32,085 nucleotides of DNA from Fidelibacterota bacterium. GTDB lineage: Bacteria > Fidelibacterota > Marinisomatia > Marinisomatales > SCKK01. Both the position numbers and the translations under genes were made by a program. A model generated the notes under the pieces. That model made no database searches. It was given only the letters and a program-made list of their open reading frames with translations, and was not told the origin of the DNA. This document shows positions 1 to 32,085 of the stretch, piece after piece; positions within the stretch are counted from its first letter, which is position 1, and every line of letters starts with the position of its first letter. The stretch is from NCBI GenBank assembly GCA_004124475.1, contig SCKK01000042.1:1-32085 (forward strand), written 5' to 3'.

Positions 1-1
1 C

Positions 2-184
2 TTGGGATCAATATGTTCAGAACAGCAACGTATGTACGGAAAAACTCGCAGATTGCATCACTTTCCTGTCTTTTTCGGCGATTTAGGCTATATTTGGCGT
101 CAAAATATCGCCAATGGTTGCTCATACGAAGAGTTTGTTGGACATGATGCTCGAACACTCGAATATCTTGCTCAAACAGTTTAA
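2..184 (+). CDS. 3' end of an unidentified protein (cut by window edge)
   Basis: An open frame enters from the left edge and ends at TAA 182-184, giving 60 visible residues that end in LEYLAQTV. The composition (aromatic-rich segment HHFPVFFGDLGYIW followed by a polar tail) looks like real soluble protein rather than random translation, but I do not recognise the family. No start is visible; the in-frame ATG at residue 11 is unlikely to be the true one. It is the only plus-strand gene on this side and converges on tyrS. It could be the tail of a transposase or of any ordinary enzyme. Confidence 0.4.
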   Translation: MGSICSEQQRMYGKTRRLHHFPVFFGDLGYIWRQNIANGCSYEEFVGHDARTLEYLAQTV

Positions 185-437
185 ATAGGATGGTGTACTT
201 TTTGCGAGACCGTCATGGTTAGAATTAATAAAAATCATTTTCGCTTTCCAACCCATTTATGGACTTCTAATATTATAGACAAATATTCCGTTTTTTCTCA
301 CACTAATCTGGTTATTTACGTCAAAATTGAAATTCCTCTTTTATTCAGTCACATTCAGCTAAAAATAACACCCACATTGTAACGATTTTAATTTACCAAT
401 CCCATAAAGTCAAATAAAAAATCATGAATAATTCAGA
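185..437. other. Intergenic region between convergent genes
   Basis: About 250 AT-rich bases between the end of the partial plus-strand gene and the stop of tyrS. I see no open frame, tRNA or palindromic element of the kind found elsewhere in the window. No convincing terminator hairpin was found. Confidence 0.4.
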
Positions 438-1652
438 TTAAACAATAACTTTAAGAAATCTTCGCTTCCCCACTTTTAACACAACTTCCTGATCTATCAA
501 CAATTCAAAATTAATGTCTGTAATCTTTTCTCCGTTAATTTTTACTGCTCCCTGTTCAATGAGTCTTCGTGCTTCCCTTTTTGAAGTTACCAAACCGGAG
601 TCCACCATCAAATTTAGTATTTGAACAGGATTTGAAGACGGTTTGTAGGTGTCAATTTCATCCGGTATTCCTTTATGGATAAACAGTTGGTCAAAATACT
701 TCTCAGCTTCTATGGCAGCTTCTTTAGTGTGATATAATGAAACAATCACTCTGGCTAATTTCCGTTTTAAATCTCTCGGATTTCCGGATTTATCCGACAA
801 TTGCATTTTTATCTCTTCCAACTCCTCCTGATTAATATCAGTCACGCATTCAAAATAAGGTGCAATTAAATGGTCGGGTACAGACATTGTTTTTCCATAC
901 ATATCATTGGGATTTTCTGTAATGCCGATATAGTTATCATACGATTTTGACATTTTTTTCACACCATCCGTCCCTTCTAACAGCGGCGTGGTAATCACTA
1001 ATTGAGGATTCTGATCATAATCTCGTTGTAGATCCCTGCCTACCAGCAAGTTGAATTTTTGATCAGTCCCCCCCAGTTCAACATCCGCCCTTAATTGAAC
1101 GGAATCCATCGCCTGTGCCAAGGGATAGAGAAATTCATGGATTGAAATGGGTGTATTATTTTTATACCGTTTTTCAAAATCATCTCGTTCAAGCATTCGT
1201 GCCACTGTGTAATGGCTGGCAAGTTTTATCACTTCCTGGAAACTCATTACACTTAGCCATGTTGAATTATAGACAATTCTTAACGTTTTAATATTCAAAA
1301 TAGCTGATGCCTGATCAACATAGGTTTTTCCGTTTCCTCGGACTTCCTCAATGGTGAGTTGAGGACGGGTTTTATTTCTACCGGAAGGGTCGCCAATCAT
1401 TGCAGTAAAATCCCCGATTACAAGAACAGCCTGGTGTCCAATATCCTGAAAGTGCCTCAATTTTCGAAGCACAACTGCATGGCCAATATGCAAATCCGGA
1501 CGGCTGGGGTCGCATCCGAGTTTAACGATTAAAGGTTTACCGGATAAAATCGACTTTTCGAGCCTTATTACAAGATCGTCCTCAGGGATGATTTCATCTA
1601 CTCCGCGTCGGATGAGATCAATCTGTTCGTTTACAGGTGGGAATTTTGACAT
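438..1652 (-). CDS. tyrS: Tyrosyl-tRNA synthetase
   Basis: Cytosolic class Ic aminoacyl-tRNA synthetase that charges tRNA-Tyr with tyrosine using ATP. The 404-residue product has the HIGH signature (HIGH, residues 55-58, in PDLHIGHAVVLRK) and a canonical KMSKS loop (residues 233-237). KMSKS rather than KFGKT places it with the TyrZ-type bacterial enzymes. The last 65 or so residues (SKREARRLIEQGAVKING) form an S4-type RNA-binding domain. The length is normal for the family. The ATG shares one base with the smpB stop (TGATG), and an AAAGGAG stretch lies just upstream inside smpB, so the two genes are probably translationally coupled. Confidence 0.97.
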   Translation of the reverse strand: MSKFPPVNEQIDLIRRGVDEIIPEDDLVIRLEKSILSGKPLIVKLGCDPSRPDLHIGHAVVLRKLRHFQDIGHQAVLVIGDFTAMIGDPSGRNKTRPQLTIEEVRGNGKTYVDQASAILNIKTLRIVYNSTWLSVMSFQEVIKLASHYTVARMLERDDFEKRYKNNTPISIHEFLYPLAQAMDSVQLRADVELGGTDQKFNLLVGRDLQRDYDQNPQLVITTPLLEGTDGVKKMSKSYDNYIGITENPNDMYGKTMSVPDHLIAPYFECVTDINQEELEEIKMQLSDKSGNPRDLKRKLARVIVSLYHTKEAAIEAEKYFDQLFIHKGIPDEIDTYKPSSNPVQILNLMVDSGLVTSKREARRLIEQGAVKINGEKITDINFELLIDQEVVLKVGKRRFLKVIV

Positions 1653-2116
1653 CAGATGACTTTCTTCTCCTTTAACTCACGTTCCATTGCTCGTTTTTGA
1701 TCCTTTTCGATTAAAGATTTTCTCTTATCGTAAGTATGTTTGCCTTTTGCCAATGCTATTTCAACTTTAGCCCATCCACCTTTAAAATAAACCGAGAGAG
1801 GTACGATTGTATTTCCCTTATTTGACACGGAGCGGTTAAGTTTTCGAATTTCCTGGCGATTCAACAACAGTTTGCGCTCTCGATATGATTCGTGTCCACT
1901 GTAACCTGTATGAGAATAGGGACCGATATGCATTCCGATGAGAAAAACTTCTCCCTCTCGAATAACCGCATAAGAGTCTTTTAAATTGGCTCTCCCTTCC
2001 CTCAAGCTTTTAACTTCACTTCCAACTAAGTTCAATCCCGCCTCAAATCTTTCAAAAATATGATAATCGTGGAAGGCTTTTCTATTGGTTGTAACAACTT
2101 TCGTTTCATCTCTCAT
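1652..2116 (-). CDS. smpB: SsrA-binding protein SmpB
   Basis: RNA-binding partner of tmRNA in trans-translation; it delivers tmRNA to stalled ribosomes. The product has 154 residues, the usual length. Family signatures are the N-terminal NRKAFHDYHIFERFEAGL, the GSEVKSLREGRANLKDSY core and the basic C-terminal tail (KGKHTYDKRKSLIEKDQKR), which in characterised SmpB enters the decoding centre. It is first in a two-gene unit with tyrS, which starts on the last base of its stop codon. No tmRNA gene was recognised in the window. Confidence 0.97.
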   Translation of the reverse strand: MRDETKVVTTNRKAFHDYHIFERFEAGLNLVGSEVKSLREGRANLKDSYAVIREGEVFLIGMHIGPYSHTGYSGHESYRERKLLLNRQEIRKLNRSVSNKGNTIVPLSVYFKGGWAKVEIALAKGKHTYDKRKSLIEKDQKRAMERELKEKKVI

Positions 2117-2218
2117 TTGCGAGTTAAAAAATTAGAGTCACCTCATGTGAGTTACAAGTTTAATCCTTGAAAAAAGCTATGGGAAAAACTAACTTCGTGC
2201 CGCTTTGAGCCCGGATGG

Positions 2219-2235
2219 TCCCGATTTAATCGGGA
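2219..2235. repeat. TCCCGAT-type palindromic repeat
   Basis: Perfect dyad TCCCGATT-T-AATCGGGA sitting where the D-loop of a tRNA-Leu copy should be. The same family recurs at 2245-2262, 18342-18357 and inside 23340-23370. Confidence 0.8.
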
Positions 2236-2244
2236 GTAGACGCG

Positions 2245-2262
2245 TCCCGATTAGGATCGGGA
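2245..2262. repeat. TCCCGAT-type palindromic repeat
   Basis: TCCCGAT-TAGG-ATCGGGA, a 7-bp stem with 4-base loop, occupying the position of the anticodon arm in the damaged tRNA-Leu copy. Confidence 0.8.
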
Positions 2263-2333
2263 TCTCCACTAGGGAGTACAGATTAACTATACTGATATCA
2301 ATGTTCTTTGAAAACGCTTTGGAAAAGTTTACT

Positions 2334-2417
2334 GCCCGGATGGCGGAATAGGTAGACGCGCATGGTTCAGGACCATGTCTCCGAAAGGAGGTGCAGGTTC
2401 GATTCCTGTTCCGGGCA
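2334..2417 (+). tRNA. tRNA-Leu (anticodon CAG)
   Basis: 84-nt class II tRNA. Acceptor stem GCCCGGA/TCCGGGC with discriminator A; anticodon stem CATGG/CCATG with loop TTCAGGA, anticodon CAG at 2368-2370. A long variable arm follows (TCTCCGAAAGGAGG), then a T-arm with TTCGATT. The 3' CCA is not encoded. It is preceded by a damaged copy of its own 5' part. Confidence 0.95.
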
Positions 2418-2744
2418 CTTTTGATATGTTTTAACTCCAGCTTTGAAGTAACACGCGGTAGAATTTTTAACATCTCAGAATATTGATATCCGCAGAACAG
2501 GTATCTTTATGGATTTTTGGAAGATTAAATCTAATAGCGATGTTCTACATATCAACTGAGTTATTATAGGATTTTATAACTGGTTAATTGGTTATTGGTT
2601 ATTAGTGATTGGTGACAAATATTTTTTACTACTGCATTGCTCACCATTCACTACTCACCAGTCTACCAGTAATCAACGATAACATGCGATAAATCAGTCT
2701 ATAATTAGAACAAAGCCAATCTAATCTATTGAACTCTACGGATC
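2418..2744. other. Non-coding stretch after tRNA-Leu(CAG)
   Basis: About 330 bases with no supported gene. The only structure I see is the long imperfect hairpin at 2596-2660, which lies downstream of the DegT gene. Confidence 0.4.
2596..2660. repeat. Imperfect inverted repeat, 20-bp arms
   Basis: Arms 2596-2615 (TGGTTATTAGTGATTGGTGA) and 2641-2660 are complementary at 17 of 20 positions around a 25-base loop. The arms are built from iterated TTAGTGA/TTGGT-like units. It could fold as RNA downstream of the DegT gene, but it has no T-run and is not a standard terminator. Confidence 0.55.
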
Positions 2745-3956
2745 TCAGTTATTCACGAAATGATTGGTGACCTTTTGAATCGCCTTTACAATATCCATCG
2801 TATCCTCTTCGCTGCCCAATAAGCAATTCTGCTTTAACCATACCACTTCTTCATTGGTGATTTTTTCAGTTACAGGCAGAAATAAGTCACTATAATTTCG
2901 GTCTTGAAGCCAGGGATACTCTTGAGTATTGGTAATAAATAATTTTTCCCGATACAGTGGTACATATCCCACATAAACAGGAATTCCTTCCGCATTTAAT
3001 GCTTGTATAAATTCTTTTCTTAACACCCCATTAAAATATTCTTTATGATAGCGGAAAATGTATAAATGGTGAGAAACACGAGTAGATTCCGGATATGAGT
3101 GAATAATCGAAAGTCCTTCAATTTCCTCGATTGCCTTGTCTAAAAAAGAGGCATTTTTATCCCGAATTCTCATATATATTTCTAAAGTCTCAATTTGAGC
3201 TAAGAGTAAAGCTGCTGGAAAAGCTGATAGTCTAAAATTCCCTCCAAGATGTTCATGCTGATACCACTTCCCTCCCTTCACTCGACCCGCATTCTGATAT
3301 GAGAAACAAATGTTGATAAACTCTTCATCATTGGAGATGATTACGCCCCCTTCTCCTGCTGTCATATTCTTCGAAGATTGAAAACTGAATATTCCCCCAA
3401 GACCGTATGCCCCCACCTTTTTCCCATTCCATTCTGCTCCGTGTGCTTGAGCAGCGTCCTCGATCATTTTTAAATTGTGTTCGTTTGCGATTTTTTTAAT
3501 CTTAAAAATATCTGCCGGATTTCCTGCAATATGAACAGGCATAATCACTTTTGTGTTGTCGGTAATCGCTCCTTCAATTACTTCAGGGTCTATGTTCAAT
3601 GTTTTTTCATCTATATCCACAAAAACAGGAATTGCATTTGCCATCAGAACAGCGGACGCCGTAGCGACAAATGTATAGGCGGGAATGATCACCTCGTCCC
3701 CTGTCTTGACTCCCGCTGCCTTAAGAGCAATCCAAATAGCCGCAGTTCCGGAATTTGTGGAAATTGCATATTTACTATCGTGAAATTCTGCAAACCCTTT
3801 TTCAAATTTTTCCACTACAGAACTACCTATCCCCCACGCTTCGTTTTCCAACGTGTGAATGAGTTGCTCTTTCATACCCTCTGTGGAACGTGGCCAAGAC
3901 GGGAACGGTTTTGTTCGTACAGGCTTACCGCCTTTGACAGCTAATTGTGGCTCCAC
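2745..3956 (-). CDS. DegT/DnrJ/EryC1/StrS-family PLP aminotransferase
   Basis: Fold type I PLP enzyme, 403 residues. Members usually transaminate nucleotide-linked keto-sugars or act as related sugar dehydratases. The N-terminus (LAVKGGKPVRTKPFPSWP) is typical. The substrate/PLP region ISTNSGTAAIWIALKAAGVK and the Lys-bearing loop FSFQSSKNMTAGEGG, where K is the expected Schiff-base lysine, are intact. The likely start is GTG at 3954-3956, 12 bases after the stop of the M3 peptidase, so it is probably co-transcribed with it. No nucleotide-sugar gene is nearby, so the substrate cannot be named. The intact lysine argues against a 3-dehydratase-type role. Confidence 0.9.
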   Translation of the reverse strand: MEPQLAVKGGKPVRTKPFPSWPRSTEGMKEQLIHTLENEAWGIGSSVVEKFEKGFAEFHDSKYAISTNSGTAAIWIALKAAGVKTGDEVIIPAYTFVATASAVLMANAIPVFVDIDEKTLNIDPEVIEGAITDNTKVIMPVHIAGNPADIFKIKKIANEHNLKMIEDAAQAHGAEWNGKKVGAYGLGGIFSFQSSKNMTAGEGGVIISNDEEFINICFSYQNAGRVKGGKWYQHEHLGGNFRLSAFPAALLLAQIETLEIYMRIRDKNASFLDKAIEEIEGLSIIHSYPESTRVSHHLYIFRYHKEYFNGVLRKEFIQALNAEGIPVYVGYVPLYREKLFITNTQEYPWLQDRNYSDLFLPVTEKITNEEVVWLKQNCLLGSEEDTMDIVKAIQKVTNHFVNN

Positions 3957-3968
3957 GATATTTCTTTT

Positions 3969-6062
3969 CTACAAACCCAGACTACGTAAAAAAGCTTTGT
4001 TGTTTGGTTCGCGTCCTAAGAATTCTTTTACCATATCCAAGGGTTCTACAGTTCCTCCCCGCTCCAGGATTATTTTCCGATAGCGCATTCCTGTCTCACT
4101 ATCAAAAATGCCGTTTTCCTCGAAGATCGAGAACATATCCTGCGCAAAAACCAAAGACCACATATAACCGTAATATCCTGCTGCGTATCCGTTCAAATGT
4201 CCGAATGCAGCATGAAAATGAGTATCATCCTGATGGGGATATAAGGTCACTTCATTTTGGATCTCAATTAAAATATCCGTGGGTGTCTTATCTCCATTGG
4301 GATTAAATCCATCATGGAGTGTAAAGTCAAATATACCATAAAAAACCTGTTGTAAGGCTTTTGTCCCTGAATTCAGATTTTTTGCTGCCAGCATACGGTC
4401 GACCAATCCTTCAGGAATTGGTTTACCCGTTTCATAATGTTTGGCAAACATTCTTAACGATTCTTTATTCCAAACCCAATTTTCCAACATCTGGGAAGGC
4501 GCTTCCACAAAATCCCTTGGGACACTTGTTCCTGCATAACTGTGAAGTTCAGATTTCGTCAAGAGTCCATGTAGCAGATGACCAAATTCATGAAAAAATG
4601 TTTTAACATCATTATGAGGCAACAAAGAAGGACTGTCTTCAGTCGGTTTGGGGAAATTGGTCACCAAAGCAGAAGCGGGCAATTGATATCCCTGTGGGAA
4701 TTGTTTGCCGGAGGTAACACCGAAAGCAGCGGCATGTCCGTATTTATCCGCTCTGGGAAACAGGTCAAGATAAAATCTGCCAATCATGGAGCCATCGGAT
4801 TTCTCAAAAACCTCAAACATTCGAACATCTTCATACCAGACAGAGGGATTTTCCACTTCCGTGAATTCCAAACCAAACAGTTGTTCGCACACAGAAAAAA
4901 ATCCGCTGATTACATTACTGATCTCAAAATATTGTTTCACCTCTTCCTCGTCCACTTGATATTTTTCCTTAAGCAGCAGGTTCCCATAATACCGTTTTTC
5001 CCATGAATAGATGACGGATGCATTCTTGCCGGTTTTTTCAGTTTTTAACTTCAGCATTTCATCATAATCGCTTAAAGCTTTTTCCTTCAGGGAACTTTTA
5101 AGGCTCCACTCAAATTCCCATACGGTTTCAGGATTTTTTGCCATTCTATCTTCCGTTCTATATTCGGCAAATGTGCTATACCCGAGAACTTCAACCAATT
5201 CTCTACGCGCCTGCAACATGTCGTCTAAAACTTTAAGATTATCATCCTTGGCTCGATTTAGGAATTTAAATGAAAGACGCTTTCTGGCATCATCAGAATA
5301 GGCAAATTTCATAAACGGAAAATATGAGGGATAGGTCATGTCAATGGCATACATACCATCCTGCTGGAGGCGACCATTTTTATAGTCGTCAGGCAGTCCA
5401 TCAATTTCTTCCTCCGTTATAAATAGAGTGTCCTGATGGGAGGAAATATTGTTACTAAACTCTAATCCGATGTCCGCCAATCGATTTCGGATATCCTTCA
5501 CCTGTTCCCTTTTCTCTTTGTTTAATTCAAAACCACTTCGACGGAAATCTCTAAGAGTTTCCTCAAGAAATTTCTTTTCCACACCCATCAGTGATTTTGC
5601 TTCTTCTGTCTTTAAAAAAGCAACCGTAGCATTGTATAAATCTTCATTTACAGACAGTTCGTTTATGAACTTGGAAAACCTCACATGACTGCTATCCGCA
5701 TCATCTCTTATTTCTTTATCGGTATGGGTAGATCCCATTAGATACGCAGGACTCCAAACACGTTCAATAATTTCTACCAGATCATCCTGAGGTAACATGG
5801 TATTGGCAAACGTACGTTTATTATCATCAAATGAAATTATCTTCCGGAGAATATTTTTAGCGTTATTAATAGCCAAATCAGTAGCTTCTGCAATATGACC
5901 CTTTTCAAGATCAGCAAACCGGATAGGTTCATTAAACTTATATAATAAGGGATTAGAGCTCTTCTCTTCCTGAAGAGGAGCAACCTTTTGATCCATAATA
6001 CTTGGTGAGCAACTTACTAATAAAAAAATACCCATACTCGCAAAGATAATTTTTCTACACAT
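3969..6062 (-). CDS. M3-family zinc metallopeptidase (oligopeptidase), lipoprotein
   Basis: Thimet-oligopeptidase-like enzyme that degrades short peptides; 697 residues. The N-terminus MCRKIIFASMGIFLLVSC is a signal peptide ending in a lipobox-like LVSC, so a membrane-anchored exported form is likely. Cytosolic family members lack this. The zinc site HEFGH is at residues 491-495. The third ligand Glu lies in RDFVEAPSQMLENW, and the substrate-binding C-terminus GYAAGYYGYMWS is conserved. A strong GGAGGAG site inside the end of the upstream phosphatase gene precedes the ATG, only 3 bases after that gene's stop. This implies coupled translation. DegT follows. Confidence 0.93.
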   Translation of the reverse strand: MCRKIIFASMGIFLLVSCSPSIMDQKVAPLQEEKSSNPLLYKFNEPIRFADLEKGHIAEATDLAINNAKNILRKIISFDDNKRTFANTMLPQDDLVEIIERVWSPAYLMGSTHTDKEIRDDADSSHVRFSKFINELSVNEDLYNATVAFLKTEEAKSLMGVEKKFLEETLRDFRRSGFELNKEKREQVKDIRNRLADIGLEFSNNISSHQDTLFITEEEIDGLPDDYKNGRLQQDGMYAIDMTYPSYFPFMKFAYSDDARKRLSFKFLNRAKDDNLKVLDDMLQARRELVEVLGYSTFAEYRTEDRMAKNPETVWEFEWSLKSSLKEKALSDYDEMLKLKTEKTGKNASVIYSWEKRYYGNLLLKEKYQVDEEEVKQYFEISNVISGFFSVCEQLFGLEFTEVENPSVWYEDVRMFEVFEKSDGSMIGRFYLDLFPRADKYGHAAAFGVTSGKQFPQGYQLPASALVTNFPKPTEDSPSLLPHNDVKTFFHEFGHLLHGLLTKSELHSYAGTSVPRDFVEAPSQMLENWVWNKESLRMFAKHYETGKPIPEGLVDRMLAAKNLNSGTKALQQVFYGIFDFTLHDGFNPNGDKTPTDILIEIQNEVTLYPHQDDTHFHAAFGHLNGYAAGYYGYMWSLVFAQDMFSIFEENGIFDSETGMRYRKIILERGGTVEPLDMVKEFLGREPNNKAFLRSLGL

Positions 6063-6065
6063 ATA

Positions 6066-7715
6066 TTATTCTCCTCCTTTCGTTAAGTTTAACTTCAACG
6101 CCTTCCCATCAACTTCAATCGGGATGGGCACGGACAGAATGGTTGCAATCGTAGGGGCTACATCGACGGTTTCCACGTAATCTACTTGTACAGTCGGATT
6201 CAGTTCAAATCCTGCAAAAATAATAGGCACATGAGTATCATATGCATGTGGTGAACCATGAGTTGTTCCGTACTTACCCTTGTAGATATAATTTTCTTTC
6301 TGCACGATTGCTAAGTCACCACCATATATGGGATGAAAGTGATTTTTCAACAGACGTCCCCAATTATCTAAGTTATTATCTTCCTCAATTTCTTTTCTAA
6401 CATATACTTTTTCCACCCATATTTCTTTTTCTATCAATGGAATCAAAATACTATCTATCTCACTTATGGAGATATTGTTACTTATGATAATTTCCATATC
6501 GTAATAAATCCATCCACCAAAAATTGTTTCTACTAATTTTTTCTCACCATATTTCTTATTTAATACTTTATTTAATTTTTTAGTTAGTATTTTTATGTTT
6601 TCACTAAATCGCCCAGCTTCAAGTCCCAATCTTCTAGAATGTTCAGGCATTCTTGTTGATCCATGATCAGATGATAAAACTATTAATACTTCATCCAGGT
6701 CTAATTTAGTATCAACATATTTGAAAAAATCGCCAAGTTTTCTATCTAACCTGAGATAAGTATCCATCGTTTCATGACTGAACGGTCCGAAACGGTGACC
6801 GATGCCATCTACCATCGATAGGGTAACACATAAAAGATCGGGATTTTCGTCTTCACCCAACTGTTCTTCTTCAATGGCTTCTTTAGCCAAATTAAGAATG
6901 ATATGATCAACCCACGGGAAATTCCACAATTCATAAAAAGTCACTTCTTTACTCGGATTACTTTTATGGTAATTATGTGGAAATGAAGTATCTCCCCTCT
7001 TATCAGAAGAGGACTCGGGAGGAAAATCGTCTTCACGGGTTCGTTCAACATAAATTGCCTGGTTTTTAAGAATTCGGTTCCATGTTGAATCCAAAAACAA
7101 TTCAGGATATTGGAGACTGTTAAAATTAACCAGCCATTGAGGATACTCTGTCATATAATAAGATGTAGTGACAAACTCACCTATTTTAAAATCAAACCAG
7201 AAGATTCCATCGGGGTTTTTCCCTCCTAACATAATAGCGGATCTGTCTTTACCACCAATAGAAAAAACTTTAGATTTCGGATATGTAATCTTGATCCAAT
7301 CTCCAATTGCATTTGTAGGAATATTTCTATAAGAAACGTGATTACTTTCGCCACTTAGAGGTTCAGCTTCCAAATCCTCTACACTATAAATTTTCTTCTT
7401 TAATTTACGATTATACCAATCATTGCCTAACACACCTGCCGGTCCCGGGTATCTTCCCGAGCCAAGAACAAAATGTCCCGGACTGGTAGCAGTGTAAGCG
7501 TGGGCTTGGTACGCTTCTTCATAGTAGATTCCCCTTTCATGAAGGTATTTTAATCCTCCTATGTACAGATCCCCAAATAAGTCAAATGAATCTTCCCTCA
7601 TTCCGTCTACTACAATATAAATCACCAACCGAGGAATTTTAATCTGTTCTCCAATAGTAAAGCTGGAGATAAACATCAAAAGTAAAGATAGGTTAGATAT
7701 GATTTTTTTCATCAC
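6066..7715 (-). CDS. AlkP-superfamily phosphatase/phosphodiesterase, secreted
   Basis: 549-residue exported hydrolase of the type I phosphodiesterase/PafA-like group. A signal peptide covers about residues 1-22. Metal and catalytic elements are in order: D37 in YIVVDGMR; a Thr nucleophile near residue 77 in TATSPGHF; GNDWYNR; MVDGIGHRFGPFSHE; SSDHGSTRMPEHS; and GTTHGSPHAYDTHVPI. All expected Asp/His zinc ligands appear present. PafA-type enzymes remove phosphate from monoesters, but NPP-type diesterase activity is possible. It is first of a tight three-gene unit with the M3 peptidase and DegT, suggesting nutrient scavenging from peptides and organophosphates. Confidence 0.88.
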   Translation of the reverse strand: MMKKIISNLSLLLMFISSFTIGEQIKIPRLVIYIVVDGMREDSFDLFGDLYIGGLKYLHERGIYYEEAYQAHAYTATSPGHFVLGSGRYPGPAGVLGNDWYNRKLKKKIYSVEDLEAEPLSGESNHVSYRNIPTNAIGDWIKITYPKSKVFSIGGKDRSAIMLGGKNPDGIFWFDFKIGEFVTTSYYMTEYPQWLVNFNSLQYPELFLDSTWNRILKNQAIYVERTREDDFPPESSSDKRGDTSFPHNYHKSNPSKEVTFYELWNFPWVDHIILNLAKEAIEEEQLGEDENPDLLCVTLSMVDGIGHRFGPFSHETMDTYLRLDRKLGDFFKYVDTKLDLDEVLIVLSSDHGSTRMPEHSRRLGLEAGRFSENIKILTKKLNKVLNKKYGEKKLVETIFGGWIYYDMEIIISNNISISEIDSILIPLIEKEIWVEKVYVRKEIEEDNNLDNWGRLLKNHFHPIYGGDLAIVQKENYIYKGKYGTTHGSPHAYDTHVPIIFAGFELNPTVQVDYVETVDVAPTIATILSVPIPIEVDGKALKLNLTKGGE

Positions 7716-7775
7716 TGGTTATTATTACGGCGGGAAATTTAAGAGGAAATTTGGAACAATGAATGGGAAAATAAA

Positions 7776-7790
7776 CCTGAGTTTATCAGG
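7776..7790 (-). terminator. Possible terminator of the thioredoxin/sorting-domain gene
   Basis: On the minus strand CCTGA-TAAAC-TCAGG is followed by TTTATTTT, about 50 bases after the stop at 7839. The stem is only 5 bp, so this is weak. Confidence 0.3.
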
Positions 7791-7838
7791 AATTTATTAA
7801 TTCCATCACATCAAGTAACTGACCCAATTTCGAAAGAA

Positions 7839-8672
7839 CTATTTCAGTAGAAGTACTTTTTTTGTCGCCACACTATTATTAGTACTTAAACGAATAAAAT
7901 AAAGGCCTGAAGTCAATTTTCCATCATTCCATATAATTTGATGATTTCCACTAATCTGCGGCATATCATTTATTAGTGTGGTTACCTGTCTTCCTAAGGT
8001 ATCAAAAACATCAATTTTTACTTTAGATGGCTCAAATAATGTGTAACGAATAGTTGTAATTCCATTGAAGGGATTTGGATAGGCATTTTGAAGAATTGGT
8101 TTTTGAGGGATAATAGATTCCGGATCCGTTGTTGATTCGTCAATTTCGACCGCCGGGATTTCAGAAAGCAGTTGTTCAATAGTATTAACAATTGCCTCTT
8201 GGTTCCACCCAAATTCAGAATATCGAAGTGTCATGGTATGGTCAATAATAATTTGGTATGGTATGTTTGGTATACCAAACGCGTACACAATATCTAAGGT
8301 AGCATCATCGGCGATAGGATACGTAATTCCAAAGGTTTGTGCCCAATCCTCGCAACTGTAGGGGTAGTTCCAGTCGAAGCCTGCACCTGTGGCCACCAAT
8401 CCCTGATCCTTGAAGGATTGATAAACCGTCTCTGTCAGTGGGGCTTCATCCTGACAGGGAACACACCACGTGGCAAAAACATTGATCCAGATAACGCGGT
8501 AGTCACCCCCATTGACATCGCCATTATAATGATAGAGCTGAAAATCACCTTCCCCATTAATACAAACCGGAGCAGTAAAATCACTCACTATATCACCCAC
8601 TTGATAAGTCTGAGATGAGAGGATAGTGATCCAGAATATTGCAATTAAACTTTGTCGAGTTATCATTTTCAT
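7839..8672 (-). CDS. Secreted thioredoxin-like protein with type IX sorting domain
   Basis: 277 residues: signal peptide (about 1-21, ending ILSSQT); a redoxin/TlpA-like domain (about 22-170) with active-site WCVPC (Cys70, Cys73) in FATWCVPCQDEAP; a short linker; and a C-terminal Por secretion domain (about 190-277) starting LQNAYPNPFNGITTIRY and ending GLYFIRLSTNNSVATKKVLLLK. Such domains direct export through the type IX system in FCB bacteria, so this disulfide oxidoreductase probably works on the cell surface or outside. It is third in a unit with the TlpA-like and barrel proteins, 90 bp after the barrel gene. Confidence 0.92.
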   Translation of the reverse strand: MKMITRQSLIAIFWITILSSQTYQVGDIVSDFTAPVCINGEGDFQLYHYNGDVNGGDYRVIWINVFATWCVPCQDEAPLTETVYQSFKDQGLVATGAGFDWNYPYSCEDWAQTFGITYPIADDATLDIVYAFGIPNIPYQIIIDHTMTLRYSEFGWNQEAIVNTIEQLLSEIPAVEIDESTTDPESIIPQKPILQNAYPNPFNGITTIRYTLFEPSKVKIDVFDTLGRQVTTLINDMPQISGNHQIIWNDGKLTSGLYFIRLSTNNSVATKKVLLLK

Positions 8673-8762
8673 TATTTTAAAAATATTACAACTATACTAC
8701 ACAATAAATCATTTTTGTGTCATTCAGCTGACATTTTAAGTGTATGAGTAACAAAGTCATAT

Positions 8763-10667
8763 TTAAAAATTACTGGTTAAAGTAAGAGTGAGTGCATCCT
8801 CTATGCCCGACACAAAAACACAAACACCGCTGTCGCATTTTAGACCTCCCTGGCGTGAACCATATGACACCTGCAAAATCGTGGACGGCGTCAGATAAGC
8901 AATTGCCTGTACGTCAAACCACTTATTAGTCAAGTCAACACCAGCTTTCCGAATTAACGCCTCTAACCAGCTGTCATCTTCCGGGTTAGTATTAAATTCC
9001 TGCCCATTTTGAAGTTTTGAAGCGAAATCGTAGGAAAAACCGAAAGAATATTTAGAGGGCTTTCCCACGGTAAGCGAAACATATCTGAAATAAAACGGAT
9101 CCTCCAGTTTCTTATCTGTAATAACACTGTCTATCAATCCTGTTGTTTTAACCCGAAAAACCAGATAATTCATACGCACCAGATCCTGCCACTGGTTTTC
9201 CCAGTAGAGGTTTAGTCCCAGACCATTAGGGAGGTTCATTGAGAGTTGGGAAGGAATGGAAATCAGATTTCTTTTTTCCCAGTTTAGGGTCTCTTTTTTG
9301 TGGGTCGATAAAAATGCATCAATGCCAGGTTTTTCTGTAATGGATTCATCATATTGGATCATTTCTGTTGAGGAAGAAATTAATGTTTTTATATCAAGGT
9401 TATAGGTATCGAGATGGTAATTGAACTCTATGAACACTTCGCGAAATGGGAAGAACTTTTCATTGCTGCTGAACCAAAGCCGAGTTGGAGAGTCCTCCAT
9501 AATCCAATCAGAACTAAAATCGGCATTTATCACCTTCCCATAACCGGTATGGCGACTGCTCTGGCTATAGTTCAACACAATAAAAAGATCTGAGTTGAAC
9601 TTATAGTTGGTCTCGATCTGAATCCCAACTTCATCTTCAAAATCCATGACATGGGGTGTTCTTGACAATAACGTGGAAGTGTGTTCCTTAAATCCCGTAG
9701 GCGGGCTCTGAACCGGTGCACGGCGACCAAGATTGAACGGGAGGTATCGGCGCTTTTCGGGATCCGGGAAATTGTAAGCATAATTCTTATATTCAAAAGT
9801 AACCCCCAGACGCCCCGGATAATAGGATATGCTTCCATATCCGGCCCATCCCCGTGACCGCTTATCGTATCGAATCTCCAGATTGTCGGGATCCACGATC
9901 TCATGATCCCGTCTCATGAATTCCATATAGATATCAAAATTGGATCCGAAATACTCAGAAAAAATACCCGGAATGGTTGTGCTGGTCCTAACTGATATGG
10001 AATCCACCACATCAAACTCCCCAGTTATGAAGTTTTTCCTTAACTGGAACCATGGGTTTTTTGCTTCTACATTAACGATATATCCACCCAATGTCAGCCC
10101 AGGAATCACATCACTTCCCGTCGCTACAACTACACTCACATCGGCGGCGTCAGAGAAATCTCTAACTCTCGAATCGACACCGGGCCCTGGTGAAAGATGC
10201 CTTCCCCCATTGGAAGTTCCGCTGATAAAATCGAGGGCTAGCCAATCCGAAATCTGAGATTTCAACCAGATTCCCCGGAGCGATGAGTCCCAATCGATTC
10301 CCTGCCCCTCCCAGAGGTTCAAACCTAAACCCCGACCGATTTGGCCGTAAAGATCACCGGCTATGACAGAAAAGTCTCTGGATTCCCATGAAAGTCTCAA
10401 TTTGCGTATTCCACGGTGGTCAGGTCCTATTTGAGGTGGCGAGCTGAATTCAAAGCTGGACCAGATTGAAAAATCTCCGTAACCCGCATTGACGTCCAGA
10501 AAGTGTTCTCTGTAATCATAAGGGCTCCTAAGTGTATCGCCTAACTCTTCACTTGGCCTTACGCCATTTCCGAATTGAGCTGTCAGTCCACCAGATATAT
10601 ATGCAGTCTGACCCAGGAGAGATGTACTAAGACAGATAACAACAATCGAAATAATCCGATATAACAC
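8763..10667 (-). CDS. Outer-membrane beta-barrel-like protein (DUF6029-like)
   Basis: 634 residues with a signal peptide (about 1-19, SLLGQ) and long runs of alternating aromatic/hydrophobic residues. It ends in LTLTLTSNF, whose terminal Phe is the usual mark of an outer-membrane barrel. The N-terminal segment (GDLYGQIGRGLGLNLWEGQG) resembles the DUF6029 family of FCB bacteria; I base this on pattern memory only. The start is probably GTG at 10665-10667, 5 bases after the stop of the tlpA-like gene. Placement between two thioredoxin-fold genes suggests it needs redox help for assembly or forms a surface complex with them. Function unknown. Confidence 0.75.
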   Translation of the reverse strand: MLYRIISIVVICLSTSLLGQTAYISGGLTAQFGNGVRPSEELGDTLRSPYDYREHFLDVNAGYGDFSIWSSFEFSSPPQIGPDHRGIRKLRLSWESRDFSVIAGDLYGQIGRGLGLNLWEGQGIDWDSSLRGIWLKSQISDWLALDFISGTSNGGRHLSPGPGVDSRVRDFSDAADVSVVVATGSDVIPGLTLGGYIVNVEAKNPWFQLRKNFITGEFDVVDSISVRTSTTIPGIFSEYFGSNFDIYMEFMRRDHEIVDPDNLEIRYDKRSRGWAGYGSISYYPGRLGVTFEYKNYAYNFPDPEKRRYLPFNLGRRAPVQSPPTGFKEHTSTLLSRTPHVMDFEDEVGIQIETNYKFNSDLFIVLNYSQSSRHTGYGKVINADFSSDWIMEDSPTRLWFSSNEKFFPFREVFIEFNYHLDTYNLDIKTLISSSTEMIQYDESITEKPGIDAFLSTHKKETLNWEKRNLISIPSQLSMNLPNGLGLNLYWENQWQDLVRMNYLVFRVKTTGLIDSVITDKKLEDPFYFRYVSLTVGKPSKYSFGFSYDFASKLQNGQEFNTNPEDDSWLEALIRKAGVDLTNKWFDVQAIAYLTPSTILQVSYGSRQGGLKCDSGVCVFVSGIEDALTLTLTSNF

Positions 10668-10672
10668 AATGT

Positions 10673-11242
10673 TCAGTTGGATGAAGGTGATACAATTGAG
10701 GAACTATTGTCAAGGAGGATGAGAATCTCTTTTTCCAAAGATTTTTCGTCGCCAGGAACGTATCCTGAATGTTTGTAAACAATCTTACCTGACGCATCAA
10801 CAAGTAGTGTATATGGCAATACATTCCCATTCAATCGTCGATAAGTATCCTGGCTGGGGTCCATTGCAACTAAAAATTGGTATCCACGGGATTTAATATA
10901 ACTCCTCACTTTCGAGCGACTACGTTCCGTATCCAGATTGATCATCAATACGTTAAATCCTTTATCAACATACTTGCTTTGAAATTCATCCAGATGCCGC
11001 ATGGCTTTTAAACAAGGTGCACACCATAACGCCCAAAAATCAATTAATATAGGACCATCCTGGAGTAAATTATCGACGGTGGTTTTTTTCCCGTCCATCA
11101 TTCTAATGGATAGATTTGGTAACTGGTTGGTTTGTGAAAATAGAAAGTTACTTATAAGAAATAAAATAAGGAAAACGCTTCCTAATGCTACCCTCGGTGC
11201 CCAATGGGCAAAACCTGAGATTGAATTTAAAATCTTGAACAT
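10673..11242 (-). CDS. TlpA/ResA-like membrane-anchored thioredoxin
   Basis: Thiol-disulfide oxidoreductase, expected in the periplasm. An N-terminal hydrophobic segment (VALGSVFLILFLISNFLFSQ) is a signal anchor or signal peptide. The domain follows with WCAPC in DFWALWCAPCLKAMRHL. FIVAMDP-like and LPYTLLVDASGKIVYKHSGY segments complete the thioredoxin fold. I place the start at ATG 11240-11242 (MFKILN); a GTG seven codons upstream at 11263 would also be in frame. It is the first gene of the redox/barrel unit. A partial, decayed tandem copy lies immediately upstream and is interrupted by an IS3 element. Confidence 0.9.
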   Translation of the reverse strand: MFKILNSISGFAHWAPRVALGSVFLILFLISNFLFSQTNQLPNLSIRMMDGKKTTVDNLLQDGPILIDFWALWCAPCLKAMRHLDEFQSKYVDKGFNVLMINLDTERSRSKVRSYIKSRGYQFLVAMDPSQDTYRRLNGNVLPYTLLVDASGKIVYKHSGYVPGDEKSLEKEILILLDNSSSIVSPSSN

Positions 11243-11559
11243 CTTAGTCTCATTTTCTTTCACTTATTGATTGTATGTAGTTCTTAACTATCATGTCACT
11301 GAGATGTTACTCCAGCTGAGTGTCAGAGTTTCGTCAGATGGCTGACAGTTATTCAGTTTGGTTGATTCTTGCTCTGGAAAGTGTCCGTATATCAACATAC
11401 TTGTTTTGAAATTCATCCAGATGCCGCATGGCTTTTAAACAAGGAGCACACCATAACGCCCAAAAATCAATTAATATAGGACTATCTTGGAGTAACTTAT
11501 CGACGGTGGTTTTTTCCCCGTCCATCATTCGAATGGATAGATTTGGCATTTGGTTGGTC

Positions 11560-11598
11560 TGATGTTCCTACATTTTAGTGGACACCTAAAGAAGTCAT
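11560..11598 (+). repeat. Left terminal inverted repeat of the IS3 element
   Basis: Begins TGATGTTCCTAC and ends AAGAAGTCAT; 28 of 39 positions match the reverse complement of 12850-12888. Confidence 0.9.
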
Positions 11599-11657
11599 AA
11601 ATGAATCCGTACCAAAAGCTACGATTCATAAATTAAAACAACGAAAGGTGTTCAAAA

Positions 11658-11963
11658 ATGAGAGAGATAAAAAAACGAAGACAATATACAAAAGAGTTCA
11701 AAATTGAGACTGTGGAATTTTTACTGCGTAGTGAAAAGACAACAGTGGAAGTAGCCCGTGATCTGGGTATTAGAACTGAATTATTATACCGTTGGAAAAA
11801 AGAACATTTGAATGACCAGATAAACTCTTTTCCCGGGACCGGTCATTTGCAGGATCCTGAGGAAGAACGGATCAGGAAACTGGAGCGTGAACTGCGATCG
11901 GTACAGGAAGAGCGTGACATCTTAAAAAAAGTAGTGGCCATTTTCTCAAAAACACCCCAATGA
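11658..11963 (+). CDS. IS3-family transposase OrfA (HTH/leucine zipper)
   Basis: 101-residue DNA-binding subunit. An N-terminal helix-turn-helix of the transposase_8 type (RRQYTKEFKIETVEFLL... VARDLGIRTELLYRWKKE) recognises the IS ends. The C-terminal heptad region (EERIRKLERELRSVQEERDILKK) is the usual dimerisation zipper. The stop TGA overlaps the orfB ATG (ATGA at 11960-11963). A run of seven A bases near the 3' end is the likely frameshift site that would fuse it to OrfB. Confidence 0.95.
   Translation: MREIKKRRQYTKEFKIETVEFLLRSEKTTVEVARDLGIRTELLYRWKKEHLNDQINSFPGTGHLQDPEEERIRKLERELRSVQEERDILKKVVAIFSKTPQ
11924..11931 (+). other. Likely -1 programmed frameshift site (A7G)
   Basis: In the orfA frame the codons TTA AAA AAA place a slippery A-AAA-AAA heptamer at 11924-11930. 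Slipping back one base leads into an open frame (SSGHFLKNTP) that joins directly to OrfB at 11960. IS3 elements commonly make the OrfAB fusion transposase this way. Confidence 0.65.
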
Positions 11964-12853
11964 AGTATGAATTTATCCATACCAGCCGTTCCGAATTTGA
12001 GGTGAAGAAGATGTGCCATGTATTGAATGTCAATAGGAGCGGTTACTATCGATATATTACCGGTACAAAGAATAAGCAATGGGCTGAGAATTTGATACTG
12101 TTAGAAGAAATCAAGGACATTTATAAAGATAGCAAAGGCACCTATGGCAGTCCCCGGATTACTGATTCTTTACATGATTTGGGATATTCCTGCAGCGAAC
12201 CCAGAGTGGCCAGATTGATGAGAACCAATGGAATTAAGGCTAAGACCCAGAAAAAGTATAAGGTAACGACCAACTCCGATCATTCTTACCCCATAGCACC
12301 CAATCTTCTAAATCAGGATTTCTGGACCACAGCAGCTCACCGCATTTGGATGAGCGATATCACCTATATCCGAACATGGCAAGGATGGTTGTATTTGACG
12401 ATCATTTTGGATCTGTATACCCAGAAAGTTGTGGGGTGGTCCATGAGTGACCGGTTGACAGCAAATACGACGACAATCCCGGCATTTATCCAGGCGGCCA
12501 AGAAATATCAGCCTTTACCGGGTTTGATATTTCATTCAGACAGAGGGGTTCAATATGCCTGTGATGATTTTCGTGAATTGCTAAAATTTTTTAAGGTGAT
12601 CCAGAGCATGAGTGGAAAAGGAAACTGTTATGATAATGCTGTGGCAGAGAGCTTTTTCCCTGCCTGACCGGCAGGCAGGCATACGCTGAAAACAGAGTTG
12701 GTTTACCATGAAACGTATCGGACTCGAATGGAAGCTAAAACCAGCTTGTTCGAGTATATAGAGGTATTCTATAATCGGTTTAGAAAACATTCAGCACTGG
12801 GTTACAAATCGCCAGAAGAATATGAACAATCAACATTCAAACAAGCAATATGA
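11960..12853 (+). pseudogene. IS3-family transposase OrfB interrupted by an in-frame palindromic insert
   Basis: DDE integrase-type catalytic subunit. HTH_21 region (KKMCHVLNVNRSGYYRY), first Asp in WMSDITYI, second Asp in IFHSDRGVQY and the Glu in CYDNAVAESFF are all present. Immediately after SFF a palindrome brings TGA at 12665-12667. The same frame then resumes with [12 protein letters not shown] and runs to the proper stop at 12851-12853, preserving the C-terminal [13 protein letters not shown] motif. As written, translation stops after 235 residues and loses about 55 C-terminal residues, so activity is doubtful. Confidence 0.92.
12659..12680. repeat. CCTGCC-type palindromic element inside the transposase
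   Basis: CCTGCCTG (12659-12666) and CAGGCAGG (12672-12679) form a perfect 8-bp stem with a 5-base loop. Compared with the common IS3 motif SFFHTLKTEL, the net gain is 21 bases with the frame kept. Related CCTGCC/GGCAGG palindromes occur at 28824-28860 and 30165-30196. Confidence 0.85.
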
Positions 12854-12888
12854 CTTCTTATACTGTCCATTTTTTTGTAAGAAGATCA
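12850..12888 (-). repeat. Right terminal inverted repeat of the IS3 element
   Basis: Reverse complement begins TGATCTTCTTAC and ends AAGAAGTCAT. It overlaps the natural stop codon of orfB and is followed by the GTC target duplication. Confidence 0.9.
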
Positions 12889-12939
12889 GTCTGTGAAAAT
12901 ATAAAGTTACTTATAAGAAAAAAATTAAGGGTAATTGTT

Positions 12940-14241
12940 TCACATTATTTCTTTTAAAAATTCATCGAGTTCCGATTCAGGAACAAATTCTACTGCAATT
13001 CTTGAGAAGTTAATCACTTCCTTCCTAAAAAGTTCCAATTGGTAACGTGCGTTAATTTCCACCGATTCCATAGTGACTTGCAATGACCACCCACTGATGG
13101 AAATAACAATAAGGGGAGAGAAAGCATGACTCGAGATAAATACTACCTTATCTGAAGACTTTTTATACCACTCAGGATCAGGCGTGTCCAATATGACAAC
13201 TTTAATATCCCCATTTCGATCTAAAATCTGAATCACTGGGACGACTCTAAAATGACCCTGGCTGATCCGTTCAACCAATTCATGGGGAACCCCAAATTTT
13301 CTACGAGAGAACTCCAGTGTAGTAAGATTGCCATCCTGTATTAATGCGGTATAGGGTAGAGAGTAAAGCATATCTTTTATCACATCTTCTCTTAAAGAAT
13401 AATTAATTGGTAAGATAAGCTTCACATTATCTTTTTCATCCTTGTCTATCTCGATGATCGGTTCTTCTATATCGATTAGGTATGGATTATCTGAAATTTT
13501 TTCCACAATGGATTCCAGAAGTTCTGAGTTGCCAGCAGGTGACTCTACTATACCACTTTCTCCAAAAGTAAAATCCCGATAGAATTTCCCCCCTTTATTT
13601 CCTGCTTTATCAACTTTTTCACGAGTGCCAATATAATAATCCATCGATTCTTCGAGTTCTTCCAGAGCAGAAGATATCGCTAAATTGATATCTTTAACCT
13701 GTCTTCTATATTCCGGTACTTTCGCTTGAACCTCAGGAGTAATAAAGTCACCCCGCTTTACCTTGGGTGGTAGATGTTTTGCCAACTTTTCTTGAACCAT
13801 TAAAAACAAGTTTTGATTTAATTGTGACATCTGATTCAAAAATCCTATCGTGGTTACTCTTCCCAACTCCTCCCAATTCGCAATATTGATTAACTGGACA
13901 TTGATTGATATTTGATCCAGACTCCTTGAAAAATTACCCATCAAGAGAATATTTCGCGTCCCTGAAGGTTGTCTTAACAATCTTGATCTATCCTGAAGGA
14001 TTTCTTCAAGATTCCGTTTCCCAAACAACCTGACACCATCTATGTTCATAAATTCCTTTCGTAGCATGTCAGCCAATCCTGAAGACAGCCAAACGATGGA
14101 AGGATCCTGGTGAAGATTATCAAATTCAAGGATGTAGAGATTAACCCGTTCAATTCTCGACGCCAATGCATTTGGCTGAAAAATTGTTAAGAGGAGTAAA
14201 AATGTAATGATGAGTTTAAATCGAATCCCTTGCATAATCAT
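12940..14241 (-). CDS. Secreted protein with FlgO/TolB-N-like domain
   Basis: 433 residues. A signal peptide (about 1-27, ending NALA) precedes a segment RVNLYILEFDNLHQDPSIVWLSSGLADMLRKEF. This segment, with the following GKRNLEEIL and ILLMGNFSR, resembles the N-terminal alpha/beta domain of FlgO/TolB/CsgG-like periplasmic proteins that sense or assemble envelope structures. The C-terminal half (ILPINYSLREDVI; VVILDTPDPEW) is unassigned. It stands alone: 113 bases separate it from glnS and the IS3/tlpA-copy remnant lies just downstream. Exact role unknown; the domain call is by resemblance only. Confidence 0.65.
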   Translation of the reverse strand: MIMQGIRFKLIITFLLLLTIFQPNALASRIERVNLYILEFDNLHQDPSIVWLSSGLADMLRKEFMNIDGVRLFGKRNLEEILQDRSRLLRQPSGTRNILLMGNFSRSLDQISINVQLINIANWEELGRVTTIGFLNQMSQLNQNLFLMVQEKLAKHLPPKVKRGDFITPEVQAKVPEYRRQVKDINLAISSALEELEESMDYYIGTREKVDKAGNKGGKFYRDFTFGESGIVESPAGNSELLESIVEKISDNPYLIDIEEPIIEIDKDEKDNVKLILPINYSLREDVIKDMLYSLPYTALIQDGNLTTLEFSRRKFGVPHELVERISQGHFRVVPVIQILDRNGDIKVVILDTPDPEWYKKSSDKVVFISSHAFSPLIVISISGWSLQVTMESVEINARYQLELFRKEVINFSRIAVEFVPESELDEFLKEIM

Positions 14242-14354
14242 ATAATGTATTAGTGATAAGTAAATATTTCAATATCAAACTTAATCCTGTGAAATCAATT
14301 TCTATTCCAGTTACTTGCACCATTTTATCAAATAATCCCAATTCAAGATGTTTT

Positions 14355-16052
14355 TTATTTCTCCAATTTTAATGATTTCTCTATCTTCGCCCAAGAATCA
14401 CGCAACGACACTGTACGATTAAAAACCGGCGCTCCTTCCATTGAATCCACAGGGTCCACATAGAAATATCCTAATCTTTCAAACTGGTAATGATTACCTG
14501 CCTTTACATGTGATAGACTGGGTTCTAAATAACAATTATCCAGCGTTTCAAGAGAATTTGGATTCAAGACGGTCTTAAAATCTGCGTCACCTTTCTCCCT
14601 ACCAGGATTGGGAGAACTAAACAGGCGGTCATATAACCGTACTTTTGCTTTAATGGAATGAGCGGCAGAGACCCAGTGTATCGTCCCTTTCACCTTGCGT
14701 CCATCGGGAGATGAACCACCTTTTGAAGCAGGATCATAGGTACAATGGAGTTCAATCACTTCACCAGTTTTTTCATCTTTAATCACATCGACACACTTGA
14801 TAAAATAGGCATACCGAAGTCGCACTTCACGCCCCGGCGCAAGCCGAAAGTATTTCCTTGGTGGGTCTTCTCGAAAATCATTCCGCTCAATGTAAATGAC
14901 TTTAGAAAATGGCACGTTCCTCGTACCCATGCTGGGGTCTTCGGGATTATTGATTGCTTCCAATTCTTCTGTCTGGTCCTCCGGATAATTATCTATAACC
15001 ACTCGCAATGGGTGCAATACTCCCATGACCCGAGGAGCACGCTTATTTAAATCCTCCCTGACACTGTATTCAAGCAATCCTAAATCGATAATACCTTCCC
15101 TTTTCGCAATGCCAACCCGTTCGGTAAATTTACGAATGGATTCCGGTGTATATCCTCGTCTACGTAATCCTGACAGAGTAGGCATTCGTGGATCATCCCA
15201 ACCGCTGACGGATCCCTGTTTAACCAACTCTAAAAGTTTACGTTTGCTCATCACAGTATAGCTTAAATTCAAACGAGCAAACTCGATCTGTTGAGGATGA
15301 AAGACATTCAATTCATCGAGGTACCAATCGTACAACGGACGATGATCTTCAAATTCCAGTGTACAGATGGAATGGGTAACGCCTTCAATAGAATCTTCGA
15401 GCCCATGAGCCCAATCGTAGGTGGGATAAACACACCATTTGTCTCCTGTACGGTGATGACTAGCATGAATGATTCTATACATGACCGGATCACGCATATT
15501 CAAATTGGGAGAATCCATATCGATTTTTGCCCGTAGAACCCGAGCTCCCTCTTCAAAATCTCCTAACCGCATACGTCGGAAGAGATCGAAGTTTTCTTCT
15601 ATGGAACGATCACGATATGGGCTTTTCTTTCCCGGCTTGGTCAGAGTACCCCGGTATTCCCTGATTTCCTCAACGCTTAAGTCATCAACATAGGCTTTTC
15701 CGGCTTTGATTAATTGTACCGCATACCGATACATCTCCTCAAAATAGTCAGACGCAAAATACAGACGTTCCCTCCAATCAAACCCCAACCACTTAACATC
15801 CTCAATAATAGAATCTACATATTCTTCCTCTTCTTTGGTGGGATTTGTGTCATCAAACCGCAAATTGCAAAAGCCGCCATATTCTTCCGCAAGACCAAAA
15901 TTGAGGCAGATAGATTTGGCATGCCCAATGTGCAAAAAACCATTCGGTTCAGGAGGAAATCGGGTATGGACTCGACCATCATTTTTCCCAGACTTCAGAT
16001 CATCATCTATTATCTGTTCGATAAAATTCTTCCGGGATTTTTCTGACTTCAT
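14355..16052 (-). CDS. glnS: Glutaminyl-tRNA synthetase
   Basis: Charges tRNA-Gln directly with glutamine. The 565-residue product has HIGH (residues 41-44) in [18 protein letters not shown] and the KMSKS-equivalent [11 protein letters not shown]. The GlnS-specific start [10 protein letters not shown] and the two C-terminal beta-barrels (anticodon binding; [14 protein letters not shown] near the end) are present. The length matches E. coli GlnS. The ATG overlaps the gltX stop by one base (TGATG), so the two synthetases form one unit. Presence of GlnS means the organism need not rely on the transamidation route for Gln-tRNA. Confidence 0.96.
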
Positions 16053-17506
16053 CAGGAACCAACACCTTCTTCATCTGAATCTGACAATAGCGGTAACCTT
16101 TCAAGCGCTACTTTTAATCGCCTAAGGCAAATTGCCTTTCCTAATAATTCCATCAGCAAGAAAAGTGAGGGACCATGTGGAATACCCGTGATCGCCAAAC
16201 GGGTAGCATGAATTAGCTTGCTTGTGCCAACATTCATTTCCTCTGCCAATTCCCGCAATTCGGATTCAAGCGTTTTTTCAGTCCATTCCTCCAATTGTGA
16301 TAACCGATGGATATAACCTCGAATCAGTTTATTTATTGTTACATCTCGCCACCGTTTCTTAGCAGTTTTAGAATCATACGTACCAGGATCTTCAAAGAAA
16401 AAGTCGGATTGCGTTATTATTTCAGATAGTTTCTTGATGCGTTTCTTCTGAATATCTATTATTCTTAGCAAATAGTCCTTGTCGGTATCTATCTGCCAAT
16501 CCGGGTTCAATCTTCGGATTCGGTCAAACAATTCTTTTGATGAAGCTTGAGCCATATGCTGACCACTCACCCAGAGTAATTTCTTCTCGTCAAAGACTGC
16601 AGCCTTCTTTTGAACTTGTTTGATACTAAAGTTATTTATTAATTCATCAACAGTAAAAATTTCCTGATCTGTATCCGGATTCCAACCAAGTAATGCAAGA
16701 TAGTTCAACAAAGCTTGTGGCAAATATCCCGGGTGGTGGAATTCCCGAACTCCGGATGCACCGTGACGTTTGCTTAGCCGTTTCATATCCGGTCCTAATA
16801 TCATGGGAAGATGAGCAAACTTAGGTATCTTTTTCCCCAACATTTTGTAGATGAGAATCTGCTTCGGTGTATTGGTGAGGTGATCCTCTCCCCTGATCAC
16901 ATGTGTGATTTCCATGTCGCTGTCATCAACAACTACCGTCAAATTATAGGTAGGATTTCCATCAGATCTTTGGATAATGAAATCATCAATTTCTTTATTC
17001 ATCACACTAATCTTGCCATAGATCAGATCAGTGAACTTTGTCATACCCCGGGGAATTTTTAGCCTAACACAAAACGGCTCGGCACCATTAATTTTTAACT
17101 TAATCTGTGATAAGGTGAGATCAAGACACTTACCGGAATATTGATATCCCATTCCTGACTTGATCGCATCTTCGCGCTCTTTCTTCAGTTCCTCTACTGT
17201 GCAAAAACAGCGATACGCTTTGCCCTCCTTCAATAACTGCCGGACTGCATACCTGTGATTCGTTTTCCGCTCTGATTGAAACACAATGGGTCCATCCCAA
17301 TTTAGTCCAAGCCATCTTAACGAGTCTCGAATCTCATCAACATACTCCTGTTTTGACCGTTTAACATCCGTATCTTCAATTCTGAGATGGAAACATCCCT
17401 TATGCTTGGCAGCGTAGAGATAGTTGAAAAGTGCGGTACGTGCGCCTCCAAGGTGGAGGGTACCCGTAGGACTGGGAGCAAAACGAACTCGAACGGGGTA
17501 TTTCAT
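16052..17506 (-). CDS. gltX: Glutamyl-tRNA synthetase
   Basis: Charges tRNA-Glu; 484 residues. The signature [20 protein letters not shown] is the GluRS form of HIGH (HLGG). KRLSKRHGA is the KMSKS loop. The region [17 protein letters not shown] belongs to the Cys-containing insertion seen in bacterial GluRS. The C-terminal all-alpha anticodon-binding domain ([17 protein letters not shown] onward) is complete. No Shine-Dalgarno is visible before the ATG at 17506. It is the first protein gene after tRNA-Ser(UGA), 122 bases upstream, and is followed by glnS with a one-base overlap. Confidence 0.96.
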
Positions 17507-17628
17507 GAAACGAAAATTAAGGAAAGGAAAAGGTAATTAAAATACAATGATTCAAAATTGTGCATTACATGTCGTAAACCAAACATGTGAACCAGACCCG
17601 TTAGGTTGAAATATATATATAAAACACG

Positions 17629-17711
17629 CGGAGGTGGAGGGACTCGAACCCCCAAGTCCGTGAGGACGCCGGTTTTCAAGACCGGTGCATTACCAATTAT
17701 GCTACACCTCC
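17629..17711 (-). tRNA. tRNA-Ser (anticodon UGA)
   Basis: 83 nt. Acceptor GGAGGTG/CACCTCC with discriminator G, the serine identity base. Anticodon stem CCGGT/ACCGG, loop CTTGAAA, anticodon TGA at 17676-17678. The long variable arm (GTCC-TCAC-GGAC) marks class II. CCA is not encoded. The D-arm (GCATAATTGGTAATGC) is of a shape more usual in class I tRNAs. Confidence 0.93.
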
Positions 17712-17733
17712 TTTTTCTTATTTTACATATTGC

Positions 17734-17819
17734 CTCGCTGGTTTTTCCGAAGGATCCTGTCCACAGGACGCTGAGCGTGGACAAGACCAGTGCATTAAAC
17801 TAGACTCTGCTACGCCTCC
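17734..17819 (-). pseudogene. 5' half of a tRNA-Ser(UGA)-like gene with a 36-bp anticodon-loop insert
   Basis: Sense strand: acceptor GGAGGCG; D-arm GCA...TGC; anticodon stem CTGGT; loop bases CTTG; 36-bp insert; AAA; ACCAG; CG. The insert falls between the second and third anticodon bases. The anticodon stem differs from that of the intact gene by a paired C-G to T-A change, so the parent was once a folding tRNA rather than a random copy. Variable arm, T-arm and 3' acceptor are missing. The intact gene begins 108 bases downstream. Confidence 0.8.
17746..17781. repeat. 36-bp palindromic insert in a tRNA anticodon loop
   Basis: Insert with complementary ends (TCC...GGA) and an inner GTCC-TGT-GGAC hairpin. 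Fifteen bases (ACAGGATCCTTCGGA on the minus strand) recur at 23471-23485. Removing exactly 36 bases restores the loop CTTG-AAA. Confidence 0.8.
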
Positions 17820-17824
17820 CAGTC

Positions 17825-17888
17825 CTGCGGAGAGAGAGGGATTCCCCGCCTGACAGACTGACGTCAGTCAGTCGGGCTGGGAACCCTC
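17825..17888 (-). repeat. Direct repeat of the tRNA-Ser(GCU) 3' end, interrupted by a palindrome
   Basis: 17825-17844 plus 17881-17888 are identical, 28/28 bases, to 18142-18169 at the 3' end of tRNA-Ser(GCU). Together the two copies bracket the GIY-YIG pseudogene (253 bp between them), like the ends of a small element integrated into a tRNA 3' end. Confidence 0.88.
17845..17880. repeat. 36-bp palindromic insert in a tRNA T-loop sequence
   Basis: Core GACTGACGTCAGTC (17856-17869) is a perfect 14-bp palindrome, with CCCGCC/GGGCTGG outer arms. It splits TTC/GAA of the T-loop in the duplicated tRNA-Ser(GCU) end with no base lost and no target duplication. It also supplies the last codons and stop of the GIY-YIG frame. 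Confidence 0.85.
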
Positions 17889-18142
17889 CTTCCTTTCCTC
17901 AATCTGTTTATCAATAAATTTCTTCCCAGCAGCAGATTTCAAATAGCGTTCCCTTTTTCTCGCTTCACTCCTTTCACCTACATACTCCATGTAAATAATT
18001 TCAAATGGGCGATAGTTCTTAGTAGCTCTTACTTTTCCAGCATTGTGATTCTTAAGACGGTCTGATGAATTCAGCTCATTCCTTTATATCGAAATATACC
18101 GCGTTGACTTTGAATTACGTAAACGTACCAACCTTTTTTCAC
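17868..18142 (-). pseudogene. GIY-YIG nuclease (UPF0213/COG2827-like), frameshifted
   Basis: GTG at 18140-18142, two bases after the tRNA-Ser(GCU) discriminator, opens KKGWYVYVIQSQRGIFRYKGMS and then hits TGA at 18071-18073. After a frame change near 18069-18075 the frame continues SSDRLKNHNAGKVRATKNYR, PFEIIYMEY and EARKRERYLKSAAGKKFID. This is the catalytic Arg/Glu half of a small GIY-YIG nuclease. The first motif is WYVYV, and the YIG motif reads YKG. Stop TGA 17868-17870 is contributed by the inserted palindrome. The family cuts DNA. Position between two copies of a tRNA end suggests it was cargo or driver of a mini-element. It is now probably dead. Confidence 0.85.
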
Positions 18143-18144
18143 TG

Positions 18145-18235
18145 CGGAGAGAGAGGGATTCGAACCCTCGAAGGAGCTTTTAACCCCTTACTCGCTTAGC
18201 AGGCGAGCGCCTTCAGCCAGCTCGGCCACCTCTCC
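18145..18235 (-). tRNA. tRNA-Ser (anticodon GCU)
   Basis: 91 nt, class II. Acceptor GGAGAGG/TCTCTCC (one G-U pair), discriminator G, D-arm GCCGAGCTGGCTGAAGGC. Anticodon stem CTCGC/GCGAG with loop CTGCTAA, anticodon GCT. Long variable arm; T-arm GAGGG-TTCGAAT-CCCTC. CCA is not encoded. The GIY-YIG frame begins two bases beyond its 3' end. Confidence 0.95.
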
Positions 18236-18320
18236 ATCGTGCAACTATTCCGAAAAAGCTCTTCCTAAAACTGCTATGAAAAAACCTCGTTCCGCATTTT
18301 CACTAAAAAACCGAATAGCA

Positions 18321-18336
18321 TCCGTCGGCTGACGGA
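18321..18336. repeat. TCCGT-type palindrome
   Basis: TCCGTC-GGCT-GACGGA, 6-bp stem; relative of the perfect palindrome TCCGTTAGCTAACGGA at 25009-25024. Confidence 0.7.
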
Positions 18337-18341
18337 TTCAG

Positions 18342-18357
18342 TCCCGATCTATTGGGA
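18342..18357. repeat. TCCCGAT-type palindromic repeat
   Basis: TCCCGATCTATTGGGA, an imperfect member of the family at 2219-2262, again at a tRNA D-loop position. Confidence 0.7.
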
Positions 18358-18458
18358 CCATCTCTCCATCTAACTTTTATCCTGAAAAATGTGTGGAAAT
18401 TTATCCCGACTCCTATTTGTTTTCAAAGAGAAAGTGTATTAAACTTTAGTATCACACT

Positions 18459-18977
18459 ATGAAGAAAGAATTGAATAATATTTATTTAATCGGCATGAGC
18501 GGAGTCGGAAAATCGACTGTGGGAAAGTTACTGGCAAATCGACTAAAATGGGCTTTTATCGATGTGAATCAAACCATTGAAGCCATTTATGATAAAAAAC
18601 TAACCGAAATAATAGACACCTTTGGTGAAGAATCATTCAGAAAAATGGAATCCACGTTGTTAGAAGAATTATCTCACGGTGAACATCAGGTGTTTGCCTG
18701 CAATTGTGATACAATTATAGAAGAGAGAAAACTAAACATAATGAAAAGATCTGGTGTTACCATATGGCTCGATGTTGCCATAGAGGATCTCCTTGAAAGG
18801 ATTAATAAAATGGAGAACCCAGTTATGCCTGAGGGAGATCCCGCAAAGATTATCCAGGAAATGATGAACTACCGCAATTCATATTACCAGCAAGCTGATG
18901 TCCGAATTGCAACTGAAAAAGTACCTCCTGAAGTAACTACCGAAAAGATCATTCAATTACTTCGCCAACTTCCTTGA
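18459..18977 (+). CDS. Divergent shikimate-kinase-like P-loop kinase
   Basis: 172 residues, the size of AroK/AroL. Walker A GMSGVGKST (12-20) is intact, and the fold order (FIDVNQTIE, ITDTFGEESFRKME-like segment with Arg61, IWLDV, MNYRNSYYQQAD) follows shikimate kinase. Shikimate-contacting positions deviate: the family D-x-D reads DVN (D35, N37), the GGG motif reads CNCD (81-84) and the lid R-P-L reads ENPVM. It can probably bind ATP, but shikimate may not be its substrate. It is the only complete non-IS gene on the plus strand, divergent from the tRNA-Ser locus and convergent with murA. Confidence 0.75.
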   Translation: MKKELNNIYLIGMSGVGKSTVGKLLANRLKWAFIDVNQTIEAIYDKKLTEIIDTFGEESFRKMESTLLEELSHGEHQVFACNCDTIIEERKLNIMKRSGVTIWLDVAIEDLLERINKMENPVMPEGDPAKIIQEMMNYRNSYYQQADVRIATEKVPPEVTTEKIIQLLRQLP

Positions 18978-18986
18978 ATCCGAGAA

Positions 18987-19014
18987 ATGGCATCCGTCAA
19001 TTAACGAATGACAT
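18987..19014. terminator. Possible bidirectional terminator hairpin
   Basis: ATGGCATCCGT / ACGAATGACAT pair at 9 of 11 positions around a 6-base loop, between the convergent ends of the kinase-like gene (18977) and murA (19038). An A-rich stretch lies on the murA side. It may be a decayed TCCGT-type palindrome reused as a terminator. Confidence 0.45.
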
Positions 19015-19037
19015 CTTTAAAGTGAAGAGAAAAAAAA

Positions 19038-20291
19038 TTATTCTTTTTCCCGCCAGATATCAGCACCCAATTGTTTGAATTTCTCTACTATTTTTTCGTA
19101 ACCTCTATCAATATGATATATCCGGGAAATATCAGTCCTTCCCTTTGCAGCCAATGCAACTAAAATGAGGGACGCGCTTGCCCTAATATCAGTAGACATA
19201 ACCGGAGCACCTTTCAGCTTTAATTGTCCTGTGACTGTTGCTGTATTCTGATCCAAAGTAATTTTTGCACCAAGTCTATTGAGTTCTGCAATATGCGTAA
19301 ATCTATCCTGGTATATTGTATCCGTGATTAACGAAGTCCCTTGTGCCAACACCATCAAAGCCATCCATTGTGCTTGGAGATCTGTGGGAAATCCGGGATA
19401 TACACCAGTTTTGATACTTCTCGGTAAAATTATTTCTCCACCAGAGATAGTTACCTGGTCCTTTTGCTCTATAATCTGACAGCCTACATCCCTTAACTTA
19501 TCCAACACATTTTCCAGATGGCGGACATTTATCCCTCGTATATTAATTTTATCCCCAATCATAGCGCCTGCAATTAAAAATGTTGCTGCCTCAATTCTAT
19601 CCGGTATTACCTCGAATTTTATCCCATATAATTCTTCTACCCCTTGAACAGTCAACTTATGGGTACCTATTCCGGATATATTTGCACCCATTTTATTGAG
19701 AAAGTCACATAAACAGGTTATCTCAGGTTCCCGAGCGGCATTCTCAATAACCGTAACTCCTTTTGCCTTCACAGCAGCCATCAAGGCATTCCCGGTAGCA
19801 CCTACAGATGATACTTCAAATTTTATCCGGCTGCCCTTCAATTGTTTACTTTTGGCAATTATATAACCTTCTGCAAGATTAACTTCTGCGCCCAAAATTC
19901 GCATTGCATCTACATGAAAATTAACGGGTCGAGGTCCCCATGCACATCCCCCAGGTAGTGACACTTTTGCATACCCAAATCTTGAAAGAAGTGGTCCGAG
20001 TACATAAAATGATGCTCTCATCGTTTTCACTAAACCGTAAGGGGCTTCAGGATGCTCACATTTTCTTGTATCAACAATTAGAACATTGTTTTCAAAGGAT
20101 ACTTCAGCACCGATGATTTTTAACAGTCTTATCATCGTTCGAGTATCAAGGAGATCGGGCACGCGAGTTATTTTATAAGTATCCGGTGATAAAAGTGTTG
20201 CCGCCATAACGGGTAATACAGCATTTTTCGCTCCACCGACTGTTACCTTTCCATTCAACCGTTTTCCACCCACAATGACAATTTTATCCAT
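19038..20291 (-). CDS. murA: UDP-N-acetylglucosamine 1-carboxyvinyltransferase
   Basis: First committed step of peptidoglycan synthesis: transfers enolpyruvate from PEP to UDP-GlcNAc in the cytosol. The product has 417 residues, normal length. GGAKNAVLPVMAATLL carries the substrate-binding Lys-Asn. The catalytic cysteine (Cys116) is in SLPGGCAWGPRPVNFH, so the enzyme should be fosfomycin-sensitive unlike Asp variants. GFPTDLQAQ and DRFTHIAELNRLGA complete the EPSP-synthase-type fold. It starts 7 bases after vanZ and is last in the HAD-acpS-nnr-vanZ-murA unit. Confidence 0.97.
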   Translation of the reverse strand: MDKIVIVGGKRLNGKVTVGGAKNAVLPVMAATLLSPDTYKITRVPDLLDTRTMIRLLKIIGAEVSFENNVLIVDTRKCEHPEAPYGLVKTMRASFYVLGPLLSRFGYAKVSLPGGCAWGPRPVNFHVDAMRILGAEVNLAEGYIIAKSKQLKGSRIKFEVSSVGATGNALMAAVKAKGVTVIENAAREPEITCLCDFLNKMGANISGIGTHKLTVQGVEELYGIKFEVIPDRIEAATFLIAGAMIGDKINIRGINVRHLENVLDKLRDVGCQIIEQKDQVTISGGEIILPRSIKTGVYPGFPTDLQAQWMALMVLAQGTSLITDTIYQDRFTHIAELNRLGAKITLDQNTATVTGQLKLKGAPVMSTDIRASASLILVALAAKGRTDISRIYHIDRGYEKIVEKFKQLGADIWREKE

Positions 20292-20298
20292 GATTAAA

Positions 20299-20673
20299 TC
20301 ATACCTTTGAATTCAATTCATTTTTACGGAAAATATCTTTCGACACCACCAAAAATCCACCTACAATTAATCCCGCTGAATCAGCAAACCAATCAGCTAC
20401 ACTGGATATCCTTCGAGGAATAAAATATTGAAACAACTCATCAAATATTCCAAACACCATCCCGGCAATAATCACCATCGTAACGAATTTTAACTCCTTT
20501 CTATCCAGGGATTGGACCAAAAGCCATCCTAACCCCGCATACTCTAAAAAATGGATTAATTTGTCCCATCCCAGGAATGGAAGTTTGGGAATGCTAGTAC
20601 CGGGAATGGATGAAAGAATTAGAATTAAGGTACAGTAAGCAACAAGAAGGATTCGATATTTAGTTACATTCAT
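20299..20673 (-). CDS. VanZ-like integral membrane protein
   Basis: 124 residues with about four hydrophobic segments (YCTLILILSS; LIHFLEYAGLGWLL; VTMVIIAGMVFGIFDE; SAGLIVGGFLVV). The VanZ signature is present: DKLIHFLEYAGLG, then FGIFDELFQYFIPRRISSVADWFADSAG with conserved acidic and aromatic positions. The molecular role of VanZ proteins is not settled; the founding member gives low-level teicoplanin resistance. The ATG overlaps the end of nnr by 14 bases and murA follows after 7, so it belongs to this envelope-related operon. Confidence 0.85.
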   Translation of the reverse strand: MNVTKYRILLVAYCTLILILSSIPGTSIPKLPFLGWDKLIHFLEYAGLGWLLVQSLDRKELKFVTMVIIAGMVFGIFDELFQYFIPRRISSVADWFADSAGLIVGGFLVVSKDIFRKNELNSKV

Positions 20674-22195
20674 ATTGATAAATCATATTCGGCAACACAT
20701 CTAAAAGGTCACTGGCAATCAACCCACGGTATCCGCGTTTTTCCAATAAAATATCTGCAGCTTTTCCATGAATGTAGACAGCAACTTCTGCCGCCGCTTC
20801 TAAAGGTACACCCTGGGCGGTAATTCCGGCAAGTATTCCTGTTAATACATCACCACTTCCTCCTGTAGCCAATCCTTGATGTCCTGTGGTAGAGACCACA
20901 ATCTGACCCTCAAAGCCGATCAGTGTAGGAGCACCTTTTAAAACGACCACACCGCCAATCATTCGGGATAGGTCTTTTAAAAATTCAAACGGACTTTCAA
21001 TGATCTTTTGCTTATTGATGTCAGTCAGCATTGCAGCTTCGCCATAATGAGGGGTTATAATAAACCTGCCTTCTAATTCTTGAAATAAATCCAAATTCCC
21101 ATGAAAAACTCTTAAAGCATCTGCGTCAATGATCATCGCTTTCGTAAATCTTTTAATAATCTTCCGAGCAAATTGAAGAGTTTCCTCATCGGTTCCCAGT
21201 CCAGGTCCTATGGCGAGCACATCACACCAATCAAGCTTTGTCTGTGCGTATTCAGCAGCTTTTCTACTGAAACGTCCACTTCCCGTATCAGGCAGTGGAT
21301 CTGTGATAACTTCGGTTAATTTTGTTTCATAAATGGGATTTAATGTTTCCGGGATACCCGCAATCACAAGACCGGCTCCTGCTCGTAATGCTGCTTCACA
21401 AGATAAACATGCAGCTCCTGTAAATCCACGAGAACCACCTAAAAAATATACCTTACCCTGTCTATGTTTATAGGTATCAGATGGAGGCTTTTGTAAATAG
21501 GTTTTTACAATGGATTCATTGGCTAATCTTTTATTCGATTCCACAATTTCAAATGATTTCTCCGGGTAGCCGATGTCTGCGACTTCTACAGTTCCAGCAT
21601 ATTCAACACCTGGATTAATAACAAGTCCCAGTTTTAAAAACCCCATAGTTACTGTGGTATCAGCTTTTATCCCAACGCCCAACACCTGACCATTATCAGA
21701 ATTAATTCCAGAGGGAATATCGATAGATAGTACAGGTTTTTTCGATTCATTCACGCTTTTAATCCATTCTGCTACATTTGCTCTTACCTTCCCATGAATT
21801 CCCGTTCCCAGAAGCCCATCGATCAATAAATCATATTCTTGGAAATCTATATTTTTCGGTGTGACATTATAATGACATGAGAGGCCTGCATTTATACATC
21901 TGTTATGGAATATTTTAGCATCACCCGTAATGTCTTCCGCGCTCACAATGGACAGGAGAGAAACTTTAACCCCAAATTTATTTATGTTAATTGCAGCAGC
22001 ATATCCATCTCCTCCATTGTTCCCTTTTCCGCAAATAATTGCCACTTTTTTCCCACCACTTACAAGCAACATTTTCTTTGCCTGATGAGCAACCGCCAGT
22101 CCAGCCGCACCCATCAAATTCTCTCCTGGGATACCGAGATCAGAAATGGCATATCCATCTATTTGCCTGGTTTCTTTTGATGAGAATATTTTCAC
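20660..22195 (-). CDS. nnr: Bifunctional NAD(P)HX epimerase / ADP-dependent dehydratase
   Basis: Repairs hydrated NAD(P)H. The N-terminal YjeF epimerase domain (GAAGLAVAHQA, ICGKGNNGGDGYAAA, DGLLGTGIHGKV) is followed by the ribokinase-like dehydratase (YFLGGSRGFTGAACLS, GPGLGTDEET, and GLATGGSGDVLTGILAG near the end). I place the start at GTG 22193-22195 (VKIFSSKETRQID), where family similarity begins, giving 511 residues. An in-frame ATG at 22276 would add 27 residues encoded largely by a palindromic repeat (22231-22259). No ribosome-binding site clearly favours either start. It follows acpS and overlaps vanZ by 14 bases. Confidence 0.93.
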   Translation of the reverse strand: MKIFSSKETRQIDGYAISDLGIPGENLMGAAGLAVAHQAKKMLLVSGGKKVAIICGKGNNGGDGYAAAININKFGVKVSLLSIVSAEDITGDAKIFHNRCINAGLSCHYNVTPKNIDFQEYDLLIDGLLGTGIHGKVRANVAEWIKSVNESKKPVLSIDIPSGINSDNGQVLGVGIKADTTVTMGFLKLGLVINPGVEYAGTVEVADIGYPEKSFEIVESNKRLANESIVKTYLQKPPSDTYKHRQGKVYFLGGSRGFTGAACLSCEAALRAGAGLVIAGIPETLNPIYETKLTEVITDPLPDTGSGRFSRKAAEYAQTKLDWCDVLAIGPGLGTDEETLQFARKIIKRFTKAMIIDADALRVFHGNLDLFQELEGRFIITPHYGEAAMLTDINKQKIIESPFEFLKDLSRMIGGVVVLKGAPTLIGFEGQIVVSTTGHQGLATGGSGDVLTGILAGITAQGVPLEAAAEVAVYIHGKAADILLEKRGYRGLIASDLLDVLPNMIYQYECN

Positions 22196-22230
22196 CTGAA
22201 GATAGTTTTGAGCATGGAGAATTGCCAGCT

Positions 22231-22259
22231 CCGCCTGACCATGTGCTCGGTCGGGCAGG
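22231..22259. repeat. CCTGCC-type imperfect palindrome at the nnr start
   Basis: CCGCCTGACC and GGTCGGGCAGG are complementary apart from one indel and one mismatch around an 8-base loop. It lies between the acpS stop and the first conserved residue of nnr and is open in the nnr frame. Confidence 0.6.
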
Positions 22260-22289
22260 TTTGTCCCAATAGCCATTGGGATGAATGTT

Positions 22290-22664
22290 TCATTTTACCT
22301 GAACAATAGCTACTGCTGTAGCAAGTAAGTTTGTATGGGCAATCGATATTTTTATATGATAAGAAGACGAAAGATCACATAAAACATTAACTGTAGGTGG
22401 TTTTCCCTCGCTTCGATTTATTTCAATTGATTTGAGGGGAATCGTCTCAGATTCTCCCATAGACATCAATGCCTTTTTCACCGCTTCTTTTGCCGCAAAT
22501 TTCCCAGCAAAATGAATATGTGGCGCTTGTCTTTTTTGACACCATTCTACTTCGTTCTGGGTAAAAACATGACGGAAAAACCGCTGCCCATGTGAGTTAC
22601 TAAGTTGATGTATTCTGTCAACTTCAACAATATCATTTCCAATACTAAAATTATTGTTCGCCAT
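22290..22664 (-). CDS. acpS: Holo-[acyl-carrier-protein] synthase
   Basis: Transfers 4'-phosphopantetheine from CoA to apo-ACP, needed for fatty acid synthesis. Starting at ATG 22662-22664 (MANNNFSIGNDIVEVDRI) gives 124 residues, the normal size; a longer frame back to 22760 would add 32 unrelated residues overlapping the HAD gene. Magnesium/CoA residues are the Asp of GNDIVEVDRI and the Glu of FAGKFAAKEAVKKAL. HIKISIAHTNLLATAVAIV is the expected C-terminal strand. The start overlaps the HAD gene end by 14 bases, indicating one transcript with HAD and nnr. Confidence 0.93.
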   Translation of the reverse strand: MANNNFSIGNDIVEVDRIHQLSNSHGQRFFRHVFTQNEVEWCQKRQAPHIHFAGKFAAKEAVKKALMSMGESETIPLKSIEINRSEGKPPTVNVLCDLSSSYHIKISIAHTNLLATAVAIVQVK

Positions 22665-23250
22665 TGATCGATTGGATAATATACACAATTTCGTAAATAT
22701 TATCCACATCCCAATCTGCTCCGGAATCCACAGTATCGAACGTATCCCCATATCGAGCAAAAACTGTTTTCATGCCTAATTGAGAAGCACCTACCATATC
22801 CCGTTCAGGCCAATCTCCCACCATGATGGCTTCTTCTGGTTTGATTTGTAATTTCTCTAATACCATTTTGAATCCTTTTGGGTCAGGTTTTCTGACGCCA
22901 ATATCGTCAAAAGTCAAAACCAAATCAAAGCTGTGATGCAGATTCAAATAATAAATTCGTAACCATGCTTCTCTTGCAGGTGCATCTGATATGACGGCAA
23001 TTTTGACCCCATTTCTTGCTATTTCTGTCAGGGTCTTTGAAACATTTGGGTAGGGCATTAACGACGCCTCTCGCGCTCTCCTGTAAGCTACAATGGCTGC
23101 TGCAAGGTATTTGTAATTCACTTTACCTGACAACTCTGTTAGAAAGTCATTAAAAACCTCCTGATTTTCCCATCCATGGGATTCATAGAGATGCATGATT
23201 TTTTTATATGATTCTTCAAGATCAACATCAAGACCGGCTTTAATCATCAT
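22651..23250 (-). CDS. HAD-superfamily hydrolase lacking its N-terminal motif I (truncated)
   Basis: 199 residues. Motifs II (AVISDAPA), III (GVRKPDPKGF) and IV (MVGDWPERDMVGA) of HAD subfamily IA are present. The start MMIKAGLDVDLEESY corresponds to roughly residue 30 of relatives, after the DxDGT nucleophile motif. Upstream there is an in-frame TAA at 23257-23259, and none of the three frames encodes DxDGT in the 60 bases before it. Without the nucleophile Asp it should not be a phosphatase. It is first in the acpS-nnr-vanZ-murA unit, with a nested palindrome cluster 60 bases upstream that may mark the break. Confidence 0.85.
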   Translation of the reverse strand: MMIKAGLDVDLEESYKKIMHLYESHGWENQEVFNDFLTELSGKVNYKYLAAAIVAYRRAREASLMPYPNVSKTLTEIARNGVKIAVISDAPAREAWLRIYYLNLHHSFDLVLTFDDIGVRKPDPKGFKMVLEKLQIKPEEAIMVGDWPERDMVGASQLGMKTVFARYGDTFDTVDSGADWDVDNIYEIVYIIQSINGEQ

Positions 23251-23309
23251 CAGAATTTAGAATATGAATAGGTTAGTACCTTACTGATAATATTTGTGTT
23301 TTTGTTGCC

Positions 23310-23383
23310 TGCCCCATAGGGAATAATGCCTGTCCCGTAGTCCCGATTTATCAAGAATCGTATCGGGGACCGTGATGGGGGCA
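23310..23383. repeat. Nested palindrome cluster
   Basis: Outer arms TGCCCCAT (23310-23317) and ATGGGGGCA (23375-23383) enclose GTCCCGAT (23340-23347) and ATCGGGGAC (23362-23370). It combines the CCTGCC-like and TCCCGAT-like families in the non-coding stretch 23251-23562, which holds no gene I can support. Confidence 0.7.
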
Positions 23384-23469
23384 AAAAATGAAAAATAAAC
23401 TATGAAAAATTGAGGTTCCAAGTTTCAAGTGACTATGAACTGTGGACTATGGACTTCTTTTTGGTTCTT

Positions 23470-23520
23470 CACAGGATCCTTCGGATGGCTCGTCTAGATT
23501 AGGTCATTGGCAATCCTGTG
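23470..23520. repeat. 51-bp hairpin element sharing 15 bp with the anticodon-loop insert
   Basis: CACAGGAT (23470-23477) and ATCCTGTG (23513-23520) form a perfect 8-bp stem. 23471-23485 (ACAGGATCCTTCGGA) is identical to part of the insert at 17746-17781, so both derive from one family. It lies downstream of the TPR gene. Confidence 0.7.
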
Positions 23521-23562
23521 CCCGTAAAAAATGGGCGTTTTCTGACACCCAAATTAAACATT

Positions 23563-24879
23563 TTATTCTACATTTTCGTATTTATGAGGATTTTTTATTT
23601 TGTCAATCTCATATTCAGCAGATTTTCTCCAAGAAGGATCTTTTCTTGCTTTTTCGAAAGCTTGTAATGCAGCGGTTTTATTCCCTAAGCATATTTCCGC
23701 AGTCCCTAATTCAAATTGTGCAGGGGCATAATTTTTCTTCGTCCTCAATGCTCCCAAAGCTGCCTCTCTCGCTTCGTCACATTGATCTGTGGCGTTATAT
23801 GCTTGAGACAGGAAGTACCAGGATTTAGGAGATTTATCATTCAAAGCCGTAGCAGTCAATAATGTGTTAATTGCTTCATCAAATCGTTCATGTTCCACAT
23901 AAATATTCCCCAAGTTTTGATAGGGTTTCGCATAACTTGGATCAACTTGAATTGCCATATTAAAAGCATTCTCTGCTGAATTAAAATCTTCCAGTATTAC
24001 ATAGATGGTTCCCATTTGCGAATGGGCTTTAGCATAGGTGGGGTCTACTTCAGTTGCTTTTTTTAAGGCTTCCAAACCTTCTTCCAGTCTATCATTTTTT
24101 TGTAAACCAAGTCCTAATCCAAACCATCCTTTCGAATAATTGGGTTCAATATTCACAGATTTTCTATAATTATCTATTGCTGCTGTATAATCTCCCAACT
24201 TTGTGTTTACTACTCCCAATTGATAATATGCTCTATAATATAGGGGATCCAATTCAAGTACAAGTTGATAACTTTCAATTGCACCATCATAATCTCCTCT
24301 CCGAATATATTGGTTCCCCTCATTGTATGTCCGGTTAGTCAATTTAGTCAGCGCTGAACTTGCCTGTTCATAATCAGGATTGATCGTTAAAGATTTCCTA
24401 AATTGATTGGCAGCTTCGCGTACATCGCCCTCTCGACTCACTGAAACTCCGATATAATATATGGGCGCAGCTGCATAAAGAGGAAGTTTTTCAATCACCA
24501 GATCAAATGTCACAATAGCTTTTTCATAGTCACCTGTTTCAAGACTTTTTTTTCCTGAATCCATCATCTTTGCCACATCATTTACCTTATCAAAATCAGC
24601 ACGATAGTCCTCATTATATTTATCAATTTCAATGGCACGATTTAAATGCTCACGACATGAATTTAAATCATTCCGAGTTAAATATACTTGACTCAAAATG
24701 AAGTAACCTTCTGCCAAACCATTATCAATTTTTAACGCCGACTTTACTGATTCTTCTGCGCCATTCAAATCACCTTGTTCTAAGAGTATTTTCCCCTGAT
24801 CAAGTAATTCATAAGGTGTTTGACACAGAACAATTGTGACAAGAAGTGATTGCATGAATGCGATTTTCTTTAATTCCAT
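23563..24879 (-). CDS. Secreted/periplasmic tetratricopeptide-repeat protein
   Basis: 438 residues. A signal peptide (about 1-20, LLVTIVLCQ; the Cys could make it a lipoprotein) is followed by roughly ten TPR units through to the end. Examples are AEGYFILSQVYLTRNDLNSC, YYRAYYQLGVVNTKLGDYTA, YSKGWFGLGLGLQKNDRLEE and YAKPYQNLGNIYVEHERFDE. TPR arrays are protein-binding scaffolds; nothing here identifies the partner. It appears monocistronic: palindromic elements lie downstream and tRNA-Leu(GAG)/secG lie upstream on the same strand, 260 bases away. Confidence 0.88.
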   Translation of the reverse strand: MELKKIAFMQSLLVTIVLCQTPYELLDQGKILLEQGDLNGAEESVKSALKIDNGLAEGYFILSQVYLTRNDLNSCREHLNRAIEIDKYNEDYRADFDKVNDVAKMMDSGKKSLETGDYEKAIVTFDLVIEKLPLYAAAPIYYIGVSVSREGDVREAANQFRKSLTINPDYEQASSALTKLTNRTYNEGNQYIRRGDYDGAIESYQLVLELDPLYYRAYYQLGVVNTKLGDYTAAIDNYRKSVNIEPNYSKGWFGLGLGLQKNDRLEEGLEALKKATEVDPTYAKAHSQMGTIYVILEDFNSAENAFNMAIQVDPSYAKPYQNLGNIYVEHERFDEAINTLLTATALNDKSPKSWYFLSQAYNATDQCDEAREAALGALRTKKNYAPAQFELGTAEICLGNKTAALQAFEKARKDPSWRKSAEYEIDKIKNPHKYENVE

Positions 24880-25142
24880 AAAGAGTTTCTCCCTATTTAC
24901 GTATTTTGTAACTCTTTAGCCTATTTTTCGGAGCGTGGCTTTAGTAAAAGGCTAAGTCCAGAAGATTCGGGATAAGGATCAGATTTAGCTACCATACCGG
25001 CATTTCTGTCCGTTAGCTAACGGATAGCTCATCTCCCTAAGAATGAAAATTTAAGATTTATTTCTTCATTCTTCATTCTATTTCCCTGCACCTGCGCTTT
25101 AGCCTAAATAGTTACCGTATTTTTAATGATGACTACCCATTG
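24880..25142. other. Non-coding stretch between TPR gene and tRNA-Leu(GAG)
   Basis: About 260 bases with no supported gene. It holds the perfect palindrome at 25009-25024 next to TAGCTCATCTCCC, which weakly resembles the start of a tRNA on the minus strand (GGGAGAT-GAGCT). The pairing 3' acceptor is not found, so I do not call a tRNA remnant. Confidence 0.4.
25009..25024. repeat. Perfect 16-bp palindrome TCCGTTAGCTAACGGA
   Basis: Fully self-complementary. Relative of 18321-18336; it lies 119 bases beyond the 3' end of tRNA-Leu(GAG). Confidence 0.75.
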
Positions 25143-25226
25143 TGCCGAAGGCGGGACTCGAACCCGCACAAGATTTCTCTCACTGCCCCCTCAAGACAGC
25201 GTGTCTACCAGTTCCACCACTTCGGC
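25143..25226 (-). tRNA. tRNA-Leu (anticodon GAG)
   Basis: 84-nt class II tRNA. Acceptor GCCGAAG/CTTCGGC, discriminator A; anticodon stem CTGTC/GGCAG with loop TTGAGGG, anticodon GAG. Long variable arm; T-arm GCGGG-TTCGAGT-CCCGC. No encoded CCA. It begins 5 bases after the secG stop on the same strand, as leuU does after secG in E. coli. Confidence 0.95.
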
Positions 25227-25231
25227 AAATA

Positions 25232-25570
25232 TTACTCGTCATCAGTGACCGGGAACGAGATAGGAACGGGTAAATCATAGCCTGGTGTTATAACTCGTTC
25301 TTCAGCTTTCTTTTTTACAATAGATTCTGTAGCAGAGCCACTAGGTATATTTACTAAGCTTATCAAAATCGCCAAAGTCATAAACCCAATTGCTAAACCT
25401 ACTGTAACTTTACTTAAAAAACTCCCGGCACCTCGGCCTCCAAACATAGCAGTGGACATACCTCCACCAAAAGTCCCTGCCAAACCACCCCCTTTACTAG
25501 ACTGCATAAGTATGACCACAACCAATAGTACACTTACAAGTACATGCAAAAATACAAAAAATCCATACAT
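25232..25570 (-). CDS. secG: Preprotein translocase subunit SecG
   Basis: Small inner-membrane subunit of SecYEG that aids protein export. The 112 residues have two membrane segments (FFVFLHVLVSVLLVVVILM and TVGLAIGFMTLAILISLV). The family signature QSSKGGGLAGTFGG follows, with a Gly-rich AMFGGRGAGSFLSKVT. A polar C-terminal tail (KKKAEERVITPGYD) is common in this group. It lies 12 bases after tpiA and is followed after 5 bases by tRNA-Leu(GAG), probably a single transcript. Confidence 0.95.
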   Translation of the reverse strand: MYGFFVFLHVLVSVLLVVVILMQSSKGGGLAGTFGGGMSTAMFGGRGAGSFLSKVTVGLAIGFMTLAILISLVNIPSGSATESIVKKKAEERVITPGYDLPVPISFPVTDDE

Positions 25571-25582
25571 TTATTATTTCCT

Positions 25583-26350
25583 CTATTCGTTTTCTTTAAC
25601 TATGTTAATAATCTTCTCGAAACTTTCTACTTCTAAGCTTGCTCCTCCAATTAAAAACCCATCCACTCCCTCAATTTCTATCAGTTCCTTCGCATTATCC
25701 AAATTCACACTACCACCATAAATAATCCTAAGTTTCTCTAAACATTCCGGAATACGTCTACTAATTCGTTCACGGATAAACTGATGAGTTATTTTGACTT
25801 GGCTGGGCGTGGCATTTTCTCCTGTCCCGATAGCCCAAACAGGTTCATAAGCAAAAATAAACCTATTTAGTTCAACTTCGTTTATAGTCTCAAGCAATCT
25901 GGACAACTGTCTTTCCAATACTTCTTCGGTCCGCCCACTTTTCCTTTCGTCTATCTTTTCACCAACACAGAATATTGGTTTAATCCCTGATTTCAGCGCT
26001 GATATTACCTTTTTCATGATTGTTTCATCAGTTTCGTGAAACAGGTGTCTTCGTTCCGAATGACCTAAAATAACCCACTGAACTCCACAGGATTTTAACA
26101 TCAATGGAGATACCTCGCCAGTAAATGGACCAGATAACTCCCAATGCATATTCTGGGCGCCCAGTTGAATATTACCGCTATCAAGAAGTAAATTCATTTG
26201 AAAGAGCAATGGATATGAAACGCATAATATAATATCTACTTCAGGTTTGTACAAAATTTTATTATTCAAAATTTCGACGAATAATTTCCCTTCACTAATT
26301 GTCTTATTCATCTTCCAATTAGCTGCAACAACCGGAATTCTATTAGCCAT
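25583..26350 (-). CDS. tpiA: Triose-phosphate isomerase
   Basis: Interconverts dihydroxyacetone phosphate and glyceraldehyde-3-phosphate. The 255 residues carry all catalytic elements: Lys in AANWKMNK (N-terminus), His in ILGHSERRHLF, Glu in FAYEPVWAIGTGE, and the phosphate-binding YGGSVN and GFLIGGASLE loops. The ATG overlaps the pgk stop by one base (TAATG). It sits between pgk and secG, a common glycolysis-export arrangement. Confidence 0.98.
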   Translation of the reverse strand: MANRIPVVAANWKMNKTISEGKLFVEILNNKILYKPEVDIILCVSYPLLFQMNLLLDSGNIQLGAQNMHWELSGPFTGEVSPLMLKSCGVQWVILGHSERRHLFHETDETIMKKVISALKSGIKPIFCVGEKIDERKSGRTEEVLERQLSRLLETINEVELNRFIFAYEPVWAIGTGENATPSQVKITHQFIRERISRRIPECLEKLRIIYGGSVNLDNAKELIEIEGVDGFLIGGASLEVESFEKIINIVKENE

Positions 26351-27537
26351 TATACTCCTTCCAATACAGATAACGCAGGTAGCTTTTTCCCTGCAAGTAG
26401 TTCCAGAGAAGCCCCACCCCCTGTAGATATATGAGACATTAACGACATCATATTCAAGTCCCTGATAACCGCTGCCGTATCACCCCCTCCAATGATTGAC
26501 ACTCCCCCCCGTTCATTCACCTTTCCCACTGCATCAGCTATACCTACTGTACCCTGCTTGAACCTCGGATCCTCAAATACTCCCATGGGACCATTCCAGA
26601 CTATGGTACGACCTTTATTTATCACTTTTAAAAACTTGTTTAATGTAATTGTTCCTATATCAAATCCTATTTCGTCATTATTAAAATCTTCTAATATTTT
26701 TTCAGTGATTTCAGATGTAACTGAAAGACTTTTTACAACAATAAAATCCTCTGGTAATTGAATCGTAACATTTAGCTGTTTGGATTTCTTCATAATATCT
26801 TTGGCGGTTTCTATTAAATCATTCTCGAAAAGTGATTTTCCAATTTCAAACCCCTTTGCTTTTAAAAATGTAAACGCCATGGCGCCCCCAATGATTATAT
26901 CGTCTGCTTCCTTTAAAAAACGGTGAATCAACTTTAATTTTGTTCCTATTTTGGCGCCTCCTAAAATAATGACAAGTGGTCTTACTGGGTTTTGAATTGC
27001 ATTAAACAGAAAATCATATTCGCTTTTCATCAAAAATCCGATACCTTTTGTTTTAAAATATTTTACGACTCCAACGTTGGAAGCATGTGCTCGGTGAGCC
27101 GTACCAAAGGCATCATTAATATAAACTGTTCCATGTTTGGCTAATTGGTGACTGAAACCCGAATCATTTTCAGTTTCCCCTGGATAAAAACGTAAATTTT
27201 CAAGCAGGTGTACTTCGCCTGGAAGAAGATTTTTCGACACTGCTATAGCATCTTTAGAAATGCAGGAATTAGAAAATTTTACCGGTTTTTGAAGGTAATC
27301 TGAGAGGTATTCCCCGACAGGTATCAGACTTAATTCACTATTCCGTTTACCCTTTGGTCTTCCTAAATGAGACATCAGTATGACAGATGCACGATTATTC
27401 AAACAGTGTTCGATGGAAGGTAATGCAGCTTGAATTCGAAAATTGTCTTTAATAACCTCATGTTCAATAGGTACATTAAAATCAACTCGCATGAGTACCT
27501 TTTGATTTCTTATATTTATTGAATCAATCGTTATCAT
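26350..27537 (-). CDS. pgk: Phosphoglycerate kinase
   Basis: Makes ATP and 3-phosphoglycerate from 1,3-bisphosphoglycerate. The 395 residues have the substrate-binding N-domain (RVDFNVPIEH, MSHLGRPKG, FGTAHRAHAS) and the nucleotide C-domain (ILGGAKIGTKL, WNGPMGVFEDPRF, SIIGGGDTAAVI, STGGGASLELLAGKKLPALS). The length matches bacterial Pgk. It precedes tpiA with a one-base overlap. The upstream gap to comF (27538-27764) holds palindromic sequence. gapA is not in the window. Confidence 0.98.
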   Translation of the reverse strand: MITIDSINIRNQKVLMRVDFNVPIEHEVIKDNFRIQAALPSIEHCLNNRASVILMSHLGRPKGKRNSELSLIPVGEYLSDYLQKPVKFSNSCISKDAIAVSKNLLPGEVHLLENLRFYPGETENDSGFSHQLAKHGTVYINDAFGTAHRAHASNVGVVKYFKTKGIGFLMKSEYDFLFNAIQNPVRPLVIILGGAKIGTKLKLIHRFLKEADDIIIGGAMAFTFLKAKGFEIGKSLFENDLIETAKDIMKKSKQLNVTIQLPEDFIVVKSLSVTSEITEKILEDFNNDEIGFDIGTITLNKFLKVINKGRTIVWNGPMGVFEDPRFKQGTVGIADAVGKVNERGGVSIIGGGDTAAVIRDLNMMSLMSHISTGGGASLELLAGKKLPALSVLEGV

Positions 27538-27626
27538 GGATCTTTCAGGATGTTTTTATTCATATTTATTACTATATGTTCGGTTTTTGGTGAATTTGAT
27601 GATAAAGTTCCAAGTATCAGGTATTA

Positions 27627-27668
27627 TCCCAAAATTTCGGGACAAGTTTCTAGCAGAGTCCTGCGGAC
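27627..27668. repeat. Palindromic repeat pair between comF and pgk
   Basis: TCCCAAAATTTCGGGA (27627-27642, one mispair) and GTCC-TGC-GGAC (27658-27668). A direct repeat GGACAAGTTTC follows each arm. Related to the TCCCGAAATTTCGGGA core at 30165-30196. Confidence 0.65.
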
Positions 27669-27764
27669 AAGTTTCCCCGTTACGTTCACTTCATTCTCTA
27701 TAGGGGCTGGTGCTATTCACGTTTCAGGTTATTCCCATTTGAAACCCAAACTGATGCATTACTT

Positions 27765-28460
27765 TCATGCTTCAATTTTAGGGGTTCCTGAAGTAATAAC
27801 CGCAATAAATTCTGCCTTCTTTTCTCTCAATGCAAATGCACACCCTGCCAAAGTTGCTCCGGTTGTCAATACATCATCAACAATCAAATATCTTTTATAA
27901 GATGGTGATGAAGAAACTGAAAAGGCTTCTGATACATTTAATTTCCTCTCATCAATACCAAGAGTTGTTTGAGATTGTGTATTTTTCGTTCGTTTTAATA
28001 TTTTGAAATCATAAGGCACTCCGATCACCTTTGATAGTGATTTACCGATGAGATCACTCTGATTAAAACCACGAGATCGTAATTTTGCAGGGTGTAATGG
28101 TACTGGGATCACAACATCTAATTTTAAATATTGTAATTCAGTCAAAAACATTTTTCCCAATCTTAAACCCAATTCTTTCGCTACTATTCTCATTTCCTTG
28201 TATTTTAATGAATGAATAATATTTTGAAATATTTCATCAAAAAACCATCCGGTTAAGACATAATCCAACCCCTCTTTATGAGTTACTTCATTTTGCCAAT
28301 TCCCAAGATGTGTAGGGATCAATTTATCCCAACAATGGCTACATATTACATGTTCTCCTTGCGATAGTTTTATATTACAAACAAGGCAAAATGGGGGATA
28401 AATGATATCTATAAACCCACTCCACAGTTGACGTAATCCAAATCTTTTTTCTTTAATCAT
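27765..28460 (-). CDS. ComF-family phosphoribosyltransferase-like protein
   Basis: 231 residues. An N-terminal zinc ribbon has two Cys pairs (CLVCN at 25-28 and CSHCW at 40-43). A PRTase domain follows with DVVIPVPLHPAKLRSRGFNQSDLIGK and the PRPP-binding loop YLIVDDVLTTGATLAG. ComF proteins support DNA uptake in competent bacteria and GntX relatives gluconate use; the real biochemical reaction is uncertain. It is 227 bases upstream of pgk on the same strand, and the gap contains palindromic repeats, so co-transcription is uncertain. Confidence 0.9.
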   Translation of the reverse strand: MIKEKRFGLRQLWSGFIDIIYPPFCLVCNIKLSQGEHVICSHCWDKLIPTHLGNWQNEVTHKEGLDYVLTGWFFDEIFQNIIHSLKYKEMRIVAKELGLRLGKMFLTELQYLKLDVVIPVPLHPAKLRSRGFNQSDLIGKSLSKVIGVPYDFKILKRTKNTQSQTTLGIDERKLNVSEAFSVSSSPSYKRYLIVDDVLTTGATLAGCAFALREKKAEFIAVITSGTPKIEA

Positions 28461-28921
28461 TCAACACATAGGTTTTGGAAAACTTAATTGACCAAATTCT
28501 TTCCCATAAAACCCTTTTTTAGTGGATAATCCGTAGATGGATTTCCTATGAATATATGAGTCTTCTGCAATTTAGTTGTACAGTTTTCACTCCACAAAGA
28601 TCAAGCGAATATAAATCAACAGATTTCATTATATCACTATTTATAAAGGCTTAGGTAATGTGTTTACCAACTCGATAGAAAGGAAATGAACACATATTTA
28701 ATACTTCTTATTTATTCGCAATTAGTTTCAAAGGTCACTATACGCTAACCTTTTACGTGTTAATACATTACGTGAAGAAACCAACCAATTGTTTCCAACT
28801 AAATTTCAGAAGATCTGAATATTCCCTGCCCGCCCACCGGCGGACGGGCCGTCAGGCAGAGCAGACCTGGATCTTGGTTCTTTATTCACCTACCCATAAC
28901 AGAGGTAATACAATCAGTTCA
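28461..28921. other. Non-coding stretch between comF and hutI
   Basis: About 460 AT-rich bases upstream of comF and downstream of hutI. No gene or tRNA is supported. The one clear structure is the GC-rich palindrome at 28824-28860. A comF promoter probably lies in the first part but I could not place it with confidence. Confidence 0.4.
28824..28860. repeat. GC-rich CCTGCC-type palindrome
   Basis: Outer CTGCC/GGCAG and inner GCCC/GGGC around ACCGGCGG, standing out in AT-rich DNA about 60 bases after the hutI stop. Same family as 12659-12680 and 30165-30196. Confidence 0.7.
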
Positions 28922-30142
28922 TTAATCACTAAAATCGACAACTCGTTCCCCACATTTAATGACACATCTAATATTGTTCCCTCCAAACCAGTAAGGTATC
29001 TGGGAAAGGCTTTTCAAGTTCCAAATGATAAGATCAGCTTGTTTTCCCACTTCAAGACTGCCAACCTTGTCCTCCATATTCAAAGATCGAGCGGAATTAT
29101 AAGTGGTGCCAATGAATGCCTCCTCCACGTTCATTCCAAGATACAGACATGCCAGAGTCATAACAAACGGCATGGATTGAGTCATCGAACTTCCCGGATT
29201 AAAATCTGTGGCCAGCGCCACATTGACATCCTCATCAATAAATTTTCGAGCAGGAGCATAGTTTGATTCTCCTAAAAAGAAGGTAGTCGCCGGAAGTAAA
29301 ATTGCCGTCACTCCAGATTCTGCCATATTATGGATACCTTCATCGGATGTATGCATCAGATGATCAGCAGATGTTGCATTGAGCTCTGCAGCCAATATTG
29401 CCCCACCTGAATCAGCAAATTCATCTACATGCATACGAATTCCTAAGTTGTAGTTCTTAGCAGTGTTTAAAATTCGACGCGCATCATCGACTTCAAACCA
29501 ACCTTTTTCGCAGAATACATCGCAAAATTGAGCAATTCCCTGTTCTGATATCGCGGGAATCATCTCTTCACAAATAAGGTCAATATAGGCATTTCTGTCT
29601 GTTTCAAATTCTACAGGAAATGCATGTGCCCCAAGAAATGTGGGTACGATATCCAACTGCATGGACTCTCGGACTATATTTAACACTTTTAAAGATTTCA
29701 ATTCAGATTTCGTAGACAAACCATACCCACTTTTTGCTTCAATTGTGGTTGTTCCCAATTTGAGGAATTCTCTCATTCTTTGAGCAACTTTTTTGACCAA
29801 TTCATCTTCACTAATTTCCCTCAACGATCGGACACTAGAAAGTATCCCTCCTCCTGCTTCAGCTATTTCCTGGTAACTTTTTCCTGCCACCCGCATCTCG
29901 AATTCATACTCTCTTGTCTCGGAAAAGACAGGATGGGTATGGGGATCCACAAAACCAGGTGTGACTAAAGCGCCACCGGCATTAATTTCGTGGTCTGTTG
30001 ACCCCAATTCCTCACCTATTGCCACAATGATACCATCTTCGATATAAATTTCTGTATCCGAAACTCTTTCTAACCTGGAAAGGTGAGAGTTATAGGTAAC
30101 CAGTTCACCTATGTTTTTAATCTTCAGGGTTCTTAATTCCAA
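28922..30142 (-). CDS. hutI: Imidazolonepropionase
   Basis: Third step of histidine degradation: opens 4-imidazolone-5-propanoate to formiminoglutamate. The 406-residue amidohydrolase-fold protein has zinc ligands HTH (residues 68-70) in GFVDPHTHPVF, a His in MHVDEFAD, a His in SADHLMHTSDEG and an Asp in ATDFNPGSSMTQSMPF. The HutI-specific FEMRVAGKSYQEIAEAGGGI is present. It follows hutU after an 82-base gap that contains a composite palindromic repeat. Confidence 0.97.
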   Translation of the reverse strand: MELRTLKIKNIGELVTYNSHLSRLERVSDTEIYIEDGIIVAIGEELGSTDHEINAGGALVTPGFVDPHTHPVFSETREYEFEMRVAGKSYQEIAEAGGGILSSVRSLREISEDELVKKVAQRMREFLKLGTTTIEAKSGYGLSTKSELKSLKVLNIVRESMQLDIVPTFLGAHAFPVEFETDRNAYIDLICEEMIPAISEQGIAQFCDVFCEKGWFEVDDARRILNTAKNYNLGIRMHVDEFADSGGAILAAELNATSADHLMHTSDEGIHNMAESGVTAILLPATTFFLGESNYAPARKFIDEDVNVALATDFNPGSSMTQSMPFVMTLACLYLGMNVEEAFIGTTYNSARSLNMEDKVGSLEVGKQADLIIWNLKSLSQIPYWFGGNNIRCVIKCGERVVDFSD

Positions 30143-30164
30143 CTCTATATTCTTTGTATTCTCT

Positions 30165-30196
30165 CCTGCCTGCTCCCGAAATTTCGGGAGGCAGGG
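30165..30196. repeat. Composite palindrome between hutU and hutI
   Basis: A perfect 18-bp palindrome CTCCCGAAATTTCGGGAG sits inside CCTGC/GCAGG arms. One repeat family appears nested in another. It would form a strong RNA hairpin in the hutU-hutI transcript, 22 bases before hutI. Confidence 0.8.
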
Positions 30197-30224
30197 TTGC
30201 TTATGAAATAATATTATTCAAACA

Positions 30225-31886
30225 TTATTCGCTCTTCTCAAACGGTAATGTTAAATCCCATTTTATCGCATTTTCAATAGCTTTTCGGTATCCCGCATCC
30301 GCATGGCGGACAACTCCAATCCCGGGATCATTATTTAACACTCGCTCGATCCTGACAGCCATCTCCTGTGACCCATCTGCCACAACCACCTGCCCTGCAT
30401 GGATTGCCAATCCCATGCCAACCCCTCCACCATGATGAACGGAAACCCAACCGGCGCCACTGGCAGTATTCAAAAGAGCATTGAGAATAGGCCAGTCGGC
30501 TATGGCATCGCTCCCGTCTTTCATCCCCTCCGTTTCTCTGTACGGGGATGCCACGGATCCTGTATCGAGATGGTCCCGCCCGATAACGATGGGTGCTTTA
30601 ATCTCGCCAGTTGCAACCAATTCATTGATTGCCAGCCCAAATTTTGCCCGGTCACCATATCCCAGCCAACAAATTCTCGCGGGAAGTCCTTGGTATAGCA
30701 CTTTCTTTTGAACCAACTCTATCCAACGACAGAGCGCTTTGTCTTCTGGAAATAGTTCTAACACTTTTTCATCGGTTCGAGAAATATCCTCAGGATCACC
30801 GGATAAGGCAACCCACCGAAACGGACCCTTCCCCTCACAAAACAGTGGTCGGATATATGCCAGCACAAAACCGGGATAATCAAAGGCATTCTCCACGCCC
30901 GCTTTCTGTGCTTGACCTCGAAGATTATTCCCGTAGTCAAACACCACCGATCCCATTCTCTGCAATTCTATCATCGCCCTACAGTGTTCTGCCATTGCTT
31001 TAAAAGTAAGGTTAACATATTGTTCAGGATCGTTTTTTCTTAGGTCAAGCGCCTCCACTAAAGACATGCCATTTGGGATATATCCATTCAATTCATCGTG
31101 GGCGGAAGTCTGGTCAGTGACAAGGTCAGGTACCACTTTCTTTCTCACAAATTCCGGAAAAATGTCAGCCGCATTCCCCAACAAACCGATGGACTTGGCT
31201 TCCTTCTTTTCCATAGATGTTTGAGCAATGTGAATCGCATCATCAATGGATGTTACCATCACATCTAAATATTGTGTCTCCAACCTTCTCTGAATCCGCT
31301 CACTATCAACATCAACGGCAATCGTGACCGCTTCATTCATCGTTGCAGCCAATGGTTGAGCGCCTCCCATTCCCCCTAAACCTGCGGTCAGAAGTAATTT
31401 TCCTCTCAGACTTCCATTAAAATGTCTGTCAGCAACTGCAGAAAATGTTTCGTATGTTCCTTGTAGAATCCCTTGGGTTCCGATATAAATCCAACTGCCT
31501 GCTGTCATCTGCCCATACATAATAAGACCAAGCTTATCTAATTCACGGAAATGTTTCCACGTAGCCCATTGAGGAACGAGCATGGAATTGGAAATTAAAA
31601 CACGAGGGGAATATGGATGAGTTTTAAATATTCCGACTGGTTTCCCAGACTGTATCAGTAAAGTCTCATCGTTTTCGAGGGTTTTCAGTGATTTTAGAAT
31701 GGCATCAAAACAGTCCCAATTCCGAGCCGCTTTACCCGTACCGCCATAGACAATCAGTTCATCTGGTTTCTCTGCCACATCCGGATCCAGATTATTCTGA
31801 ATCATCCGGAAAGCAGCTTCTTGAACCCATCCCTTACAGTGGAGATGAGTTCCTTTTGGCGATTTTACAATACGTTTAGGATTCAT
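30225..31886 (-). CDS. hutU: Urocanate hydratase
   Basis: Second step of histidine degradation: hydrates urocanate to imidazolonepropionate with NAD+ as catalytic cofactor. The 553 residues have family hallmarks [15 protein letters not shown], the NAD-binding [15 protein letters not shown], the Cys-containing loop [18 protein letters not shown] and the C-terminal [16 protein letters not shown]. The length is normal. hutI follows. hutH and the final hydrolases are not in the window. An IS begins about 77 bases upstream of the start, so the natural upstream context may have been displaced. Confidence 0.98.
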
Positions 31887-31962
31887 TTGTCAGCAGAAAT
31901 TTATATGCCAATAAAGTGATATTCAAGGAGTTGCCAGTGAATTTATTACTATTTTATGTCAC

Positions 31963-32085
31963 TACTGTCCGGTTAAAATAGCGCTAATTGAGGCACAGGT
32001 TCCCTTGCCTTCTTGACTGTTTTCACGTTTAAGGACAAAATATCGATTAAATTTGTCCGTTCCATCAGAATTTCTTTGATCATTC
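31963..32085 (-). mobile_element. End of an IS4-like insertion sequence (cut by window edge)
   Basis: TACTGTCCGGTTAAAATAG near 31964-31982 looks like an IS terminal repeat and directly follows the transposase stop. Only one end is visible, so target duplication and exact boundary cannot be checked; the start is approximate. Confidence 0.55.
31973..32085 (-). CDS. C-terminus of a transposase (IS4/DUF4372-like)
   Basis: The visible C-terminal residues include ILMERTNLIDILSLN and end VPQLALF, with stop TAA at 31973-31975, overlapping the putative terminal repeat. The tail resembles DUF4372-containing IS4-family transposases as I remember them. The body lies beyond the window. It is transcribed towards hutU, so read-through from the IS could affect hut expression. 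Confidence 0.5.
   Translation of the reverse strand, partial: MIKEILMERTNLIDILSLNVKTVKKAREPVPQLALF

Follow-up and report, generated by a model that had tools for sequence, protein, structure and literature searches.

A probable one-gene GIY-YIG mobile element on a bacterial tRNA-Ser(GCU) gene and its tRNA-linked relatives

The window analysed here, positions 1 to 32,085 of contig SCKK01000042.1 of a Fidelibacterota bacterium (GCA_004124475.1, genome G000 below), contains a small broken nuclease gene lying between two copies of the 3' end of a tRNA-Ser(GCU) gene. This arrangement raised the question of whether the locus records an integration at a tRNA 3' end, a chance repeat, or one member of a family of elements that live on tRNA genes.

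The tRNA-Ser(GCU) locus

Read along the minus strand, the locus consists of tRNA-Ser(GCU), the GIY-YIG remnant, a split 3' piece, a dead Ser(UGA)-like 5' half with its palindrome, and tRNA-Ser(UGA):

18144-18235, minus strand: intact tRNA-Ser(GCU), carrier of the element (ARAGORN)
17868-18142, minus strand: frameshifted GIY-YIG (UPF0213-type) nuclease gene (PF01541 match, two frames, intact orthologue L051)
17825-17889, minus strand: dead 3' piece of tRNA-Ser(GCU), T-arm to 3' end, interrupted by a palindrome
17845-17880, minus strand: 36-bp palindrome in the T-loop (TTC^GA) of the dead Ser(GCU) piece, 18 nt before the tRNA end
17782-17819, minus strand: dead 5' half, tRNA-Ser(UGA)-like, through the anticodon region (local alignment)
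17759-17782, minus strand: palindrome after the dead tRNA-Ser(UGA)-like 5' half
17628-17711, minus strand: intact tRNA-Ser(UGA) (ARAGORN)

A sequence-only reading of this stretch had reported a perfect 28-bp repeat (20 + 8 bp) of the tRNA-Ser(GCU) 3' end, which was confirmed in the sequence and with the ARAGORN tRNA call. Positions 18142-18161 are duplicated perfectly at 17825-17844 and positions 18162-18169 (GAACCCTC) at 17881-17888, so that the T-arm and 3' end are copied perfectly, with the 36-bp palindrome splitting the copy; on the minus strand, 17889-17825 is composed of GGAGGGTTC, the palindrome and GAATCCCTCTCTCTCCGCAG. By our own arithmetic, the chance expectation for an exact 20-bp repeat within 1.3 kb is about 1e-6. 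A chance repeat was ruled out on the perfect repeat together with the match of dead pieces elsewhere to their own tRNA. Palindromes of one family occupy the T-loop position in the window, L001 and L051. The dead 5' half at 17782-17819 is probably a leftover of a 5'-type element (defined below) of tRNA-Ser(UGA).

The nuclease gene has a GTG start immediately 3' of tRNA-Ser(GCU), its remnant running from 18142. It matched PF01541 with E 8e-7 and 31.1 bits (G000:C59:17922-18065), and its N-terminal part lies in a different frame. The earlier call of a frameshifted GIY-YIG nuclease was upheld by this match, by the two frames and by the intact copy in sister genome G001 (L051), an orthologous gene whose frame is uninterrupted and terminates in that palindrome-bearing piece as well. 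The L051 locus has a second nuclease ORF, which is missing from the window. Between the repeats, here and in the relatives, the nuclease ORF stands alone, as the same reading had proposed in speaking of a nuclease in place of an integrase. The window ORF enters the repeat and stops at 17868-17870, within the palindrome of the dead 3' piece. The nuclease frames of the window (17868-17889) and of L051 read into the dead tRNA piece with the tail ...EGSQPD, and database proteins of this tRNA-linked family may carry tRNA-derived tails.

A nuclease family adjoining tRNA and tmRNA genes

Five intact relatives scored 52.9-60.0 bits against PF01541 (cut-off 22.6). Among 26 relatives, residues Y5, Y16, G18 and E62 were invariant and R26 was conserved in at least 90%; the window copy is frameshifted. 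The nearest and sole sequence relative with a solved structure was UPF0213 protein BH0048, and an NCBIfam search returned nothing above threshold, only sub-threshold matches to group I intron endonucleases. The coding sequence is conserved, with a median Ka/Ks of 0.14 over 31 measurable close pairs.

For the census, the window's own genome and 100 relatives of the same order (101 genomes) were searched with PF01541; UvrC was left out, and a locus was counted only if its contig left room around it. Loci were taken as the best-ranked matches by nuclease score and were not chosen by position. Among the matches listed, 62 of 84 small GIY-YIG loci lay within ~340 bp of a tRNA or tmRNA gene, and no tRNA was found near the other 22 loci with room on the contig. 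The tRNA was upstream in 51 and downstream in 11 of the 62 linked loci, and on the same strand in all of them (opposite strand, 0). As a control, only 2 of 30 Y1_Tnp transposase loci in the same genomes had any tRNA within ~1.5 kb. The targets were Ser, Leu(CAG), Gly(GCC), Ala(GGC), Pro, Met, Val(CAC), Asp, Asn, Glu and tmRNA. In many genomes, the start of intact relatives falls 1-15 bp past a tRNA gene, and a piece of the same tRNA follows the nuclease gene in relatives, both of which had been proposed as checks of the original observation.

In these genomes, one further clade of small GIY-YIG genes was never tRNA-linked (L005, L011, L017, L020, L021, L026, L038, L061, L067, L073, L081, L088, L090, L091 and L096-L098). 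L005 is flanked by repeats and may be another mobile type.

The nuclease alone was also scanned against contigs, with a consensus protein as query because alignments A1 and A2 were too diverse; this returned 42 loci, 4 of them repeating loci already in the census; 32 of the 42 adjoined a tRNA or tmRNA on the same strand. The hosts belonged to Balneolota, Bacteroidota, Ignavibacteriota, Chlorobiota, Patescibacteria-type lineages, Omnitrophota and Lentisphaerota/Sumerlaeota (tmRNA). When 12 of these hosts were searched genome-wide, 17 of 29 loci were linked, none on the opposite strand (partly the same loci). Nuclease genes were also seen downstream of tmRNA genes (L037, L083, L133, L135, L136 and L202), with tmRNA 3'-end pieces repeated at L037 and L083.

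On the nuclease tree, the target amino acid required 26 changes against 56 +/- 2 when shuffled, and a Gly lineage was common to Neomarinimicrobiota and Balneolota; the target tRNA tracks nuclease lineages. The tree rests on a short alignment (127 rows, 71 columns) with many weak forks, and orthologous sites inflate the target-tracking statistic.

Split, emptied and replaced tRNA genes

Two arrangements were recognised, in units of ~300-450 bp. In the 3'-type, an intact tRNA is followed by the nuclease and a dead 3' piece; in the mirror 5'-type, seen at tRNA-Met, Ser(GGA) and Pro, a dead 5' piece is followed by the nuclease and an intact tRNA. The nuclease was co-directional with the tRNA in every linked unit. 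When dead pieces were compared with tRNAs, the locus's own tRNA was a better match than all 25 other-isotype tRNAs in 49 of 66 locus-tRNA pairs, and an additional dead piece lay beyond the intact tRNA in 24 of 83 cases. Some dead pieces begin in the D or anticodon arm. Tandem units occur in Fodinibius (L105, L003, L043 and L106), their outer copies being truncated. The geometry of integration at a tRNA 3' end, which had been suggested for the window locus, is not what the family displays; instead the tRNA gene is split, with the nuclease on either side of an intact tRNA.

Hairpins with a stem of at least 6 were present in 29 of 43 gaps inside dead pieces, against 19% of random windows. They sit in the T-loop, exactly 18 nt before the tRNA end (Leu/Ser), or replace the anticodon arm (Pro, Ala and others), and in dead tRNA copies palindromes stand exactly in place of the D, anticodon and T arms; their origin is unexplained. 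The commonest, TCCCGA...TCGGGA, has 184 dispersed copies in G000, against 1 for a control pattern, and occurs in the window at 2220, 2246 and 30175. Another palindromic repeat, at 28825-28859, is 94% identical to the T-loop insert of a dead tRNA-Leu piece in L068. For an origin as RAYT/REP repeats the evidence was mixed: G000 had seven Y1_Tnp genes, but only 29 of 101 relatives had any, and Y1_Tnp was missing from genomes with linked nucleases such as G024, G033, G034 and G037, so that it does not seem to account for the palindromes. The palindromes may protect the dead piece from cutting, make its recombination with the intact tRNA rarer or mark places where cuts were repaired; there are no data on any of these.

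A second site of the same kind lies elsewhere in the window:

2209-2275, plus strand: dead upstream copy of tRNA-Leu(CAG), composed of GCCCGGATGG, palindrome, GTAGACGCG, palindrome
2334-2418, plus strand: intact tRNA-Leu(CAG), a nuclease-free site of the same kind (ARAGORN; L068 comparison)
2419-2433, plus strand: scar TTTTGATATGTTTTA, comprising linker, start codon and the opening bases of the nuclease gene that was lost (against L068)

In the dead copy, palindromes replace the D arm (after GCCCGGATGG) and the anticodon arm (after GTAGACGCG). The site is filled in the sister genome (L068), with flanks 95-97% identical. From this comparison, the window tRNA-Leu(CAG) has probably lost its nuclease, because the dead upstream copy and the downstream ATGTTTTA scar remain; a virgin empty site was rejected on the same dead copy and start-codon scar, which mark an emptied one. 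The tRNA-Leu(GAG) at 25142-25226 has neither dead copies nor a nuclease nearby and is untouched. G001 has a further tRNA-Leu(CAG) nuclease locus (L046, G001:C190), which resembles that of another genus (L053) and the window at only 65%, and is possibly on a contaminant contig.

Empty or emptied sites, the remaining check, were found in relatives. Between G000 and G001, Leu(CAG) is occupied in G001 and Val(CAC) in G000; Ser(GGA) is occupied in G001 relative to G000, where the downstream flank differs; at Gly(GCC) both are occupied, with an upstream flank 90% identical and nucleases matching at just 43/71. G001 is listed with 4% contamination; the occupancy differences were judged on contigs whose flanks are 91-97% identical, and not on its gene count. 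In another family, the tRNA-Pro site is empty in G061, holds only a dead 5' piece in G064 and G088, and holds nuclease sequence with a dead 3' piece in G045 and G008. Occupied and unoccupied alleles in close relatives, a criterion for homing endonucleases, were therefore met with at the Leu(CAG), Val(CAC) and Pro(CGG) sites, and the family is very probably mobile.

At two loci or more, the intact tRNA is a substitute, and what lies dead is the native gene. At Val(CAC) of G045, the dead 3' piece with its flank agrees with G061, a relative that is empty there, at 141/141 bases, and the dead 5' piece agrees as well; it is the native gene that the dead halves represent (31/31 to the empty relative). 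The intact tRNA there is 78% identical to the native gene, has its own matching acceptor stem and is preceded by a promoter-like TTGACC...TATGTT (by eye). At Leu(CAG) of G045, the dead upstream copy matches the G008 tRNA at 64/67 vs 52/67 for the local intact tRNA. From these comparisons we conclude that the resident tRNA dies while a working one is carried or installed by the element, as observed at two loci of one genome only. The criterion of a foreign working gene beside a dead native one was met at both; the window Ser locus was not compared.

Explanations and known systems

The reading that we prefer, at a probability of roughly 75% as a whole, is that the window Ser(GCU) locus represents a one-gene mobile element in a decayed state, one member of a family of stand-alone UPF0213/COG2827-type GIY-YIG homing endonuclease elements, each living on one tRNA or tmRNA gene. 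The earlier inference of a homing-like element using tRNA is supported by the relatives; homing and cleavage remain inferred, there being no cleavage data. The nuclease would cut tRNA genes lacking the element, either in the T-loop or in the anticodon arm, which are the palindrome positions, and repair from an element-bearing copy would install the nuclease and a working tRNA sequence, the cell surviving through restored tRNA function. The split native halves would then decay. In the 3'-type, the tRNA promoter probably drives the nuclease too, co-transcription being inferred. Nucleases would in turn decay and be lost, leaving scars as in the window. It counts against this explanation that the intact element tRNA keeps a normal T-arm, so that avoidance of self-cutting is unexplained and resistance of the rescue tRNA is an inference. 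The 22 unlinked loci of the census and the clade without any tRNA linkage also speak against it.

Other readings fit parts of the evidence. Co-directionality with the tRNA in all linked cases and conserved coding would also be expected of a host gene for tRNA processing or repair, co-transcribed with tRNAs and accompanied by incidental duplications of tRNA pieces, but patchy occupancy in sister species, frameshifted and tandem copies, a different tRNA per lineage, same-tRNA dead pieces and foreign replacement tRNAs make this improbable. We also consider it unlikely that the GIY-YIG gene is a passenger without nuclease activity on tRNA-flanking segments spread by homologous recombination or unequal crossing-over; tRNA genes do supply conserved homology and the near-identical tandem copies (L105, L003) resemble unequal crossing-over, yet it would leave unexplained why this nuclease family is involved, why its coding is conserved and why lineages are target-specific. 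The remnant of an integrase-borne island or prophage, with the tRNA 3' end as attachment site, would account for the direct repeat, but can practically be set aside: no recombinase lies between the repeats in the window or relatives, the whole unit is ~300-450 bp, mirror-image 5' versions and dead pieces starting in the D or anticodon arm exist, and there are nearly no phage-borne relatives. A phage origin was rejected when tblastn against 50,697 phage records gave only two weak Staphylococcus phage hits.

Integrases use tRNA and tmRNA genes as attachment sites, the gene end being restored after insertion. The homing-type elements preferred here share these target genes and the restored gene end, but have no integrase, a tiny unit and dead pieces that are not exact attachment-site repeats, and they occur in either orientation to the tRNA. 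Synthetic cleave-and-rescue gene drives combine a nuclease against a needed gene with a working substitute copy. More tentatively, and at slightly less than even odds, the element could be a natural cleave-and-rescue parasite, whose nuclease destroys a specific tRNA or tmRNA gene while the linked divergent tRNA rescues the cell; the element would thereby become indispensable and resident tRNAs would be replaced across species, with palindrome-bearing dead tRNAs as fossils. Unlike the synthetic drives, it would be natural, tiny and bacterial, and resistance of the substitute tRNA to cutting has not been shown.

SegB of phages T4/T6 is a free-standing GIY-YIG homing endonuclease in a phage tRNA cluster (PMC13096335; review PMC2988022), which cuts within tRNA genes at RAWTSGAAC and forms active-site-dependent tandem tRNA-nuclease arrays (PMC13096335). 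In our own reading, RAWTSGAAC is the complement of the tRNA T-arm; in the absence of cleavage data, this motif and the palindrome positions are no more than suggestive of a cut site. SegB resembles the present elements in a GIY-YIG gene adjoining tRNA genes and in tandem tRNA-nuclease arrays, its cutting being inside tRNA genes. It differs in that it resides in phage genomes and not bacterial chromosomes and involves many tRNA isotypes, whereas here each lineage keeps to one tRNA, and neither split tRNAs with palindrome-bearing dead pieces nor a replacement tRNA have been described for it. Fungal mitochondrial endonuclease elements replace gene 3' ends (Allomyces atp6; Glomus atp6, atp9, cox2 and nad3), likewise bringing a foreign working gene end with an endonuclease ORF and leaving a dead native end downstream that matches close relatives, but they affect organelle protein genes, with LAGLIDADG in the atp6 case (PMC3630166). 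Here the targets are bacterial tRNA genes, a mirror layout also occurs and the protein is a 70-120 aa GIY-YIG.

No published description of a chromosomal tRNA-nuclease system was found in our literature search, which did not cover subscription journals or preprints. The family is widespread and real, and apparently undescribed. Cultured hosts (Fodinibius sediminis, Pedobacter punctiformis) make it open to experiment. If the proposed explanation is true, it would add a very small and common class of selfish elements to bacterial chromosomes, explain many small GIY-YIG genes of unknown role adjoining tRNAs, open a way for foreign tRNA genes to take the place of resident ones, and offer a natural precedent for cleave-and-rescue drives.

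Follow-up and report, generated by a model that had tools for sequence, protein, structure and literature searches.

A 36-bp palindromic sequence that interrupts a redundant tRNA-Ser(GCU) end within its T-loop is probably, at odds we put at roughly 0.7, a copy of a putative ultra-short, non-autonomous palindromic mobile element that inserted there. Since the same foreign arms were found at unrelated places and clean empty sites were seen, a mobile element was favoured over local growth of a hairpin. The insertion lies in a stretch of 32,085 nucleotides, which was analysed at its whole length and is called the window.

The insertion and its surroundings

The features of the window that bear on the insertion are given below by position.

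2209-2262, plus strand: tRNA-Leu(CAG) pseudo-5' end with TCCCGA..TCGGGA palindromes (2219-2235 in the D-loop, 2245-2262 in the anticodon arm)
2334-2418, plus strand: intact tRNA-Leu(CAG), adjoining the 2209-2262 remnant (ARAGORN)
17628-17711, minus strand: intact tRNA-Ser(UGA) (ARAGORN, Rfam)
17738-17819, minus strand: pseudo-tRNA-Ser 5' half, a relative of tRNA-Ser(UGA) (GGAGGCGTAGCAGAGTC...CTGGTCTTG/.../AAAACCAG), seen in the sequence and present also in the same-genus genome G001
17746-17781, no strand: second insertion of 36 bp, able to form a hairpin, in the pseudo-tRNA-Ser anticodon loop (TCTTG/AAAACC)
17825-17844, minus strand: displaced tRNA-Ser(GCU) 3' end (acceptor strand, 3' half of T-stem and T-loop, and the following CAG), 100% identical to 18142-18161
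17845-17880, no strand: 36-bp palindromic element of the GCCTGAC..GTCGGGC family, in the T-loop at TTC/GAA
17868-18140, minus strand: frameshifted GIY-YIG nuclease pseudogene (PF01541, E=8e-7)
17881-17888, minus strand: displaced tRNA-Ser(GCU) T-arm 5' half (GAGGGTTC), identical to 18162-18169
18144-18235, minus strand: intact tRNA-Ser(GCU) (ARAGORN, Rfam)
18342-18357, no strand: TCCCGATCTATTGGGA palindrome with one G-T mismatch, in the D-arm of the displaced tRNA-Ser(GCU) 5' end
18358-18367, minus strand: displaced 5' end of tRNA-Ser(GCU), GGAGAGATGG (repeat; comparison with G001)
22233-22256, no strand: further copy of the GCCTGAC..GTCGGGC family (pattern search)

The duplicated part of tRNA-Ser(GCU) comprised 28 nt of T-arm and 3' acceptor strand, with 20 nt left of the insert (17825-17844 = 18142-18161) and 8 nt right of it (17881-17888 = 18162-18169). 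When the 36 bp at 17845-17880 (CCCGCCTGACAGACTGACGTCAGTCAGTCGGGCTGG) were cut out, the sequence ...GGGATTC/GAACCCTC... was restored, and a single placement of the cut was possible. The preliminary description had claimed a clean insertion at TTC/GAA with neither deletion nor target duplication, and this was confirmed. It had also spoken of a clean before/after pair; an intact copy is indeed nearby, at a spacing of 317, but the pair consists of an intact tRNA and a displaced fragment, separated by DNA of GIY-YIG origin. Similarly, the insert had been called an exact palindrome, which held for its central 14 bp (GACTGACGTCAGTC, a perfect palindrome) but not for the 36-mer as a whole, which is imperfect at 15/18 pairs. 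This degree of palindromicity was reached by one of the 32,049 36-nt stretches of the window, namely 17845-17880. The insert and the surrounding T-arm gave a single 53-nt hairpin of -34 to -37.5 kcal/mol. An RNA-family search at the site returned the two tRNAs and otherwise sub-threshold matches, mainly microRNA-like hairpins and one plastid element.

The GIY-YIG pseudogene starts directly behind the intact tRNA-Ser(GCU), between it and the displaced end, and its stop codon TGA falls within the 36-bp palindrome. The tRNA-Ser locus of G001 is 93% identical to that of the window. Its GIY-YIG frame is intact (ortholog, PF01541 E=3.8e-14), with a stop codon likewise supplied by the palindrome, and a second GIY-YIG ORF lies behind. 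At the identical T-loop bond, G001 carries an insert of 28 bp (CCCGCCTGACCGACGTCAGTCGGGCTGG) instead of 36 bp, the difference being the longer central hairpin of the latter (tip of 14 versus 6 nt). A length of 36 bp is therefore no fixed unit, and the two lengths at one locus indicated that the hairpin tip changes over time.

The second insertion (17746-17781) is also clean, and its hairpin core was found again in variant form at three other loci (L009, L010, L011). The region 18226-18367 is a species-specific duplication of the tRNA-Ser(GCU) 5' end carrying the TCCCAATAGATCGGGA palindrome; no palindrome was present in G001 at the equivalent of 18342-18357, where tRNA-Ser(GCU) is uninterrupted. 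The family copy at 22233-22256 lies near the beginning of a long ORF on the minus strand (20660-22276), which by eye resembles an NAD(P)HX epimerase/dehydratase. Elsewhere in the window, a thioredoxin-like gene contains a 172-nt direct repeat (94%; 10963-11134 and 11390-11561) that adjoins an IS3-like transposase pair (11658-12667), gene and transposases being named by eye.

Relatives of the insert and palindromes in tRNA arms

A search of the genome for other copies of the 36-mer had been suggested, and the exact sequence occurred once, with no further copy even when 3 mismatches were allowed, but shorter relatives were found. Their base form is about 24-28 bp long, CCCGCCTGAC-n-GTCGGGCAGG, in both orientations. 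The pattern GCCTGACN{2,22}GTCRGGC matched 15 times in the source genome and 26 times in G001, with 0 and 1 matches for the reversed-pattern control; since fully palindromic copies were tallied on both strands, these matches correspond to about 14 and about 24 places, respectively. With so many copies, the alternative of a one-off duplication was set aside.

The idea of a mobile repeat gained support from relatives at the same T-loop bond of other tRNA ends. In the source genome, 28-bp inserts were found in the displaced ends of tRNA-Glu (GGTTC[CCCGCCTGACCGACGTCAGTCGAGCAGG]GATTCCC) and tRNA-Gln (GGTTC[CCCGCCTGACCGGAATCAGTCGGGCAGG]AAATCCC), and in tRNA-Gln an inner hairpin was replaced on an outer stem that was kept. 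In G195, a genome from another family of the same phylum, a 35-bp version was found in a tRNA-Pro(GGG) 3'-end copy that follows the intact gene after about ten bases (copy, GGGTTC[CCAGCCCGACTGACAGACGTAGTCGGTCAGGCAGG]AAATCTCGCCGCTCCGAC; intact gene, GAGTTCAAATCTCGCCGCTCCGAC). The bond after TTC was common to the inserts in tRNA-Ser, -Gln, -Glu, and -Pro ends, and TTC precedes many family copies. The proposed comparison of flanks with an uninserted paralog could be made in a protein gene. A Y1 transposase gene on contig C63 reads ACCTT[CCCGCCTGACCGCCGCAGTCGGGCAGG]CTGAT where its uninterrupted paralog on C44 reads ACCTTCTGAT, a clean in-frame insertion of 27 bp without duplication or loss. Target-site duplications were seen at none of the Ser, Gln, Glu, Pro, and Y1 sites. 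The same pair of genes (L077 1441-1990 and L075) differs by a second in-frame palindrome change, from 7 nt to TCCCGACTCGTCGGGA. A longer composite repeat, tatggagaaattcccc-GCCTGACCATGTGCTCAGTCGGGC-aggcctgcctg..., was dispersed in the source genome and G001 (L178, L179, L182, L184, L186, L204).

A second family, TCCCGA..TCGGGA, was found to swap out D-, anticodon-, or T-loop segments of tandem tRNA remnants in the source genome and about 25 others, mostly by replacing 5-8 loop bases or the entire anticodon-arm hairpin rather than by clean insertion. About eleven 43-bp tandem units at one locus of the source genome (L051, C44:99851-100297) are 5' pieces of tRNA-Lys(CTT) with the D-loop replaced by the palindrome, whose inner bases differ slightly in many units. 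Several units beside tRNA-Lys(TTT) of the same genome have the T-loop replaced. In tRNA-Lys and tRNA-Phe remnants, the T-loop that was replaced recurs within the palindrome as a direct or inverted copy. Pseudo-tRNA-Gly copies at L158 and L159 have all three arms swapped and the acceptor strands kept, and the 3' side of a tRNA-Arg(TCT) copy in the source genome is not a clean insertion.

The density of G+C-rich palindromes was 1.38 per kb at up to 300 bp from tRNA genes versus 0.25 per kb beyond 1.5 kb (about 5-fold), and that of CCCGA..TCGGG was 1.12 versus 0.083 per kb over the same distances, where the background is a sample of about 290 kb and tandem copies are among the palindromes counted. 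Each palindrome was then cut out and its flanks were aligned to the neighbouring tRNA, with a score of at least 14 defining a split tRNA copy. Such copies were obtained for 78 of the 105 near-tRNA palindromes with any split alignment, compared to 1.9% of random positions, a few of the 78 being weak or equal to intact neighbouring tRNAs (e.g. L048 and one row of L057). Of these splits, 41 hit the D arm, 20 the anticodon arm, 16 the T arm, and one the 3' acceptor strand, with none in the 5' acceptor strand. Because the 28 contigs from other genomes were retrieved with a D-loop signature, the number of D-arm hits among them is subject to a bias that does not affect the counts for the other two arms. 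That D-loop signature, GTAGCTTCCCGA..TCGGGA..AGAGC, was present on 28 contigs of the GTDB collection, two of them from G001, versus a chance expectation of about 0.6 by our own estimate. Nearly all belong to Bacteroidota or Neomarinimicrobiota and one to Thermodesulfovibrionia; a cultured bacterium, Marinilabilia rubra, is among the carriers. Within the phylum, the exact pattern occurred in merely 6/244 genomes (reversed control, 0). Outside tRNAs, 4/61 TCCCGA..TCGGGA palindromes had a flanking stem of at least 6 bp, weak evidence that does not establish a general hairpin-tip rule.

Origin of the palindrome

GIY-YIG ORFs were repeatedly found beside tRNAs. Four of the eight GIY-YIG loci of the source genome adjoin tRNAs (P about 5e-7 to 6e-6), and a GIY-YIG ORF lies behind a tRNA at 6/28 D-loop-signature loci. 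At tRNA-Ser and tRNA-Glu, the tRNA end that holds the palindrome lies past the GIY-YIG ORF; at tRNA-Gln of the source genome and tRNA-Pro of G195, no GIY-YIG ORF was found between the copies and the insertion is there nonetheless. Tandem GIY-YIG ORFs on contig C72 accompany a different palindrome. At the tRNA-Glu locus (L097, L084), a unit of about 41 bp, ctacgcttcgctacgattggcaagccagtagatgttttcat, lies between tRNA-Glu and the GIY-YIG ORF, and the source genome has two copies fewer than G001.

We propose that a small GIY-YIG unit directly behind the tRNA would have shifted the former T-arm and acceptor strand away from the tRNA, which itself remained complete in front of the unit; this displacement, of which the GIY-YIG unit is the presumed cause, would explain the redundant tRNA-Ser(GCU) end. 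The element, which may move as a single-stranded hairpin, would have inserted between TTC and GAA of the redundant T-loop. The arms of tRNA genes (GGTTC T-loops, D- and anticodon loops) appear to be preferred landing or exchange sites, and the T-loop preference could be a plain sequence preference for TTC. Selection would remove the copies in functional tRNAs and leave those in spare copies, and spare tRNA pieces left by GIY-YIG insertion or tandem duplication would let elements survive. Any mover would be expected to look enriched in remnants, since insertions in working tRNAs are hidden by selection; the part beyond what selection alone explains is the constant positions within the arms. The changes of tips in place (6 versus 14 nt in tRNA-Ser; the inner hairpin in tRNA-Gln) hint at an activity on hairpin tips. 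A more specific scheme, which we regard as doubtful, is that mobile hairpins exchange preferentially with the arms of tRNA genes: a hairpin-cutting activity, perhaps the small GIY-YIG nuclease found repeatedly behind tRNAs in Bacteroidota and Neomarinimicrobiota, would open the loops of tRNA-gene hairpins once extruded, and palindromes would be pasted or swapped in, leaving arrays of tRNA remnants with replaced D, anticodon, and T loops.

It is unlikely that the palindrome was made in place, by template switching or quasi-palindrome correction that extended the tip of the T-arm hairpin with nothing moving in. TTCGAA is itself palindromic, the insert prolongs the T-arm into one long hairpin, and the differing tips of the sister genomes, the exchanged tRNA-Gln hairpin on a kept outer stem, and the T-loop copies inside the palindromes of tRNA-Lys and -Phe remnants all agree with such an origin. 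However, the same consensus arms are found at about 14 places of the genome in both orientations, one of them a protein gene whose paralog is a clean empty site. Local template switching cannot repeatedly supply identical foreign arms, and the case for growth in place was weakened by this Y1 paralog pair. The absence of a GIY-YIG ORF from the tRNA-Gln, G195 tRNA-Pro, and Y1-gene copies, and the different palindrome that goes with the tandem ORFs of C72, made it quite improbable that the palindrome is the built-in end of a GIY-YIG unit, a homing-type element with palindrome plus T-arm as its right end, even though the palindrome lies beyond the ORF at both Ser and Glu, supplies the stop codon in G001, and GIY-YIG ORFs directly follow tRNAs in other genomes also.

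Mobilisation as REP/REPIN-type repeats by a Y1 (RAYT/IS200-like) transposase was considered highly unlikely. The hairpin form, the size of 20-40 bp, the absence of target duplication, and seven Y1 matches in the genome would fit, but the element ends in CCC..AGG, without a GTAG or CGTC tag, and the Y1 genes are flanked by other palindromes (CAACCC..GGGTTG, ACCCAC..GTGGGT, and AGTCCGC..GCGGACT). No GCCTGAC..GTCGGGC palindrome flanks any of the seven Y1 loci, and the sole one seen there is inside a Y1 gene. Selection of the hairpins for a function, in which they would disable or insulate pseudo-tRNA pieces within a tRNA transcript or stop transcription, is hardly credible: it would suit the pseudo-tRNA-Gly with three swapped arms and kept acceptor strands and the arrays next to tRNA-Lys, which reach about 11 units, but the same palindromes also occur within a protein gene and at sites distant from tRNAs, and the shared sequence is left unexplained. 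Two marks of an ultra-short palindromic mobile element were found, namely dispersed copies that share their arms and cleanly bounded presence or absence at homologous sites.

Comparison with known systems

The lack of a target-site duplication set the element apart from a MITE of a DDE transposon. Rickettsia-type palindromic elements (RPE), which are about 100-150 bp long, share with it the in-frame insertion in a protein gene, here a single case (27 bp in the C63 Y1 gene); at 27-36 bp, the present elements do not belong to them by size. The small dispersed repeats of cyanobacteria, associated with Elhai et al. in 2008, are reportedly about 20-27 bp long, mobile, and without target duplication, and we know of no link between them and tRNA loops. 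Free-standing GIY-YIG (PF01541) nucleases have the same catalytic domain as the ORF between the two tRNA ends; the copy in the window, in contrast, is a pseudogene of a predicted nuclease, and the unit is placed behind tRNAs.

REP/REPIN sequences with RAYT are likewise non-autonomous bacterial palindromes of 20-40 bp (PMC3116915, PMC3733652), some REP dimers are placed within other palindromes (PMC3116915, PMC3733652), and a GTAG or CGTC tag marks most REPs (PMC3733652). The present elements have neither this tag at the hairpin base nor cognate Y1 flanks, which argued against membership, and they land in tRNA loops. Mitochondrial GC clusters and repetitive hairpin-forming elements are similar as short mobile hairpins with presence or absence between close genomes, but GC42 has a putative AG target duplication (PMC4478555, PMC2800124) and the present elements have none. 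In the available part of the account by Smith and Lee (2009, PMC2670323), the short palindromic repeats of Volvox mitochondria and plastid are hairpins of 10-100 nt, viewed as selfish DNA, with nested insertions and a shared short core (in the plastid, TCCCCTTTAGGGA), and intron endonucleases were considered as helpers. They differ in being organellar and in expanding introns and intergenic DNA, and that part does not describe targeting of tRNA arms. Neither palindromes in the tRNA loops of bacteria nor GIY-YIG units placed behind tRNAs were found described in the open literature, which proves little given that subscription papers were outside its scope.

Target choice and the mover are mostly open questions for ultra-short palindromic mobile DNA. 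Intact tRNA genes adjoin remnants with palindrome-exchanged loops at constant positions, in sister genomes and in two phyla, and these many natural before/after pairs of known secondary structure make the idea of a hairpin target testable. For annotators, tRNA-like fragments and small GIY-YIG ORFs beside tRNAs belong to one mobile-DNA neighbourhood. Ultra-short palindromic mobile DNA as such is already known; its link here to tRNA arms and GIY-YIG units is unusual.
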